Part shown: one piece after another, positions 1 to 64,000 of the stretch
Layout: each line of letters starts with the position of its first letter
Position numbering within the stretch: position 1 is the first letter of the stretch
Source of the DNA: Deltaproteobacteria bacterium
GTDB lineage: Bacteria > Myxococcota_A > UBA9160 > UBA4427
Assembly (NCBI GenBank): GCA_002719955.1
Contig: PBFW01000067.1
Location: forward strand, 62,001 to 126,000
DNA length: 64,000 nucleotides
Direction: 5' to 3'
Made by a program: the position numbers and the translations under genes
Notes under the pieces: model-generated
Told to the model about the DNA's origin: nothing
What the model saw: only the letters and a program-made list of their open reading frames with translations
Databases searched by the model: none

Positions 1-633
1 TCCGCGAACCGAGCCCGTAAAGGACACGTATCCGAGGGTGCGGGATCGGATCAGCCGGCCCGTCGTCGCGTGGTCCATCGGCATCGCCTGAACCAATCCA
101 TCGGGCGCGCCGGCTTCGAGGAAGGCACGTTCGAATTGGTCGGCCACGAGCGCCGTCTGCGTCGCATGCTTGATCAGCACGGCGTTCCCGGCCAATACCG
201 CAGGCACGATCACATTCACGGCGATCGCCAATGGATAGTTCCAGGCGGCGATATCGAGAACGATGCCGACGGGATCGTGTCGGATGAAGCGGCGAAAACC
301 CTCTTTCTGCGGCAGGACCTCCTCCGCCAGCGACTCCGGCGCGATCTCACAGAGCATTTCGACGCGTTCGACCATCGTGCCCTCGAATTCTCCTCGGGCC
401 TGCGCGAGCGGCTTGCCCATCATTCGCGTGATCTCTTTGGCGTTCTCGTCCGCACGGGTGGCGTATGCGGAAAGCATTCTGTGGCATAACGCGACCCTCT
501 CCTCGACGAGTGAGTCACGCCACCCCCTGGAGGTCGCCGCAGCCAATTCGAGTCGTGCAGCGACTTCGTCATGGCTGAGAAGGTCGAAGTGATAGGTCGG
601 TTGGCCATCGATCGGACTGATGATGTCGGGCAT
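1..633 (-). CDS. Aldehyde dehydrogenase, N-terminal part (runs off left edge)
   Basis: Oxidises an aldehyde to the acid with NAD(P)+. From ATG at 633 the frame stays open for 211 codons to the edge, so the C-terminal half, including the catalytic Cys and Glu, is outside the window. Visible family marks are AAWNYP (residues 129-134), the cofactor-binding Lys in LIKHATQT (K155; most relatives have KPSE here) and FTGS (205-208). The N-terminus is short, as in the succinate-semialdehyde-type ALDHs. It is divergent from the quinone oxidoreductase at 1009, with 375 bases between them. The substrate cannot be told from this part. Confidence 0.88.
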   Translation of the reverse strand, partial: MPDIISPIDGQPTYHFDLLSHDEVAARLELAAATSRGWRDSLVEERVALCHRMLSAYATRADENAKEITRMMGKPLAQARGEFEGTMVERVEMLCEIAPESLAEEVLPQKEGFRRFIRHDPVGIVLDIAAWNYPLAIAVNVIVPAVLAGNAVLIKHATQTALVADQFERAFLEAGAPDGLVQAMPMDHATTGRLIRSRTLGYVSFTGSVRG

Positions 634-1008
634 GGGGTCCTTCGTGATGGGGCGGGTCCATTCTCGCGGGCTTCAGCGAGCGCCGGACTCGATCACATGA
701 TCGAGGAGTTCGCCAAGATTTGCGTGGTCGGCCGCGCTCCTGTTTCGATCGTTCTCTGCGAGGTGGGGCGTGCTGTCGACGCCGTCGAGCGGGTGTCCGC
801 CCGGTCGGGCACGTGATTTTTCAGCCGAGCCGGGTGCCGGAGATTCTCCCGGCACGCCCCGATCGGAAGCGGGCCTTTCGCGGGGGTGCGAACCGTGGTT
901 GCCATTCGGTGACCTCTCTTGTCGTGCGAGGGATTATCGCGAGTCGGGGAGGGCGCGCCAGGGATCGGAGCCGCTAGCATCGCGCACTACCATTTTGAGG
1001 AGATCGAT
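634..1008. other. Divergent intergenic region with a 22-base inverted repeat
   Basis: No gene seen between the aldehyde dehydrogenase (minus) and the quinone oxidoreductase (plus). It must hold both promoters, but no convincing -35/-10 pair stands out. A perfect inverted repeat lies at 834-855: arms GTGCCGG and CCGGCAC around 8 bases. A smaller GCCCG/CGGGC hairpin lies just before it at about 799-810, followed by a T run. Either could be an operator or an RNA hairpin. Confidence 0.4.
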
Positions 1009-1989
1009 GTGAAAGCCATCGTCTGCAAGGAATTCGGCCCGCCGGAAAAGCTCGTGTTCGAGGAAATAGACGAACCGCACGCCGGAGAGGGCGAACTCGT
1101 GATCGAATCCCGAGCGTCGACGGTGACTTTCCCCGACGCATTGATGATCGAGGACAAATACCAGTTCAGGGCCCCCGTGCCCTTCGTACCGGGTGGAGAA
1201 GCCGCCGGTGTCGTCGTGGAGGTCGGGTCGGGGGTCGAGGGCTTCGCAGTCGGGGATCGGGTCATAGGATCGACGATGTTGGTCGGCGGATTCCAAGAGA
1301 AGGTGCTCGTCAGCGCGAGCGCGACGCGACCCCTATCGAAGAGTGTTGGTTTTGCCGAGGCGACGGGCCTGCTCTACGCCTACGGAACGGCCCACTACGC
1401 GCTGAAATTTCGCGGGGTACTCGAGCCCGGTGAAACGTTGCTGGTCCTCGGGGCGGCGGGCAATGTTGGTCTGGCCGCTGTCGAACTCGGAAAGCTGATG
1501 GGCGCGCGGGTCATCGCCGCGGCTTCGAGTCGTGAAAAGCTTTCGGTGTGTCGAGATCGCGGAGCCGACGAAACGATCGACTATTCGCGCGAGGATCTGA
1601 AAACGCGAGCGAAGGAACTCACGAAGGGTGGGGGAGTCGATGTTATTTTAGACTGCGTTGGGGGGGATTTTGCAGAGGCCGCCCTGCGCGCGATCGCCTG
1701 GGAGGGGCGCTTTCTGGTGATCGGGTTCACCGCTGGGATTCCGAGACTTCCGCTCAATCTGACGCTACTCAAGAGTTGTCAGGTGATCGGCGTCTTCTAT
1801 GGTGCGATGGTCCAGAAGCAGCCGGAACTTCGTGACGAGATCGCACGCGATCTCGAAGAACTCATGTCGGCGGGAAAGCTCAATCCCTATGTATCCGGAC
1901 GCTACGCCCTCGAGGATGCGCCCCATGCGCTGCGTGCTCTTCTGGATCGACGGGTCACGGGGAAGGTCGTCGTCGAACCGAATCGTTGA
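1009..1989 (+). CDS. NADPH:quinone oxidoreductase (zinc-independent MDR family)
   Basis: A medium-chain dehydrogenase/reductase of the quinone oxidoreductase group, 326 residues, the usual length. It probably reduces a quinone or an enoyl compound with NADPH in the cytoplasm. The N-terminal GroES-like part carries PGGEAAGVVVEVG (61-73); the nucleotide-binding loop is LVLGAAGNVG (145-154), followed by VDVILDCVGG. The zinc-binding residues of alcohol dehydrogenases are absent. The start is GTG at 1009 because GAGGAG sits at 997-1002 at ideal spacing; an upstream ATG at 919 would add 30 residues of non-family sequence. In a lipid-using organism such genes often sit among acyl-CoA genes, so the substrate is uncertain. 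Confidence 0.88.
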   Translation: MKAIVCKEFGPPEKLVFEEIDEPHAGEGELVIESRASTVTFPDALMIEDKYQFRAPVPFVPGGEAAGVVVEVGSGVEGFAVGDRVIGSTMLVGGFQEKVLVSASATRPLSKSVGFAEATGLLYAYGTAHYALKFRGVLEPGETLLVLGAAGNVGLAAVELGKLMGARVIAAASSREKLSVCRDRGADETIDYSREDLKTRAKELTKGGGVDVILDCVGGDFAEAALRAIAWEGRFLVIGFTAGIPRLPLNLTLLKSCQVIGVFYGAMVQKQPELRDEIARDLEELMSAGKLNPYVSGRYALEDAPHALRALLDRRVTGKVVVEPNR

Positions 1990-2036
1990 AGGGATGGGGA
2001 CCCCTTTTCTTCCGACTAATCCGACTCGTCGGTCGG
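1990..2036. terminator. Candidate bidirectional terminator between convergent genes
   Basis: The 51 bases between two convergent genes contain GGGGACCCC followed by TTTTCTT (from about 1996) and an inverted repeat of CCGAC units (2012-2016, 2021-2025) with GTCGG units (2028-2036). The stems are short and overlapping, so this is only a candidate. Confidence 0.3.
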
Positions 2037-2040
2037 CACC

Positions 2041-2859
2041 CTAGCGAAGGACGGGTTCGAGAACCTTCCAGAGGCGCTCGGCGATCAACGTATGCCCCTC
2101 CGCCGTCGGGTGGATTCCGTCGGCTTGATTGAGATTTCGTCGGGCCGCGACGTCCTCGAGCAGAAAGGGGACGAAAGCGGTTGCGTAGGCCTCGGCGAGC
2201 GCTGGGTAGACGGCATCGAAGGCTTCGACGTAGTCGCGGCCGAGATTCGGCGCCGCTCGCATTCCCGCCACGACGAAGCGCGCCTTCGGATGGTTCTCGG
2301 TGGTTCGCTCGAGGATGGCCTCGAGGTTGGAACGCAGCTGATCGACGCTCTGTCCACGAAGCATGTCGTTCGCGCCGAGTTCGAGGACGAGCACTGAAAT
2401 CGGGAGTCGCAGGAGCCATGCGAGTCGGCGCAGCCCGCCGGTCGAGGTATCTCCGCTGACGCCCGCATTGACCACGAGATAGTCGAGCTCGGCTTCGTCG
2501 ATCCGTTGCTGGATCAGCGCGGGGAAGGCCTGATCCTCTTCGAGCCCATAACCCGCAGTCAGGCTCGTCCCGAGGAAGACGATGACGGGCGTATCGGCCT
2601 TCGCCCGCGTCCGAGCGCGCGTGGGCTCCGTCTGTGCACGGTCGAGGGAGCGGGAGCCGTCCAGGACTCCGGGATCGGTCGGTGTCGTGCTGTCGGAGCA
2701 TCCTGCGATCGAGAGGGCCAGCGCGAGGAGGGCAACCCGGATGGCGCTGAGGCTGGGAATGGACGCGAACGGGCTCGATGACGATGCACAGGTTCGTACC
2801 AGGCAGTAGTGTATGGATTGCGCCGCCCGCGCTTCCTCGATCCGAATCGGATTCCGCAT
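2041..2859 (-). CDS. tesA: TesA-like SGNH esterase / lysophospholipase, lipoprotein
   Basis: A GDSL/SGNH hydrolase of the TesA/arylesterase group that cleaves thioesters, aryl esters or lysophospholipids. All family blocks are present: GTSLTAGYG (97-105, nucleophile S99; the usual GDSL Asp is Thr), NAGVSGDTS (131-139), GAND (162-165) and DGIHP (247-251, catalytic Asp/His). A hydrophobic stretch ending LSIAGC gives a lipobox Cys at residue 54, so it is probably membrane-anchored on the outer side of the inner membrane or on the outer membrane. The stretch before the signal is unusually long, but ATG at 2859 is the only canonical start and follows GAGG. It is divergent from the ABC transporter at 2865, as tesA is from ybbA/ybbP in E. 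coli. Confidence 0.9.
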   Translation of the reverse strand: MRNPIRIEEARAAQSIHYCLVRTCASSSSPFASIPSLSAIRVALLALALSIAGCSDSTTPTDPGVLDGSRSLDRAQTEPTRARTRAKADTPVIVFLGTSLTAGYGLEEDQAFPALIQQRIDEAELDYLVVNAGVSGDTSTGGLRRLAWLLRLPISVLVLELGANDMLRGQSVDQLRSNLEAILERTTENHPKARFVVAGMRAAPNLGRDYVEAFDAVYPALAEAYATAFVPFLLEDVAARRNLNQADGIHPTAEGHTLIAERLWKVLEPVLR

Positions 2860-2864
2860 CGCGC

Positions 2865-3665
2865 ATGATCCTCGCTCGCAATCTCACCCAACGCTACTCA
2901 CTCTCCGTTCAGGCAGCCGATCCAGCGGACACGCGGCTCGAGGGAGGCGCGCGCCGATCGCCGGTCCTGACGGTTCTCGATGGTGTCGATCTCGATGTCC
3001 GCGAGGGCGAGGTCGTCGTGATCCTCGGTCCTTCCGGCAGCGGCAAGACGACGTTGCTGGGATTGCTCGCGGGACTCGACCGTCCCAGCGAGGGCGAGGT
3101 CGAACTCGCGGGGGTCGCGCTCTCGGGTCTTGACGAGGACGGTCGCGCCGCGCTGCGTGCCGACCGCATCGGTTTCATCTTCCAGAGCTTTCACCTGATC
3201 CCGACGCTCACCGCGATCGAGAATGTGATGGTGCCCCTCGAACTCCTCGATCGTCAACGCGCACCCGGCCCACGTGAGGCGGAGGCGATGGCGCGCGCCC
3301 TGCTCGAGCGGGTGGGTCTCGGCGACCGGCTCGACCACCACCCCGCCCAGCTCTCGGGGGGGGAACAACAGCGCGTGGGGATCGCCCGGGCTTTCGCGAA
3401 TCAGCCCGCCGTTCTCTTTGCCGACGAGCCGACGGGAAATCTGGATCGCGCGACGGGCGAGGAGATCGCGAACCTGCTCTTCGAACTCAACGAGCAACAC
3501 GGCACGACCCTGGTGATCGTGACCCACGATCTCGAACTCAGTCGCCGTGCTCACCGGATCATCCATCTGGCCGCTGGGCGGATCGACCAGATCGAAACGC
3601 CTCAGCCCCACTCGGGCGCGGCCGAAGGCGATGGGGTTCGGGCCGAGGTGGGGGGCGAGGGGTGA
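2865..3665 (+). CDS. ybbA: ABC transporter ATP-binding protein, YbbA/LolD type
   Basis: The ATPase of a MacB/LolD-type exporter. It shows Walker A GPSGSGKT (55-62), [12 protein letters not shown] around the Q-loop (107-117), signature LSGGEQQ (163-169), Walker B AVLFADEP (182-189) and switch His221. It partners the FtsX-like permease next to it, whose GTG start overlaps this stop by four bases (GTGA), implying coupled translation. ATG at 2865 is chosen because the family homology starts right after it; 5 bases separate it from the divergent esterase start. An upstream ATG at 2778 would overlap the esterase gene extensively. The pair probably moves a lipid, lipoprotein or peptide across or out of the inner membrane. 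Confidence 0.92.
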
Positions 3666-6214
3666 GAACCCGATTCGTTGCATCGATGGTGCGACGGGAG
3701 TTGCGTGCGGGGGCTCGTCGTTTCGGCTTCTATGGCAGCTGTATGGCGATCGGAATCGCGGTCGTCGTGTGTCTCCATTCCCTTCGCGAAGCGGTGAACG
3801 AAGCGGTCGATTTGCGCTCGAAGGAATTGTTGGGCGCGGACCTGCGGCTCGAGAGCAGGGATCCCTTCGGGCCCGAGGTGTTGGCCGCCGTCGGACCGCT
3901 CGAAGCCCGGGCGCTCCAGGCGCCGACCCGGGTGACACGGCTCGGGTCGATGGCCCTCGCTGAGCGCTCGGGGCGAAGTCGGTTGGTCGATCTGCTGGCG
4001 ATCGACGGCGAGTACCCGATCTACGGGGAGGTCTGGACGGAGCCCCGAGACCGATGGGCCGAGTTCGGTGCCGAACCCGGTCGCGTCTTCGTCGATTCGA
4101 CGCTGCTTCTTCAACTCGATATCGCGGTCGGGGATCGACTGCGATTGGGCAGCGAATCCTTCGAGATTCTCGCGGCCGTCAAGAAAGCGCCCGGGCGTTT
4201 TGGACTCCAGGCGGAGGTTGCGCCTCGCGTCTTCCTGATGAAAAGCGATCTCGATCGAACTGGGCTCGTGGTCGAAGGAAGTATGGTTGCCCATCTTCGT
4301 TATTTGAAACTTCCGGGAGAGATCGTCGACCCCTGGCTCGAGCAGCACGAGAACACGCTCGAAGAGGCGCGTGTGCGCTTTCAGACCGTCGGTGGCTATC
4401 AGGAAGATATGTCTGAGGCCTTCGGCAACCTCACGCGCTATCTGGGTCTCGTCGGCCTCGCCGCGCTCGTGCTCGGGAGCATCGGTGTCGCGGCGGGCGT
4501 TCGCGTCTTCGTCCGGGAAAAGCTGGACGCGGTCGCTCTGCTTCGTTCGATCGGCGCTTCCCCGGGCGATGTCGTCGCGATCTATACTGGTCTCGCCATC
4601 TGTCTCGGTCTGGCGGCGGGCACGCTCGGAATCCTGCTCTGCCTCCCACTGATCGCGATGCTGCCGAGCCTCCTGGGCGATCTGCTTCCCGTCGAGGTCC
4701 GCCTCGGTGTCGGGCCGAGGGCGATTGCGACGGGCCTCGGTCTGAGCGTTTGGGCGACACTGCTGTGCGCCATGGGGCCGGTGCTCGACCTGGCTCGGGT
4801 GGCTCCGCTTCGGGCACTGCGACGGGATTTCGATGAGCTGCGGCCACGCGGGAACCGGGGCCGCGTTGCGGTGATCGCAATCGTCGCGATCAGTGTACTC
4901 GTAGCGTCGATCTGGCAGGCCGGGAGCCTTCGCATCGGCGTTTTCTTTGCGGTGGGCCTCGTGGCGACCGTCGGGACACTCGCGGTTGCAGCGCTGGCAT
5001 TGATCCGGCTGCTGAGGCGCCATCCACCGAAGATCTTCGCCTATTGGGCGCGTCAGGGGATCGCGAACCTCTTTCGTCCGCGAAACCACACGCTGCCGAC
5101 GACGATCGCGATCGGATTTGCACTCTTCGTGGTGGCGACCGTGCACGCCGTCCAACGAAATGTGCTCGAAGAGATGGCAGCCGATTCGCGGCCCGATCGA
5201 CCCAATTTCGTGCTCTTCGATGTGCAGCGCGATCAGGTCGAGGGTGTGCAGGCGCTGCTTGCGGAGCACGGTGCGGGGATCACCGACCAGGCCCCCCTCA
5301 TCTCGGCGCGGCTCTCCGCGATCGACGGCGTGTCGCGCGGTGATTTTCTCGCGGACGAAGAATTGTCACGGGAATTACGATGGGGGCTGCAGCGAGAATA
5401 TCGATTGACCTACTCCGACACCCTGCGCGAGAGCGAGGAACTCGTGGCCGGGCGCTGGTGGGCGCCCGGTGAGGTGAAGGGGGAGAGCCCGCCCTATCCG
5501 GTTTCGCTCGAGCGGGATCTTGCGAACTCTCTCGGCGTCCGGGTCGGTGGTCGATTGCGCTGGCGGATCCAGGGCGTCGAAGTCGAGACACGGGTGGCGA
5601 GTCTTCGTCAGGTCGATTGGGGTCGCATGGCGACGAATTTCTTCGTGGTCTTTCCGTCGGCAGCCCTCGAACAAGCTCCCCAGAGCACGGTTCTGCTCGC
5701 CCATCTCGCCGAGGAGGCGGCACGTGCCGAGATGCAGCGGGACCTGGTGGGCCGCTTTCCGAACGTCTCGGCGCTGGATGCAACGCTGATTCTTCGCTCC
5801 CTTGACACGATGCTCGTGCAGATCGGCATCGCCATTAGGCTGCTCTCGCTCTTCACTCTGGGAACCGGCATTGCAATCCTGATCGCGGCCTCCATCGCGG
5901 CGCGGACCGAACGAGCCCGCGAGGCGCTCCTGCTGCGGGTGCTCGGGGCATCGCGTCCCGTGCTGCGCCGAATCGTGGCGACGGAGGCCGTCGTGTTGGC
6001 CGGTCTGGCCGCCGCGGTGGGTGGGCTTCTTTCAGCGATCGCGGCCTGGGCGGTCGTCGTCTTTGTTTTCGAGATGGATTTCGCGCCGCCGATCCTGGAT
6101 CTGTTCGGGCTGGCCTCCGCGACCTTCGTGGTGACGGCGCTATTCGGAGGCATCGGCGGGGCGACCGGCGCGGCGGAGTCGCCCCAGGCCGCTCTGCGCC
6201 GTGAAGCGGGTTGA
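3662..6214 (+). CDS. ybbP: FtsX-like ABC permease, YbbP type
   Basis: An 850-residue permease with one N-terminal transmembrane segment, a large periplasmic MacB-like domain, three membrane segments (about 255-375), two further segments, a second periplasmic domain (about 510-700) and a C-terminal FtsX domain (about 720-845). This duplicated FtsX layout and length match YbbP and lipoprotein-release-type permeases. It works with the ATPase encoded just upstream. GTG at 3662 overlaps the previous stop and leads directly into the expected N-terminus. The divergent TesA-like esterase suggests the shared task concerns lysolipids or lipoproteins in the periplasm, but the cargo is not readable from sequence. 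Confidence 0.9.
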   Translation: MRTRFVASMVRRELRAGARRFGFYGSCMAIGIAVVVCLHSLREAVNEAVDLRSKELLGADLRLESRDPFGPEVLAAVGPLEARALQAPTRVTRLGSMALAERSGRSRLVDLLAIDGEYPIYGEVWTEPRDRWAEFGAEPGRVFVDSTLLLQLDIAVGDRLRLGSESFEILAAVKKAPGRFGLQAEVAPRVFLMKSDLDRTGLVVEGSMVAHLRYLKLPGEIVDPWLEQHENTLEEARVRFQTVGGYQEDMSEAFGNLTRYLGLVGLAALVLGSIGVAAGVRVFVREKLDAVALLRSIGASPGDVVAIYTGLAICLGLAAGTLGILLCLPLIAMLPSLLGDLLPVEVRLGVGPRAIATGLGLSVWATLLCAMGPVLDLARVAPLRALRRDFDELRPRGNRGRVAVIAIVAISVLVASIWQAGSLRIGVFFAVGLVATVGTLAVAALALIRLLRRHPPKIFAYWARQGIANLFRPRNHTLPTTIAIGFALFVVATVHAVQRNVLEEMAADSRPDRPNFVLFDVQRDQVEGVQALLAEHGAGITDQAPLISARLSAIDGVSRGDFLADEELSRELRWGLQREYRLTYSDTLRESEELVAGRWWAPGEVKGESPPYPVSLERDLANSLGVRVGGRLRWRIQGVEVETRVASLRQVDWGRMATNFFVVFPSAALEQAPQSTVLLAHLAEEAARAEMQRDLVGRFPNVSALDATLILRSLDTMLVQIGIAIRLLSLFTLGTGIAILIAASIAARTERAREALLLRVLGASRPVLRRIVATEAVVLAGLAAAVGGLLSAIAAWAVVVFVFEMDFAPPILDLFGLASATFVVTALFGGIGGATGAAESPQAALRREAG

Positions 6215-6303
6215 TTCGAATCGAGGTGCCGACGGGCGGATGGTCTTGATAGACTCGGTCGCCCCTTTCGGGTGTCGTGCCCGGTCCGAGGACGGAGACC
6301 CCT

Positions 6304-7035
6304 TTGGCCAACAAGCTGACAGAATTGCTGGCCGAGGCCAAGCGTCGGAGGGTGTTCCGCACGGCGGGCGTCTATCTCGTGGCGGTCTGGGGGATTTCCT
6401 CGGGGGGGGTCGATGTTGCGGGTGTGCTCGGGATTCCGGAGAGCATCCTCCGATTGACGATGATCGCTGCCGTCGCCTTCCTGCCCGTCGTCGTGATCCT
6501 CGCCTGGATGTTCGATGTCGGGCGTGGCGGAGTCGTGCGCGATCCGAAGGATGTCCTGAGGGAGCAGGAGGCCGAATTCGAGCTGGCGAGCATGCCGACG
6601 ATGATCGGAGGGGATGCGGGCGTTGGTGCGGTCGTCGTTCGTTGGAGCGATTTGGAGGGCGAGCACGCGATGTTCTACGCCGATGATTTCCATCTGGGAA
6701 GAGGGACCGATTGCCGTGTTCGTTTCTACGATCCACTGGTCTCGCGCCAACATGCGCGGGTCTTCCACGAGGATGGGGCCTGGTATATCGAGGACCTTGG
6801 TAGCCGAAACGGGACGCATATCGGCAACGAGGCGATCGGGCGAAGGGCGCTCGAGGAAGCGAACGTGGTTCGGCTCAACGACGCGGGTCCCTCGTTGCAG
6901 ATCGATCTCGTTCGGCCCGGAGAGGAAATGCAAAACGCCCTGTCCGAGTTTCCTTCCGGTCATGCGACCGCCCACGTGAGGAGTTCGGCGACCGAGACGA
7001 GGACCGCCACCCGACCCGTGGCCCGAAAGACATGA
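6304..7035 (+). CDS. Membrane-anchored FHA-domain protein
   Basis: An N-terminal segment like the membrane anchor that heads many adenylate-cyclase/TPR proteins (ELLAEAKRRRVFRTAGVYLV, then two hydrophobic helices to about residue 75) is joined to a C-terminal FHA domain (about 120-215). The FHA core is intact: LGRGTDCRVRF, SRQHAR and GSRNGTHI, so it should bind phosphothreonine peptides at the cytoplasmic face. Start chosen at TTG 6304 because GGAG at 6294-6297 has six-base spacing and the family homology begins there; a GTG at 6277 is the alternative. The final 35 residues are low-complexity. The 89 bases after the ABC permease leave room for an own promoter. No kinase gene is adjacent. Confidence 0.8.
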   Translation: MANKLTELLAEAKRRRVFRTAGVYLVAVWGISSGGVDVAGVLGIPESILRLTMIAAVAFLPVVVILAWMFDVGRGGVVRDPKDVLREQEAEFELASMPTMIGGDAGVGAVVVRWSDLEGEHAMFYADDFHLGRGTDCRVRFYDPLVSRQHARVFHEDGAWYIEDLGSRNGTHIGNEAIGRRALEEANVVRLNDAGPSLQIDLVRPGEEMQNALSEFPSGHATAHVRSSATETRTATRPVARKT

Positions 7036-7138
7036 GAAGAAGCCTGTTGAGGGGCCTCGCGATCACCGGCCCGGGGCGGTTCCCGCCCGGAAACTCGCTC
7101 GTGAACGCCGCGTCGGCGCCGTCCGGGAGCCTCGACGT

Positions 7139-8062
7139 ATGCCTCGATGGATTGGGGCGCGCATGCTGACCGCAGGAGATTGGCGGTCCTGGCGCGTCTT
7201 CATCCGGTGGACGCTCGTCGGTGGACTGGCATCGTTCGTCTTGGCGGCGAGGCCATTCGCGGCGGAGTCCGATGCCTCGCTTCGATTTCTGGATGTGACA
7301 GGGGAGGGGCGCTCGTTTTCTCTCGCTGAGCTCCGCCTCGCCTGCGATGAACGTGAGATTGCCGTCGATGATCCCTATCACGGGAAGCGGATGCGTTATG
7401 TCGCGCTCTCCCTTCGATGTGTGCTCGACCGAGGATTCGCCGCGAGCGGAGGGGGGGAGGGGCAGCGAGATCGTGGGCTCCTCTTGCGCGCGAGCGACGG
7501 CTATACGCGCCCCGTCTCCGGTGGCGATCTGCTCGAAGTCGGTGGGTTCCTCGCATTCGCTGAACCGGATCGACTGGTGGCGGGTTCGCACGCTTCGCGC
7601 TTTACGAAGATAGATCGACGTCAGGTCGATCCTTCGCCCTTCTACCTGGTCTGGACCGGAGCCGAACAGGGGGATCCCCACGCTCACGCGTGGCCCTATC
7701 AGCTCGTTCAGATCGAGGTCGCGCCCTTCGAACAGGCCTTTCCGCGCACCGTTCCGAGCGGGCTCGCGAAGGGTCATTCGGGTTGGGAGGGCTATGCGCT
7801 CTTTCAGCATGCCTGCGCGAGCTGTCACTCGATCAACGGTGAGGGGGGAAAGATCGGGCCCGATCTCAATGTGCCCCGCAGTATCGTCGAATATCGCCCG
7901 ATCCCGCAGATCCGGAAATATATTCGCGACCCGGAGGCGACGCGCTACACGAGCATGCCCGCCCACCCGAATCTCAGCGAGGCCGACCTCGACGCGCTGA
8001 TCGCCTATTTTTCAGCGATGAGCCAGCGCAAAGACGATCCACGATCCCGAGGTGACTCATGA
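7139..8062 (+). CDS. Secreted c-type cytochrome with N-terminal accessory domain
   Basis: A 307-residue periplasmic protein. A signal segment (about 18-42) is followed by a domain of about 150 residues ending in a part that vaguely recalls sulfite-oxidase-type molybdopterin folds (no cofactor Cys identified). The C-terminal class I cytochrome c domain has CASCH (226-230) for heme attachment and Met273 (TSMP) as likely sixth ligand. It should carry electrons to a terminal oxidase. ATG at 7139 is used; ATG at 7163 is possible. The next gene's ATG overlaps this stop (ATGA), so it appears co-expressed with the cyclohydrolase-like and creatininase-like proteins. Why a cytochrome sits in this set is unclear. 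Confidence 0.85.
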   Translation: MPRWIGARMLTAGDWRSWRVFIRWTLVGGLASFVLAARPFAAESDASLRFLDVTGEGRSFSLAELRLACDEREIAVDDPYHGKRMRYVALSLRCVLDRGFAASGGGEGQRDRGLLLRASDGYTRPVSGGDLLEVGGFLAFAEPDRLVAGSHASRFTKIDRRQVDPSPFYLVWTGAEQGDPHAHAWPYQLVQIEVAPFEQAFPRTVPSGLAKGHSGWEGYALFQHACASCHSINGEGGKIGPDLNVPRSIVEYRPIPQIRKYIRDPEATRYTSMPAHPNLSEADLDALIAYFSAMSQRKDDPRSRGDS

Positions 8063-9132
8063 GTTCTGGTGATGGGGGACTCGGGATCCGCAAGGCGACC
8101 CTTCGTCTCGGGGAACACTCACTCGCCTTCGCAGACTTTGAGTTCGATGTGCACTTCTTTCGCGATCTGGCCCACGACGCGACCGCCATGGCGATCTCCC
8201 TGGGTGATCTCGGTCGGTCGGTGCCGCTGCTCGCGCGGGTGCATTCCTCATGCGTCACGAGCGAGTGCCTCATGGGCTGCGATTGCGACTGTGCGGAGCA
8301 ACTCGAGGCTGCACTCGTGACGATGGCTCGTGCGGGGCGCGGGGTGGTGTTCTATCTGATGCAGGAGGGGCGCGGCGCTGGGCTCACCGCCAAGGCGCGC
8401 GACCGGATGATCGTGCAGGCCAGTGGCAATCGCGTCACCACCTTCGAGGCGTTCGCGTCTATGGGATTGCCGGCTGATCTCCGGAGCTATGACATCGTCG
8501 CACCGATGAGTCGGATGCTCGGGATCCGCGCGCCGATCAAGCTCCTGACCAACAACCCGGAAAAGGCTGCGGCCGTGGCGAGTGCACTCGAGGCGGAGAA
8601 GATCGAGGTTTTTGGGATCGAATCGATCCAGGGTCCGACGTCGCGCTTCAATCGCGACTATCTGAGTGCCAAACACGATTTGGGCCACGTCCTCGATCGA
8701 CCGAGTCGTCGGCAGGGCGCGTTGCCGCCGACAGCCGTTCGCGTCTTCGAGCCGGCGGCGCTGCACGGCGATCCGCAGCGGGTCGTGACGGCTTCCTATT
8801 TTCTTCCGATCGCGCTTCCTCGTGGGCGCGAAGAGGCCGTCCAAACGGTGCCCGTGGATGCTGGAGACGTCGAGTGGTTTCGGCTGAGCGTGGTCTACGA
8901 TCGGGCGACTGAACGCGAAACGATCCTGCTATCGCTGGGCGGCGGGGAGGGCGGGATCGAGTCCGATCCCGATCGGCGGAGCGAACCCGTGACCATGCGT
9001 CTTTTCGATCGCCTGCCGGGCTCGGGATCCTCCGGTCGCGCGGCGCTGCGTCGTTCGTTGTGGGCGATTCGAGAGCGCGGAAGCGGAGGGGTGCTCGTTC
9101 GCTTCGACGATCGCGATCATGCCGAGCCCTGA
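8059..9132 (+). CDS. Divergent GTP cyclohydrolase II-like protein with C-terminal extension
   Basis: Residues 25-215 are a GTP cyclohydrolase II (RibA) fold, which opens the guanine ring of GTP. Aligned by eye to E. coli RibA without gaps across the site, the zinc ligands are C65, C76 and C78; MQEGRGAGL (101-109), Asp140/Arg142 (RibA D126/R128) and LLTNNP (162-167) are kept. RibA Tyr105 is replaced by Arg116. Extra cysteines (C70, C74) lie between the zinc ligands. The last about 140 residues match nothing I recognise. ATG at 8059 overlaps the cytochrome stop; the next gene starts 14 bases before this stop. A RibB (DHBP synthase) domain is not present, so ordinary riboflavin synthesis is not implied. 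Confidence 0.82.
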   Translation: MSSGDGGLGIRKATLRLGEHSLAFADFEFDVHFFRDLAHDATAMAISLGDLGRSVPLLARVHSSCVTSECLMGCDCDCAEQLEAALVTMARAGRGVVFYLMQEGRGAGLTAKARDRMIVQASGNRVTTFEAFASMGLPADLRSYDIVAPMSRMLGIRAPIKLLTNNPEKAAAVASALEAEKIEVFGIESIQGPTSRFNRDYLSAKHDLGHVLDRPSRRQGALPPTAVRVFEPAALHGDPQRVVTASYFLPIALPRGREEAVQTVPVDAGDVEWFRLSVVYDRATERETILLSLGGGEGGIESDPDRRSEPVTMRLFDRLPGSGSSGRAALRRSLWAIRERGSGGVLVRFDDRDHAEP

Positions 9133-11026
9133 AACCGCCGCGCGGGGACGCGCGCTGCTGGCGGAGCGAATCGCCTCCGTCCCCGGGACCGTCGCCGCTC
9201 TGCCCGATCGTTTTGCGGCTCTTGAGGGCGTGATGGGTGATCCGCCGCGCTGTCTCGTCACGACCGGGATCGGCACCTCCGAGGGGCACGCGCGTCATCT
9301 GGCGGAGGTGGCCGGGCGCTACTGCGGTCAGCCGGCTCGCTTTGCCTCGACCGGTTCGCTCATGAGCCATTCGCCTCCGGGCTCGGGAGCCGATTGGCTC
9401 GTCGTCTTTTCCCAGGGCCTGAGCGCGAATGCGCGCCACGCCCTCGCCCATGTGGACGATTGGAGCGGGGTGATCCTGGTGACGGCGCTCTCGCGAGCGA
9501 CCTCCGCCGCGGAGGGTTTGGATGACGAGAAGCGTGCCTGGCTCGAGAATCTCGAAGCGCGCGGAGTGATCCGTCTCGACCTTGGTTGTGGCACCGAATA
9601 CGGGGCCCTGCTCAGGGTGATCGGCGCCCGGGCCGGTTACGTCGCGGCTTGGAGTCTCCTGCGAACGCTCGCGGCTTTTCGACTCGAAGACACGAGTCCC
9701 CTCGAGATCGATGCTGCCCGGCTCGAGCGCGCGCAACGCGACGCTCCAGTCGAGTCGCACCGCGCCTTTCCGGAGAGCGAACGCCTTGCGCCCTTCTTCG
9801 ATGCTGGGCGCAGTCTATTGCTCGTTGCGGAGGGGGGCGTGCTCGAGATGGCGGATCAGCTCACGCTGAAACTCGCCGAGGGCATGTTGCGTCCACAGCC
9901 GCGAGCGGTGGACGTGCTGCAATTCGCGCACGGCCCCCTTCAGAGCCTCGCGCTCCGACCGATGTCGATCCTCTATCTAGCGCCAAGAGAGGCGAATGCG
10001 GATTCGGAGGCATGGCTCGAACGATTCACTTCGACACTCGATCCCGACCTACACGACCTGCGTGTTCTGCGGGCGAGCCTTCCGTGGCCCTTCGCCGTAC
10101 TCGAATACGAAGCGCTCTTCGACGATCTCGTGCTCCGGCTGCTCGCGGAAACCGAGGGAGACCTCATCGACTGGCCGGGCGTCGATCGGGAAATCGCCCT
10201 CTATTCCGCGGGCCCCGCTTTGCCCGAGACATCGGGTTCATCGCGACCGGACGCACAGGGCACGCGGCATTGGGAGGAAGCCGTCTGGCCCGAGCTGGCG
10301 ACGTTGATCGAGGGTGGCCGCCGGACGGCCCTGATCGGGCTGGGATCGATCGAACAGCACGGCCCCCACCTGCCGCTCGGGACGGATCGCTGGATTGCGG
10401 ACGCGCTCCTTCGGGGACTCGCCAATCGGCTCGAGTCCGCGGTCGCGTTGCCGGCGGTCGCGATGAGCTGTGCGGGCGAACATCTCGATTTCCCCGGAAC
10501 GTTGCATCTCGCAGCCTCTACGCTCGAAGCGATTCTTGGCGATCTCCTCCGCTCTGTTGCGCAACACGGCTTCGAACGTGTCTTCCTCTTCACCGCGCAC
10601 GGCGGGAACGTGGACGCGCTCGACGAGATGGGGGAGCGATTGTGCGAGATCGCGAGTCCGCTCACGCTGCGCATCGAGACGGACCTGCGGGTCGGTGCGA
10701 TGCAATCGTCGGCCGTGGAGGCGGAATCGCTCTCGGCTCTTTGTGCGGGACCGCACGCCGGCGAGTACGAGACGAGCCTCGTGGCGATGTTGCGGCCTGG
10801 TGCGATCCGCGCGGACGCTCTCGTTCCCGGGCGCATCGTCGAGCCCGGACAAGCCCAGGCTCTCTTCTATCCGAGTCTCCGCCCCAACACCGTAAGCGGT
10901 GTCTTGGGGGATCCCTCCTCGGCGTCAGCCAGTCGGGGAGGGCGCTATCTCCGAGCTTGGCTCGATCTGCTCGAGGGCGCCTATCGGACTGCCTTTCCGG
11001 ACGTTTCCGAGAAGAATCGCCAGTAG
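9119..11026 (+). CDS. SIS-domain / creatininase-family fusion protein
   Basis: Residues 1-360 form a duplicated sugar-isomerase (SIS) module like the isomerase half of GlmS (TTGIGTSEGHARH at 48-60; VVFSQGLSANARHA at 95-108; LAEGMLRP further on). Residues 385-630 form a creatininase-family amidohydrolase with the metal-site pattern E412, H414, D423 (EQHGPHLPLGTD), H494 (HGGN) and E549 (HAGEYETS). That family includes creatininase, MftE and ArfB, the FAPy deformylase of archaeal flavin/F420 synthesis. It overlaps the cyclohydrolase-like gene by 14 bases, suggesting consecutive steps: ring opening, deformylation, sugar-phosphate handling. That is inference. It is convergent with the next gene, sharing 46 bases of 3' end. 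Confidence 0.85.
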   Translation: MPSPETAARGRALLAERIASVPGTVAALPDRFAALEGVMGDPPRCLVTTGIGTSEGHARHLAEVAGRYCGQPARFASTGSLMSHSPPGSGADWLVVFSQGLSANARHALAHVDDWSGVILVTALSRATSAAEGLDDEKRAWLENLEARGVIRLDLGCGTEYGALLRVIGARAGYVAAWSLLRTLAAFRLEDTSPLEIDAARLERAQRDAPVESHRAFPESERLAPFFDAGRSLLLVAEGGVLEMADQLTLKLAEGMLRPQPRAVDVLQFAHGPLQSLALRPMSILYLAPREANADSEAWLERFTSTLDPDLHDLRVLRASLPWPFAVLEYEALFDDLVLRLLAETEGDLIDWPGVDREIALYSAGPALPETSGSSRPDAQGTRHWEEAVWPELATLIEGGRRTALIGLGSIEQHGPHLPLGTDRWIADALLRGLANRLESAVALPAVAMSCAGEHLDFPGTLHLAASTLEAILGDLLRSVAQHGFERVFLFTAHGGNVDALDEMGERLCEIASPLTLRIETDLRVGAMQSSAVEAESLSALCAGPHAGEYETSLVAMLRPGAIRADALVPGRIVEPGQAQALFYPSLRPNTVSGVLGDPSSASASRGGRYLRAWLDLLEGAYRTAFPDVSEKNRQ

Positions 11027-11718
11027 GCGAAGGGCACCCAGAACGAATAATAGAGCTGATTGGGGACGATTCGGATGGCCCATCCGAGGTCGAGGTCGCC
11101 CACGACGATGAAGAGATCCGCGATCAACCAGAGCGCGTAGTAGGCGGCACTGAAGCCGAAGAGGGCTCGCAGGAAGCTCGCGCGAGTCGGCTCGTACCGG
11201 AGATTGAGAGGAACCCAGACCCTCGATAGAAAGAGGCAGAGCACGAAGAATCCGAATTCATGGATCATCCAGAGGACCTGACCGTGTAGATCGGGCACGA
11301 ACCAACGCGTGATCTCATAGCCGACACCTGCCAGGACGGGGACGATCAAGGCCGTGCCGAGCGCCCAGCCGAGATTCCGGATCAGGCCGCGTTCGGGGCG
11401 AGCCACCCCGATCGCGAGCCAGAGGACGCGTAGGTCGCCCAGGAGGACGAAGAAGAAGGGGATGAGCGTCGTTGCGAACGAATCCTCGAGCAGCTCGGTG
11501 CGTAGGAGGGGGCCCGTCGAGAGCGGGTCGATCAGGGTCGCGACTGCGAAGAAGAGCGTGAGGCCCGAAACGAAACGTGCCGCGTCGGGGACGGTCGCGC
11601 GGGATTCGTCCGTTGGGACGGCGGCACGCCATGCGAGAAAGGCCAGCGGGACGACGAGGAGGGCGTAGGGGCTCTGGAGGTCGCTGTAGTAGACCTCATG
11701 CCAGAAAGATTTTGTCAT
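10981..11718 (-). CDS. Polytopic membrane protein of unknown function
   Basis: A 245-residue protein with about six hydrophobic segments (around 18-30, 48-62, 84-105, 115-140, 152-172 and 185-215) and a conserved-looking aromatic tail (LYYSFWVPFAYWRFF). I do not recognise the family. ATG at 11718 is the first start. Its 3' end overlaps the SIS-creatininase gene by 46 bases on the other strand. The only upstream neighbour is a doubtful small frame ending three bases before this start. Confidence 0.75.
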   Translation of the reverse strand: MTKSFWHEVYYSDLQSPYALLVVPLAFLAWRAAVPTDESRATVPDAARFVSGLTLFFAVATLIDPLSTGPLLRTELLEDSFATTLIPFFFVLLGDLRVLWLAIGVARPERGLIRNLGWALGTALIVPVLAGVGYEITRWFVPDLHGQVLWMIHEFGFFVLCLFLSRVWVPLNLRYEPTRASFLRALFGFSAAYYALWLIADLFIVVGDLDLGWAIRIVPNQLYYSFWVPFAYWRFFSETSGKAVR

Positions 11719-11721
11719 GGG

Positions 11722-11925
11722 TCAGGTCATCCGCCGTCGCATCGATCGGTCGCTTGCCCGCTCGATTCGTTCGAAGAAGTGAAGACGGTCGAGCAGGGGG
11801 TTGAGCCAACCCGAGGTGACGCAATAAGCGCGAGCGTGGGCGGAGGTGCATTGGAGGGCGTGCTCCAAGAGCTGCGGAAGTAGATGGCCGAGGGCCGCGA
11901 TCCAGCACAGGCTGAAGAGCCCCAC
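11722..11925 (-). CDS. Possible small protein (67 residues), doubtful
   Basis: A GTG-started frame whose codons end mostly in G or C, as in the real genes here, with a hydrophobic beginning (GLFSLCWIAALGHLL). The stop lies three bases before the membrane-protein start, which would suit coupling. There is no visible ribosome-binding site and I recognise no family. It may be a remnant or chance. Confidence 0.22.
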   Translation of the reverse strand: MGLFSLCWIAALGHLLPQLLEHALQCTSAHARAYCVTSGWLNPLLDRLHFFERIERASDRSMRRRMT

Positions 11926-12085
11926 CGACAGGCGATCGACTTCGAGCGCGGTGGTCTAACGCCCTTCGCGCCACCCACACCCTTCCTGCCCGTCGCATCT
12001 CTCATCGAACCGTTGACACCGACCACGCGGCGCTCTCCCCAAGACCGCCCGCTCGAGGCGGCCGCCAGAGTGTGCCACGAAAGAG

Positions 12086-12116
12086 GCCGGGGGGCTCCCG
12101 AATGGCCCCCCCCGGC
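12086..12116 (-). terminator. Likely intrinsic terminator of the small secreted protein gene
   Basis: Perfect 9-base arms GCCGGGGGG and CCCCCCGGC enclose a 13-base loop. Read on the minus strand the hairpin ends in a short CTCTTTC tract. It lies about 80 bases after the stop at 12195. The T run is weak. Confidence 0.5.
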
Positions 12117-12194
12117 TCGTGTCTCCGTCTCGTTCGGCCTAATCCGGAATCGCCACTGGGCGACGGTCGTGTGGATCAGTGGTGGCCATGACGA

Positions 12195-12500
12195 TTACTC
12201 GCCCGAGGCCGCCGCCACGAGGGCGAGAAAGTCGAAGTGGCGGTCGATCGCTCGACCCCGCCGGTAAAGCCGCCTGCCGATGTGCGGTGCATCGTGCAGG
12301 TCCGCGCGCGCTTCGACCCGTCGGGAGTCACGCCGGACTTCGTGCTCGCTTTCGTTTCGATCGGTGCGCGTGTCGTGACGAGCTCGATTGCGCCGATGGC
12401 CGTGGTCCGCCGCCTTGGCGGTGTTCGCGAAGACCAGCGCGCCGATCAAGAGGGCGCCAAGGCCGATTCGTGTAGTCGGGGTCCTTTTCGTCGAATGCAT
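12195..12500 (-). CDS. Small secreted Arg/His/Asp-rich protein
   Basis: 101 residues. A clear signal peptide (RIGLGALLIGALVFANTAKA, cleavage before ADHGH) exports a mature part that is densely charged (His, Arg, Asp, Glu) with no family I recognise. Start chosen at ATG 12500, with GGAGG eight bases upstream; a longer reading from 12581 has no such site. The composition could suit metal, polyanion or pH buffering in the periplasm, but this is guesswork. A hairpin terminator follows. Confidence 0.6.
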   Translation of the reverse strand: MHSTKRTPTTRIGLGALLIGALVFANTAKAADHGHRRNRARHDTRTDRNESEHEVRRDSRRVEARADLHDAPHIGRRLYRRGRAIDRHFDFLALVAAASGE

Positions 12501-12675
12501 CGGTTGATCCTCCATGCGTATTATCGACTGATCCGTTCGTGGTCGTAGGGACCACTCCGGGAAGAAGACGTTCCAACCCACTGGGATTTCGAACGAATTG
12601 TGGCAGGGGCGTCTGGCGCCAGACGCGATTGAGCGTGCGACTCGGAGTCAGCGGCGGACTCGTCTGTCGTCGGTC

Positions 12676-13851
12676 TCAGGCGGGTCCCAGGACGACGGTT
12701 CCGTTGTGTCCACCGAAGCCGAAGGAATTCGAGAGCGACGGACCCGGGGTCCAGGGCCGAGCGTCTTTTTGGACGACATCGATCATCGGAAGCTCAGGAT
12801 CGAATTGTTCGAGTCCATCCGTCGGAGGAATCAATGCGTGGTGCATCGCGAGCAGAACCGACGCGGCCTCGAGTGCACCTGATGCGCCTAACGAATGTCC
12901 CGTTACGCCCTTGATCGAAGTCACAATCGGGCCGGGTCGTCCGAACATCTTGGCGATACCCTCGGCTTCGGCTCTGTCGTTGAGGGGCGTGCTCGTGCCG
13001 TGCGCGTTGATATGCGCGATTGCTGAAGCTTCGAGGTTTGCGTCGTCCAGCGCGCGCTGCATACATCGGGTGGCTCCGGCGCCGCCGGGGGCAGGGGCCG
13101 TGATATGGTGTGCGTCGGCGACGCTGGCCGAACCGAGGATCTCGCCGAGGATCGTCGCACCGCGGCGGGTCGCCTCTTCCCACTCCTCGAGAACCAGGAC
13201 CGCGCCGCCTTCGGAGATCACAAAGCCGTCGCGTGTGGCGTCGAAGGGGCGGGAAATTCCAGTCGCCGAGAGTGCCTTCATATTGGCAAAGCCGCTGATC
13301 GCGATCGGCGTCATGGCCGCCTCGGAGCCGCCGGCGACGACGGCATCGCAGATTCCGTATTGGATCCATCGGGCCGCGGAGCCGATCGCGTGGGTGCCCG
13401 TTGCGCAGGCTGTGGTGAGGCACTCACAGGGGCCCTGGAACCCGTGTCGCATCGAGATTGCGGCCGAGCCGGCATTCGCCATCATCATCGGGACGGTAAA
13501 GGGCGAGACGCGCCGCGCTCCCTTCTTGTCCAGCACGAGCGTCTGGTCTTCATGGGTCTGAGCGCCGCCGATGCCCGTGCCGACGAGGACGCCGATCCGA
13601 TCCTTCGCGACCGTGAGTGCGCCGGATTGTTCCAGGGCTTGTTGAGCCGCGGCGACGGCGAATTGCTCGAAGCGATCCGCGCGTCGGATGGCTTTTGCGT
13701 CTTCATAATAATCCTTGGGGTCGAAATCCTGCGCTCGCCGCGGGCCGGTCGGTTGCGGCGAGAGAAGTCCCTGCCAGAAGGCCTCGAGGCCTATGCCGAC
13801 CGGAGAGATCACGCCGATCCCCGTGACTGCCACGCGACGCTTTTCAGTCAT
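12676..13851 (-). CDS. fabF: Beta-ketoacyl-ACP synthase II (FabF)
   Basis: Elongating condensing enzyme of type II fatty-acid synthesis, 391 residues. Catalytic triad Cys149 (TTACATG), His284 (NAHGTSTPLND) and His319 (TGHSLGASG); C-terminal NSFGFGGHNG is typical. The ATG at 13851 overlaps the end of fabH by eight bases, so the two are translated together; in-frame ATGs further upstream lie inside fabH. No acyl-carrier protein or FabD is in the pair, so the genes may serve general fatty-acid synthesis or a special starter unit. Confidence 0.95.
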   Translation of the reverse strand: MTEKRRVAVTGIGVISPVGIGLEAFWQGLLSPQPTGPRRAQDFDPKDYYEDAKAIRRADRFEQFAVAAAQQALEQSGALTVAKDRIGVLVGTGIGGAQTHEDQTLVLDKKGARRVSPFTVPMMMANAGSAAISMRHGFQGPCECLTTACATGTHAIGSAARWIQYGICDAVVAGGSEAAMTPIAISGFANMKALSATGISRPFDATRDGFVISEGGAVLVLEEWEEATRRGATILGEILGSASVADAHHITAPAPGGAGATRCMQRALDDANLEASAIAHINAHGTSTPLNDRAEAEGIAKMFGRPGPIVTSIKGVTGHSLGASGALEAASVLLAMHHALIPPTDGLEQFDPELPMIDVVQKDARPWTPGPSLSNSFGFGGHNGTVVLGPA

Positions 13852-14842
13852 CGTCTTCCCGCTCATCCAAATCCGTTCGCCGGTCGACGCTCGCTCCCGC
13901 ACCGGGCATGGGCGATGGCCCGTCTTGCCACCGGATCAGTGCGCTGCCCCACGTCATCCCCGCACCGAAGCCCGTGAGCAGTACGAGGTCGTTGGGTTCG
14001 AGGCGGTCGTGATCGATGGCGTCGACGAGGGCGAGGGGAATCGAGGCGGACGAGGTATTGCCGGTTCGATGGAGCACGAGCGCGACGCGCTCGTGCCCGA
14101 TGCCCAGACGATCGCAGGCCGCCCGGATGATCCGAATATTGGCTTGGTGGGGAACCAGGAGCTTGATCTGATCGGGGCGGACCTTGGCTTGTTCGAGCGC
14201 GCGCGTCGCGGAATCGACGAGCACCCGGACCGCGCGTTTGAAGACTTCACGGCCGTCCATCTGGATGAAGCCGCCGTGGTCCGCCCGGAGGATCTCGCGC
14301 GCGGAGCCGTCGAGTCCGAGATCCCAGGAGAGGAGTTGGCCTTCGTCGGGCACGGATTCGAGGACGAGCGCGCCGCCGCCGTCACCAAAGAGGATGGCCG
14401 TCTTGCGGTCGCTCCAATCCGTCACATTGCTCAACGTCTCCGCCCCGATGACGAGAATCCGCTTGGCCCCACTTCCGAGCAGTCCGTTGGCCATGACGAG
14501 GCTGTAGACGAAGCCGGAGCACGCGGCGTTGACGTCGAAGGCCCCACCTCCAAGACCGAGTTCATGGTGTACATGAGCCGAAGTGGCGGGAATGGATTGG
14601 TCCGGGGTCGTGGTGGCAAGGATCATCAGGTCGATCGAGGCTGGAGCGATCCCGGCGAGTGCGAGTGCGTTGCGCCCTGCCGCGACCGCGATCTCAGCGG
14701 TCGAATCGCCGATATGCCGCTGGTGGATTCCGCTTCGCTCGACGATCCATTCGTCGCTCGTGTCGAGGGTCTTCTCGAGATCGGCATTCGTGACGATCTT
14801 TTCGGGCAGAGCCGTGCCCCAGCCGATGATGCGCATTCCCAT
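13844..14842 (-). CDS. fabH: Beta-ketoacyl-ACP synthase III (FabH)
   Basis: Starts fatty-acid synthesis by condensing an acyl-CoA with malonyl-ACP. 332 residues with Cys108 (NAACSG), His232 (PHQAN) and Asn262 (GNTSSAS). The family core ends near residue 305; an acidic tail of about 25 residues extends it, ending REDDD. fabF starts within the last codons. Alternative starts at codons 1 and 3 differ trivially. As the first gene of a fabH-fabF pair after a 274-base gap it probably has its own promoter. Confidence 0.95.
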   Translation of the reverse strand: MGMRIIGWGTALPEKIVTNADLEKTLDTSDEWIVERSGIHQRHIGDSTAEIAVAAGRNALALAGIAPASIDLMILATTTPDQSIPATSAHVHHELGLGGGAFDVNAACSGFVYSLVMANGLLGSGAKRILVIGAETLSNVTDWSDRKTAILFGDGGGALVLESVPDEGQLLSWDLGLDGSAREILRADHGGFIQMDGREVFKRAVRVLVDSATRALEQAKVRPDQIKLLVPHQANIRIIRAACDRLGIGHERVALVLHRTGNTSSASIPLALVDAIDHDRLEPNDLVLLTGFGAGMTWGSALIRWQDGPSPMPGAGASVDRRTDLDEREDDD

Positions 14843-15116
14843 ATTCGCTGCTCGTCTCCGTCAAGCTGGCCGAGCGTCAGGGACCGCGTCACCCCCTGGC
14901 GCGTCTACGCCGGAGTTTTACCACAAACCCCGATGGACCGTTCGCAATTTCAGCGGACGGTCCAGGCCTGATGGACAGGCGAATGCCCCTCCGTCTGCCG
15001 GCCAGCGCGCTGGAGATCACCAAAGGGCATGTTTCGCGCTGGCCCCCCAAGGAGGCCCCTGGATACGCTCCAAGGGGTGGGAAGAAAACCCTCCGCGCGA
15101 GTCCGAAGCGCAGAGG

Positions 15117-15668
15117 CTACCAGAGGCCGACCGGGGATCGACCGCGCTTTCGTGAGTGGCGCTCTCGATCGCCTCGACGGCGTCGTCGCATTCGTCCCTG
15201 CAGCGACGCCCGCCGCTTCTCAAGTCGTTCCGGGGAGGCGTTCTTCTCCTTCCGCTTCTGCTTGCGGTACTCGACGAACGCCTCGAAGGCTTCGATCTCG
15301 TGCTTCAGATCCTGGACGACCAGTTCGACCATGATGGCGTCGTCGAGATATCCGAGTCCCGGAACGCGGTCCGGGATCAGATCGTCGGGATCCGCGAAAT
15401 AGGCGAGCGCATTGAGGACGCGCTTTCGATCCTCACCTTCGAGTCGCCAATCCTTGTCCTCGACCATATTGATGAGCTTCGAGAGCTGAGCGATCCGGCT
15501 GCGAACGAACTGCGGCGCGTCGGTATTCTTGACCTCGACGAGCAGGGTCTTGGCCTCGTCCAGAATCACAACCTCGTTTTCGGCGTTTCGACCCTTCCGA
15601 ACCCTCTGCAGGACCCGCCGAAAATAACGGAGATCTTTGTCGCTGAGTTCGAACGAAATTTTCATCAT
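15117..15668 (-). CDS. DUF1232 (YkvA-like) protein
   Basis: 183 residues. The central part holds the DUF1232 pattern LAYFADPDDLIPDRVPGLGY followed by LDD and an acidic helix, as in YkvA-type proteins of unknown function. The N-terminal half is helical and charged; the C-terminal 40 residues are strongly basic. Two ATGs at 15668 and 15665 follow AGGCGGC; a reading from 15812 would add low-complexity sequence. It lies between the spermidine-synthase-like gene and fabH, all minus strand. Confidence 0.7.
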   Translation of the reverse strand: MMKISFELSDKDLRYFRRVLQRVRKGRNAENEVVILDEAKTLLVEVKNTDAPQFVRSRIAQLSKLINMVEDKDWRLEGEDRKRVLNALAYFADPDDLIPDRVPGLGYLDDAIMVELVVQDLKHEIEAFEAFVEYRKQKRKEKNASPERLEKRRASLQGRMRRRRRGDRERHSRKRGRSPVGLW

Positions 15669-15792
15669 GCCGCCTAGTCTAGCCGAACTTGGAAACCGCG
15701 CGCCGGAAAATGGGCTCCTGAACTGCTGCCCTGGACCTGCGGCCCCTGCGGCCCCTGCGGCGGAGCGATCGATGTGACCTAGCCAGCCGGAT

Positions 15793-18783
15793 TCAGCGGC
15801 GGCTGCGAACAACCCTTTTGAGTCTGGCGATGACCTCGGAGCTCTCGGGGGTGGCTTTCAGGGAGCGCGCGATCGCCAGGCAAGCCCCAGCGACTTTCCG
15901 CGTGTTGAAGTGGCTCACCGAGATCTGGTCGAGCGTGGCCCAGGCGAGTTCTTCTTCGCCCGCGACGGCGCCCGCTCGAGCGCGTTGGAGATAGACATCA
16001 CTCGTGCGCTCGCGTGTCAGGAGTTGGTCGGTCAGGACCAGCGCTTCGCGGCCCCGTGCCGGTGTCCCCTCCTCGAGGCGCCAAGCGACACGCGCCTTGA
16101 CCGCGAACCCGTGGAGCAGATCGCCCGGTGCGATTCGCGCGAGTGCTTCATCGAGGGCCCCTAGAGCGTTCCAGTCGAGGACTTCGAATGCAGTCTGGAC
16201 GTCGAGAACCAGTTGTTCCACTTTGCTCCACTTGAGGTCGAATGTTTCGGCCGGGGTGTGGGCTCGGGTGATCAGCAGCCCTCCGCGCGCGGCCGGATTC
16301 GTCGGATCGGCTTCTACGGATCGTTGGAAGAGCGCGTGCGCGCGGGCTCTTTTTCCGGCGTCGAGAGCGAGCCAGGCCTTCGCGGAGAGTTCGCGCGCGG
16401 CGGGGAGTCGGTCGGCGACCCGGTGGGCACGCTGCTGCTCTCCGTTCCGGGCCATTCGTCGAATCACGGCCTCGGGGACGAGGGTCGCCAGGGATTCGGC
16501 GGTCAAGGGATCTGCAGTCGCGAGATTCGCGTCGAAGGCACTGGAATTCGACATCCTGTAAGCGGGTGGCAGGCGGGTCGTTGCGAGTCGGTTATGATCG
16601 TCGGTATTGAGCGGATATCCCTCGGCGAGCGCACGCACGCCGTTATTTCCGAGCGTCCAACTAGCGACCAGGTCCTCGACGCGGTGGATTCCTTGAAGGG
16701 CGAAACTCTCGGGTGCAATCCGGAGGGCAGCTGGGCCCGATTCGATCAAGTCGATCGGTTCGTTCGAGGCCATGAACACGAGCGCTGCCGGAACCGGCCG
16801 ATAGACGTAGACGTACGCGAAGACGTCGCTCATCGCCGCCATCAGGCTTCCGAAGAGCGGGACATCGACGAAGCCCTGCCCGATCCATTGGATGAAGACA
16901 CCGCCGGGCTCGAGCTTCGATTTCGTGAGTTCGAAGAATTCCCTCGTGTATAGATGGGATGCGCCCGAGGTCCAGGGGTGTGAAGGCTGGGACACGATCG
17001 CGTCATAGACCTTGTCCGTCAGGTGCATCGCCCCGCGCGCGTCGCCCAGGCGAAGCGATACGCGCGGATTCGAGAGGGGATCGATCGGGCGTGGCACCAA
17101 CCGATTTGCGATGACCACCTCTTCTTCGAGTTCGATCACATCGATCGACGATACGGAGGAGGCGGCCGCTTCGAGGGTCCTCGCTCCGCCCAATCCGATG
17201 ATCAACATCTCGTCGGTCTCGGGCCGCGCTGCGGTCGGCAGCAGGGAGAGCCAGGCCGTTTCGTTCGGTCGGATCCTGGGCACCTCCGGTCGGTCGATCC
17301 CGGATTCCGGGAGCCCGTTGGTGAGCAGCCGCCAGCCGCGCCTGTTCTGCACGACGGTGACCGTCGCCGAACGGCCGACGCCGAGGTAGAAGAGTGAGCC
17401 CTGCATGCGCGTTCCGCTGATTGCGGAGTGCATCAAGAGGTTCGTCGGCTGTGGGAGGCCGACGATGATCGAGCCGATCAGGCTCAGCGTGGCGAGGCCG
17501 ACGAGAATATTTCGGCGCGGTACGCTCACCCAGGCGGCGAGGCTGGCGAGGCCGAGGCTCGTGATGACGCCCACCAGCGCCGTGTTCTGGAGTCCGAGCA
17601 GAGGGAGAAGGAAGAAGCCGGCGAGGATCGCGCCAACGATCGACCCGACCGTGTTCCAGGCGTAGACGCGCCCGCTGACCGAAGCTGCTTCCTCCGCATC
17701 CCGCGCCAGCAGACGCACGCCGAAGGGGAAGGTCGCCCCTATACAGAGGGTGACGGGGAGCAGAATGATCCCCGCTGCTGCGGCGCCCGGTGCGGGGGTC
17801 GCGGGATTGGCGCCGACCGCCTGGGCGAGATCGGGCAGCCGATCCGCCGCGCGAAAGGCGAGGTAGGCGAGCATGCCCGAGCCGAGCTGGGCCACGGCAA
17901 AGCCGCGAATAGCGGCCTCCCGGGTCTTCGCGAAGCGCGAAGCGAGGGCGCTGCCGAGGGCGATCCCGAGCAGGAAGCTCGAGAGCATCGAAGCGAAGGC
18001 CGCCGTGCTGCCGCCGAGTACCTGACCGAGGAGCCGTGTCCAGAGCACTTCGTAGACGAAGGAGACGGCGCCCGAGATCGTCATCGCGGGCAGGATCCAG
18101 TGGAAGCGTCCCTTGTGGGCGGTCTGCGTGGTGTCGCCCGCGGGCTGGCCGGTGATTCCACGTGCGAGGGCGGCCGCCGCGAGGAAGACGATGGCGTTGC
18201 CGACGATGCCGATGTGGACCGTCTGCCGCAGGCCGAATTGCGGGAGTAGATAGAAGGCCGCGACCAGCGTTCCCGCGATCGCGCCAAAGGTGTTGACGGC
18301 GTAGAGCACGCCGATCCGGGGCCCCACCTGGGCATCCTCGGAAACCGCATAGCGAGCGAGCAGGGGAAGCGTTGCGCCCATCAGTGTTGTACACGGAGCG
18401 AGGACCACGAAAGAACCGAAGAGATGAAAGATCGCGGTCGTCAGCGCCATCGTCTCGGGCGGTGCGTCGAGCCCGCCGGCCAATGAAATGTAGAGGGCCT
18501 GGACGGCGCGGATCATGAACGGAACACAGAGCGCGCCGACGGCGATTCCGAGCTCGAGCAGGCCATAAGCGAGAACGGGTCGCGTCAATCGCCGCACGAC
18601 CCGCGCCGCGATGGCTGCGCCGGCAGCGAGGCCGCCCATATAGGCCGCGAGCACCGCGACGACGGCGAGCTCCGCGGTGCCGAAGAGGAAGGCGAACTCC
18701 CGCGTCCAGGCGGTCTGGTAGAGCAGGGCGGCGAAACCCGAGACGAAGAAGCAGACCAGAAGGAGGAGAAAACGGAGATCCAT
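15793..18783 (-). CDS. Membrane-bound spermidine synthase-like protein with TPR tail
   Basis: 996 residues in three parts: an N-terminal polytopic domain (about 1-450, at least 12 hydrophobic segments, MFS-like); a spermidine-synthase/SAM-fold domain (about 520-780; LIIGLGGARTLEAAA, IDVIELEEEVV, LRLGDARGAM, VSQPSHPWTSG); and a C-terminal TPR-like helical part (about 830-990). Such membrane/aminopropyltransferase fusions are common in lipid-rich aerobes but uncharacterised. Residue patterns of the polyamine site are only partly recognisable, so the reaction may not be polyamine synthesis. Start ATG 18783 leads straight into the first membrane helix. Upstream lies the MFS gene (239-base gap). 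Confidence 0.85.
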   Translation of the reverse strand: MDLRFLLLLVCFFVSGFAALLYQTAWTREFAFLFGTAELAVVAVLAAYMGGLAAGAAIAARVVRRLTRPVLAYGLLELGIAVGALCVPFMIRAVQALYISLAGGLDAPPETMALTTAIFHLFGSFVVLAPCTTLMGATLPLLARYAVSEDAQVGPRIGVLYAVNTFGAIAGTLVAAFYLLPQFGLRQTVHIGIVGNAIVFLAAAALARGITGQPAGDTTQTAHKGRFHWILPAMTISGAVSFVYEVLWTRLLGQVLGGSTAAFASMLSSFLLGIALGSALASRFAKTREAAIRGFAVAQLGSGMLAYLAFRAADRLPDLAQAVGANPATPAPGAAAAGIILLPVTLCIGATFPFGVRLLARDAEEAASVSGRVYAWNTVGSIVGAILAGFFLLPLLGLQNTALVGVITSLGLASLAAWVSVPRRNILVGLATLSLIGSIIVGLPQPTNLLMHSAISGTRMQGSLFYLGVGRSATVTVVQNRRGWRLLTNGLPESGIDRPEVPRIRPNETAWLSLLPTAARPETDEMLIIGLGGARTLEAAASSVSSIDVIELEEEVVIANRLVPRPIDPLSNPRVSLRLGDARGAMHLTDKVYDAIVSQPSHPWTSGASHLYTREFFELTKSKLEPGGVFIQWIGQGFVDVPLFGSLMAAMSDVFAYVYVYRPVPAALVFMASNEPIDLIESGPAALRIAPESFALQGIHRVEDLVASWTLGNNGVRALAEGYPLNTDDHNRLATTRLPPAYRMSNSSAFDANLATADPLTAESLATLVPEAVIRRMARNGEQQRAHRVADRLPAARELSAKAWLALDAGKRARAHALFQRSVEADPTNPAARGGLLITRAHTPAETFDLKWSKVEQLVLDVQTAFEVLDWNALGALDEALARIAPGDLLHGFAVKARVAWRLEEGTPARGREALVLTDQLLTRERTSDVYLQRARAGAVAGEEELAWATLDQISVSHFNTRKVAGACLAIARSLKATPESSEVIARLKRVVRSRR

Positions 18784-19021
18784 GGTGACTCTTCGGGTTC
18801 CTGATGGTGGATCCAAATAGGAGATCGTCGCTGGAGAGAAGCCGCCCGCGATTCGGTCCTCGTGTGGGTCAACGGGTTTAGCGCGCCTCCGGAGGCTTTG
18901 CCGATCTGAGTCGAAGAGCTGCCGAGCCCTTGCCTGTGGCTCTCCGGTCACGCGGGTTGAATGGGTCCGTCGCTCCGTCGAGGGGATATCACACCGCTGC
19001 GCTGATCTCGGGGGTGGCGGA

Positions 19022-20323
19022 TCAGCGGGTGTCTTCCGACGCGATGGCCCGGCGTTCGAAGACCCAGATCGTGGCGAAGACGACGAAGAGGATCATCGGG
19101 GCGATTGCCAGGGTCTCGAAGGATCGGGACGAGGCCTGGGCGAGCACGCGCTCGAGGGACTCGCCGCTGAGCTGTGCAAAGGCCCCGTCGCTCCCCGCAA
19201 TTTCGATCTTGGCCCGGTCGAAGACCCGCCCGAGCGCCGGCAGGACGAAGGCGATCGAGAGGGCACCCGCGACGCCCATCAGTCCGAGGAAGAATTCGCC
19301 CCCACGTGGATAGCGATCAGCCACGTTGGCGAGCATGGTCGGCCACAGAAAACAGACCCCGAGTCCCCAGATCGTGGCGGCGGCGATCCCCGTGATCGGC
19401 GAGTCGGCGTGGCTCAAGGCGACGAGGCCCAGGCCCGCGAGGGCGGTCGAGAGCCAGAGCATGCCCAGCGGCGAAAGGCGGCGGGCGATCGGGCCAGCGA
19501 AGTGGCGCAGCACGAACATCATCAGGCTGACATAGACGAGGAGCAGAATGCCACGCATGCCGACGGTGCGCGAAAGCGCCAGATCGATCCATTGGCCGGG
19601 CGCGAGTTCGGCAGCGGCGGTCAGCAACATGCACGCCCACCATACGAGAAAGGTCGGTTGACGCAGGATCTCTCGGAACATCTCGGCCATTGGGATGCCC
19701 GCGGCCTCGCGCTCGGTCTTCGGGAATCGCAGGGCCGCCGCGAGAACCATGACGGCGAGGGCCGGTGGCAACATGAGCGCGAATTGCGCCTCCCATGAAA
19801 AGCCGAGGGCCTCGAGGCCGAGGGCAGCGAGTCCGCCCGCGATGATGCCGGCGGGCCACCAGGCGTGTACGACGTTCAGCCGATTCGTCTTGTCGTCCGG
19901 ATAGGCCGCCGCGGTCAACGGATTGACGGCCGCTTCCATGAAACCCCAACCGAGGCCGCAGAGGCCGAATCCCAGCCAATAGAGTCGATAGAGCGCATCG
20001 CCCTCCAGCCATCGATCCCCGGTCGCGACCAACCCCGATCCCAGGGCGAAACAAGCGCCGCAGAGACCGAGTGCCCGGCCCATGCCGATCACGGCGAGGA
20101 GCGAACTCGCCAAGAAGAGCGTGAGTCCAAATCCGAGGAAGGCGATTCCGAGCAAGGCACCGGCGAGTTCCCCTGCCTGACCGGCATCGAGGGCGATGAG
20201 GTGTTCGCGCTGGAGCGCTCCGATCAGCGAGAGCCGCAGAGAGAAGGAAAGACCTGCCGTCGCCAGCGCCAGGGCGGAAACAAAGAAGAGGAGCCCGGGC
20301 CTGGAGGTCGAGTGTCCCTTCAC
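19022..20323 (-). CDS. MFS transporter, sugar-permease (FucP)-like
   Basis: 433 residues with 12 predicted membrane segments. The motif AVNPLTAAAYPDDKTNRLN (about 128-146) and the following HAWWPAG resemble the FucP/fucose-permease branch, which moves sugars or related solutes with protons. Its ATG overlaps the stop of the acyl-CoA dehydrogenase gene upstream (ATGA), so it is in that operon and could import or export a compound handled by the two dehydrogenases. The substrate is unknown. Confidence 0.85.
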   Translation of the reverse strand: MKGHSTSRPGLLFFVSALALATAGLSFSLRLSLIGALQREHLIALDAGQAGELAGALLGIAFLGFGLTLFLASSLLAVIGMGRALGLCGACFALGSGLVATGDRWLEGDALYRLYWLGFGLCGLGWGFMEAAVNPLTAAAYPDDKTNRLNVVHAWWPAGIIAGGLAALGLEALGFSWEAQFALMLPPALAVMVLAAALRFPKTEREAAGIPMAEMFREILRQPTFLVWWACMLLTAAAELAPGQWIDLALSRTVGMRGILLLVYVSLMMFVLRHFAGPIARRLSPLGMLWLSTALAGLGLVALSHADSPITGIAAATIWGLGVCFLWPTMLANVADRYPRGGEFFLGLMGVAGALSIAFVLPALGRVFDRAKIEIAGSDGAFAQLSGESLERVLAQASSRSFETLAIAPMILFVVFATIWVFERRAIASEDTR

Positions 20324-21504
20324 GCCGGCCCGCCGGTCCGCAGGTCACGCGGCAGACCGAGACCGCGCTCCCCGATCACGTTGCGCTGAATGTTGGAGCT
20401 TCCGGCAGCGATCCCCGAGGCGAGTTCGAAGAGGTATTGATCGACCCAGTCGGTCTCTTCGGCCGAGGTCGAGACGGTGTTCCAGGTCGAGCGCGTCGGC
20501 GCCAGGAGCCCGTCGTCCCCGATCAAGTCGAAGCCGAGCTGGGCGATCTGTTCGCCGATCTCCGTTCCATAAAGCTTGTTCACGAGAAGTGGGAGCACCA
20601 CGAGGCCGTCTTCGCCCCGCGCTGCTGCCGAGAGCCGCCGAAGCGTCATCGTCTCGGCACAGCGAACCTCGCCTTCGATTTCCGCGAGCCGCTGGCGAAC
20701 CAAGGGGTCCTGGCTCGCGGGTTGACCGTTGCGCAGGGTCGACTGGGCGAGGGAAAGCAGCGCTCTGAAACGCTGACGCAGACGCGGGCCGCCGCCGAGG
20801 TTTCGCTCGTGTTTGAGGTTCGCGCGGGCGACGCGCCAACCTTCACCGCGCTCGCCGACGATCCAATGCGCGGGCGTTCGCACGTCATCGAAGAAGACCT
20901 CATAGAAATGCGTCGCACCGGTGATCTGTCGCAGCGGGCGCACGTCGAGACCCGGCTGGTTCATCTCGAGGAGCAGGTAGGAGATTCCTGCGTGTTTGTC
21001 GGCCTCGGGCTCGGTGCGGAACATGCCGAACATGAATCCGGCGTCCTCGGCGTCACTGGTCCAGATCTTCTGCCCGTTGATCACCCACTCTTCCCCGTCG
21101 AGATGCGCCGTGGCGCGGAGAGAAGCGAGGTCGCTGCCCGCACCGGGTTCGCTGTAGCCCTGACACCAGATGGCGTCGCCCAGGAGGGTGGGTGGGATGA
21201 ACTGTTCGCGCTGCCAATCGGCCCCAGCCTCGAGCAGGGTCGGCACGATCATTCCCGTGCTCTGGGGACCGAGGCGCCAGGAGAAGGGCGAGGCATCGAA
21301 GAGTTCGGAGACGATCGTTTCGCGAATCGGGTCGAAGGGCTCTTCGGCGCCGCCGAAACGCTTGGGGATATGGCGATAGAGATAGCCGCGCTCCGTTGCG
21401 GCGAGTAGAAAGGAGCGGCGCTCGATGTCCTCTGGCGTTTCGGCGAGGAATTGTTCGACCTCCTGGCGAAAGACATCGTATTCGGGGCCGTATTCGAGAT
21501 CCAT
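20320..21504 (-). CDS. Acyl-CoA dehydrogenase, subunit A
   Basis: 394-residue flavoprotein that introduces the 2,3 double bond into an acyl-CoA. Typical marks are CQGYSEPGAGSDLASL (FAD/substrate site), GEEWVINGQKIWTSDA and the C-terminal GSSNIQRNVIGERGLGLPRD. Together with the adjacent dehydrogenase at 21568, read in the same direction, it looks like a heteromeric pair of the kind used on steroid side chains or other bulky acyl-CoAs. Its stop overlaps the MFS start. ATG at 21504 leads directly into family sequence. Confidence 0.93.
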   Translation of the reverse strand: MDLEYGPEYDVFRQEVEQFLAETPEDIERRSFLLAATERGYLYRHIPKRFGGAEEPFDPIRETIVSELFDASPFSWRLGPQSTGMIVPTLLEAGADWQREQFIPPTLLGDAIWCQGYSEPGAGSDLASLRATAHLDGEEWVINGQKIWTSDAEDAGFMFGMFRTEPEADKHAGISYLLLEMNQPGLDVRPLRQITGATHFYEVFFDDVRTPAHWIVGERGEGWRVARANLKHERNLGGGPRLRQRFRALLSLAQSTLRNGQPASQDPLVRQRLAEIEGEVRCAETMTLRRLSAAARGEDGLVVLPLLVNKLYGTEIGEQIAQLGFDLIGDDGLLAPTRSTWNTVSTSAEETDWVDQYLFELASGIAAGSSNIQRNVIGERGLGLPRDLRTGGPA

Positions 21505-21567
21505 GTCAGTGTGCTCCTAGAATGTGTCCCGATACATTCGCGCGTGCGGTTTATTTCGAGCGTTCGT

Positions 21568-22647
21568 CTACCAGTCTGCGAGTGCGGCGAGTCGCTCTCG
21601 ATGAGCGGCGGGCGATCCCAACCACGTGCGGTCGTGTATGGCTCGTTTGAGCCAGAAATGCACATCGCATTCCCAGGTGAAGCCGATGCCGCCGTGGAGC
21701 GAAACGGCTTCACGCCCGATTTGTACGACGCGGTCGGTGATATGCGCCTTTGCCGTGGCCGCTTCCCGGGCGACCTCGTCCCGGCGATGGTCGAAGGCGT
21801 AGGCGGCATACCAGATCAACCCGCGCATCGGTTCCGCCTCCATCGCCATTTTCGCCAGCTGGTGCTTGACCGCCTGGAATTGTGCGATCGGAGTCGAGAA
21901 TTGCTCGCGTGCAAGCGCATAATCGACGGTCGCTCGGATCAGCTTCCAGGCGGCGCCGAAGGCGTCCGCGGCCAACAGGATTCGCGCTGCGTCCATCACG
22001 TCTGCGGCGGCGCCATCGTCCGCGGCGAGGAGATCGACTGGGGTGTCCTCAAGGTGAAGGTGGGCCAGCGCGCGTCCGCGATCTACCGAGTCGACCGTTT
22101 CCAGACGGAGACCCGCGGCGTTCTTCTCGATGAGGCCCAATCGTCCACCCGCGAGGCCGACGACCGAGACATCGGTGTGGGGGCCGACTTCGCCGAATCG
22201 TTTCGAACCGCAGGCGCGTCCGTCCTCGAGGGCGAGCGACCAATCCCCGGGCTCCCAGACGCCGCGCTTCTCCGCAAATGCGCAGCCGCCGACCACCTCG
22301 CCCGTGGCGAGTCGCGGGAGCCATTTTGATTTCTGTGCTGCGCTTCCTCCGCGCGAGATCGCGATCGTGGCGAGGGCATGGCCGAGAAAGGGTCCGGGTA
22401 CAGCCCCGTCACCGAGGATCTCGAAGGCCAACGCTAGGTCGAGCATCTCGAGCCCCGCTCCGCCGAAATCTTCGGGAACGATCAGCCCCGGCAGGCCGAC
22501 CTCCGCGGCTCGCTGCCAGAGGTCTTCGTCGAACCCCGTTCCCTCGTCGAAGCGGGTGCGAAGGTGTTGGGCCGAGAGTTTTTCCGCCGTGAAGCGGCGC
22601 AGTGATTCCTGGAGCAGGTCCTGTTCTTCCGTCAGTCCAAAATGCAT
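21568..22647 (-). CDS. Acyl-CoA dehydrogenase, subunit B
   Basis: 359 residues, starting MHFGLTEEQDLLQESLRRF, the usual beginning of the smaller subunit type. VSLHGGIGFTWECDVHFWLKR near the C-terminus is the conserved FAD/tetramer motif. The central domain is divergent (few of the usual substrate-site residues), typical of the partner subunit in two-gene acyl-CoA dehydrogenases. Start ATG 22647 matches the family; in-frame ATGs upstream add a basic tail. It follows lutC by 108 bases on the same strand. Confidence 0.9.
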   Translation of the reverse strand: MHFGLTEEQDLLQESLRRFTAEKLSAQHLRTRFDEGTGFDEDLWQRAAEVGLPGLIVPEDFGGAGLEMLDLALAFEILGDGAVPGPFLGHALATIAISRGGSAAQKSKWLPRLATGEVVGGCAFAEKRGVWEPGDWSLALEDGRACGSKRFGEVGPHTDVSVVGLAGGRLGLIEKNAAGLRLETVDSVDRGRALAHLHLEDTPVDLLAADDGAAADVMDAARILLAADAFGAAWKLIRATVDYALAREQFSTPIAQFQAVKHQLAKMAMEAEPMRGLIWYAAYAFDHRRDEVAREAATAKAHITDRVVQIGREAVSLHGGIGFTWECDVHFWLKRAIHDRTWLGSPAAHRERLAALADW

Positions 22648-22755
22648 GCTGAGTCCGTTCGGCCTCCGTGGCGCGCGCTGAGGATCGATCATTCTCGCAA
22701 GTCGGCGTCGTCTCGGCACCTGCGGATTCGTTCTTCCCTGCCGGCCTCTCGCGAG

Positions 22756-23346
22756 TCAGCTCCGGACGAGCACCAGGCTCATCGTTCGCGGGCCATGCGC
22801 TCCGAGCACCAGCGCCTGTTCGATATCCGCTGTCTTCGACGGACCGCAGAGAAACCAACCGAAGCGGGCGTTGCGCAGGTCGATGCGCTGGTAGGCCTGG
22901 TGGAGCGTGGGGACGAGGGCGTGTTGGTCTACCAGGATGACCAGATGCTCGGCGAGCAGGGCACTGGCGCGTTCGAGCGGAGAGCGTGGGATATGCCAGG
23001 CCGCGCCGTTTTCGACGACGGCGAATTCGGCACGAAGGACGCAGACTTCGAGTGGAGCGAGGTCGTGGACGTGGCTCGCCCCGGCGGCGATCCCCCGGGC
23101 GGGCAATGCCGCGTCCGAAGAGTAGAGGTGTTCGACGGCGGCGAGTTCGAGGGGCCAGTCTATTTCAGTCGGCCAATGATTCACAGTGGCCCGCTGAAGA
23201 TGCCCCCCCGCGAGCTCGAGGCGCGCCTGCAGGGTCGCTTCTGGATCCGGGGGCATCGCTGGATGTGCCACCCTGGTCGGCGCTGCCCCCGTCGCCGCGC
23301 ATGCCGCTTCGAGTCGCCCGAGGATCGCTTCGCGGGCTTCACTCAT
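22756..23346 (-). CDS. lutC: L-lactate utilisation protein LutC (LUD domain)
   Basis: 196 residues of LUD domain, the small subunit of the LutABC iron-sulfur L-lactate oxidase. The C-terminal CGPSKTADIEQALVLGAHGP is the signature region. Its ATG overlaps the lutB stop (ATGA), giving one lutA-lutB-lutC transcript. Confidence 0.92.
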   Translation of the reverse strand: MSEAREAILGRLEAACAATGAAPTRVAHPAMPPDPEATLQARLELAGGHLQRATVNHWPTEIDWPLELAAVEHLYSSDAALPARGIAAGASHVHDLAPLEVCVLRAEFAVVENGAAWHIPRSPLERASALLAEHLVILVDQHALVPTLHQAYQRIDLRNARFGWFLCGPSKTADIEQALVLGAHGPRTMSLVLVRS

Positions 23347-24782
23347 CGTCGCTCTTCCGCGCCAAGGGCCTCGACTGCCTCCTGCTGGGCGCGATAGAGG
23401 TCACGAAAACTCTTTGCCGGGATCTCGGGGAGGGTGCGTTCTCGCGTCCAGGGTGCGGCCAGTCGAATGAGCCAGGCGCTGGGCAGGGCCCGGGCGATCC
23501 ATCGCCCCCAGTGTGTGAGCCGCCGGTAGGCCGCGGGTCGTGCAAAGAGCCGGCCCACGATGCCGAAGGCGAGTCGCCTTTTCGTCGAGTGGTACCCGCC
23601 TTCTGCGAGTTGTTCGCGCCAGGCCAGGAGCTGACGGTGGATGGGAATCGCGACCGGACAGATTTCGCTGCACGATCCGCACAGGGTGCACGCGTGGGGA
23701 AGTTCGGCATGTCGAGTGGGATCACGGCTCGGCTCAAGGACGGAACCGATGGGGCCTGGGATCGTCGCGCCATAGCTGTGGCCACCGCTGCGTCGGTAGA
23801 CGGGGCAGGTATTCAGGCACGCGCCGCATCGGATGCAGGCCAACGCATCGCGCAGCGTCGGCTCGGCGAGCAGCCGACTTCGGCCGTTGTCGACGACGAC
23901 GATGTGCAGTTCGGGCGCCGATCGCGCGTGTCGGGTGGCCGTACCCGGCGTGTCGCGTAGTGCTTCGCGGGGGCCTCGGAAATGGGAGGTATAGGCCGAG
24001 ATTGGCTGCCCTGTCGCCGATCGGGCGAGCAGTCGCAGGAAGGGCGCCAGGTCACTCTGTTGGGGAAGGATCTTTTCTAGGCCGACCGAGGCGATATGGA
24101 GATCCGGGAGCGCGGTCCCGAGGTCGGCGTTGCCCTCGTTCGTGACGACGACGAGGGTGCCGGTCTCGGCAATCACGAAGTTCACCCCCGTGAGCCCAGC
24201 CCGAGCACCCAGAAAGCGCTTGCGGAGATCCTCTCGCGCGATTGCCGTCAATTCGTCTGGGTCATCGAGACCCGGTGGACTCCCCATCTCCTGTGCGAAG
24301 AGGGCGCCCACCTCTTCGCGGCGCAGGTGGATGGCGGGCATCACGATATGGCTGGGTGCTTCATTTCGCAGTTGGACGATGCGCTCACCGAGGTCGGTGT
24401 CGACGATTTCGATCCCGAGCTTTTCGAGGACGGGATTCAATCCACACTCCTCGGTCAGCATCGATTTGCTCTTGACGACTCTGCGGATGTTTCGCTCGCG
24501 TAGCAGCCCGGCGACGATCCGGTTGTGTTCGTTCGCATCCTGCGCCCAATGGACGACCGCGCCCGCCTGGGTCGCTTCCGCCTCGAAGCGCCGCCAGAGC
24601 TCTGGCAAGCGAGAGAGCGCATCCCGTTTGATCGAAGCAGTTTCGACCCGAAGGCTCTCCCAGTCGGGAACGAGATCGGCTGCCCGATCTCGTTTGGCGC
24701 GCACGAACCACAGGGCCGCGTCGTGCCAGCGCGTGCGATCTTCGTCGGCGACGAAGTCGCGGGCGCGATTAACGTGCCCCAT
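23343..24782 (-). CDS. lutB: L-lactate utilisation iron-sulfur protein LutB
   Basis: 479 residues: an N-terminal LUD domain and two 4Fe-4S motifs, CIRCGACLNTCPVYR and CTLCGSCSEICPVAIP. It acts with LutA and LutC to oxidise L-lactate to pyruvate at the cytoplasmic side, with electrons going to the respiratory chain. Its start lies inside the end of lutA (14-base overlap) and its stop overlaps the lutC start. Confidence 0.95.
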   Translation of the reverse strand: MGHVNRARDFVADEDRTRWHDAALWFVRAKRDRAADLVPDWESLRVETASIKRDALSRLPELWRRFEAEATQAGAVVHWAQDANEHNRIVAGLLRERNIRRVVKSKSMLTEECGLNPVLEKLGIEIVDTDLGERIVQLRNEAPSHIVMPAIHLRREEVGALFAQEMGSPPGLDDPDELTAIAREDLRKRFLGARAGLTGVNFVIAETGTLVVVTNEGNADLGTALPDLHIASVGLEKILPQQSDLAPFLRLLARSATGQPISAYTSHFRGPREALRDTPGTATRHARSAPELHIVVVDNGRSRLLAEPTLRDALACIRCGACLNTCPVYRRSGGHSYGATIPGPIGSVLEPSRDPTRHAELPHACTLCGSCSEICPVAIPIHRQLLAWREQLAEGGYHSTKRRLAFGIVGRLFARPAAYRRLTHWGRWIARALPSAWLIRLAAPWTRERTLPEIPAKSFRDLYRAQQEAVEALGAEERR

Positions 24783-25548
24783 TGGAACTCCGGTGGGGCG
24801 TCGAATCCGCGAGGCTGATCGCGAGGATTTCGGCGACGTGCATCACTCGGATCGGAATCTCACGCTTGCGTGCGAGACCCTCGAGGTGCAAGAGGCAGGA
24901 GACGTCCGTCGAAGTGAGAATCTCGGCTCGGCCTCGATGATGGTCCTGCAGGCGGTCGAGTCCCATCCGGTTGGAGACCGCCTCTTCTTCGATCGCGAAG
25001 ACGCCGCCGAAGCCACAGCACTCGTCGCTTCGGTCGAGATCGACGAACTCGAGCTCTGGAATTCGCGCGAGCAGGGTCCGGGCCGGATCGAGCTGGGGCG
25101 GGTCACGTGTTTCCGACGGGCTTCCCAGTCGAAGTCCACGCAGCGCGTGACAGCTCGCGTGAAGGCCGACGCGATGGGGAAAGGGGGAGCGCGGTGCGGG
25201 CTGGCAGAGCTGAGCCGCGAGGAATTCGCAGAGCTCGAAGGTATTGGCCGCGAGCCGTGCGGCTGCGGAACCCGGCGCGAAGCGTTCGAGATGGTCGCGC
25301 AGGGTCGCTGCACAGCTTCCTGACGGCGTGACGATGCAGTCGAATTGGTCGAATACCGCTACGAAATGCCGCGCGAGATCCCGGGCGCGACCCGCTTCAC
25401 CCGCCGTTAGAAAGGCCTGGCCGCAGCAGGTCTGATCCTCCGGAAAGGCGGGTTCGATCCCTACGTTTCGCAGAATCTCGAGCGCAGCCAGGCCCACCTG
25501 GGGCTTTAGCTGATCGACGTAGCAGGGCACGAAGAACGCAACGTGCAT
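24769..25548 (-). CDS. lutA: L-lactate utilisation protein LutA (cysteine-rich CCG domains)
   Basis: 259 residues with two CCG-type cysteine-rich domains: FVPCYVDQL ... DQTCCGQ ... SGSC in the first, ASCH ... SDECCGFGG in the second. This is the heterodisulfide-reductase-like subunit of the LutABC complex. First gene of the operon; no permease or LutR-type regulator is adjacent, so its control is unknown. Confidence 0.95.
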   Translation of the reverse strand: MHVAFFVPCYVDQLKPQVGLAALEILRNVGIEPAFPEDQTCCGQAFLTAGEAGRARDLARHFVAVFDQFDCIVTPSGSCAATLRDHLERFAPGSAAARLAANTFELCEFLAAQLCQPAPRSPFPHRVGLHASCHALRGLRLGSPSETRDPPQLDPARTLLARIPELEFVDLDRSDECCGFGGVFAIEEEAVSNRMGLDRLQDHHRGRAEILTSTDVSCLLHLEGLARKREIPIRVMHVAEILAISLADSTPHRSSNGAR

Positions 25549-26567
25549 CTTGAGGCAGCTCCGTTTCGGGCCCCCCTACCGGGGTCGGTCAGCGGTCGCG
25601 AGAAGGGCGACACGAGCATAATCCGGCCACCCTCCGGTGAGAAGAGAGAAGCGTGGATCAGCTCATTTTGGCAATGCTGACGGGGACTTTGATGCGTAGC
25701 GTTCTCCCCTCATGTGCATGTGAGCGCCCTTCGGGCTCCGCGGCGCCCATGAGGGAGGCGCCCAGCTTGAGCGTGCTCGATGAGAGCGGTTGATGCGTGC
25801 TTCATGCGATTCTCGAAGGAGGCAGCGATGCCCTGAATCCAACTCGCAGCCAGCTCGTCGAGGGGGCCTCGACGGTGGGACGAGCGGCGTCGCCGCCCAC
25901 AAATGACTCGTCGAGATGTGGAGCGCGGGTATTTCCATTCCATAGGTAGTCCGCCCCGAATCTGCTGGCGCTGACTGTCGGGCGTCGAGTGAAGTTGCAA
26001 GAGTTCGTGTAAAACCCAAAAAATCGCTTGGAAATCCGTTTCAGATTAGAAAGAATACGGGCGCGCCCCAGATCCTCCAAGTCGACCCATTGATGGTCGG
26101 GCACCGGTAAAACCCGGCGCCGGCCCTGGAGAATCCTGTCAGGACGTCGTTCGGGCTCGCTGTCTTCTGGTCAGCGGGGCGGGGCGATTCGCGACAGGTT
26201 TGATCTCTCGGTGCAGAGCGAGTGGAGGGTCAGGTCGTAAATCGTGTCCATGACATTCAGTCCGAGGGTCCGCCGGGTGGAACACCGGTTTCGTCCCGGG
26301 TTCTCACCGGGAAGGGTTCGTGCCGAAGCAGATGGGATTTCGGCGCTCGCCGATCGCCCGGATGGCTTTGGGGCGGTCGGGTGCGATCGCGTCGAGAAGC
26401 GGTGTAGTGTCCACAGCCCTGTGGAGCCGAGGGGGGCCTGTCGCTCAGGCGAACGGCGAAGAGAACGAAGCGAACAGTCAAACGACCCGCGATGAGAAAT
26501 AACATCTTGGGTTGAATCGAAGTATCCAAGAGTCGATTTGGTCTGATGTGGACCGAGGAGAGATTGA
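25549..26567. other. 1 kb gap between divergent operons, no gene seen
   Basis: This region must carry the promoters of lutABC (minus) and of the TonB operon (plus). Frames in it lack good starts, codon preference or recognisable products. GC content falls near its middle and at its right end (26480-26560), the probable promoter area of the TonB operon. GAGGAG just before 26568 is the ribosome site of the first plus-strand gene. I found no clear tRNA, hairpin or repeat. Confidence 0.4.
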
Positions 26568-27365
26568 ATGATGACCTTCAGGGCGACGGCGATCGGGATC
26601 GCCAGTGCCGCAACCAGCTTCCTGGCTATTTCGCTGGCAGCAACATCCGTTGTGGGACAGCAGTTGGATCCGCCGATCGAAGCGCGCGCGCAGGCCAATG
26701 CGACGGGCGCCGAGTCTCAGGAGCGCGTCGAGGGAATCGCGTCCGCGACGGATACATTGATCGCCGAGTACCGACTGACGAACAAGAAGATCGAATCGCT
26801 TCGGATCTTCAATAAGCAACTCGGACTGGTCATCGACTCCCAAAATGAGGAGTTGGCCTCTCTCCAGCGCCAGATCGATAGCGTCGAAGAGGTTGGCCGC
26901 GCGGTCACACCGCTCATGCTCAAGATGATCGAAGCGCTCGATACCTTCGTGAAGCTGGACGTTCCCTTCCTGGTGGAGGAACGCACGAAGCGCGTGGCCG
27001 GTCTCCGCGTCCTGATGCGTCGTTCGGACGTGGCGGAGCCCGAGCGTTACCGCCGGATTCTCGAGGCCTATCAGATCGAGGGCGACTACGGTCGAACCAT
27101 CGATGCCCACGGCGGTACGATCGCGAAGGGCGATGTCGAAGTTCCGGTCGATTTTCTCCGGATCGGCCGAATCGGTCTGCTCTACAAGACGCGTGACGCT
27201 TCGGAATATGGCGTGTGGAATCAGGCGAAGCGGCAATACGAGACGCTCAATGCGAGCGATTATGCCAATTGGATCGATGAGGGGCTCCGCGTAGCGAAGA
27301 AGCAGTCCGCTCCCCAGCTGATCCGCGTGCCACTTCCGCAGCCCGAGTCTGGAGGTCAGAGCTGA
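26568..27365 (+). CDS. DUF3450 protein of a TonB2-type operon
   Basis: 265-residue exported protein: signal peptide (about 1-31, cleavage near VVGQ), a coiled-coil (about 45-110) and the DUF3450 pattern (ALDTFVKLDVPFLVEER, RRILEAYQIEGDYGRTIDA). In Vibrio-type TonB2 operons a DUF3450 gene precedes TtpC, ExbB2, ExbD2, TonB2 and a TPR protein, and the same order is seen here. It is probably a periplasmic partner of TtpC. GAGGAG precedes ATG 26568 (a second ATG follows immediately). The stop overlaps the next ATG by one base. Confidence 0.88.
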   Translation: MMTFRATAIGIASAATSFLAISLAATSVVGQQLDPPIEARAQANATGAESQERVEGIASATDTLIAEYRLTNKKIESLRIFNKQLGLVIDSQNEELASLQRQIDSVEEVGRAVTPLMLKMIEALDTFVKLDVPFLVEERTKRVAGLRVLMRRSDVAEPERYRRILEAYQIEGDYGRTIDAHGGTIAKGDVEVPVDFLRIGRIGLLYKTRDASEYGVWNQAKRQYETLNASDYANWIDEGLRVAKKQSAPQLIRVPLPQPESGGQS

Positions 27366-28795
27366 TGACGTCTTCTAGTTTTATTGCGACGGGGTCGCGG
27401 GGTGCAGGATTCGTGACGTCGCGGCCCTTGGCGGCGATGGCTGTTTGCGTGGCGTTTGTGCTGGGAGCAGGGGTCGCTTCAGCGCAGGAGGCGGCAGAGC
27501 CGCCGGCGATGGTGATCGAGAGCCCGACCGTGACGACTGCCGAGGAACTCTTGGAGGCCGTTCGAAGGAGCTGGGAAATCGAGAAGCGCGAGGACAGGGA
27601 GCGTGAGAGTCGCTTCCAGAATGTGCGCGAGGACCAGCGGCAATTGCTCGCGGATGCGAAGGGCGAGGAAGCTCGCCAGGAAGCGAGGAGCCAGGCGCTC
27701 GAGAAGGAGTACCAGGACAAGGAGGTCACGATTGCCGAACTCGAGGAAGCGCTGGAACAGCGCATGGGCAATCTCGGTGAACTCTTCGGCGTGACGCGCC
27801 AGATCTCGGGTGATACTCGAGGCAACGTCGAGGCCTCGATCACGACCGCGCAGTTCGGCACGGAGCGCGTCGAGTTCCTCGAAGAACTGGGCAAGAGCAA
27901 GGAACTCCCGTCGATCGCCCACCTCGAGCGACTCTGGGCCGAGATGGTCCGCGAGATGGTCGAGCAGGGGAAGATCGTCGAGTTCGAAGCCGACGTGTAT
28001 ACGCCCAGTGGGGTCCTGAAGCGTCAGGTGACGCGTGCCGGTGTTTTCTCGGTCATCTCGGAAGGGCAATACCTGCTCTGGGATCCGAATGAACAGCAGT
28101 TGCAGGTGCTCAGCCGCCAGCCTCCTGGGCGCTTCGTGGATACGGTCGGCGACTATGTCGCCGGCTCGAGCGAGTCTCTCACGGGCCTCGCGATCGATCC
28201 GAGCCGTGGATCGCTGCTGGCTGTCCTGATCGAGACCCGCGGTCTGACCGAGCGGATCCCGGAGGGGGGGCCCGTTGGTTATACGGTGATCGGACTCGGC
28301 ATCCTGGCTGGATTGCTGGGCTTCTACAAGATGATCGTTCTCTTCATCACCGGACGGAAGGTCGAGGCGCAGAAGAAGAATAGCCGTGCCGATACGGGCA
28401 ATCCCCTCGGTCGCATTCTCGCGGTTGCGTCGGATAACCCGGATGCGGATCGCGAACAGCTCGAGCTCATGCTCGACGAAGTGGTGCTTCGCGAGTCGAG
28501 CAGGCTCGAGGGGCTGGTTTGGCTGGTGCGGATCGTTTCGGTGGTCGCGCCGCTGATGGGTCTGCTCGGAACGGTCACCGGCATGATCCGGACCTTCCAA
28601 TCGATCACGCTCTTCGGCGCCGGCGATCCGCGAATGATGGCGGGTGGTATTTCGGAAGCCCTCGTGACCACGATGCTCGGTCTGGTGACGGCGATTCCAC
28701 TGGTGCTGCTACACGCCGTTCTGGCCAACAACACGAAGAAGATCGTCGATACGCTCGACGAACAGAGCGCGGGCCTGATCGCGCAACAGGAATAG
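27365..28795 (+). CDS. ttpC: TtpC-like MotA/TolQ/ExbB proton-channel protein
   Basis: 476 residues: signal-like segment (about 20-40), a long periplasmic coiled-coil (about 60-150), a second periplasmic part, a membrane helix (GYTVIGLGILAGLLGFYKMI), then the MotA/TolQ/ExbB channel domain (VSVVAPLMGLLGTVTGMIRT ... GGISEALVTTMLGLVTAIPLV). This is the layout of TtpC, the extra component of TonB2-type systems. It should join the ExbB/ExbD motor that drives TonB-dependent outer-membrane uptake. The start overlaps the preceding stop by one base. Confidence 0.9.
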   Translation: MTSSSFIATGSRGAGFVTSRPLAAMAVCVAFVLGAGVASAQEAAEPPAMVIESPTVTTAEELLEAVRRSWEIEKREDRERESRFQNVREDQRQLLADAKGEEARQEARSQALEKEYQDKEVTIAELEEALEQRMGNLGELFGVTRQISGDTRGNVEASITTAQFGTERVEFLEELGKSKELPSIAHLERLWAEMVREMVEQGKIVEFEADVYTPSGVLKRQVTRAGVFSVISEGQYLLWDPNEQQLQVLSRQPPGRFVDTVGDYVAGSSESLTGLAIDPSRGSLLAVLIETRGLTERIPEGGPVGYTVIGLGILAGLLGFYKMIVLFITGRKVEAQKKNSRADTGNPLGRILAVASDNPDADREQLELMLDEVVLRESSRLEGLVWLVRIVSVVAPLMGLLGTVTGMIRTFQSITLFGAGDPRMMAGGISEALVTTMLGLVTAIPLVLLHAVLANNTKKIVDTLDEQSAGLIAQQE

Positions 28796-28804
28796 TCGAA
28801 CCCC

Positions 28805-29335
28805 ATGGGCCAGATGATTCTAGACGTTCAGGCCTTCCTGGAGACGGGTGGCGGCGTACTCAACTTCATCGGCGTCGTCACGGTGGTGATGTGGACGTTG
28901 ATGCTCGAGCGCTTCTACTATTTCTATCGGATCTTTCCCCGAATCGCGGACGCGGTTCAGAGCGATTGGAAGGCGCGCGCTGATCACTCGTCGTGGGCCG
29001 CCCATCAGATCCGCCGCCTCAAGGTCTCCGAGCTGCGCATGCAGCTCGAGAGTGGCCTCCCCTATATCCGGGTGCTGGTGGCGCTCTGTCCGCTGCTCGG
29101 ATTGCTGGGGACCGTGACCGGGATGATCGAGGTCTTCGACGTCATGGCCGTGGCGGGCAGCGGCAATGCGAAGGCCATGGCGGGCGGCGTATCGAGAGCC
29201 ACGATCCCGACGATGGCGGGGATGGTTGCGGCCCTGTCCGGGCTGATCCTTTCCGCACGGCTCGAGCAGTTCGCGGCGGATGAAGGGGAGCGACTGGCCG
29301 ATCGCCTCGAAATCGAACATGGAGGTGGCGAATGA
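28805..29335 (+). CDS. exbB: Biopolymer transport protein ExbB
   Basis: 176 residues with three membrane segments (about 17-35, 92-115, 130-150) and the channel motif PLLGLLGTVTGMIEVF. Proton-channel subunit that energises TonB with ExbD. Shorter than E. coli ExbB (244) but usual for ExbB2. Its stop overlaps the exbD start (ATGA). Confidence 0.92.
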   Translation: MGQMILDVQAFLETGGGVLNFIGVVTVVMWTLMLERFYYFYRIFPRIADAVQSDWKARADHSSWAAHQIRRLKVSELRMQLESGLPYIRVLVALCPLLGLLGTVTGMIEVFDVMAVAGSGNAKAMAGGVSRATIPTMAGMVAALSGLILSARLEQFAADEGERLADRLEIEHGGGE

Positions 29336-29742
29336 GACGGCGGAGATCTTCAGGGATGGACGACGAAGCGGAAGTCGACTTGACGCCGATGCTCGATGTC
29401 GTCTTCATCATGCTCATCTTTTTCATCGTGACGGCCTCGTTCGTCAAGGAAGTCGGCATCGATCTGAATCGACCGCCTCCGGGTGAATCCGCGAAGGTGG
29501 TCACCGAGAATGAGAATATTCTGGTTCAGATCACGAACGATGGCCTGATCTTCATCGATCGTCGATCAGTCGATATCCGCGCTGTGCGCGCGAATATCGA
29601 GCGACTGCACGCCGAGCGTCCGAATGGGCAGGTCGTCGTGGCGCCCGGCGGGGCTTCGGCCAACGGAATTCTGGTCGAGGTGATGGACCAGGCGAGATTG
29701 GCCGGGGTCGAGGATATCTCGCTGGCCGCGGAGTTGAATTAG
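29332..29742 (+). CDS. exbD: Biopolymer transport protein ExbD
   Basis: 136 residues: short cytoplasmic tail, a membrane helix with the proton-path Asp (VDLTPMLDVVFIMLIFFIV) and a periplasmic domain. Partner of ExbB. ATG overlaps the exbB stop; tonB follows after two bases. Confidence 0.93.
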   Translation: MRRRRSSGMDDEAEVDLTPMLDVVFIMLIFFIVTASFVKEVGIDLNRPPPGESAKVVTENENILVQITNDGLIFIDRRSVDIRAVRANIERLHAERPNGQVVVAPGGASANGILVEVMDQARLAGVEDISLAAELN

Positions 29743-29744
29743 TC

Positions 29745-30368
29745 ATGGGTGCGGCACGCTTCCTGATCGCCTTCGGGTTCGCTGCCATTGTGACCTTCGG
29801 GCTCTTCTACCTGATGCAGAGCCTCATCGGCGTTGAGGGCTCACTCGACAAGAGCGAGGGGGTCAAGGTCGTCGACTTCGTTCACGTCAAACGATCCGAA
29901 GAGGTCAAGAAGAAGGAACGCGAGCCCCCGAAAAAGGAAAAGATCGACGACACACCACCGCCACCGGATTTCCAGATGGACCAGAACACGAACCTCGACG
30001 GCGCGGGAATTGGGATTGCCGCGGCGGTCGACACGTCGATGTCGCTCGATACGCAGGCCGGGTTCAGCATGGCGTCGGCTGACGGCGACGCGGTTCCGAT
30101 GGTTCGGGTACCGCCGCAATACCCGGAGCGCGCCCTCCAGCGCGGCATCGAGGGCCGCGTGCTGATCGAGTTCACGATCACCAAATCGGGCGCGGTCAAG
30201 GATGCGAAGGTCGTCGCAGCGGAGCCCAGTTCGATCTTTAACAAGGCGGCGATCAAGGCCGTTCTTCAGTGGAAATACAATCCGAAGATCGTGAACGGCA
30301 AGCCTGTCGAGCAGGTCGGAGTGCGAATCGCGATTCCATTCAGGCTGGGCAAAGCAGAGGCTTCCTGA
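29745..30368 (+). CDS. tonB: TonB energy-transducing protein
   Basis: 207 residues: N-terminal membrane anchor (about 5-27), a charged Lys/Glu/Pro linker (KKKEREPPKKEK, TPPPPDF), and a C-terminal TonB domain (RVPPQYPERALQRGIEGRVL ... VLQWKYNPKIVNGKPV). It carries force from ExbB/ExbD to outer-membrane receptors. The short Pro/Lys linker matches TonB2. No receptor gene lies in the window. Confidence 0.93.
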   Translation: MGAARFLIAFGFAAIVTFGLFYLMQSLIGVEGSLDKSEGVKVVDFVHVKRSEEVKKKEREPPKKEKIDDTPPPPDFQMDQNTNLDGAGIGIAAAVDTSMSLDTQAGFSMASADGDAVPMVRVPPQYPERALQRGIEGRVLIEFTITKSGAVKDAKVVAAEPSSIFNKAAIKAVLQWKYNPKIVNGKPVEQVGVRIAIPFRLGKAEAS

Positions 30369-30449
30369 GGAATCGTTTGTGGGAGGCTCTCGTGATTCGA
30401 TTTCACCGGATCAGCGGGCCCTTAGAGAAGTGAGTGGGTGGAGAGAATC

Positions 30450-31745
30450 ATGATGCGCAACGATCGCTCGCGAAACCTTGGCTGCGATCGTCTGGATCGG
30501 GTGGGAACCCGATCCGGGCGAGTGGCTCGTTGGATGGCTGTATCGGTCTCGCTCTTCGTTGCGCTTTCGCTGATCGCAGCGGCGGGGCCGGCCTTCTCCC
30601 AGGTGAACAAATATCAGTTCGGCAAGCGCAATCTCAAGAAGATGGCCAAGCTCATCGCACTCGAGCAGGGGGGTGATCGCGCCGGTGCCAAGGAGATGCT
30701 TGAGAGCATCAACCTGAAGCGCGCCAGGCCCTACGGACGCGCGCGGGTCATGCAGCTGCTCGGCTCATTCGCCGCCCAGGAAGAGGATTTTGAGACGGCC
30801 CTCGTCTATCTCGAAGGCTGTGTTGCCGAAAATGCGCTTCCGCCGATCGAGCAGTTGCGCGCGCTCTATCTGGTGGGTCAACTGCAGACGATGCTCGAGC
30901 GATTCGATGATGCGATCGTGACGCTCGAATCCTGGATATCGCAGGTCGAGGCGCCGGCCCCCAGCTCCTTCTACACGCTGGCGGTCACCTATTACCAGGC
31001 CGAGCGTCCGGAAGATGCGGTCGCGCCGGCAAAAAAGGCGGTCGAGCTTTCGGACGAGCCACGAGAGTCCTGGTATCGCCTTCTCCTCTCCCTCTATCTC
31101 GAGCGGCAGGAATATCCCCAAGCGCTCGCCCTGCTCGACGACATCATTCTCACCTTCCCGAAGAAGGCCTATTGGTCCCAGATGGCCGCGATCTACTCCG
31201 AGCTCGACGAGATGGACAAGAGCCTCGCCGTCCAGCAATTGTCCAAGAGCGAAGGGTTCATCACGGAGGATCGCGACCTCACGCGGGTCGCTCAGATGTT
31301 CATGGTCGAGGGCTTGCCCCATCGCGGCGCCGCGATCATGAAGCAGGGCCTCCAGGATGGCAGTATCGAGCCCACCAAACAGGCCTATCAGACCTATTCG
31401 GATACCTTGCTGCAGTCACGCGAATGGGCACTTGCGGTCGAACCGCTGACCAAGGCGGCGGAGCTGAATGACAATGGCTCGCTCTTCGTGCGCCTCGCCC
31501 AGGTGAATCTTCAACTGGGTCGCTGGGGAGACGCACGAAGCTCTCTCTCTCAGGCTTTCGACAAGGGCGATCTGAGCGATGAGGGGCAGGCGCAGATCCT
31601 GATGGGAATCGCGGCCGCCAACGACAAGAAGTGGGTCGCAGCCACCCGGGCTTTTTCGCTCGCCCAGGAATTCGATGGGACGGCCGAGGTCGCCGGGAAG
31701 TGGAAGGCGTACGTCGAGCGAGAGAAGGCCCGGCTGGGCGATTAG
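30450..31745 (+). CDS. TPR-repeat protein of the TonB operon
   Basis: 431 residues: signal peptide (about 25-52, ending AAGPAFS), then helical TPR repeats through the whole mature part (for example ALVYLEGCVAENALPPIEQL, PLTKAAELNDNGSLFVRLAQ). In TonB2-type operons the last gene encodes a periplasmic TPR protein of unclear role, probably contacting TonB or a receptor. Start ATG 30450 has GGAG six bases upstream; a GTG at 30438 is the alternative. It follows tonB by 81 bases. Confidence 0.88.
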   Translation: MMRNDRSRNLGCDRLDRVGTRSGRVARWMAVSVSLFVALSLIAAAGPAFSQVNKYQFGKRNLKKMAKLIALEQGGDRAGAKEMLESINLKRARPYGRARVMQLLGSFAAQEEDFETALVYLEGCVAENALPPIEQLRALYLVGQLQTMLERFDDAIVTLESWISQVEAPAPSSFYTLAVTYYQAERPEDAVAPAKKAVELSDEPRESWYRLLLSLYLERQEYPQALALLDDIILTFPKKAYWSQMAAIYSELDEMDKSLAVQQLSKSEGFITEDRDLTRVAQMFMVEGLPHRGAAIMKQGLQDGSIEPTKQAYQTYSDTLLQSREWALAVEPLTKAAELNDNGSLFVRLAQVNLQLGRWGDARSSLSQAFDKGDLSDEGQAQILMGIAAANDKKWVAATRAFSLAQEFDGTAEVAGKWKAYVEREKARLGD

Positions 31746-31959
31746 AAAGCGGGCCGAAAATACGCGCGCCCAAATGCCCGCGTCGGGCTCCGAACGTGGC
31801 CCGCGGGATCTGGGTTTAGTGCTTTTCGCCCATTCCTTCGGAGCGTGTTCGGCGTTAGTGTCTGCCCGATTTTTCGGGTCTGCCCGCCAGCGGAAAATCC
31901 CCACCAAGCCGAGACCCGCGCGACCACAGGGTTGCGCTTGATTGAGGAAATCGCTCTTC

Positions 31960-34092
31960 ATGACCGCCCACACGACCCCTGCTTCTTCTTCGCCGACCCT
32001 ACTGGGGACCGATGACCCCGTCCTCCTCGAGCGAATCGAAAACACCATCCGATTCCTGTCGGTGGATGCGGTCGAACGCGCCGGGATCGGGCACGTCGGT
32101 GCCGCGATGGCTCTTGCGGCGGCCGCCTTCGAACTTTGGGACAACCATCTTCGCTTCGATCCTCAGGACCCCGATTGGTGTTTGCGTGATCGCTTCGTGT
32201 TGTCGAATGGTCATGCGTCGATGTTGCAGTATTCGCTGCTCCACCTCTTCGGCTTCGATCTGACCCTCGAGGATATCGGTCAGTTCCGGCAGTTCGGATC
32301 GCGCACGCCGGGACATCCGGAATACGGGGATACGGCTGGGGTCGAGTTGACGACGGGACCGCTCGGACAGGGTATTGCCCACGGCGTTGGGATGGCCCTT
32401 GCGGGTCGCATGACCGCGTCACAATTCGGAGGCGTCGGGGTCGAGGGGGCGAATCGCGACCGCCCGGGACAGCATTTCGTGTACGGCATCGTCGGGGATG
32501 GGTGTCTCATGGAAGGTGTGGCCTCCGAAGCGGCTTCCTTCGCGGGCAGTCACTCTCTCGGCAATCTGATCTTCATCTACGACGACAACGCCATCACGAT
32601 CGACGGGGGCACCGAGATCACCTTCGCCGAGAGTGTCCCGAAGCGTTTTGATGCCTACGGCTGGCAGGTCATCGACTCGGTCGATGGTCAGGATCGCGCG
32701 GGTCTCTCACGCGCCCTCGAGGCGGGACGGCGGGAGACGGATCGACCCACGCTGATCGTGCTCAAGACCCTGATCGGTCGCGGCGCCCCGAATTTCGAGG
32801 GCCGCAGCAAGGCGCACGGAGGCCCGCTCGGCGAGGAGGAGACGAAGCTCGCCAAAGAGGGGCTCAGCTGGCCGACCGAGCGTGATCTGGTCGTGCCCGA
32901 CGATGTGCGCGAATACTGCTGCGGACGCGCGGCGACGAAACACGCGGAGCGCGAGGCCAGTGATGCGCGTTTCGAGGCCTGGCGCAGCGTGAATGCGGAG
33001 GTGGCCGCGGCCTGGAGCACAGCACGAACACGATCGCTGCCGGCGGATCTGGTGGCCACGTTGGTCGCCGGACTCGATGGCGCCAAGAATGCGACCCGCA
33101 AGCACTCGGCGACCGTGCTCGAACGATTGGCAGAGCATGTGCCCTATATGGCGGGTGGCTCTGCGGATCTCGCGGGCTCGGCGGCTCCGCCGATCATCAA
33201 GCGTGCGGGAATCGTCGGTCCTGGCGCGGGCGATGGCGTTGATCCCTTTGCGGGCCGGAATATCCATTTCGGTGTGCGTGAGCATGCAATGGGCTCGATC
33301 GCAAATGGCATCGCGCTCGACGGCACCTTCCTGGCTTATTGCGGCACCTTTATGATCTTCAGCGACTATATGCGTCCGTCGATTCGGCTGGCCGCGCTCC
33401 AGAAAGCGCAGACACTCTTCGTGTTCACCCACGACTCGATCTTCGTTGGTGAGGATGGTCCGACCCATCAGCCGGTTGAGCAACTCGATGGTCTTCGCGT
33501 GATTCCGGGGCTGACGGTCTTCCGTCCGGCGGACGGCGTGGAGACCGCGATGGCCTACGCCTACTATCTGATTGGCGCCGAAGGGGCTGTCTCAGGCGCC
33601 GAGGGTGCGGATGCGAGTGGGCCGAGGCGCGGCCCCGTCCTCCTCTCGCTGACGCGGCAGGGATTGCCGGGTCTCGAGCGCCCCGCGAGCTTTGAGCCGA
33701 CGGACGTCTGGAAAGGCGCCCATATCGTCTCGGATCCGATCGAGAAGGCCGACGTCGTGCTGCTCGCAACCGGGAGCGAGGTCTCTCTCGCCGTGGAAGC
33801 CGCGGTGGATCTCGCCGGGGATGGCGTGAAGGCGCGGGTGGTTTCGATGCCGAGTATCGATCTCTTCCTCCAACAATCCGAAGCGGATCAGGACGCGGTC
33901 CTTCCGGAGGATGGAACACCGATCGTCGCGGTCGAGGCCGGCCGGGGTGAAACGCTGCGTCGTTTCGTCGGGCGTCGGGGGCTGGTCATCGGCATGGAGA
34001 GTTTCGGGGCCTCGGCGCCCTACGAGGCCTTGGCCGACCATTTCGGCTTTACGGCGAGCAGCGTCGCGAAGCGGGTCAAGGCGCATATCTAG
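31960..34092 (+). CDS. tkt: Transketolase
   Basis: Thiamine-diphosphate enzyme of the pentose-phosphate pathway, 710 residues. TPP site GDGCLMEGVASEAA with YDDNAITIDGGT; NGHASMLQYSLLHLFG near the N-terminus; pyrimidine domain FGVREHAMGSIANGIAL and HDSIFVGEDGPTHQPVEQL. ATG 31960 is chosen because homology begins soon after it and GAGG lies upstream; a TTG at 31942 would add six residues. About 215 bases separate it from the TonB operon, so it likely has its own promoter. Confidence 0.95.
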   Translation: MTAHTTPASSSPTLLGTDDPVLLERIENTIRFLSVDAVERAGIGHVGAAMALAAAAFELWDNHLRFDPQDPDWCLRDRFVLSNGHASMLQYSLLHLFGFDLTLEDIGQFRQFGSRTPGHPEYGDTAGVELTTGPLGQGIAHGVGMALAGRMTASQFGGVGVEGANRDRPGQHFVYGIVGDGCLMEGVASEAASFAGSHSLGNLIFIYDDNAITIDGGTEITFAESVPKRFDAYGWQVIDSVDGQDRAGLSRALEAGRRETDRPTLIVLKTLIGRGAPNFEGRSKAHGGPLGEEETKLAKEGLSWPTERDLVVPDDVREYCCGRAATKHAEREASDARFEAWRSVNAEVAAAWSTARTRSLPADLVATLVAGLDGAKNATRKHSATVLERLAEHVPYMAGGSADLAGSAAPPIIKRAGIVGPGAGDGVDPFAGRNIHFGVREHAMGSIANGIALDGTFLAYCGTFMIFSDYMRPSIRLAALQKAQTLFVFTHDSIFVGEDGPTHQPVEQLDGLRVIPGLTVFRPADGVETAMAYAYYLIGAEGAVSGAEGADASGPRRGPVLLSLTRQGLPGLERPASFEPTDVWKGAHIVSDPIEKADVVLLATGSEVSLAVEAAVDLAGDGVKARVVSMPSIDLFLQQSEADQDAVLPEDGTPIVAVEAGRGETLRRFVGRRGLVIGMESFGASAPYEALADHFGFTASSVAKRVKAHI

Positions 34093-34098
34093 CGCGTG

Positions 34099-34530
34099 CT
34101 ACTCCTCGATCATCACCGAATCCATCGTGTCCCCCTGCGCGATGGTGTCGACGATGTCTTGCCCTTCGAGAACCTTCCCGAAGACACCGTGCTTGCCGTT
34201 CAGCCACGATGTTTCGACGTGGGTGATGAAGAATTGCGAGCCGTTCGTGTTCGGCCCGGCATTGGCCATCGAGAGCACGCCCGGGCCATCATGGGGCAGG
34301 GCGAGGGCGCCCGCCTCATCGTCGAATTTGTAGCCGGCGTCGCCGGTCCCGGTGCCCAGCGGGCAACCGGTCTGGACCATGAAGTCCGGGATGACGCGGT
34401 GAAAGGTGAGACCGTTATAGAAGCCTTCCTTCACGAGCTTGATGAAGTTCCCAGCCGTCTCGGGCGCCTCTTCGGTGAAGAGTTCGAGCTTGATGTCGCC
34501 CTTGTTGGTCGTGATCGTCGCGGTGGTCAT
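34099..34530 (-). CDS. ppiB: Peptidyl-prolyl cis-trans isomerase (cyclophilin, PpiB-like)
   Basis: 143-residue single-domain cyclophilin without signal peptide, so cytoplasmic. Active-site features FHRVIPDFMVQTG (Arg of the catalytic site), GSQFFITHVET and WLNGKHGVFGKV are complete. It catalyses proline isomerisation in folding. Convergent with transketolase (six bases apart) and divergent from the GreA-like gene. Confidence 0.95.
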   Translation of the reverse strand: MTTATITTNKGDIKLELFTEEAPETAGNFIKLVKEGFYNGLTFHRVIPDFMVQTGCPLGTGTGDAGYKFDDEAGALALPHDGPGVLSMANAGPNTNGSQFFITHVETSWLNGKHGVFGKVLEGQDIVDTIAQGDTMDSVMIEE

Positions 34531-34711
34531 GTCGGTCTCCGTCTTGTTTTGGAGCAGGCGGGGCGCGCTATGGGTGGCTCCGCTGCGAGAGGTTCCGAGA
34601 GGTCTTCAGAGGACTTTGTGGGGCGCCGAGTGTAACGCTTCGGTGCCGCCGCGCGCGCTTAATCGACGCGCTATGAAAGAAGCCGGGTCGTGGCGTGGAA
34701 GCCGGGGGATG

Positions 34712-35224
34712 ATGGACATCAAGAGATTTTTCGTCGAGGAGCTGAAGGGCGTCTACCGGCAGCGAATCGCCGGGGCGGCACGCGCCGAAGCGTCCGCTGC
34801 CGACGAAGCGGATCATCTTCGTGGCGAATCGACCGGGCGAGGGGACACGAAAACGGCGGCCATGGAGGGGCGAATGGCATCGGGGCATCGCCGCCGACGA
34901 AAACAGGCCTTGGCCGAAATGGCGCGGCTCCTCGACTTCGCCGAGAAGGGCATCGCGCGTTTTGCGCCGACGTCCCGGATCGATGTCGGCGCGCTGGTCG
35001 ATGTCCGGATCGAGGACGAGGCGGGGGAGGAGGAGCGGACACTCTTCTTCTTGCCGGTAGGGGCGGGTGTGGAGCTGAAGGGTCCCGGTGGCGACGGATT
35101 CGTCGTCGTTGTCACACCGAGATCACCCGTGGGGAAATCCCTAATGGGCTCGAGGGTCGGAGATGCCTTCGAGATCGGGGTCGATGGCCGCGATCGCGAA
35201 TGGACCGTCTTCGACCTTGGTTGA
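34712..35224 (+). CDS. GreA/GreB-family protein
   Basis: About 170 residues. The N-terminal helical part (LKGVYRQRIAGAARAEASAA, then EADHLRGES) and the C-terminal domain ending SPVGKSLMGSRVGDAFEI resemble the single-gene GreA/GreB-like proteins of proteobacteria. True GreA/B rescue stalled RNA polymerase by inserting a coiled-coil with acidic tip; here the coiled-coil is short, so a related role at RNA polymerase is inferred only. Two adjacent ATGs (34709 and 34712) follow GGAAG and a G run; the next start upstream is 34673. The gene faces away from the cyclophilin. Confidence 0.72.
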   Translation: MDIKRFFVEELKGVYRQRIAGAARAEASAADEADHLRGESTGRGDTKTAAMEGRMASGHRRRRKQALAEMARLLDFAEKGIARFAPTSRIDVGALVDVRIEDEAGEEERTLFFLPVGAGVELKGPGGDGFVVVVTPRSPVGKSLMGSRVGDAFEIGVDGRDREWTVFDLG

Positions 35225-35242
35225 GCACGATTCACAAACTCG

Positions 35243-35271
35243 TTGACGTGGGAAAAAATCCCGCATATTGT
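35243..35271 (+). promoter_or_regulatory. Sigma-70-type promoter with an operator-like spacer
   Basis: TTGACG (35243-35248) and TATTGT (35266-35271) are exactly 17 bases apart, the ideal spacing. The spacer is filled by the half-palindrome TGGGA-AAAAA-TCCCG at 35249-35263. It stands about 75 bases upstream of the secreted-protein start at 35346. Confidence 0.7.
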
Positions 35272-35275
35272 AGCT

Positions 35276-35296
35276 AAATGGGAAATATTCCCATTT
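35276..35296. promoter_or_regulatory. Perfect palindromic operator at the transcription start
   Basis: Arms AAATGGGAA and TTCCCATTT flank ATA: 21 bases with complete two-fold symmetry. Its core TGGGA-AATAT-TCCCA repeats the element found in the promoter spacer, centre to centre 30 bases away (about three helix turns), so a dimer or pair of dimers could bind one face. Position just after the -10 suggests repression. Confidence 0.7.
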
Positions 35297-35316
35297 ACCT
35301 AAATGGAGGTGACCCG

Positions 35317-35336
35317 CGCTCGGGTCCCTCCGAGCG
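35317..35336 (+). promoter_or_regulatory. Leader stem-loop before the ribosome-binding site
   Basis: CGCTCGG and CCGAGCG enclose a six-base loop. The right arm runs into GCGAGGA, the ribosome-binding site of the gene starting at 35346, so folding could limit translation. A GGAGGTGA at 35305-35312 has no start codon at useful spacing. Confidence 0.45.
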
Positions 35337-35345
35337 AGGATTACC

Positions 35346-35825
35346 ATGCCCATGAAATCTCTGATTCGTTCGACCCTCCCGGCCTCGATGGCCCTGCTCT
35401 TCATGGCGGTCAGCATCAGCCAGGCCCAGACCGTCTCGGTGCAAGATGACTCCCGCGGAGAGAATGAACTCCGCAGCGAGCTGCGTGAGGCGATCGACCG
35501 CGACACGGACGTCGCCAATACGGCGCTCGTCTTCAACAACACGACTTCCGGGGATGCGGTCGTCGTGTGCACGGCCTTCGGCGCCAACGGCAATTTCATT
35601 GGCCGCGGGACGGTGAGGCTGCCGGCGCGCGGCGTACGATACCTGCGCGCTTCCGATCTGTCCGGCGGTGCGGATTTCGTCGGAAGCGCTCTTTGTGCGA
35701 GCCGCGTGCGGGTCGCCGCCTCGGCGATCTTTCTGGCGCCGGGTTCGATTACGAACCTGGACGTGATCCAGGCCGGCCCGTGGGATGCGCATAATATCCG
35801 TTTCCCGCTGGTCGCAAGCTACTGA
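35346..35825 (+). CDS. Secreted protein of unknown function
   Basis: 159 residues with a signal peptide (about 1-27, cleavage near SQAQ). The mature part is predicted beta-rich (ALVFNNTTSGDAVVVCTAFG, ARGVRYLRASDL) with two cysteines (in VVCTAF and ALCASR) that could form a disulfide. I do not recognise the family. The strong promoter, two operator-like sites, a leader hairpin and a good terminator mark it as a tightly controlled single gene. The same operator motif occurs before the DUF6502 gene, suggesting they belong to one regulon. Confidence 0.75.
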   Translation: MPMKSLIRSTLPASMALLFMAVSISQAQTVSVQDDSRGENELRSELREAIDRDTDVANTALVFNNTTSGDAVVVCTAFGANGNFIGRGTVRLPARGVRYLRASDLSGGADFVGSALCASRVRVAASAIFLAPGSITNLDVIQAGPWDAHNIRFPLVASY

Positions 35826-35908
35826 ACGACGGCCCGGTTCGCGGGCCCGGCTCGCGGGAGTCGCGGCCCGCGCATTGCACCCGGGGCATCGTGAATAGGG
35901 CCCCGAAG

Positions 35909-35945
35909 AGACGCCGGATGGCCCGGGCCGCCCGGCGTCTTTGCT
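35909..35945 (+). terminator. Intrinsic terminator
   Basis: AGACGCCGG (35909-35917) pairs perfectly with CCGGCGTCT (35932-35940), followed by a T-rich tract (TTGCTTT). It stands 83 bases after the stop of the secreted-protein gene. A GGCCCG/CGGGCC hairpin also lies at about 35833-35849. Confidence 0.72.
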
Positions 35946-36006
35946 TTCGCAACCCCATTTCCTCCGATCGGACCTCAGGTATCAATAATCTGTTTGGACC
36001 CCACAG

Positions 36007-37170
36007 CTAGCGCGGGCGGCTCATCGGTCGAAGGTCCCGGGTCGGTCGTTCGATCTGGGGGCGGCTTTTCGGCGGGCGTCGGATCTCGGGCCGCCTGCCC
36101 TGGGGACGTTCCATCGCTCCAGATTTCACGGGTGGCTTCGGAGGCGCGGGCTTTTCCTCGGCGTTCAGCCCACCGGATTCCCGGCCTGTTCTCGGCGTTG
36201 CGGACGGTCTCGGCGGTCGCGGTGGAGGTGCGACTCTGAACATCCCGTCCTCTCCGAGTCGCCCCTCCACGTGGACCCTTGCACCGGGACGGAGCCCCTC
36301 GCGGAGTGCGTTCGGCGGTGCATGACGCAGATCGATCTCGATCTCTCCGACCCGCGGTCGTTCGGGGGTTCCGGAAACAAATCCCTCGAGTGAGACGACC
36401 GCGTGCTCACCGAGTTCGCGAATCCAGGCGCTCACTCGCCCGAAATCCGATGCATCGCCCGCGCGAATCTGCACCGCACGTCCGGGTTCGACGCGCGACG
36501 CGAGGACGCTGCCATCCACATGCGGCAGGCCGTAAACCACGATCCACTGGCCGGCGCGCAAGGCGCGGCCGCCCAGCCCTTCGCCGCGCGCTGTGTTCTC
36601 GTCGAGACGTATCCGGCGCCCCGACAGCACGAGCCAGCGGCCTCCTTCGCCGAGGACCTCGATCTGGCCAGCCTCCCTTCCGACGAGGACGATCCGGCGA
36701 GCCACCAGCCCCGCGTCGGTTCGGGCGGCCTCGACCCATACGACATGACCCACCGCAAGCACACTCGGGCTCGAAAGGCCCTGCGAAGTCTCGACGGAGA
36801 ACGATCCGGGGACCACGATCTCGAGTCCATTCACGCACAGGCGGTCGCTGTGGGTCACCGTTCCGTAGATGCCCGTGCCGCCGATTCCACTTTCGCCGTC
36901 GTCGTCGGGGCTTTGCGCGCGGGCGGTCGCTTCGAGTCCACTCGGGCCGTCGTCACTTCGTTGCGTGCGGGGGCTGGCCTCGTGTTCTCCGTGCGGGCCG
37001 ATCCCGGTTCCCCCGATCCCGCTTTCGTCGTCGCCGGGATCGATCAACTGAAAACCGCTCGGCGCGCGGGTGCAGGCTTCCGCCGCAGAGGCCTGAGAGA
37101 AGGGCAGGGAAGCGATGATCGGCATGAAGATCATCGCGATCAAGGGGAGAGCGAGTCGACTAGGTCGCAT
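36007..37170 (-). CDS. DUF5666-domain secreted protein
   Basis: 387 residues: signal peptide (about 1-30, ending ASAA), a low-complexity acidic part with a duplicated motif ESGIGGTGI (49-57 and 93-101), repeated OB-like DUF5666 units (about 103-310) and a Pro/Arg-rich tail. DUF5666 proteins are extracytoplasmic and uncharacterised. ATG at 37170 overlaps the end of the DUF6502 gene by 11 bases, so they form one operon; these two families are often neighbours. Confidence 0.8.
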   Translation of the reverse strand: MRPSRLALPLIAMIFMPIIASLPFSQASAAEACTRAPSGFQLIDPGDDESGIGGTGIGPHGEHEASPRTQRSDDGPSGLEATARAQSPDDDGESGIGGTGIYGTVTHSDRLCVNGLEIVVPGSFSVETSQGLSSPSVLAVGHVVWVEAARTDAGLVARRIVLVGREAGQIEVLGEGGRWLVLSGRRIRLDENTARGEGLGGRALRAGQWIVVYGLPHVDGSVLASRVEPGRAVQIRAGDASDFGRVSAWIRELGEHAVVSLEGFVSGTPERPRVGEIEIDLRHAPPNALREGLRPGARVHVEGRLGEDGMFRVAPPPRPPRPSATPRTGRESGGLNAEEKPAPPKPPVKSGAMERPQGRRPEIRRPPKSRPQIERPTRDLRPMSRPR

Positions 37171-38044
37171 CGGAGCCCCCCTCTCGTGCGGCCGCGTCCT
37201 CTTCGCCGTCGGGTTCCAACTCTGCCCGGTAGAAATAGACGCCGAAATTCATTCGCTGCGTCGCGTCGGATCGGGCTTCGTCTTCGCGCTGCAGTTCCCG
37301 CGCACGCCGGTTGACGCGCTGAAGTGCCTCCAACCCGACTTCGCTCGCGAGATCCTGGAGTTCCGAGACGGAGCCGGGGCGCAGATGCGCGTAGTAGACG
37401 GTGCGCTCGAGAAGGGGTGGCCCTTGCCCTGTGAGGTTGTGGCGAGTGGCCGCGAGATGGTCACGAATATTTCGACCGAGGTAATAGGCCTTCTCGTCGA
37501 AGCCGTGCGCCGGCACGAAGGCGTTCGACGCGAGGTGAACGTGATCCTGGGCATCGACGGTCGCGATGCCCAGCCGGATCCATTCGTCGAGGATGGCGCG
37601 CGGGCGGATATCGTTCGTGACCGATTCGACCAGGCCCTCGAAGCTCGAGGCGCTTCGGTCGCCCGCCCGTCGCGGGAGGGCGCGCGGGGATCCATCGGCC
37701 TCCTGGTACTCGGGCTCCGCGGTCCATCGCAGGACGAGCTGCGCGCCGAGCGAGACGTTCGTAGGTGCTGCGCTCTGCTCGGGCGCTTCGGCCTGCAGGC
37801 GTTTGACGTCCTTGCGGTGGATCCCTGTGAGCAGCGAGAGCCGGCTGATCGTCTGGGGCCGGCCGGGGATGGCGAAGGCTCGATTCGCCTCCTCGACATA
37901 TACGGATTTGAGCAGACCCGTGAGCACCGGGAATGTGATCCGATGATCGAGGAGGAGGCGCACCAGCGGCCCGAGGAGGCGGCGCGCGGCACGCAACAGG
38001 GCGGGAGGCGGAGCGCCGGTGGGTGGGGGACTCGGGTCGGACAT
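37160..38044 (-). CDS. DUF6502 protein, putative DNA-binding regulator
   Basis: 294 residues. Residues 25-85 contain two helix-turn-helix-like stretches (ITFPVLTGLLKSVYVEEANR and TISRLSLLTGIHRKDVKRL), consistent with a transcriptional regulator; the rest is an unassigned helical domain. No membrane segment. It is first in an operon with the DUF5666 gene. An operator-like element (38075-38092) lies 31 bases upstream of its ATG and recurs at the secreted-protein promoter, so it may control both itself and that gene. The regulator role is inferred. Confidence 0.72.
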   Translation of the reverse strand: MSDPSPPPTGAPPPALLRAARRLLGPLVRLLLDHRITFPVLTGLLKSVYVEEANRAFAIPGRPQTISRLSLLTGIHRKDVKRLQAEAPEQSAAPTNVSLGAQLVLRWTAEPEYQEADGSPRALPRRAGDRSASSFEGLVESVTNDIRPRAILDEWIRLGIATVDAQDHVHLASNAFVPAHGFDEKAYYLGRNIRDHLAATRHNLTGQGPPLLERTVYYAHLRPGSVSELQDLASEVGLEALQRVNRRARELQREDEARSDATQRMNFGVYFYRAELEPDGEEDAAAREGGSDAT

Positions 38045-38074
38045 GGGGCCTCGATGGGGATTTCATCCGGTGAG

Positions 38075-38092
38075 TGGGAAAAAATACCACAT
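38075..38092. promoter_or_regulatory. Operator-like element shared with the 35249 site
   Basis: TGGGAAAAAATACCACAT matches TGGGAAAAAATCCCGCAT at 35249-35266 in 16 of 18 positions, and the similarity continues a few bases (CATAGTGT against CATATTGT). It lies between the divergent DUF6502 and SDR genes and could serve either. Confidence 0.65.
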
Positions 38093-38139
38093 AGTGTCAG
38101 GCAATTGGAATTCATTCGAAAATTGCTTGTATCCTGCTG

Positions 38140-38194
38140 CCGGCAGCGGGCCGGCAGCGGGCCGGCAGCGGGCCGGCAGGAGGCCGGCAGGAGG
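38140..38194 (+). repeat. Five tandem 11-base repeats containing a ribosome-binding site
   Basis: Three units CCGGCAGCGGG (38140-38172) and two units CCGGCAGGAGG (38173-38194) run head to tail. The last unit supplies AGGAGG, six bases before the SDR ATG at 38201. Each unit contains CCGGC, so copies could also pair in RNA. Confidence 0.9.
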
Positions 38195-38200
38195 CGCACG

Positions 38201-38989
38201 ATGACAGCAGCGCGGGAGCGGGATTTCGAGGGCCATCGCGCGTTCGTCACCGGGGCCGGGGCAGGGATCGGGCGTGCGATCGCCCTTCGGCTGGCGGAGG
38301 CCGGCGCGCGCGTGGCGTGCGTCGATCTCGATGCCACGGCGGCCGCCGAGGTGCTCGCCGAGATCCGAGCCGGGGAAGGCGACGGGATCGCGATCGAGGC
38401 GGATGTCTCGAGTGAAGAGGCGGTGGGGCGTGCTGTAGGCGAGGCCGTCGGGGGGCTCGGCGGACTCGACGTGCTCGTCAACAATGCGGGCATCGTGATC
38501 ATCAAACCCTTTGCGGAGACCCGTCTCGAAGATTGGGATCGGATCTTCGGTGTCAATTTGCGATCGATGTTCCTGACCTGCCAGGCGGCCTTGCCCCATT
38601 TGCGAGCGTCGCCCGCGGCCGCCATCGTGAATATCTCGTCGCTGGCGGCGCTGCGGTATACGGTTCCGCATGTGCCCTATGCCGCGGCGAAGGGGGGGGT
38701 CGTCTCCTTGACCCGCGACCTCGCCTTCGAACTCGGAGCGGAGGGGATTCGCGTCAATGCGGTGGCGCCGGGGCCGACTGCGACGGCGATGATGGGTCGG
38801 TTGACCGATGACGAGATCGAATCCTCCGGACTTCGGTTCGTATTAGGTCGGATCGGGCGGCCCGAGGATATCGCTGAGGCGGTCGCGTTCCTGGCATCGC
38901 GTCGCGCTTCCTATATCACTGGTGCGACATTGCCCGTGACGGGCGGGGCCGAGCTTGCGACGCGCCCGCTGCGATCCGAAGACGCATGA
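38201..38989 (+). CDS. Short-chain dehydrogenase/reductase (3-oxoacyl reductase-like)
   Basis: 262 residues of classical SDR: TGAGAGIGRAIA (glycine-rich nucleotide loop), NNAGIV, catalytic Ser (NISSLAAL) and YAAAK, ending with VTGGAE. The acidic residue after the second strand (VDLDA) favours NAD. It probably oxidises or reduces a hydroxyacyl or alcohol substrate. Start ATG 38201 is fixed by AGGAGG in the tandem repeat. It is divergent from the DUF6502 operon and may share its operator. Confidence 0.92.
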   Translation: MTAARERDFEGHRAFVTGAGAGIGRAIALRLAEAGARVACVDLDATAAAEVLAEIRAGEGDGIAIEADVSSEEAVGRAVGEAVGGLGGLDVLVNNAGIVIIKPFAETRLEDWDRIFGVNLRSMFLTCQAALPHLRASPAAAIVNISSLAALRYTVPHVPYAAAKGGVVSLTRDLAFELGAEGIRVNAVAPGPTATAMMGRLTDDEIESSGLRFVLGRIGRPEDIAEAVAFLASRRASYITGATLPVTGGAELATRPLRSEDA

Positions 38990-39074
38990 TGCGCGTCTGC
39001 GCGAAGGGCCGAAGCATTCAGTCGGTCGCGCTTGCCAGGAGGGAATCGACGAACTCGGGCAATCTGTGCTCGGC

Positions 39075-42000
39075 TCATCGGTAATCGTGGGAGGCGGGCA
39101 TCTTCTCGTTCCGTAAACCGAGTGGAACGACTTCGCGCGCTCGCACGTGGATCACGCCATCGACCCGCTGGAGTGGGCCCGCCACTTCGAGGAGCGAGGC
39201 CTGGTGCAGTGGCACGCGAAAGCGTGCGACCCGATCCGGGGTCAGGACAGCATTGGATAGGCCGGTCTCGTCTTCCAGAGTGACGAAGCAGAAACCTCTG
39301 GCCGAGCCGGGGCGTTGGCGGACGATGGCGTGGCCCGCGGTACGGACATAGGTGCCGTCGGGGGTCTCACGGAGTTTCACGGCGGGAAGGATGCCGCGCC
39401 GGTCGAGGGCCTCGCGCAGGTGCGCCATCACATGAACACCGGTCGTGAGTCCCGAGAGCCGGTAGTCCGCGAGGGTCTCTTCGATTTCGCTCATCGGGGG
39501 GAGGGGGGAGGGGGGAGGAATCGGGGCCACGGGCATTGGCCGCTTCGTCGCCCTCGCGATCTCGCGGCCAGCGAAGAGGGAGCGAGGGTCGCGTTCGAGG
39601 GCGGCGACCTGCCAGAGCGCGTCGCGGCGGGAGCCGGGCGCATCGCGGAGTCGCGAGAGTGCGCCGAGTTCGGCAAGGGAATCGAGTTCATCGCGACCCG
39701 GTCCGACCCGTCGCACAAAATCACCGAGATCTTCGTAGGCCGTGCATTCACGTTCACCGACGATGCGTTCGGCTGTTCTGTCCTTGAGACCACCGACCGA
39801 GTCGAGGCCGATCCGAACGGCGGGTGGGCCCCGTCTGCGATGTCCAGTCGCAGAGCCCGCCTCGAGGTCGGCTCGTTCACGGGAAAACAGGATATCGACG
39901 GGGCGGACCTCGACGCCATGGCGTTGGGCATCCTTCACGAGGGTCGCCGGGCTGTAGAAGCCCATCGGTTGGGAACGCAGCAACCCGACCAGGAACGCGG
40001 CCGGATGATGCTGCTTGAGATAGGCCGAGGCATAGGCGATCAGCGCGAAGGACGCCGAATGGGATTCGGGGAAACCGTAGAGCGCAAAGGAAGTGATATG
40101 GAGAACGATCTGATCCTCGGCTTCGCGTGAGAATCCCTGGGCGCGCATACCGGATCGCAACCGTTCTTCGATCTTCTCCATCCGCTCGAGCGAGCGTTTG
40201 AATCCCATCGCCCGGCGCAACTCCTCGGCTTCGCCCCCGCTGAAACCCGCAGCGGACATGGCAATGCGCAGCAGCTGTTCTTGGAAGATGGGGACGCCCA
40301 GAGTCCGCTCGAGGATCGGCCGCAGCGATTCATGGGGATAGGCGACCGGTTCGCGCCCCGCGCGGCGGTTGAGATAGGGGTGGACCATCTGGCCGACGAT
40401 CGGGCCGGGGCGGATGATTGCGATTTCGACGACCAGATCGTAGAAAGTCTTGGGCTTGAGGCGCGGCAGGGTCGCCATTTGCGCCCGACTCTCGATCTGA
40501 AAGACACCGATCGTATCCGCACGGCGCATCATCGCATAGGTCTTCGGGTCATCCGGCGGAAGGTTTGCAATGTCGACCTGCTTGCCCTCGTGCCGCCTGA
40601 TGAGTGGGATCGTCTCCTCGAGTGCTGCGAGCATGCCCAGTCCCAGCAGATCGATCTTGATGATGCCCATGTCCGCGCAGTCCTCCTTGTCCCACTGCAC
40701 GATTCGCCGGTCGACCATCGTGGCTGGCTCGATCGGGACGACTTCGTCGAGGCGACCGGCTGCGATGACGATTCCACCGCTGTGCTGGCCCAGATGGCGG
40801 GGAAGACCCTGGACCGCGCGGATCAGGTTGATCCAGTTCCGTACATCGGGGGAGGCGGGGTCGAGCTTCGCCTCGCGCAGGCGCTCGATGAATTCGCGTT
40901 CGACCTCGCCCTGCGGATTCTCGCCATCGGTTGTGTGATTTTCAGCGCCTCGTGACGATGCGCTCGCCCGCGGCATCGAGGGGAAATCGAGCCTCGAGAC
41001 CAGTTTCGAGAGTCGTCCGATCGTCTCGGGGTTCTGGCCGAGAACCTTGCCCATCTCGCGGACTGCCATCTTGATCCGATAGGTGATGATATTCGCGGTC
41101 ATGGCGGATCCCGAATGGCCATATTTCGAGAAGACGTATTGGATGACCTTCTCGCGCTGATCACCGGAGGGGAGGTCGATGTCGATATCCGGCCATTCGC
41201 CGCGCTCCTCCGAAAGAAAACGTTCGAAGAGCAGATCCATTCGGACCGGGTCAACAGCGGTGATTCCGAGTGCATAACATACGGCGCTATTCGCGGCAGA
41301 GCCGCGGCCCTGGCAGAGGATTCGTTGGTGGGCAGCAAAGGACGAGATATTTTCGACGATCAGGAAATAGCCCGCGAGCTCGAGTTTCTCGATGATGCCG
41401 AGTTCGTGGGCGAGCTGCTCGCGCACGCGTGCTCCGGGAGATCGGCCATAACGTTCCTGCGCACCGATGCGCGTGAGTTCGCGCAAACGGCCCATCTGGG
41501 TCTCACCGGGGCGGAGCGGGTACTCGGGGAATCGATAGCCGAGGTCTTCGAGGGTGAACTCGCAGCGTTCGGCAATCGCGCGGGTCGCGAGGATCCATTC
41601 CGGTCGGTCTCGAAAGCGCCGCACGATTTCTTCACGGGAATGGAGGTGACCCTCACCATTGGGTGGGAGCTGGCGTCCGACAGTGTCGAGGGTCTTGCGT
41701 TCGCGCAAACAGATCAGCGCATCGAGGAGCCGCCGATCCTCGGGCTTCGCACAGCGGACGTCTCCGGTTGCGACGACCGGAATACCCCGTGATTCGGCCA
41801 TCGTGGCCGCGCGGCGGCCGACCCTTTCGATCCGCCGATCGAGAAGATGTGAAACATCGACTGAGAGGCGATCCCCGAAGGCCTGATGCGCGCGATCGAG
41901 CAGGGTGGGGTGGAGTCGTTCGTCGCCGCGAAGCAGCACACTCCAAGCACCCGCCTCGGCTTCGAGCTCTTCCCAGCTCACGCGGATCAGATTCCGTGCC

Positions 42001-42383
42001 CTTGCATCCCTCGCTTCGAGCGCTTTGTCCCGCCGCGAATGCGCCAACGTGATCATCCGACACAGTCGCCGCCACCCCTCCGCCGATTCCACCAGCACCA
42101 ACACCCGATCCGGCCGCATAAAAGGATCCTCCCCCCCGTGAGCGGCGGGAGGCGCATCCGCGCCGACCGACAAAAGCGCCCCGACGATCGGCCGGATTCC
42201 CGCTTCTCGGGCCGCTTTGTAGAAGCGGGGCATGCCGCTGACGCAATCCCGATCGGCCGAGGCGAGAAGAGGGTGATCGAGATCCACTGCGGCCTGGACG
42301 AGGTCTTCCGGGTTGCTGCTGCCTTCGAGGAAAGAGAAGGCGCTCCGCGTGCGCAACTCGACGTAGTCTCGGGGGGTCGCCAT
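39075..42383 (-). CDS. dnaE2: Error-prone DNA polymerase DnaE2
   Basis: 1102-residue C-family polymerase of the SOS mutasome. N-terminal PHP domain (YVELRTRSAFSFLEGSSNPE), polymerase motifs CQGRGSAANS (357-366) and PDIDIDLPSGDQR (398-410, catalytic aspartates), and a C-terminal OB-like part. The start YVELRTRSAFSFL matches DnaE2 rather than the replicative DnaE1, and the length fits. It copies damaged DNA together with ImuB, and ImuA is required. It is separated from imuAB here, on the same strand, by three plus-strand genes and a methyltransferase. An 11-base direct repeat directly precedes ATG 42383, as at imuA. Confidence 0.95.
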   Translation of the reverse strand: MATPRDYVELRTRSAFSFLEGSSNPEDLVQAAVDLDHPLLASADRDCVSGMPRFYKAAREAGIRPIVGALLSVGADAPPAAHGGEDPFMRPDRVLVLVESAEGWRRLCRMITLAHSRRDKALEARDARARNLIRVSWEELEAEAGAWSVLLRGDERLHPTLLDRAHQAFGDRLSVDVSHLLDRRIERVGRRAATMAESRGIPVVATGDVRCAKPEDRRLLDALICLRERKTLDTVGRQLPPNGEGHLHSREEIVRRFRDRPEWILATRAIAERCEFTLEDLGYRFPEYPLRPGETQMGRLRELTRIGAQERYGRSPGARVREQLAHELGIIEKLELAGYFLIVENISSFAAHQRILCQGRGSAANSAVCYALGITAVDPVRMDLLFERFLSEERGEWPDIDIDLPSGDQREKVIQYVFSKYGHSGSAMTANIITYRIKMAVREMGKVLGQNPETIGRLSKLVSRLDFPSMPRASASSRGAENHTTDGENPQGEVEREFIERLREAKLDPASPDVRNWINLIRAVQGLPRHLGQHSGGIVIAAGRLDEVVPIEPATMVDRRIVQWDKEDCADMGIIKIDLLGLGMLAALEETIPLIRRHEGKQVDIANLPPDDPKTYAMMRRADTIGVFQIESRAQMATLPRLKPKTFYDLVVEIAIIRPGPIVGQMVHPYLNRRAGREPVAYPHESLRPILERTLGVPIFQEQLLRIAMSAAGFSGGEAEELRRAMGFKRSLERMEKIEERLRSGMRAQGFSREAEDQIVLHITSFALYGFPESHSASFALIAYASAYLKQHHPAAFLVGLLRSQPMGFYSPATLVKDAQRHGVEVRPVDILFSRERADLEAGSATGHRRRGPPAVRIGLDSVGGLKDRTAERIVGERECTAYEDLGDFVRRVGPGRDELDSLAELGALSRLRDAPGSRRDALWQVAALERDPRSLFAGREIARATKRPMPVAPIPPPSPLPPMSEIEETLADYRLSGLTTGVHVMAHLREALDRRGILPAVKLRETPDGTYVRTAGHAIVRQRPGSARGFCFVTLEDETGLSNAVLTPDRVARFRVPLHQASLLEVAGPLQRVDGVIHVRAREVVPLGLRNEKMPASHDYR

Positions 42384-42384
42384 A

Positions 42385-42406
42385 CCTTATTTTCGTCTTA
42401 TTTTCG
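42385..42406 (-). promoter_or_regulatory. Direct repeat before dnaE2
   Basis: On the minus strand, CGAAAATAAGA followed directly by CGAAAATAAGG, one base from the dnaE2 ATG. The imuA start carries the same two-unit element. Upstream, TATACAAT (about 42415-42422) could be a -10 region. Confidence 0.6.
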
Positions 42407-42640
42407 CCATAGATCAATTGTATACTTAGCCTATCCAAAGTCTTTCAGGGAAGATCGACGGACCCTACGATCCTTGTCGGACCCGTGGGGCGAGGCGAAT
42501 TCGACTTGCCCCCCATACGCCATCAGGAACGGTCGACTCTTGATTTTCGATCCGACACCCCATCCCTCGCTCGATGCGAGGCTCGAGCGGAAGCGGTGTT
42601 TCGTCTCGCCGGATCCCCCTTTGATTGCGAGCCGCCCGAG

Positions 42641-43066
42641 ATGAGCACGCCGCGAACCGCGCTCGTGGTCGACGACGAGGAGCAGCTTCTCCGCTTGATG
42701 GCCCGGATCCTCGAACGGGGGGGCCACCGCGTGCTGAGCGCGGCGAATGGCGACGAAGCGCGCCGGCTCTTTCGAGCGCATGCGGACGAGATCGAGATCG
42801 TTCTGCTCGATGTGTTGATGCCGGATGGGGACGGAGCTGAAGCGCTGCTGCCAGAATTTCTTTCCGAGCGCCCCGGGATCGATGTCATCCTGAGCAGTGG
42901 CGATGCGCTGCCCGAGGCACTCGAAACCGAGCTCGAGCGCGTTGGAGGCCGTTTCCTACACAAACCCTTCGTGCCCAGATCGCTGCTCCGCATGCTCGAG
43001 CCCGTGGAGACCGATCGCCCCGATTTCGTTGCGGCGGTGGGTCCCTTCGAGTCGGGGGGCGCCTAG
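42641..43066 (+). CDS. Stand-alone response-regulator receiver protein
   Basis: 141-residue receiver domain with no output domain. Acidic pair D11/D12, phospho-acceptor D57 (VLLDVLMPDGDG), switch Ser85/86 and Lys108 (FLHKPF) are all present, so it should be phosphorylated by a sensor kinase. No kinase is adjacent. Start ATG 42641; the next gene's GTG follows the stop directly. A reading from 42485 would add non-family sequence. Confidence 0.85.
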   Translation: MSTPRTALVVDDEEQLLRLMARILERGGHRVLSAANGDEARRLFRAHADEIEIVLLDVLMPDGDGAEALLPEFLSERPGIDVILSSGDALPEALETELERVGGRFLHKPFVPRSLLRMLEPVETDRPDFVAAVGPFESGGA

Positions 43067-44536
43067 GTGGCTTCGATCGTGGTGGTTGGCGGTGGGCTCG
43101 CCGGGTTGGTCTGCGGTGCCCGGTTGATGCGAGCGGGGCATGATGTCGAAATCTTTGAAGCGGCTCCCGCGGTGGGTGGACGACTCCGTTCGATCGAGAC
43201 CGAGCACGGGTTGCTCGAGCCCGCGGTTGGTGAGATCGGCTGCGGAGACGTCAATCTTCGCGCTTTGGTGGCGAGTCTCGGTCTCGAACCGGGGGACGAG
43301 GAGCGGCCCGATCGGACCCATGCACTCGTATTGGGCGGGCGTCTCCATCGCCCGCCGCCGCTGCGCGCGGCCGAGTTTCTGTTTCCGATGATTTCGCCAC
43401 GCATGGATCGGCCGATCGATGCGGTTTTCAGGCGCCCGCCCCGATGGGGCGATCGCCGGCCCGTCGTGCGGGCGATCTGGGACTCGTTGCGGCCATCGGG
43501 TTTCGAAGCGCCAGCTTCGGTGCATGCGCTCGACGATGTCCCTTGGCAGCGTGCTTCGACCCGGGCGTTCGGGACTCGTTGGTGCACGACGCGTCTTGCC
43601 CCCGCGCTTCTGGCGAGGACCGGGGTCGATCTCTCGGCGGAGTCCGCCGCGATCGTGATGCCGATGCTGAGTCGGCTCCTGGCCGGTGCGGGGCGCTCGG
43701 TTCAGCTCGTCGGGGGGCTTGCGAGTCTCGTCGATGCGCTGGCGGCACCCCTGCGCATTCGATTGGGCTGTCGCGTCGAAGAGCTGGAGACCACGACGGA
43801 GGGAGTTCGAATTCGCTACCGCGCGGCCGGACGGTCCGGAGGCGCCCTGGCGGACGCCGCCGTGATTGCCCTGCCCTCGAGTGAGATCCTGCGGATCTGT
43901 CCAAAACTCACCCCGGTCGAACGCGGCCATTTCGAATCGATCGAGCCGCGGCGATCGATCGTGATCCACCGCCACGTGACACAGGATGCCTGGCTCCTGC
44001 GGGGATTGGCGGGCGTGACCTTCGTGCCGGGCGAGTTGCCGGAACTGCGTGACTTGAGGATTCTCGGACCGCCCTTCCAACCCTATGCGTCCGATCCTTT
44101 CTGGGTCCGGATTTCGTTCGAACACGAGTCCGTCGATGCCCATTGGAACGATTCCGACCAAGCGTTGATTCAGAAACTCGATTCGACGTTTCGCGGCTCG
44201 CCCCTGGGTGCGTTGCCGGATGGGGCGTCGCGCGTGGAACGCCTCGACGAGATCATCTCGATTCAGGGGCGTGGCGCGCTGGCCCGGCGTGAGCGATTCC
44301 ATCGTCGCTCCGAGCGTTCGCCAAGACTCGTTTTTGCGACTTCGGCGCTCGCGACACCCGACCTCGAAGGTCGGGTCACCGTCGGCATGCGCTCGGCAGC
44401 AGAGGTCTCTGGCGAACTCGGTCGCCTCGAGCGGCTCGTTTTCGGGGGCGATGCTTCGCCCTATGAGCAAGGTGCACCCTCGGACCAAAGCGTTTCATCC
44501 GGTCGCGGCGCTGCTGGCTTCGCTTTTTCGGGCTGA
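43067..44536 (+). CDS. FAD-dependent amine oxidase / protoporphyrinogen oxidase-like
   Basis: 489 residues. N-terminal dinucleotide-binding motif VVVGGGLAGLVCGARLMRAG and the FAD contact EAAPAVGGRLRS mark the flavin amine-oxidase superfamily (which includes protoporphyrinogen oxidase and phytoene desaturase). The substrate domain is not distinctive. The GTG start adjoins the receiver gene, and dinB starts seven bases after its stop, so the three look like one operon. Why it stands among repair genes is unclear. Confidence 0.85.
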   Translation: MASIVVVGGGLAGLVCGARLMRAGHDVEIFEAAPAVGGRLRSIETEHGLLEPAVGEIGCGDVNLRALVASLGLEPGDEERPDRTHALVLGGRLHRPPPLRAAEFLFPMISPRMDRPIDAVFRRPPRWGDRRPVVRAIWDSLRPSGFEAPASVHALDDVPWQRASTRAFGTRWCTTRLAPALLARTGVDLSAESAAIVMPMLSRLLAGAGRSVQLVGGLASLVDALAAPLRIRLGCRVEELETTTEGVRIRYRAAGRSGGALADAAVIALPSSEILRICPKLTPVERGHFESIEPRRSIVIHRHVTQDAWLLRGLAGVTFVPGELPELRDLRILGPPFQPYASDPFWVRISFEHESVDAHWNDSDQALIQKLDSTFRGSPLGALPDGASRVERLDEIISIQGRGALARRERFHRRSERSPRLVFATSALATPDLEGRVTVGMRSAAEVSGELGRLERLVFGGDASPYEQGAPSDQSVSSGRGAAGFAFSG

Positions 44537-44542
44537 GTCGGC

Positions 44543-45856
44543 ATGCGTTCCCCCCCCACCGCGGCCGGGGCCGATGCTCGGCACCGCTGCGTCCTGCACG
44601 CCGACATGGACGCGTTCTATGCGTCCGTCGAACAGCGCGATCGTCCGGAACTGCGAGGCCGACCGGTCGTGGTCGGAGGCCCGGGGCCGAGGGGCGTCGT
44701 TGCAGCGGCGAGCTATGAGGCGCGGGAATTCGGCGTCTATTCTGCGATGCCGAGTGTCGAAGCGAAACGGCTCTGTCGTGATCTCATTTTCGTTGCGGGT
44801 GATATGAAGCGCTATGCGAGTGAGTCGCGGCGGATTTTCGAGATCTTCCGAACCTTCTCTCCGCTCGTCGAAGGTCTCTCCCTGGACGAGGCTTTTCTCG
44901 ACTTGACCGGCAGCGAACGTCTGCTCGGACCCGCGCGCGAGGTCGGAGAGAGATTGCGTCGAGAGGTTCGCGAAGCGACGGAGTTGCCCATCTCAGTGGG
45001 GATCGGTCCGATCAAGATGGTCGCGAAGATCGCGAGCGGTGCTGCGAAGCCTGATGGGTTGGTCGAGGTTCGTGTCGACGAGGTTCGGGCCTTCCTCGAC
45101 CCGCTCGAAGCGCGAAAAATCTGGGGTGTGGGTCCGGTTGCGGGCGCCCGCCTCGAGGGTTTTGGGTACCGAACGATCGGTGACTTGGCCCGAGCGGATC
45201 CAGAGACGCTGCGCGCCCAGCTCGGGGACTGGGGGGAATCGATCCGGCATCTCGCGCGTGGCGAAGATCTCCGCGAGGTCGAGCCCCACAGAGAGGCCGT
45301 CTCGCTCTCCGAGGAGAATACTTTCGAGCGGGACGTAAGCGATCGGGTGCTGCTCGAAGCGACGATACTGACCCACGCCGAGGCCGTGGCGAGGCGCCTG
45401 CGGCGCCAGGGTCTATTGGCTCGGACGGTCGTGCTCAAGTGGCGTCTGGGGCGACGAATGAAGAAGGGTGCTCGGGGCTACCCAGCCCGCACCCGACAAC
45501 TCACACTCGCCGAGCCGACCGACGATGGCGAGGTCGTCTCCCGGGTCGCGCGGTCATTGCTCGCGGATGCACTCGTCGAGCCGGTCAGGCTGCTCGGTGT
45601 GGGGGTGAGCGGGCTCGTGGATGATGCGGGGCGGGCGAGTCAGCTCTTGCTTTTCGAGGCCGCGGAGGACACGAAATCGATCCAGACCCCCCCCCGCAAA
45701 CGGAAACTCAACGAGGCACTCGACCGACTCTCGGATCGTTTCGGCGACGATATCGTTCGGCGCGCCAGTCAGGGTGAGGCGCGCCACGCGACGTTGTCGG
45801 GGCAATGGAAGAAGGGCAGCCGGGATCCCCACGGTCCAGAGGTGGACTTCGACTAA
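44543..45856 (+). CDS. dinB: DNA polymerase IV (DinB)
   Basis: 437-residue Y-family translesion polymerase. Catalytic acids Asp21 (HADMDAFYASVEQ), Asp115/Glu116 (GLSLDEAFLDL); finger Tyr58/Arg61 (SYEAREFGVYSAMP); little-finger domain to about 340. A QLLLF motif near the C-terminus is the beta-clamp-binding type. Longer than E. coli DinB by a C-terminal tail. It follows the FAD protein closely and may share its transcript; no SOS-type box of its own was seen. Confidence 0.95.
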   Translation: MRSPPTAAGADARHRCVLHADMDAFYASVEQRDRPELRGRPVVVGGPGPRGVVAAASYEAREFGVYSAMPSVEAKRLCRDLIFVAGDMKRYASESRRIFEIFRTFSPLVEGLSLDEAFLDLTGSERLLGPAREVGERLRREVREATELPISVGIGPIKMVAKIASGAAKPDGLVEVRVDEVRAFLDPLEARKIWGVGPVAGARLEGFGYRTIGDLARADPETLRAQLGDWGESIRHLARGEDLREVEPHREAVSLSEENTFERDVSDRVLLEATILTHAEAVARRLRRQGLLARTVVLKWRLGRRMKKGARGYPARTRQLTLAEPTDDGEVVSRVARSLLADALVEPVRLLGVGVSGLVDDAGRASQLLLFEAAEDTKSIQTPPRKRKLNEALDRLSDRFGDDIVRRASQGEARHATLSGQWKKGSRDPHGPEVDFD

Positions 45857-45917
45857 CGCCTTCGTCGAGGTCGCGGGTGCAGAGTCCTTCGAGGAGGGTT
45901 CTGTCGTCCGTTCGGGT

Positions 45918-46553
45918 TCAGGGCATGTCCCAGCGGTAGACACGCATCGGAGGCATATTCAGCAGCTCGAGTTGGATGGAGGCTGGGCCGAAGATCTGCT
46001 TGCCGAGGGTGTGGACCACGTCGCGGAACTGATACGCAACGAATCGCCCACCGGGCGCGAGGCTCTCTTTGACGGATTGCAGAATCGAGAGTCCCAATTC
46101 CTTGGGCATCGTCGAGAAGGGGATTCCGGAGAGCACGGCGTTGGGAGTCGTGAGGTCGTGCTTTGTCAGTGCTTCCTGGATATCGGCGGCGCTGCCCTGG
46201 TGCACGATCAGCCTCGGGTCACGGACCGTCTGGGTGAGGAGTTCGCAGAAATCCGGATTGATCTCGATCGCCAGGAGTCTTGCTTCGGGCGCCATGGCCT
46301 GGAGGAGCGCTTTGGTCGTCCCGCCGGTTCCAGGGCCCAGCTCGATGATCAGGTTGGATTTTGCGATTTCTGCGCTTCGTGTGATCCGGCGCTCCATCCA
46401 TCGGGAACTCGGAATGATCGACCCGACCTCCTTGGGGCGCTCGAGGAAACCTCGCAGGAAAGCGATCGGGTGATCGGGCTGGGGGATGAGCGGGTGGGGC
46501 TTATCGGAGAGGTCGGAGTTGTCGGACGGGGGGGCCTGCAGGGTCTCGGGCAA
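45918..46553 (-). CDS. SAM-dependent methyltransferase (phospholipid N-methyltransferase-like)
   Basis: 211 residues with SAM motif I IIELGPGTGGTTKALL, motif II LLAIEINPDF and IPFSTMP. The relation is to PmtA-type phosphatidylethanolamine methyltransferases and KsgA-like folds. TTG start at 46553, with AAGGAG at six-base spacing. It follows imuB by 28 bases on the same strand, so it may be transcribed with imuAB. Convergent with dinB. Confidence 0.82.
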   Translation of the reverse strand: MPETLQAPPSDNSDLSDKPHPLIPQPDHPIAFLRGFLERPKEVGSIIPSSRWMERRITRSAEIAKSNLIIELGPGTGGTTKALLQAMAPEARLLAIEINPDFCELLTQTVRDPRLIVHQGSAADIQEALTKHDLTTPNAVLSGIPFSTMPKELGLSILQSVKESLAPGGRFVAYQFRDVVHTLGKQIFGPASIQLELLNMPPMRVYRWDMP

Positions 46554-46581
46554 CGGAATCTCCTTGGAATAGGAGTCGATT

Positions 46582-48192
46582 CTAGTCGTAGAGACCGTCT
46601 ACCTGCCAGCATTTCGTTTTCCAATCGAAACAAAGGCGAAGAACGGTGCCATCGCTCATTTGGAGATCGTAGTGATCGACTGCGAAATGTGCGGATTTTG
46701 ACCACCACTGCCCGGTTCTTCGCCAGGGCCCCGCTGCAGTCACGACTCTTCCCTGACTGACCGCGCTGCGCAGATGGGCGGGGCGGCCGCCTTCGAGGTG
46801 AACTTCTGCGTGTAGCGGGGGGCGAATGGCCCGCATCGTTAGTCGAGGATTGTTTTGGGGAGTCGGAGTTCTTTGCGACGACTTTCGAAAAAGACTTCCG
46901 GAGGGGCAGGGTTGCTTTTTTCGAAAGGGCTTGAGACCGAAACCATCGGGTCGATGATCGCCGGCGATTTCGGGGGAGCCGACCCGGTCGCTGCCACAGA
47001 TCGATCCGAGCTCGGCGAGGGTCTGGTCGAGCTCGCTCGGGCTCGGACCTCGCGGCAGGAAGAGGTCGAGCTGTTCGCGGCGAAGGGGCACGCCCTCGCA
47101 GAGGAGCACGACGCCTTCGATCGGTGCCGGGGGAGGGTTGCTTTCAGCGGCCAGACGCAGGAGTCGCAAGAGGACTCGCTCGTCTTGACAGGGCGAGGCC
47201 ACGCCGATTTGTAGACTCCGTTTCGCCCCGCCTTCGAGTTGCATGGCCAGTCGCAGGCGTATGCAGCCGAGCGCACGGAGTGTCAGTCGTTCGACCAGAC
47301 GTGCGACGAGTCCGCGCAGAACGAAAGCGAGGGGTTCGAGGCTGGTGATCGGGACCTCGAGGTCCTCGCCTTCTTCGATGGTCGTCGTGCGGGGTTCGGG
47401 CAGCGGTGGTTCGGCTTCCTCTCCGCGCGCTCGAGTGACGAGTTCGAGCAGGCTCGGGCCGAGACGCGCGGCGAGATCGCGATGGGGGAGTCGCAAGAGG
47501 TCGTGAATGCGACGGATTCCGAAACGGGTGAGTGCCTGGGCCGTAGGGTCGTCTGGATCGAGCAGGTCGATGGAAAGGGGAGAGAGGAACTCAATCTCGC
47601 GGTCGGGCGGGAGGATGCACGTCGTTTCGGGTTCGGTGTTCGGGGCACGATCGATCGGGTCAGATGAACGGGAGAGCGAGAGCTGGAGGTGGAGGTGGCG
47701 AGCAGCGAGACGCGCGACTCCGCGTGAAGAAGCGAGGCCGACGAGGCCGATGATCCCCGTCCGTTCGGCGCGGGCGTGGAGCATCGAAGCGAAGGCGTGC
47801 TCACTCTCTTCATGAGTCCCTCCGTGGAGCGCTTTGATTCCGGTGGCATCGACGTAGACGGCTCCTTCCGAGGCAAAAATCCCTGAGGTGCAATCCGCGA
47901 GTTCGGCTCGTGGCGCAAGGGAGAGCGCTACGTCGAGCAGCGCCTCACGGGCATTTTGCTCGAGGATGGGCGAGGCGATGCGGACCTCGATCTCGGGACA
48001 GACTGCGCGCGCCTGGGGCAGCGTTTGCCCCACGCGTACGCTGCGTAGGGCGGCTTCTCGGGAGAGGGCGAGAATCTCGGAGCGCGTTCCCGGGCCGGTC
48101 GTGATGGCGAGGGGTAGGCCGCGCAGGTCGGGGCTCGCCCGAAGCTCTGCATGGAGCGGAAGGTCCGGGACGAGAAGACATGCGATCCGCAT
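46582..48192 (-). CDS. imuB: ImuB, inactive Y-family mutasome subunit
   Basis: 536-residue Y-family homologue. The start MRIACLLVPDLPLHAEL lacks the catalytic DxD of DinB, as ImuB does, so it is a scaffold rather than a polymerase. QLDLF (in REQLDLFLPRG) is a beta-clamp-binding motif, by which ImuB brings DnaE2 to the clamp. ATG 48192 follows the imuA stop by four bases; a reading from 48294 would run into imuA. Confidence 0.93.
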   Translation of the reverse strand: MRIACLLVPDLPLHAELRASPDLRGLPLAITTGPGTRSEILALSREAALRSVRVGQTLPQARAVCPEIEVRIASPILEQNAREALLDVALSLAPRAELADCTSGIFASEGAVYVDATGIKALHGGTHEESEHAFASMLHARAERTGIIGLVGLASSRGVARLAARHLHLQLSLSRSSDPIDRAPNTEPETTCILPPDREIEFLSPLSIDLLDPDDPTAQALTRFGIRRIHDLLRLPHRDLAARLGPSLLELVTRARGEEAEPPLPEPRTTTIEEGEDLEVPITSLEPLAFVLRGLVARLVERLTLRALGCIRLRLAMQLEGGAKRSLQIGVASPCQDERVLLRLLRLAAESNPPPAPIEGVVLLCEGVPLRREQLDLFLPRGPSPSELDQTLAELGSICGSDRVGSPEIAGDHRPDGFGLKPFRKKQPCPSGSLFRKSSQRTPTPQNNPRLTMRAIRPPLHAEVHLEGGRPAHLRSAVSQGRVVTAAGPWRRTGQWWSKSAHFAVDHYDLQMSDGTVLRLCFDWKTKCWQVDGLYD

Positions 48193-48196
48193 TGGT

Positions 48197-49150
48197 CTAG
48201 CCCCGCCGAGTCTTGCATGGAGGAGGATGAGGGAGGGGTGATTCCGATTCCGCTCGGATAGCCTCTGCTCGAATCGAGAGCGCCACCTTCCCACCGGTTG
48301 GGTAGTTGCGACGACGGCGCAGGACGGCCTGGGTTTCGATCGTTTCGAGCAGGCTGGGAGGCCCGATGAAGCGGGTCTCTCGGGCCTTCATCTCGAGGAC
48401 CAGCTCGGCCCGAGAGCCCGTCATGGGCTCGTTCGACAAGACCACCAGGGTGGTGCGCGTGCCCACGGCCAGCCTGGCCAGCCTCAACCAGGTCACATCC
48501 TTGATCCGGGTCTTTTGTGGATTCTCCGGCTGAAAGAGATCGAAGACGATCAGTTTGAACCCCTCCGTCTGAAGCAGACGGTCACAGCTGCGCAGGGCCT
48601 CCTCTTCGGAGCGCGCGCGGACCCAGAGCAGGTGGTCGAGGTCTTCCTCCTCGCCACCCCGGGCGAGGATCGTCTCCGTAGCGGAGTTGGGGTCGAAGGC
48701 ATCCGCAAGGTCGACCCAGGCGGCGAGCACGCCCTGCGAAAGGGCCTCGGCGAGCAGGCAGAGAGCGAGAGAGGTCCGCCCCGAACTCCGATCTGAAAAA
48801 GAGGCCCCACAGATTTCGCTCAGGCGGCCAGCGGGAAACCCGCCCCCGAGGCGTGCGTCGAGGGCCGGCAGACCCGTTGCATGAAAGCACGGGGAGTCAG
48901 CGGCTTCGTCAGCGCCCGCGGCTTCGTAATGAGTGCCGCGGTGGATTTGAGAACCGAGATCGACAAGCAGGGCCTCGAGCGCGCCGCTACGAGGGGTGCG
49001 GGGCGTCCCGATCGAGTCTCGAGGAGAGTGGACATTGCGGGGGAGGGGCAGGCGACCGACCGGAGGCACACGGGGCGTTCGAGTCCGCCGCGCGCCGCCC
49101 ACGGGGCCGTCTGCCCGACCGACCGGGGAGTCGGGGGGAGCGGGGGGCAT
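48197..49150 (-). CDS. imuA: ImuA, RecA-like mutasome protein
   Basis: 317 residues. The core from about 60 (ALEALLVDLGS ... LPALDARLGGGFPAGRLSEI) is the RecA/SulA-like ImuA domain; the usual Walker A is degenerate (SSGRTSLALCLL). It is required with ImuB for DnaE2 mutagenesis. The first about 55 residues are Pro/Arg-rich and poorly conserved, so the true start could be later, but ATG 49150 lies beside the shared direct repeat. It follows purN by 17 bases. Confidence 0.88.
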   Translation of the reverse strand: MPPAPPDSPVGRADGPVGGARRTRTPRVPPVGRLPLPRNVHSPRDSIGTPRTPRSGALEALLVDLGSQIHRGTHYEAAGADEAADSPCFHATGLPALDARLGGGFPAGRLSEICGASFSDRSSGRTSLALCLLAEALSQGVLAAWVDLADAFDPNSATETILARGGEEEDLDHLLWVRARSEEEALRSCDRLLQTEGFKLIVFDLFQPENPQKTRIKDVTWLRLARLAVGTRTTLVVLSNEPMTGSRAELVLEMKARETRFIGPPSLLETIETQAVLRRRRNYPTGGKVALSIRAEAIRAESESPLPHPPPCKTRRG

Positions 49151-49152
49151 CG

Positions 49153-49174
49153 CCTTACTTTCGCTTTTTATTCG
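49153..49174 (-). promoter_or_regulatory. Direct repeat before imuA
   Basis: On the minus strand, CGAATAAAAAG followed directly by CGAAAGTAAGG, two bases from the imuA ATG. It contains the TAA stop of purN. Same period (11), order and position as the element before dnaE2. Confidence 0.6.
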
Positions 49175-49818
49175 CCCATGTCAAGCGCGATTCGTGTTCG
49201 CCCCTCCTCGATCCGGACCCGCCCGGTCGCGATCAGTCGGATCGCCTCGGGGAGAAGTCTCCGCTCGAGCGCCTGGACGCGGGCCGCGAGGCTGTCCGGG
49301 GTGTCGTCGTCGAGGACCGCCACGGTGTCCTGCAGGAGGATAGGGCCCTCGTCGTAGCCTGCGCTCACGAAATGGACCGTGGCGCCCGTCAGTTTCACGC
49401 CCTTTGCCAACACGGCTTCGTGGACATGATGTCCGTAGAAGCCCTGACCCGAGAAGGCCGGAATCAGCGCCGGGTGGACGTTCAGGGCCCGCCCCTCATA
49501 GCGCTCACGCAGATCGAAGGGGGAGAGGAAACCGAGCAGACAGACCAGGTCGGGTTCGAAGCGGGTGAGTGCCTCGTGGAGCGCATCGTTGAAGGAGGCG
49601 ACATCGGGATATTCGCGGCGCGGAACGGCAATCGCCGGGATCCCTCGCTTCTCGGCGCGTTCCAGCCCGAAAGCACTCTTCTTGGACGACAGGACGCAGA
49701 CGATTTCGGCGGGAAGGTCTGCCTCGATCTCTTCGAAGAGATTCTCGAGGCTCGTCCCACTCCCCGAGAGGAGCACGGCGATCCGGAGTTTCTCACCCGC
49801 CGTCCCTAGCTCGGCCAT
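49168..49818 (-). CDS. purN: Phosphoribosylglycinamide formyltransferase (PurN)
   Basis: 216 residues. Transfers formyl from 10-formyl-THF to GAR in purine synthesis. GSGTSLENLFEEI at the phosphate loop, NVHPALIPAF (catalytic Asn/His) and YDEGPIL (catalytic Asp) are all present. It lies between metF and imuA on the same strand, consistent with folate supply. Its stop codon falls in the repeat that precedes imuA. Confidence 0.94.
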   Translation of the reverse strand: MAELGTAGEKLRIAVLLSGSGTSLENLFEEIEADLPAEIVCVLSSKKSAFGLERAEKRGIPAIAVPRREYPDVASFNDALHEALTRFEPDLVCLLGFLSPFDLRERYEGRALNVHPALIPAFSGQGFYGHHVHEAVLAKGVKLTGATVHFVSAGYDEGPILLQDTVAVLDDDTPDSLAARVQALERRLLPEAIRLIATGRVRIEEGRTRIALDMGE

Positions 49819-49890
49819 GACCCCGCCCTCGTTTATGTCGCGAAAGCCCCGCCCGAAACCGATGCCCCCGCGGCGCCGAAAAGAACGGCC

Positions 49891-50766
49891 TCAGCCGAAG
49901 AGATTCTCGAAGATCTCGCGCGAGGCCGGTGATCGGTTGAGCGTATAGAACTGGATGCCATCGACCCCGCGCGCCAATAGCTCCTCGCATTGTATCGTCG
50001 CCCAACGCACGCCGAGTGCATAGGTCGCCTTGGCATCGTCGTCGACGCGCTCGAGCTCGGCGTCGAGTTCCGCGGGAATCGCAGTTCCGTTCATGGCCGC
50101 CATCCGGCGGATGCCCGAGACCGTGGCGATCGGCATGATGCCCGGCACGATGGGGACCTCGATGCCGGCGGCGCGACAGCGCTCGACGAAATCGAAGAAA
50201 TGTGCGTTTTCGAAAAAAAAATTGCTGACCAGGAAATCCGCGCCGGCATCGACCTTGCGCTTGATATTCGCGATATCCGTGGCCGCATCCGGTGCCTCGG
50301 GATGGGTTTCAGGGGCGCAGGCAGCACCGATCGAGAAAGCATCCCGATCATCGCGTTCGGCGATATAGGCCACGAGTTCGTTCGCGTATCGAAATCCGTC
50401 CGTCGGGGCCTCGAAATCGGGGTCGTCCTGGGGCGGGTCGCCACGAAGGGCTAGAACGTTATGGACGTCACCCGCTTTCAACTGTTCGAGGATGCCACCG
50501 ATTTCTCTCGGTCGGAATCCTGTGCAGGGGAGATGGCACATCGTGACGAGTCCGATCTCCCGCGTAATCTCGACGGTCAGATCGACGGTCTTGGATCGGG
50601 TGCTCCCGCCGGCACCCATCGTGACCGAGACGAAGCCGGGCGCGAGCTGCTTCAGATCCTCGATGGTTCTGAAGAGCGTTCGGTAGCCCGCGTCGGTCTT
50701 TGGCGGGAAGAACTCGAAGGAGATGATCGGATCTTTCGAGTTCCGGTAGATCTCGGAAATCAGCAT
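49891..50766 (-). CDS. metF: Methylenetetrahydrofolate reductase (MetF)
   Basis: 291 residues, the bacterial length. Reduces 5,10-methylene-THF to 5-methyl-THF with FAD. ISFEFFPPKTDAG at the start, LALRGDPP, and the FAD site RRKVDAGADFLVSNFFFE-like region are typical. ATG 50766; longer frames upstream overlap the divergent kinase. With purN and the adenosine-kinase-like gene it points to the methyl cycle and purine salvage. Confidence 0.95.
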   Translation of the reverse strand: MLISEIYRNSKDPIISFEFFPPKTDAGYRTLFRTIEDLKQLAPGFVSVTMGAGGSTRSKTVDLTVEITREIGLVTMCHLPCTGFRPREIGGILEQLKAGDVHNVLALRGDPPQDDPDFEAPTDGFRYANELVAYIAERDDRDAFSIGAACAPETHPEAPDAATDIANIKRKVDAGADFLVSNFFFENAHFFDFVERCRAAGIEVPIVPGIMPIATVSGIRRMAAMNGTAIPAELDAELERVDDDAKATYALGVRWATIQCEELLARGVDGIQFYTLNRSPASREIFENLFG

Positions 50767-50943
50767 CGCGCCAGCGTAGCATTGCCGAAGTAGACGACCG
50801 CGAATTCCCCTCCGGCAGGCGAATCCGGGCGTGGGCGTTGACGGCTGAGAAGCCACCAGCGAGACTGCGGCCGCCGATTTCGGCGATTCACCGCCGCTCC
50901 TCGAGTGCGATGCGCGTGAGCCAATCAGAGTGGGGTAGCTAAA

Positions 50944-51906
50944 ATGTCCGTGCTCGTGACCGGGTCCGTCGCCGTCGACCACATCATGGTCTTCGATGAT
51001 CATTTCAAGAATCATTTCGTGGCCGATCAGCTCGAGAAGTTGAACGTGGCCTTCCACGTCCCCTCGATGGTCAAGAAATACGGGGGGACGGGCGCGAATA
51101 TCGCCTACAACCTGTGTCGCCTCGGGGTCGATCCGATCCTGCTCGCGAGTGTCGGTCCCGACCTCGGTGCCTATGCCGATTGGATGGATCAGAGTGGCAT
51201 TCGCCGGGATCATCTGCGCGTGATCGACGATGCCTTTACCGCCGCCTGCTTCATCACGACGGATGCCTCGAACAACCAGATCATCTCCTTTCATCCCGGC
51301 GCGATGGACCGCGCCCACGAAGCGCGGGTGGCCGATGTCAACGAGGATTTCTCGGTCGGGATCGTTTCGCCCAACGGCCGTCAGGCGATGATCGATTACG
51401 CGAGGGATTTGAAGGAACGTGGTGTCCAGACGGTCATCGATCCGGGGCAGGGCCTTCCTATCCTCGATAAAGATGATCTGTTGTCAGCACTCACCGGCGC
51501 GGCGGTCTATATCGTCAACGAATACGAGTGGGAGCTGACCCGTGCGAAGACGGGCCTCGATGAGGATGGGATCGCCGAGCGGGTCGGGGCGCTGATCGTG
51601 ACGCGGGGCGATGCGGGCTCGATGCTTCGGCGTGGAGGGTTGTCCGCCGATCTCAAGATGGAGAGCGACCGGACCGTGGTCGCGCCGGTGAAGGCCGAAG
51701 AGGTCGTCGACCCGACGGGTTGTGGGGACTCCTATCGAGCGGGCTTGTTATTCGCGCTCGCGAATGGACTCTCGCTCGAGGTCGGGACCCGGCTGGGAAG
51801 CCTGATGGGGTCGATCAAGGTTGGCTGTAGTGGACCACAGGGAATCGGTCTCGACCTGGCTGCGATTCGGAGTCGTTATGAGGTGGAATTCGGCGAGAGT
51901 TTCTAA
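50944..51906 (+). CDS. PfkB-family carbohydrate kinase, probable adenosine kinase
   Basis: 320 residues. GGTGANIAYNLCRLG near the start (ribokinase glycine pair) and DPTGCGDSYRAGLLF (catalytic Asp in the PfkB signature) are present. The overall pattern recalls bacterial adenosine kinases, which would recycle adenosine from S-adenosylhomocysteine; the divergent metF supports this. Substrate specificity is inferred. ATG 50944; GTGGGG lies upstream. Confidence 0.85.
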   Translation: MSVLVTGSVAVDHIMVFDDHFKNHFVADQLEKLNVAFHVPSMVKKYGGTGANIAYNLCRLGVDPILLASVGPDLGAYADWMDQSGIRRDHLRVIDDAFTAACFITTDASNNQIISFHPGAMDRAHEARVADVNEDFSVGIVSPNGRQAMIDYARDLKERGVQTVIDPGQGLPILDKDDLLSALTGAAVYIVNEYEWELTRAKTGLDEDGIAERVGALIVTRGDAGSMLRRGGLSADLKMESDRTVVAPVKAEEVVDPTGCGDSYRAGLLFALANGLSLEVGTRLGSLMGSIKVGCSGPQGIGLDLAAIRSRYEVEFGESF

Positions 51907-51999
51907 CGGGAGTGGTGCTTGTTGCGCGGCCCCTCGGTTTGGCTCTCCGACCGTCGCTGCGAGGCCGACCCGGGTCGTTTTGGAACAGGAGGGTGGCTG

Positions 52000-53181
52000 A
52001 TGCGGGCCGACATGCAGCGGCCCGTGCCGGGCTTCGAGATCGTGGTGATCGGTGCCGGTGTGATCGGTCTCGCGATCGCAGCGAAGCTTGCTCGCCGGGG
52101 TCGCTCGGTCCTGATCCTCGAGCGCGAAAAGGGCATCGCGCGCGGAATTTCCAGTCGCAACAGCGAAGTCATCCATGCAGGGATCTACTACCCTGCCGCG
52201 ACCCTGAAGGCGCAGATGTGTGTGGAGGGGCGCGAGCGGCTCTATGCCTGGTGCGAGCAGAAGCGGGTCGCCCATCGAAGGCTCGGGAAACTGATCGTTG
52301 CGACGGCCGATCGCGAGGAGCCGATCCTGGAGGATCTGCTGGCGCGGGGGCGAGCCAATGGCGTGGAGCGCCTGGATCTGATCGATGCTGCCGCCAGCGC
52401 GGCCCTCGAACCTGGGATCGTCGCGCGGGCGGCGCTGTATTCGCCTGATACCGGAATCGTCGACGGGCAGGGGCTCTGTTTGTCATTGCTCGCAGAAGCC
52501 GAATCCGCGGGTGCCGCTCTGGCGCTCGCGCGCAGGGTCGAGGGCCTCGAGCCGCGCTCCTACGGTTGGCGGGTCGAGGTTCGTGGCGATGGCGGTGGGG
52601 TGGAAGGGGTCGACACGGGATGCGTGGTCGATGCAGCGGGGCTCGATGCTGATCGCATCGCTGCGCTGGCAGGGCTGCCGATCGATCGTCTGCGATGGCG
52701 GCAACACCCCTGCAAGGGGGATTATTTCTCGCTGGCAGCCGGGGGACCGGATCTGCCCGAACACCTGATCTACCCGGTGCCTCAACAGGTCGGTCTCGGA
52801 ATCCATGCGACGCTCGATCTGGCGGGTCGCATTCGCTTCGGACCCGATGCGGAATATGTCATGCGGAGCGTCTCCGCCTCCGTTCCCAGTCCAGATTCAG
52901 TATCGGTCTACGACTACGACGTCGATGCGGCAAAAGCGACCCTCTTTCGTGATGCCGTTTCGCGCTATTGGCCGGCGGTGGGCGAGGCTGAACTCTTGCC
53001 GGATTATGCGGGGATTCGTCCGAGACTTGCTGGGCCCGGAGACGGTTTTCGTGATTTCGTCGTCGAGGAGACTTCCGACCACGCGGTCCCCGGCTTCATC
53101 GCGTGTATCGGGATCGAATCGCCCGGGTTGACCGCCGCGCTCGCCCTGGCGGAGCGGGTGGCTGCCCTGGAATCTGTCTAG
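52000..53181 (+). CDS. FAD-dependent oxidoreductase, L-2-hydroxyglutarate oxidase-like
   Basis: 393 residues. DAO-type flavoprotein with EIVVIGAGVIGLAIAAKLAR, the LhgO-like SRNSEVIHAGIYYP, and GIESPGLTAALALAE at the end. LhgO relatives oxidise L-2-hydroxyglutarate to 2-oxoglutarate, a repair reaction. Start ATG 52000 is set by GGAGGG at eight-base spacing; a reading from 51919 adds a non-family leader. It follows the kinase by 93 bases. Confidence 0.88.
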   Translation: MRADMQRPVPGFEIVVIGAGVIGLAIAAKLARRGRSVLILEREKGIARGISSRNSEVIHAGIYYPAATLKAQMCVEGRERLYAWCEQKRVAHRRLGKLIVATADREEPILEDLLARGRANGVERLDLIDAAASAALEPGIVARAALYSPDTGIVDGQGLCLSLLAEAESAGAALALARRVEGLEPRSYGWRVEVRGDGGGVEGVDTGCVVDAAGLDADRIAALAGLPIDRLRWRQHPCKGDYFSLAAGGPDLPEHLIYPVPQQVGLGIHATLDLAGRIRFGPDAEYVMRSVSASVPSPDSVSVYDYDVDAAKATLFRDAVSRYWPAVGEAELLPDYAGIRPRLAGPGDGFRDFVVEETSDHAVPGFIACIGIESPGLTAALALAERVAALESV

Positions 53182-53212
53182 AAGCCATCTCGTCGATCGC
53201 TCGACCGCCTAA

Positions 53213-54034
53213 TTATTCGAGCCAGACCACCGAACAACCCATATTATCCCCGGCCTTCTGGCGGCGGTGGGCACGCATAGCGACCTCGACGACTTCACGG
53301 CAGGTATCGACGGCCCGTCTATCCGTTGGCGAATCGGACTCCGCACGCGAGACGGCGCTGAGAACCGCCTGGGCGGGGTCGTCGACACCGATTCCCGGTT
53401 CGGAGAGGCCGTCGGTTGCGAGCACGACCGCGCGGATCTCGGAAAGGCTACGCACTCCGATCATCGCGTATTGCTCGATGGTTTCCGCGCGGGCTTCCTC
53501 GTACCCGAGAAAGGGGGTGAATTTCCAGTCGGTATTCCGACCGCCCAGCTCGATCGCACTGCCGTGATCGACCGCGAAGAGATGACTGTCGCCGACGGAG
53601 AGGTGGAGGAGCAGGTCATCGGCGGGTCGGAGCAGCGCGAGAACGAAGGTCGTTGGCGCCGGCGGGAGCTGATTGCGCCCGGCGATCTCCAGGATCGCCC
53701 GATTGCTGGCAATCAGCGCTTCGATTCCTCGCTGGCGCCATGCGGATTCGCCCACGACGGGGGCGGTCGATGAGGTCCACGCACTCGCGAATCGATCGAA
53801 GATCGCCTCGACGGCGGCCTCGGAACCGAGTTCCCCGTGGTGGCCGTCGGCGGCGACGATGAGCTGACCACCCTCGCCGAGGGCGAAGGCCACGCAGTCC
53901 TCGTTGGGGTCCGTATGCGAATAGGTCTTTCGGGCGCCGCCGCGAGTGAGTGCGACTGCGGCGCGACCGAGCCCCTCGAGTTCGAGACGCCCGATCTGGC
54001 GGTGGTCACGGCCACGGAGGAAAGCGGTCTGCAT
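53213..54034 (-). CDS. PP2C-family protein phosphatase
   Basis: 273 residues. The metal site is complete: Asp46 (NEDCVAF), Asp63-Gly64 (VAADGHHG), Asp208 (LATDGLS), and Asp263-Asn264 (GDNMG). It removes phosphate from Ser/Thr. No transmembrane segment or sensor domain, so soluble. A kinase-like gene is divergent at 54283, and a short unlikely frame (54041-54184) precedes this start. Confidence 0.9.
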   Translation of the reverse strand: MQTAFLRGRDHRQIGRLELEGLGRAAVALTRGGARKTYSHTDPNEDCVAFALGEGGQLIVAADGHHGELGSEAAVEAIFDRFASAWTSSTAPVVGESAWRQRGIEALIASNRAILEIAGRNQLPPAPTTFVLALLRPADDLLLHLSVGDSHLFAVDHGSAIELGGRNTDWKFTPFLGYEEARAETIEQYAMIGVRSLSEIRAVVLATDGLSEPGIGVDDPAQAVLSAVSRAESDSPTDRRAVDTCREVVEVAMRAHRRQKAGDNMGCSVVWLE

Positions 54035-54040
54035 CGATGA

Positions 54041-54184
54041 CTAGCCTTCCGCCGACGGGGTCGTGGGGCGCATGTCCTCGCCGGGATCGGGCGCTGCGGC
54101 GAGTCGCTGGAGGCAATCGAATGCCTGAACGTCATTGGGCATCGGGCTCGTCTCGATGGGTCGAGGGGGCCACCCATGGTACAT
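54041..54184 (-). CDS. Possible small frame upstream of the phosphatase (47 residues), doubtful
   Basis: ATG at 54184, stop TAG seven bases before the phosphatase ATG. Codons end mostly in G or C (for example PNDVQAFDCLQRLAAAPDPG). There is no clear ribosome site or known family. Confidence 0.2.
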   Translation of the reverse strand: MYHGWPPRPIETSPMPNDVQAFDCLQRLAAAPDPGEDMRPTTPSAEG

Positions 54185-54282
54185 CTTTCAAGTGGGCGTT
54201 GGCGCTCGCATTCGCGTTTGCGCCACGGAACTCTATGTTCTCCGGGTGAGCCCATTCCGACTCGGGTTCGAAGGGGCCGAGC

Positions 54283-54924
54283 ATGGGGGAATCAAGGGAG
54301 GTCGCGCATGAGCTCGTCTTTGCCGTCGCGCACGAGATCGGGAATCACCTCGGCGGAATTCGCTTACAGGCGCACCTGATCGACGAGGAGTTCGATGTTC
54401 GTTCGCTGGCGGAAGCCTCGATCGCCATCGATGAAATGGCCGGTCGATCCGGTCGCCTGTTGGCGTTGCTGCGACCGCTCCTCGCCGATGTCTTTCGCAT
54501 TTCGTCTGGCGAGGGCTGGTCGAGTCTACTCGGTCGGGTTCGGCAGCAGATCGAGGACGAGGGAACGCGAGGTGCGCGCTTCGAACTCGAATATCCTGCC
54601 GAGGATTCGCACGAAGCACCACCGCTCGAGTGGATCCATTCACTTCTGGTTGTCCTCGTGGGGGCGACGATCGCTCATGTCGGTTCTCGCGGATCGGTCG
54701 TCGTTGCCCTCGAGAAGGGAGACGACGTGACGATCCTCAGCGTCGAGGACGATGGAGAAGAAGAAGATCTCTCACCCGAGGGCGCGTATCGAGGCCGGCC
54801 GCTCGCGCTTGCGCTCGCACGGGAGTTGCTCGGCCGGGCCGGAGGGCGCGTCGAGGCGCGCCGATGCGCGAAAGCACCCTCGCCGACGACCCGGGTCGAG
54901 CTGGTCTTCTCGAATCCTCGTTAG
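54283..54924 (+). CDS. Histidine-kinase-like protein with degenerate ATP domain
   Basis: 213 residues. The N-terminal helix carries AVAHEIGNHLGGIRLQ with His17 like an H-box. The C-terminal half resembles an HATPase fold (VEDDG, LALALARELLGRAGGRVEAR), but the N-box Asn and the glycine lid motif are missing, so ATP binding is doubtful. It may be a dimerising phospho-acceptor or scaffold, perhaps paired with the divergent PP2C phosphatase. ATG 54283. Confidence 0.7.
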   Translation: MGESREVAHELVFAVAHEIGNHLGGIRLQAHLIDEEFDVRSLAEASIAIDEMAGRSGRLLALLRPLLADVFRISSGEGWSSLLGRVRQQIEDEGTRGARFELEYPAEDSHEAPPLEWIHSLLVVLVGATIAHVGSRGSVVVALEKGDDVTILSVEDDGEEEDLSPEGAYRGRPLALALARELLGRAGGRVEARRCAKAPSPTTRVELVFSNPR

Positions 54925-54997
54925 GTGGCGAGCTGGCTCTTCTTCCCTGTCGCCGTGGGTTGCAGCGCTGAGATCGGCGGCTCTCGCATGTCCCAGC

Positions 54998-55777
54998 TCA
55001 CTCCGAGCGGCTGTCATCCCCGGTGACGTAGTGCTGTGAGCCCCAGTGGTGGGCGAGAGAGTTGATCGTGTAGGTCGAGTGCCAGGGAAGAGTCGTCGAA
55101 ATTCAGAAGCTCCAGACGAGCCCGGCCAGACCATCGACCGTGGTACAGGTCGCCGCCAGTCCCAGGGGAACGGAGACATGCCAGCGGTTCAGCCAGAGCC
55201 GTTCCGGATAGGTGGCGAAGCCGCGAATGCGGTCGATCTCGGCCAGCTCGAATTTTTCGGAGAAGATCCACGACTGGCGAGCCCACCAGAAGCCCTTGCG
55301 CGGTGAGTGGAGATCGCCCTCTCGATCCCAATAGCGGTGGTGAGGGCGATGGCCGGCGGCCCACCGGAGCGGACCTTTCTGGCCCGCGGCACATGCCAAC
55401 AGCGCGAGCAGGAATTGATAGGCTCGGCTGGTCTTGAAAGCTTTGTGCGAGAAGTAGCGGTGATAGTCGGCGTTGATCGCGAAGAGGCGGATCCAGAAGA
55501 GGCCTAGGCAGAGGGCGACCTCGAAAGGGCCGACGCCGGTGTAGAAAGCGACGAGGCAGCCGGCGTGGATCGTCATGTAGGGGCCGGCGGAGGGGTGTCC
55601 CTGGCGCTCTTGCCAATAGCCTTCCGTTCGGGCGCCTTCTGGGGTTCCCCGCCGTTCTGAATCGAGGTCTCGCTCATGAGGGCAGGCTCCCCCTGGTATC
55701 GCCCTTCCGCAGGGCTGGCGCGAGCCAACGGGGGGTCTCGGGGGGCGGCCGCTCGGCGCCTGTGAAAGTTCGGTCAA
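54998..55777 (-). pseudogene. Fatty-acid desaturase pseudogene (in-frame TGA, 3' part lost)
   Basis: Residues to 224 are a membrane desaturase with histidine boxes HRYFSH (106-111) and HRPHH (143-147). A TGA at 55105-55103 ends the frame, but reading on in the same frame gives the normal continuation (LPWHSTYTINSLAHHWG, then VTGDDSR) to a second TGA at 55000-54998. The HNNHH box that should follow is absent, and the next gene ends at 54924. The gene therefore has a nonsense codon and a lost 3' end; the product could not bind the di-iron centre fully. Start uncertain (an ATG at residue 68 is possible). Confidence 0.85.
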
Positions 55778-56013
55778 AACGGGCTTTCCGGTGTGTTTGC
55801 GCTAAGTTGCGCGCGCCTTGGCCTGATGAGGCGGGGCCACATGATGCCCTCCGAGATCTTTTCGGGCAGCGTCCGGAACGACCACCCTCGAGGGTGCCGC
55901 TCGGGGCATCGCCAAGGAAATTGCCGACCACGTCCCGACCGGCGCGACGCATGCGGGGGCGGCTTCCGGGGACATCCCGAGCCGAGTTCCACGCCAACGA
56001 ACGAAAGAAGATC

Positions 56014-57834
56014 ATGCCGCCTGAGCAGTCCGAGACGCGGGTCCGCGAGGATCTTCGCAATGTCGCGATCATCGCCCACGTCGACCATGGAAAGACGACC
56101 CTCGTCGATGGGTTGCTGCGCATCTGCGGCGCCTTTCGAGAAAACGAAACCGTCGAAGAACGCGTGATGGATTCGGGGGATCTCGAGAAGGAACGTGGCA
56201 TCACAATCCAGTCGAAGACGACCGCAGTCGATTACGAAGGCGTACGAATCCAGCTCGTCGACACGCCTGGCCACGCCGATTTCGGGGGCGAGGTCGAACG
56301 CGTGCTCGGGATGGCTGACGCGGCGCTGCTCCTCTGCGACGCATATGAAGGGGTCATGCCGCAGACGCGTTTCGTGCTCCGCAAGGCGCTCGCACACGGA
56401 TTGCGGCCGATCCTCATCGTGAACAAGGTCGATCGACCCGAAGAGCGGGCTGAGGAAGTCGTGGACGAGGTCTTCGACCTACTGGTCGAACTGGGTGCCG
56501 ACGACATTCAGCTCGACTTCCCCGTCGTCTATTGCTCGGCCAAGCAGGGGGTCGCTTCGTCGGAATATGGCGGGGAGATGAAGGATCTGATTCCGGTTCT
56601 CGACACGATCCTGCGCCATGTCCCGCCGCCGGTGGGGAACGATCACGCGCCGCTTCAGTTTCAGGCCGTGACGCTGGGCTACGACTCCTTCGTGGGGCGT
56701 CTCGTGATCGGGCGCGTTGTGCGCGGGAAGATGAAACGTGGTGCATCGGTGATCCGGATTCCCGAGGAGGGGACGCCCGACTCCTTCCGGATCACGAAAC
56801 TCTTTGGGACGCTCGGAACCGACCGCGTTGAGATCGAGGAAGCCCGTGCGGGCGATATCGTGATCGTGGCCGGTGTCGATTCGATCGATGTCGGTGATAC
56901 GGTTTGCGACCCCGGGAATCCCGAATCGCTGCCGCGCATCGCGATTGATCCGCCGACGATTCGGGTTCATGTGTCGGTGAACAACTCGCCTTTCGCGGGC
57001 CGCGATGGCAAGTTCGTGACGAGTCGGCAGATCGGTGAGCGTCTCGAGCGGGAGGGCATGTCGAATATCTCGGTCGTGATCCAGCGGACGGAGAAGCTCG
57101 ACACCTTCGCGGTTTCCGGTCGTGGAGAACTCCAGCTCGCCGTGCTGATCGAGACACTGCGACGCGAAGGCTATGAGTTCGCGGTTTCCCGCCCCGAGAT
57201 CATCGTCAAGGAGGTCGACGGCCAGCGTTGCGAGCCCGTCGAAGAGGTCGTCGCCGATGTGCCCGAGACGGCCGCCGGTTCGGTCATGGAGAAGCTTGCA
57301 CAGCGCAAGGGCCGCATGGAAAACATGGAACATAACGGGGACCGCGTTCAAATGCGCTTCATCGTTCCGAGTCGTGGCCTCTTCGGGTATCGCGGCGAGT
57401 TCCTGACCGACACCCGCGGCGAAGGCATCCTCTACCGGACGGTCCAAGGCTTCGAGAGATTTGCAGGGGATCTTCCCGGCCGCGGGGTTGGACCCCTCGT
57501 CTGCACCGACCAGGGTCGCACGACCCCCCACGCGATCTTCAAGATCCAGGAGCGGGCGATGCTCTTCGTGCCGCCCGGCGTGGATGTCTACGAAGGTCAG
57601 ATCGTGGGCGAGAGTCGACGCCAGGGCGACCTCAACGTGAATCTTACGCGCGCCAAGAAGCTCGACAATATGCGTGCCTCCGGTCGTGACGAGAACGTGA
57701 TTATCACGCCCTGTAAGAATCTCACGATCGAGGAAGCGCTCGGGTGGATCGAGGACGACGAATTACTCGAAGTGACACCGGTCGAACTGCGCCTGCGAAA
57801 GCGGGTATTATCCCAATCCTTTCGGAAAAGGTAG
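56014..57834 (+). CDS. typA: Ribosome-associated GTPase TypA/BipA
   Basis: 606 residues. GTPase motifs [10 protein letters not shown] (21-30), [11 protein letters not shown] and NKVDRP, then the EF-G-like domains and the TypA C-terminal domain ending [12 protein letters not shown]. It acts in ribosome assembly and stress adaptation. Start ATG 56014 is preceded by GAAAGAAG and matches the family; frames from 55762 add non-family sequence. The PhyH gene follows after 10 bases. Confidence 0.97.
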
Positions 57835-57844
57835 GAATCTGGAC

Positions 57845-58678
57845 ATGGATGCATCCCTCGAACTCTCGGAATCAGAACGGGCGCAGTACCGGGAGAACGG
57901 GTTCTTCGTTCGTGCGTCCGTATTCGGTGCACTCGATATCGAGCGTTTGCGCGAAGCGGCGGAGCGGGTCGTGGCGGAAGCGGGCCGGGCCTCGGATGAG
58001 AAGGTCGATCAGATCTCGCGTTCTGCGGTCCCGGGTTCCGATGACTATCGGATCGACGGAAATCGGTATATCGAGGCCGCCGATGCGACGGTTCAGTTCG
58101 AGCATGCCGAGGGGTCACGGACGATCCGGGTGATCGAGCCCTTTCACCATCTCGATCCCTTCTTCGACACGATCCTCGAGGATCCTCGATTGGTGGTTCC
58201 GATCTGCGGCCTGCTCGAAGCTGATCGGGTTTCGCTCTGGACGGACAAGATGAATCTGAAGCGTCCGCGCGAGGGCTCGGCCTTTCGCTGGCATCAAGAT
58301 TCGCCGTATTGGAGCCACGTCTGCGGGCATTGCGATCTGCTTCCCAATGTCATGGTCGCGCTCGACGACGCCAGCCGGGAGAATGGTTGTTTCAGGATCG
58401 TGCCGGGAAGCCATCGCAGCGGCTTTCTGCCGGGCCTCCACGACGGAACCCAACTCGGTCCGCTCTTTACGGACCCCGAGTATTTCGATGAGAGCAATCC
58501 ATGGTTGGCGGAAGCGCCGGCCGGGAGCCTCGTTTTTTTCGATTCACATACCGTCCATGGCAGCGAACCGAACCACTCCAGTCGCCCGCGACGAGCGATC
58601 GTGCTGACTTATCAGCCCGCGGATCATCCGATGTTCAAGGTCGACGAGACGAGGAATTTCTCGCTCGAGGCCCGTTAG
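57845..58678 (+). CDS. Phytanoyl-CoA dioxygenase (PhyH)-family protein
   Basis: 277 residues. Fe(II)/2-oxoglutarate oxygenase fold with the facial triad His150 (RWHQD), Asp152 and His238 (HTVHGSEPNHSSRPRR), and Arg247-250 for 2-oxoglutarate. It hydroxylates an unidentified substrate. It follows typA by 10 bases and may share its transcript. ATG 57845. Confidence 0.92.
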   Translation: MDASLELSESERAQYRENGFFVRASVFGALDIERLREAAERVVAEAGRASDEKVDQISRSAVPGSDDYRIDGNRYIEAADATVQFEHAEGSRTIRVIEPFHHLDPFFDTILEDPRLVVPICGLLEADRVSLWTDKMNLKRPREGSAFRWHQDSPYWSHVCGHCDLLPNVMVALDDASRENGCFRIVPGSHRSGFLPGLHDGTQLGPLFTDPEYFDESNPWLAEAPAGSLVFFDSHTVHGSEPNHSSRPRRAIVLTYQPADHPMFKVDETRNFSLEAR

Positions 58679-58762
58679 TTCGGGGGCCCCTGCTCCTCTC
58701 GGTGAAGGATCCGAACGAGCGAGCTGACCCGCGCCGACAGAACACGATGAACTTCTGCGAAC

Positions 58763-59374
58763 TCACAGATCCCGCAGAGAAGCCTTGGCGAATTCCGCCT
58801 GCAGCGCTTCGTAACTCGTCGCCACGGGGAATTGCGGGAATTCGTCGATCACGTTCTGCGGCGGGCAGAAGAGGATCCCGGCATCGGCTTCGGCTAGCAT
58901 CGTCGTGTCGTTATACGAATCACCGGTCGCGATCGTTCGGAACTTGAGCGAGTGGAAGGCCTTGACAGAAGCGCGTTTCGGGTCGGGCTGGCGGATCTTG
59001 TAGTCGGTGATCATGCCCGCGTGATCGATTTGGAGCTTGTGGCAGAGGATCGTTGGCCAGCCGAGCTTGCGCATGAAGGGTTCGGCGAATTCGTAGAAGG
59101 TGTCGGAGAGGATCACGACCTGGAAGCGTTCACGTAGCCAGTCGAGGGCATCCGAGGCGCCCGGGAGTGGGTCCATTCCGTCGATGACCGTTTGTATATC
59201 GCCGAGACCGAGCCCGTTTTCGCGAAGGATCGCGAGCCGCTGGGTCATCAGTTGATCGTAATCCGGGATGTCGCGGGTGGTCGCCTTCAGGGCTTCGATG
59301 CCCGTTCGATCGGCGAAGTTGATCCAGACCTCAGGGATGAGGACGCCTTCCAGGTCGAGACATGCGATTTCCAT
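58763..59374 (-). CDS. thrH: ThrH: phosphoserine phosphatase / homoserine kinase-like HAD protein
   Basis: 203 residues. HAD motif I CLDLEGVLIPEVW (nucleophile Asp7), motif II VVILSDTFYEF and motif IV GDSYNDTTML. This matches ThrH, which acts on phosphoserine and transfers phosphate to homoserine. No other thr or ser gene is near. ATG 59374. Confidence 0.93.
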   Translation of the reverse strand: MEIACLDLEGVLIPEVWINFADRTGIEALKATTRDIPDYDQLMTQRLAILRENGLGLGDIQTVIDGMDPLPGASDALDWLRERFQVVILSDTFYEFAEPFMRKLGWPTILCHKLQIDHAGMITDYKIRQPDPKRASVKAFHSLKFRTIATGDSYNDTTMLAEADAGILFCPPQNVIDEFPQFPVATSYEALQAEFAKASLRDL

Positions 59375-59541
59375 GTACCGGGGTTTAGCAACCCGGCAGC
59401 GAATCCGCTTGAGCCGGCCATCAGGCGGGCCGATTCGTTACGCTGTCGGCCCTCTCTAAATCTGTTCGACCGGATGGCCCGCTCTCGACGCGGGGCATGC
59501 TGAGCCGTGGCCGCCGGCCGCACGGCGAGGAGACGCCAGAC

Positions 59542-60324
59542 TTGGACACGATGGAAGCGGTTATTCTCGGAGTGGTGCAGGGGCTGACCGAATTCTTTCC
59601 GGTTTCGAGTTCTGGGCATCTCGCGATGATCCAGTCCTTCTTCGGCGGACGGGAGACGGGTGGCGTCCTCTTCGAAGTTGTCGTTCACGTCGCTACGCTC
59701 TTCGCGATCACGTTCTTCTATCGCGCCCGGATTCGGGAACTGGCGACGGGATTTGTCTCTCGGAATCCGGCGGCGATCGAATATGTCGGCAAACTCGCCG
59801 TGGCGACCCTGCCCACCGTCGTGTTCGGGTTGGCGGCTCGGTCCTGGATCGAGGCACAATTTTCGAATCCCCTCTTCGTGGGCTGCACGCTGCTCATCAC
59901 GGGAGGGATCGTTGCGACAACGCGCTGGACCACGCCGAAAGCCACCGCGATCGTACCGACGTGGGGCGCGGCGCTCGCGATCGGATTGGCGCAGGCGCTC
60001 GCGATCCTGCCCGGGATCTCTCGGAGTGGATCGACGGTCGCGATGGCCCTCGCCGTTGGCGTGTCGCCTCTGGCAGCTGCTGAATTTTCCTTCCTGATGG
60101 GGATCATCGCGATCACGGGCGCGGCGGTTTTCGCGGTCCCGCAGCTGGGGGGAATCGAATCCGACGTATGGGTGAGACTCGGCCTGGGCGGCGGCGCCGC
60201 ACTGGTTTCCGGCCTGCTCGCGATTTCGCTATTCGTTCGGACGCTCGACCGCAACCTCTTCCACTATTGGGCCGGGTATTGCTGGCTGGTCGGGGGCGGA
60301 TTCTTGGTCTGGACGCTCATGTGA
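59542..60324 (+). CDS. uppP: Undecaprenyl-diphosphatase UppP (BacA)
   Basis: 260 residues, about eight membrane segments. ILGVVQGLTEFFPVSSSGHL (Glu17, Ser22-24, His26) and PGISRSGST are the two family motifs. Recycles the peptidoglycan carrier lipid. TTG at 59542 is preferred because GAGGAG stands nine bases before it; the ATG at 59551 is 18 bases away. Convergent with the sigma factor. Confidence 0.95.
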   Translation: MDTMEAVILGVVQGLTEFFPVSSSGHLAMIQSFFGGRETGGVLFEVVVHVATLFAITFFYRARIRELATGFVSRNPAAIEYVGKLAVATLPTVVFGLAARSWIEAQFSNPLFVGCTLLITGGIVATTRWTTPKATAIVPTWGAALAIGLAQALAILPGISRSGSTVAMALAVGVSPLAAAEFSFLMGIIAITGAAVFAVPQLGGIESDVWVRLGLGGGAALVSGLLAISLFVRTLDRNLFHYWAGYCWLVGGGFLVWTLM

Positions 60325-60377
60325 ACGCGAGGCGGGGTTTTCGCGTCCACGTCGCGCGAGCGTTCGCGATCGCGCGA
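60325..60377. terminator. Candidate hairpins between uppP and the sigma-factor gene
   Basis: Two inverted repeats: ACGCGA/TCGCGT (about 60325-60346) and TCGCGCGA/TCGCGCGA (60352-60377). They lie in the gap between convergent genes; no strong T run follows. Confidence 0.4.
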
Positions 60378-60457
60378 AGTGCATCGGCCATCGACATCGC
60401 GACCCGGTCGGCCATTGCTTGATCTCTACAAGCGCCGCGACCGGGATCGCGTCCGGT

Positions 60458-61924
60458 TCAAGGCTCCAGGATCGGATGGAGTCGCTGAGCTGGCTGGGTC
60501 TCGCGCAGCTTCTTGAGCGCTCGCGCTTCGAGCTGACGAACGCGTTCACGAGACAACCCGAGGGATTGACCGATCTGTTCGAGGGTGTGCTCCTCCTCGC
60601 CGCCGAGGCCGTAGCGCAAACGCAGGATTAGTTGCTCACGCGGGGTGAGGCTTCCGATCAGCGAACCCACGCCCATGCGCATGCGGTCGTCGTCGATCCC
60701 GCCGTCTGGCCGATCGGCCATGGCATCCGGTACGAAATCCTCGAGGCGCTTCTCCGTCCCCGCGACATTCGATTCGAGGGAGATGGCCTCGCGCGAGAGT
60801 CGGTCGAGGGCTTCGAGCGAATCCGTGTCCGTTCCGAGGGCCGGAGCGAGTTCTGCCGGGGTCGGTTCACGCCCGAGTTTGCCCGTCAGCTCCGCGCGCA
60901 CGCGCTGGCTTCGCTGCAGCCGGTCATGCACATGGGAGGGCAGACGGATCGTTCGCGAGTGGTTCTGGATCGCCCGCACGAGGGCCTGTCGAATCCACCA
61001 GACCGCGTAGGTCGAGAACTTGAAACCACGGCGATGATCGAATTTCTCGACCGCGCGGATCAGCCCGAGATTCCCCTCCTGGATCAGATCCGGAAACGAG
61101 AGTCCAAGGTTTCGGTAATCCTTGGCGATCGCGACTACCAGTTTGAGATTATGCTCGATGAAGCGGTTCTTGACCGTGGACATCGAGTCGTGTGCGTCTT
61201 CGACCGCATTGGTCAGCTCGATCATGCGCTTCTTTTCGACGCCCGCATCATATTCGAGTTCGGTCAACTTCTTCGTCCGCTTGCGTGCACGTCGCATCTC
61301 GCCGCACAGGCCAATGCTCTTCTCGCGCAGCTCATGGAGTACAGCGAGGGAGAGTTGTGCGCTGTGCATCTCCTTGGTGATCTTGGCGTCGACCTTCTCG
61401 AGCGCCGTGGAGTACGCGAGGCCGGATTTGTCGATCTTCTTGTCGCGGTCGGTCAGCTGTGCGCGCAACCGCTTGACCGCGCGTTCGACCCGCGCTGCGA
61501 TCTCGCCCGTCTCCTCGTCGCCGACAGATTCGGACAGCTTGGCTCCCGTATGGGAGAGCGCGCGCAGCGCATCCCAACGAGCCACCACATGCATTGCCGA
61601 GATCGGAATCGCGTAGAGGGCACCTCGAAGCGCAGCCGTCGCGGCCTCGAGGTCCTTGGCGAGGACGACCTCTTCCTCGCGTTTCAGGGTCCGGGTGCCA
61701 CCGATTTCCTGAAAATACGACTCGAGAGGGCGTCGCTCACGACCGGGGTCGAGTTCTTCCGCGGCGACGACGGCGGTCGCGCCCATCGTCGGCGCAGCTT
61801 TCTTTCCATCATTGGTCTCCGTCGCGGAGGCCACAGCGGTCTTCTCGGCCTTGGGTGCGCCGGCCTTCTTCTTTTTCTTGGCTGCGGGTACCGCCGCCGA
61901 CTTCTTCTTCTCTTGAGTGCTCAA
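60458..61924 (-). CDS. RNA polymerase sigma-70-family factor
   Basis: 488 residues. Lys/Ala-rich N-terminus (1-55), sigma region 1.2 (66-98), a non-conserved helical insert (about 100-250), region 2 ([20 protein letters not shown]), region 3 and region 4 ([20 protein letters not shown]). Region 1.1 is missing, so it may be an alternative group 2 factor or an atypical primary sigma. TTG start at 61924 with AGAGGA upstream. A preceding frame ends in TTGA across this start. Confidence 0.9.
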
Positions 61925-62766
61925 CTCGATTCCTCTCGCGCCCCGGTGCGGTTCCGTCGTGGATATCGCCCAGAGGGGTAGGTTTGGTCATATTCCTCGT
62001 CGATGAAACGGTGGAGGGCGTTTCTGCGCTGAGTCATCCTTCGCATGACACTTTCCGTCATTAGTGCTGCTTGTCGTGTCCGGTGGGGCAGTGTTTGCGA
62101 GGCGGTGTCGTTTCTGGCCGTGGAGCCCCGTCCGTCCTCCATCCGGGTTGCCCCCTGGCTTCTCCAAAGCATTTCAATTCGAGGCGATTCAATGATCCCG
62201 GATCGCCTTCGCTCCATCATCCGCGCAGGTTGGTGTGGGTCGCGCCGGAGAGGAGATGCAGGGCCAGGAACCGAGTTCGTGTCGACCATAACTCGTCCAC
62301 GGCTCGCCGGTCGCTCGTCCGGCGGGCTCGCAGATGAATATTGATTTAATATTTATATTGCTAGAATTTCACCTATTTAGCCAGCAAATTTCGTATTGCC
62401 CGGGCAATCGAAGGGAATTTTGTGTATCGCGAGAAGTGCCCCTCGTGTCGTTTCCTTCCCTCTTAGAGTGCGCTCAAGGTGACGAGAGGTGATGTGGATT
62501 CGCCACGCTGCTCGTCAACTCTTGCTTGGGCCGGCTGATTGTCCGCATGATCCCCTCCTAACGATTATGTAGCTCGCTTATCCGCGATGTGTCGGAAGAG
62601 ACGCACAATTTGAGTGTGAGGCGGCTCTAACGGCCATTCTGTTGCCGTCGTGTTGCAGATCTGCTGGTTCTGTCACGTCTCGAGCCGGAAAAGTTCCGTT
62701 TCGCGCCGCGACCGGTCCGATCCGCAGTCGAGCTGAGAGCGGGGCCATCCCTCGCGGGGACGGTCG
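61925..62766. other. 842-base gap upstream of the sigma-factor gene, with AT-rich island
   Basis: No confident gene. An AT-rich stretch at about 62335-62394 stands out, next to a perfect 14-base palindrome ATTGCCCGGGCAAT (62395-62408). A frame on the minus strand (61921-62289) ends exactly at the sigma start but begins poorly. Promoters for the sigma gene must be here. Confidence 0.45.
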
Positions 62767-64000
62767 CTAGAGCGGCCAAATCCAGGGGATCGCGATCAGC
62801 GCGACCGCCGCACAGATCAGATCGAGGGGAATACCGACTCGGATGAAATCGCGGAAGCGGTAGCCGCCGGCGCCGTAGACGATCAGGTGGGTCTGATAGC
62901 TGGCCGGGAAGGCAAAGGCGCAGGCGGAGGCGATCGCGACCGTCATCACGAAGGGCCGTGAGTCGACGCCGAGCTGGGCGGAAGCGGCGAGGGCGATCGG
63001 AAACATGATCGCCACCGCCGCGTTGTGATGGAGCGTCTCGGCCATCGTGAGGCAGAGCAGGTAGATCACGATGAGCGTCGCGATCGGCCCGAGATGTCCG
63101 ACGCTCACCACGAGTCCCTGGGCGACGAATTCTGCGGCTCCGGATCGGTCCATCGCATTGGCGATCCCGAGCCCGCAGCCGATCGTGATCAGCACGGACC
63201 AGTCGACGGCCATACGCGCCTGACTGGCGCTGATACAGCGTGTTCCGATCAACGCCGCCACTGCGACGAACGCGGCGATCGAGATGTGGACGTTGGCAAG
63301 GCTCACGGCCAGCACCATCACCGCCAGGATGCCGAGGGAGACGCGGGCGCGTTCGAAGGCCGGGGGGGTTGCGCCCGGGAGTTCGCTTGCCAGATAGAAG
63401 TCGCGGCTGTTGCGGTGCAGGCGCATGAACTCGGGCGCACATTGCATCAGCAGGGTGTCGCCGGGGCGCAGGACGATGTCGCCGATCTTGCCCTGCACGC
63501 GTTCGGCATTTCGATGTACGGCGATCACCACGGCGTCGTAGACCGACCGGAAATTCGATGCCTTGACCGATTGTCCGATCAGGGGAGAGGATCCCGACAC
63601 GACTGCTTCGACCATCGGTCGGTTGCGCCCCCCCGGCAGACTTCGCAGCAACTCCTCGGGCGCCGCCGGCTCGAGACCCCGGGTGCGCTGGAGGTCGATG
63701 ATCGTCGAGAGGACACCGGCGAAGACGAGGATGTCGCCGCTCTGGAGAACCTCATCGGGGCCGACCGGCGTGATCAGGTGGGCACCACGGTCGATCTCGA
63801 CCAGAAAGAGCCCCGGCAGGTTTCGCAGGGCAGCTTCTTCGACGCTCTGGCTGCTCAGGGGACTGTCTTCGGTCACCCGCATCGCGGCGGTGTATTCGCG
63901 GCTTCGATCGTCGAGTTCCTCTGTCGCGTCGACGTGATCGGGCAGGCGGCGGGGGGCGATGAAGAGGAGGTAGAGGAAGCCGGCGGAAGCGATCAGAACG
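62767..64000 (-). CDS. SLC13-family permease with RCK/TrkA_C domains (runs off right edge)
   Basis: About 411 residues are visible, without the N-terminus. First visible residues are VLIASAGFLYLLFIAPRRLP (membrane), then two TrkA_C (RCK-C) cytoplasmic domains (LPGLFLVEIDRG..., VYDAVVIAVHRN...), then at least five membrane helices, ending ALIAIPWIWPL. This is the SLC13/DASS-type permease with an inserted pair of regulatory domains, moving an anion (sulfate, dicarboxylate or similar) with sodium. The frame is open to 63999. Confidence 0.88.
   Translation of the reverse strand, partial: VLIASAGFLYLLFIAPRRLPDHVDATEELDDRSREYTAAMRVTEDSPLSSQSVEEAALRNLPGLFLVEIDRGAHLITPVGPDEVLQSGDILVFAGVLSTIIDLQRTRGLEPAAPEELLRSLPGGRNRPMVEAVVSGSSPLIGQSVKASNFRSVYDAVVIAVHRNAERVQGKIGDIVLRPGDTLLMQCAPEFMRLHRNSRDFYLASELPGATPPAFERARVSLGILAVMVLAVSLANVHISIAAFVAVAALIGTRCISASQARMAVDWSVLITIGCGLGIANAMDRSGAAEFVAQGLVVSVGHLGPIATLIVIYLLCLTMAETLHHNAAVAIMFPIALAASAQLGVDSRPFVMTVAIASACAFAFPASYQTHLIVYGAGGYRFRDFIRVGIPLDLICAAVALIAIPWIWPL

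Follow-up and report, generated by a model that had tools for sequence, protein, structure and literature searches.

A myxococcal locus with a cytochrome c, a divergent GTP cyclohydrolase II and a SIS-creatininase fusion, and its possible link to pterins

Genes and domains of the locus

The window, the whole stretch of DNA analysed here, spans 64,000 nucleotides. The original prediction placed three overlapping genes in it; all three open reading frames are present in the ORF list, with overlaps of 4 bases (ATGA) and then 14. A convergent gene on the opposite strand (10981–11718), overlooked at that time, is part of the system. The domains, folds, kept and lost residues and gene linkage described below were read directly from sequences or models.

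7139–8062, plus strand: CYT, c-type cytochrome, 307 aa (ORF; Pfam Cytochrom_C 1.2e-10)
about 7277–7738, plus strand: N-terminal SUOX/PruR-fold domain of CYT (model, profile)
about 7778–8023, plus strand: cytochrome c domain of CYT (C226-A-S-C229-H230; candidate axial Met273)
8059–9132, plus strand: RibX, divergent GTP cyclohydrolase II with a C-terminal extension, 357 aa (PF00925 2.6e-33; 2bz0 8.5e-28)
9119–11026, plus strand: SIS-creatininase fusion, 635 aa (ORF, alignments, predicted structure, profile)
about 9119–10216, plus strand: SIS domain, aldose/ketose isomerase-like (predicted structure, family profile)
about 10271–11023, plus strand: creatininase domain of the fusion (PF02633, 187.4 bits; cut-off 31.3)
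10981–11718, minus strand: DN1, conserved hydrophobic protein, membrane-type as judged by eye; convergent with the fusion gene and overlapping its end
11725–11955, minus strand: truncated remnant of a CarF/PEDS1-type Lipid_desat gene (PF10520, 32.8 bits; profile positions 119–163 of 175)

CYT, presumably exported and periplasmic, possesses the predicted CASCH heme motif (C226, C229, H230). The best PDB match of its model is PruR (7kom; E 2.7e-5, TM 0.77 on target), a periplasmic pterin-binding protein, pterins being folate-like redox molecules; sulfite oxidase is the next fold match of the N-terminal domain. The N-domain profile has 7kom as its sole PDB sequence match at E ≤ 10, and a weak one (E 0.099), in which DGY of CYT falls on NDY of PruR and P(Y/W)QL on VWQL. 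The Tyr of DGY is invariant in 17/17 CYT N-domains, its pairing with the pterin-site Tyr104 of PruR resting on this weak alignment (E 0.099). The site likewise weakly aligned with PruR Trp160 holds Trp in nine of the 17 and Tyr in eight, this window's included; in the CYT rows linked to GTP cyclohydrolase I (GCH I) it is Tyr in nine and Phe in one. PruR has no Mo-ligating Cys; among the 17 N-domains no Cys is invariant, but the window protein does have N-domain Cys residues. CYT shares with PruR of the PruR-DcpA system the SUOX fold and, by the weak alignment, a conserved Tyr and the W/Y-Q-L motif, but its domain is fused to a cytochrome c and linked to DN1 and to genes of putative pterin synthesis. 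The annotated window neighbours include no gene for a DcpA/DTB-type regulator, as found in the two-gene operon of PruR; at one CYT-only locus of a relative (L138, genome G007), a divergent PAS-GAF-GGDEF gene adjoins CYT.

RibX has the RibA fold and zinc cysteines attributed to it earlier (GTP_cyclohydro2 2.6e-33). Residues C65, C76 and C78 align with the zinc site of E. coli GTP cyclohydrolase II (GCH II) and are invariant in 8/8 members, and Arg142 corresponds to E. coli Arg128, which is kept. RibX nevertheless differs from RibA in having Arg (here Arg116) at the position of E. coli Tyr105 in all eight members, whereas Tyr is retained in 20/20 ordinary RibA rows of the same alignment set, and in a conserved ARDRM(I/M)VQAS stretch and the C-terminal extension. 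It scores below the NCBIfam RibA cut-offs (PRK00393, 136 vs 148 bits; TIGR00505, 112.1 vs 205.85) and forms a separate clade in the GCH II tree (support 100/100; branch 2.7 changes per column), which leaves out duplicate rows and the weak second PF00925 proteins of SIS-only genomes. RibX is rare: scores of 497–596 bits occur in 6 of 282 genomes, the other 68 above the limit reaching at most 179 bits.

Each of the 11 SIS-only genomes searched contains such a weak second PF00925 match, perhaps of RibBA kind to go by length. A RibX orthologue hidden among them was rejected for the eight that could be aligned, since two or all three zinc cysteines are lost; the proteins of G013, G023 and G033 fell under the alignment threshold and are absent from that comparison. 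One genome (G176) encodes the SIS-creatininase fusion without RibX. The genome studied here also encodes a canonical RibA domain.

The fusion itself is as originally described, its creatininase half being recognized by Pfam (Creatininase 3.7e-55) and its SIS half by predicted structure and family profile. The SIS half resembles the GlmS isomerase/SIS fold in its predicted structure (7dnr, E 7.2e-13), with NagB-II, glucosamine-6-phosphate deaminases and GlmS among the structural matches, and in its family profile it matches AgaS-type ketose/aldose isomerases (3c3j, 1.8e-4). E254 and the HGP histidine H271, which we take to be SIS active-site residues, are invariant in 21 rows and align with AgaS 3c3j. 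Unlike AgaS and GlmS-type isomerases, this SIS lies under the Pfam SIS cut-off (no match for the window protein; 16.8 bits for one relative, cut-off 25) and constitutes a family of its own that accompanies DN1.

In the creatininase half, E412, H414, D423 and H494 align with creatininase metal-site residues, presumably metal ligands. The best NCBIfam match is MftE (130.3 bits, under the cut-off of 172), and the ArfB equivalog yields 19.7 bits (cut-off 180), by which measure MftE is nearer to the domain than ArfB is. Creatininase-family FAPy formamidases occur in bacteria (BrbF) as well as archaea, according to a study that terms the upstream partner of BrbF "yet to be discovered" (PMC9478397). 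The domain resembles ArfB and BrbF in family, in aligned metal-site residues and in its proposed substrate, a FAPy nucleotide; it differs in its fusion to SIS and its low ArfB score. At the creatininase loci found elsewhere in three genomes of the SIS-only type (L096–L098), RibX, SIS and CYT are absent.

DN1 gave no match in Pfam or NCBIfam, nor among PDB sequences at E ≤ 1. The neighbouring desaturase remnant is the sole PF10520 match in this genome; the gene is intact beside DN1 in relatives such as L033, and a CarF-type desaturase adjoins the DN1 or GCH I gene in several genomes. It was not found at the scanned SIS-only loci and is a remnant here, so it is not needed and was rejected as the purpose of the system. 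Compared with L033, the locus genes are under purifying selection (dN ~0.12–0.16, dS ~0.7–1.1).

Distribution and gene neighbourhood in Myxococcota

The locus genes are part of a larger conserved system in Myxococcota with CYT and DN1 as its core. Among 282 myxococcal genomes, the CYT family is found in 49 (E ≤ 1e-20), DN1 in 38 (E ≤ 1e-12) and SIS in 23 (E ≤ 1e-15); all 23 SIS genomes have DN1, and 17 of them have no RibX match. Conservation of the three-gene order beyond this genome was one of two points on which the original prediction staked itself: the order recurs in other genomes. Of seven genomes from the same genus, two (G167, G181) lack the fusion.

In a sample of 30 genomes, CYT and DN1 stand beside a GCH I paralogue in 10, beside SIS in 20 and beside both in none (G000 was counted from a separate locus search). 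SIS is fused to the creatininase and joined by RibX in eight genomes. All ten GCH I-linked genomes have at least two PF01227 matches, which makes the locus-adjacent GCH I an extra copy; the Cys/His zinc motif is kept in 9/10 rows, those long enough to show it. The ten GCH I-linked rows fall into one clade of the CYT tree together with three others, and the alternation thus amounts to about one evolutionary switch.

Five of the 15 DN1 genomes without SIS (G005, G045, G233, G055, G266) lack both GCH I and SIS next to CYT/DN1; two of the five loci are at contig ends. At 18 loci, some on short contigs, both DN1 and pterin genes are missing from the vicinity of CYT; in 5/18, a gene for a class I glutamine amidotransferase is found within ~3 kb of CYT, and it was rejected as a steady partner. 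Outside Myxococcota, one contig search with the fusion protein (five loci) and a plasmid search with CYT were made; the latter returned 15 records of CYT homologues on proteobacterial plasmids, in five of which DN1, SIS and the GCH I paralogue were not found by profile.

Replacement of the folate enzyme by the locus was rejected for this genome, which carries an ordinary GCH I elsewhere (at C14). The SIS genome G120 (98% complete) has HPPK and no GCH I or FolE2 match, a gene content that fits SIS as a dihydroneopterin supplier. It is no proof of such a role, because G003 and G048 show the same pattern (no GCH I or FolE2, HPPK kept) with no SIS at E ≤ 1e-15.

A possible pterin route and its alternatives

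From homology and gene neighbourhood we infer the reactions, which pterin is made and what CYT and DN1 do, and we lean towards a locus that makes a cytoplasmic GTP-derived pterin for use by a pterin-binding cytochrome c in the periplasm. RibX would open the imidazole ring of GTP, releasing pyrophosphate, and may halt at the formylated FAPy nucleotide because Tyr105 is lost; such a loss reportedly has this effect on GCH II. The creatininase domain would remove formate to give 2,5-diamino-6-ribosylamino-pyrimidinone 5′-phosphate (DARPP), the SIS domain would rearrange the ribosylamine from aldose to ketose in an Amadori reaction, and ring closure would yield 7,8-dihydroneopterin 3′-phosphate. 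At SIS-only loci, RibA, the ordinary enzyme of riboflavin synthesis, could supply the DARPP. The pterin would then be dephosphorylated, probably reduced and delivered to CYT, whose PruR-like domain may bind it next to the c-type heme to relay electrons or sense redox state; DN1 might tether CYT or carry the pterin through the membrane.

RibX and the fusion protein together would represent a stepwise version of GCH I (FolE) chemistry, comprising ring opening, deformylation, Amadori rearrangement and closure, and it is a FolE paralogue that stands beside CYT-DN1 in the ten genomes mentioned above. The two are not homologous, however: three domains in two proteins would act here, with a monophosphate as the expected product versus the triphosphate of FolE. 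In Chlamydia, a promiscuous tryptophan-pathway enzyme converts DARPP to dihydroneopterin phosphate (PMC9765610); a GCH II product is likewise diverted there, but by a recruited enzyme that serves folate, whereas a dedicated SIS is proposed here.

The original prediction of ring opening, deformylation and SIS action on the ribose-phosphate, tied to a redox cytochrome, is supported in part and fits the domains and the neighbourhood. It lacked the CYT, DN1 and SIS core, the GCH I in place of SIS elsewhere, the PruR-like domain and the nature of the SIS step, most likely an Amadori isomerization on the way to a pterin. For the pterin route we counted the GCH I/SIS swap, the 23/23 association of DN1 with SIS, the extra GCH I copy, the PruR-like domain, the loss of Tyr105, the SIS fold and motifs, and the BrbF and Chlamydia precedents. 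Against it we counted the roughly single evolutionary switch, the five source-less DN1 genomes, the 18 CYT-only loci, the organism's own ordinary GCH I, the MftE-nearer creatininase, the mixed PruR Trp site, the rarity of RibX, and G176.

RibX and the creatininase could instead make DARPP for flavins, as in the Sinorhizobium/Brucella BrbF branch, SIS and CYT being mere neighbours. The homology of RibX to GCH II and the BrbF precedent (PMC9478397) agree with this; yet a canonical RibA domain is already present in the genome, SIS accompanies DN1 in all 23 genomes including the 17 without a RibX match, and the equivalent place elsewhere is held by GCH I and no riboflavin enzyme, which makes a riboflavin role quite improbable. 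We regard as unlikely, too, a different GTP-derived product, with SIS cleaving or altering the sugar in a deglycase-like manner to leave CYT with a free pyrimidine or some other redox compound that is no pterin: the NagB-II, glucosamine-6-phosphate deaminase and GlmS matches of the SIS half would suit it, but the zinc motif-bearing GCH I paralogues at equivalent loci (9/10 rows) point to dihydroneopterin, and CYT has a domain like that of a pterin binder. Very doubtful, finally, is a different pathway, with the creatininase as a peptidase of the MftE type or some other amidase and with RibX either inactive or active on another nucleotide. MftE is indeed the best NCBIfam match and RibX sits on a long branch, but that match misses its cut-off, RibX keeps the zinc-site cysteines and Arg128, and dN is far under dS.

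Returning to the pterin route, we hold its fuller form more tentatively, at somewhat short of even chances: a system dedicated to pterin-cytochrome redox chemistry or redox sensing, with GCH I rebuilt from a FAPy-stopping GCH II, a creatininase-type formamidase and an Amadori isomerase of the SIS kind so as to load a pterin onto a periplasmic cytochrome c.

Meaning for pterin biology

If true, the pterin route would be a new way of making and using pterins: a dedicated path leading to them from a GCH II-type enzyme, a role for a SIS family that has no name, and a pterin-binding cytochrome served by a supply of its own. The route bears on whether FAPy-stopping GCH II enzymes feed bacterial creatininase formamidases. 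A review of PruR states that no pterin efflux system has been identified (PMC13259868); DN1 would be a candidate for the route of pterins to the periplasm. The system may likewise bear on whether periplasmic pterins carry electrons besides signalling.

A conserved gene system in Myxococcota

The window lies on contig 67 of Myxococcota genome G000 and contains the following features:

7139–8062, +, c-type cytochrome with a SUOX/PruR-fold N-terminal domain (CYT)
8059–9132, +, divergent GTP cyclohydrolase II (RibX)
9119–11026, +, fusion of a sugar isomerase-like (SIS) half and a creatininase half
10981–11718, −, conserved hydrophobic protein of unknown family (DN1)
11725–11955, −, truncated CarF/PEDS1-type Lipid_desat remnant, the sole PF10520 match in G000

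The three open reading frames of the original prediction were borne out with their overlaps and motifs, and Pfam identified cytochrome c, GTP_cyclohydro2 and creatininase domains among the window proteins. The proposed SIS half was confirmed by a structure match of its predicted model to the GlmS isomerase domain (7dnr, E 7.2e-13) and by matches of the SIS family profile to 3knz (E 4.4e-5) and 3c3j (tagatose-6-phosphate ketose/aldose isomerase; E 1.8e-4) in the PDB; the model of the creatininase half matches creatininase 3a6e (E 3.6e-11). For DN1, searches of Pfam, NCBIfam and PDB sequences gave no hit within the limits applied. All four genes show dN far below dS between the window and a near relative (L033).

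RibX, the fusion, CYT and DN1 are a real, conserved gene system. Within the window's genus, five of the seven genomes carry the fusion (the G215 copy is interrupted by a contig end; the scan of these seven found none in G167 and G181); outside the genus it is present in G124, G171 and G176, which belong to the same taxonomic order. Standalone SIS immediately follows CYT and DN1 in other Myxococcota; in the window, the fusion gene and DN1 are convergent. Profiles detected CYT in 49 of 282 genomes (E ≤ 1e-20), DN1 in 38 (E ≤ 1e-12) and SIS in 23 (E ≤ 1e-15), with DN1 present in all 23. The RibX profile exceeded its limit in 74 genomes, only six of which hold true RibX (497–596 bits), the remaining matches (≤179 bits) being ordinary RibA-type proteins; L033 and L035, from a separate search with the fusion protein, bring the RibX loci to eight. 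We could not find the system described: among the papers listed by our searches of open-licence literature, none gives an account of a RibX-type cyclohydrolase, SIS and creatininase combination.

Downstream of the locus (12679–14842, −) lie genes for beta-ketoacyl synthase and for ACP synthase III, which are retained near it in L033, L034, L036 and L037.

SIS or GTP cyclohydrolase I beside CYT and DN1

More distant CYT–DN1 pairs are adjoined by GTP cyclohydrolase I (GCH I, FolE; L146, 2.5e-44; L149, 5.8e-43). In a profile scan of fetched loci, CYT and DN1 accompany SIS in 20 genomes (G000 being added from another locus comparison), GCH I in 10 and both in none. The three SIS genomes outside the 20 are G124 and G171, where SIS–creatininase, RibX and DN1 cluster and CYT lies at another site, and G215, whose locus ends at a contig end. 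Among the 15 DN1 genomes without SIS, 10 carry the GCH I paralogue; neither gene was found beside CYT/DN1 in G055 and G266, both with loci at contig ends, or close by in G005, G045 and G233, where DN1 lies apart from CYT. PF01227 matches at least twice in each of the 10 genomes that have GCH I next to CYT and DN1, and the adjacent copies keep the Cys/His motif that binds zinc in E. coli FolE in 9 of 10 rows, the nine long enough to show it. Since all 10 GCH I-linked rows share one clade with three unlinked rows in the CYT tree (48 rows), the alternation amounts to little more than one switch, separating two sister subfamilies, and does not reflect replacement that happened repeatedly. Both types occur in host families f1 and f6.

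The window's genus and G124, G171, G005, G233, G021, G134 and G162 have a CarF/PEDS1-type desaturase gene next to DN1 or GCH I. Because the profile scan found none in SIS-only loci and the window holds only a remnant, a lipid role for the CYT–DN1 system is optional at best. An intact copy is present in the near relative (L033:9199–9939), and the truncation may reflect either genuine decay of the gene or a gap in the assembly.

A candidate route from GTP to a pterin

RibX forms its own clade (support 100/100); the 22 rows of other RibA-family proteins, that of E. coli among them, fall outside it. Arg replaces Tyr105 in 8/8 RibX, whereas ordinary RibA rows keep Tyr in 20/20. Spoonamore et al. 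(2006; cited in PMC3509567) are reported to have found that FAPy, the formylated ring-opened GTP nucleotide, is released by a GCH II of Streptomyces coelicolor in which Met stands at the equivalent position. The Amadori step, performed by GCH I and not by GCH II, is a reaction type catalysed by SIS isomerases.

PMC9478397 describes BrbF, from Sinorhizobium and Brucella, as a creatininase-like formamidase that acts on FAPy, the enzyme ahead of it being yet to be found. According to PMC9765610, a promiscuous Trp enzyme in Chlamydia diverts the RibA product 2,5-diamino-6-ribosylamino-pyrimidinone 5'-phosphate (DARPP) towards tetrahydrofolate, and the intermediate that follows DARPP is dihydroneopterin 3-phosphate. 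Given the Tyr105 loss, BrbF, the chlamydial shunt and the Amadori chemistry of GCH I and SIS, RibX would act first, followed by the creatininase and then SIS, a proposed route from GTP to pterin that is well motivated. Where a genome has SIS only, DARPP could come from ordinary RibA.

G120 encodes SIS and HPPK, and a genome search found no GCH I or FolE2 matches in it, a gene content that fits SIS supplying dihydroneopterin. However, G003 and G048, which have no SIS match at E ≤ 1e-15, show the same pattern (HPPK present, GCH I and FolE2 matches absent), so it does not discriminate; all three genomes are nearly complete. Several SIS-only Myxococcota (L084, L086, L087, L088, L092–L095) encode a further RibA-like protein, at least about 400 aa long, in which no more than one of the three zinc cysteines is left.

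CYT as a PruR-like cytochrome

The best structural match of the model predicted for CYT (mean pLDDT 79) is the periplasmic pterin-binding protein PruR (7kom, E 2.7e-5); chicken sulfite oxidase and other structures of PruR come next. An N-domain profile searched against 177,635 PDB sequences also gave 7kom as its sole match at E ≤ 10, at an E of 0.099 that is weak alone; in this alignment the invariant DGY of CYT pairs with NDY of PruR, and P(Y/W)QL with VWQL. A PruR review (PMC13259868) singles out Tyr104 and Trp160 of A. tumefaciens PruR along with position 102, which is Asn but in some groups Asp; it describes PruR as being without the molybdenum cysteine, and does not contain the word "cytochrome". 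We infer that the aligned CYT motif residues correspond to these positions. Of 17 CYT N-domains, 9 have Trp at the Trp site and 8, including the window's, have Tyr; in GCH I-linked rows it is Tyr or Phe. The family N-domain has no invariant Cys, although the window's copy does contain Cys.

CYT also occurs in other settings. Five of 18 CYT-only loci (L130, L131, L133, L134, L135) have a class I glutamine amidotransferase gene within ~3 kb, and a weaker amidotransferase match adjoins the homologue on a Pseudomonas plasmid (L198). Plasmid records from Pseudomonas, Burkholderia, Caballeronia, Cupriavidus, Tistrella and Microvirga carry CYT-like cytochromes (28–33% identity in the 10 matches listed of 15); DN1, SIS and the GCH I paralogue were not found in the five regions fetched (L198–L202). 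A CobW-type GTPase gene (L143:2551–3486, +) lies immediately upstream of CYT in G266. PruR partners a c-di-GMP enzyme, and on that account a divergent PAS-GAF-GGDEF (diguanylate cyclase) gene beside CYT in G007 (L138:8248–10134, +) deserves mention.

A pterin would reach CYT in the periplasm, and the fusion of a putative pterin site to heme c in one protein suggests electron transfer or redox sensing.
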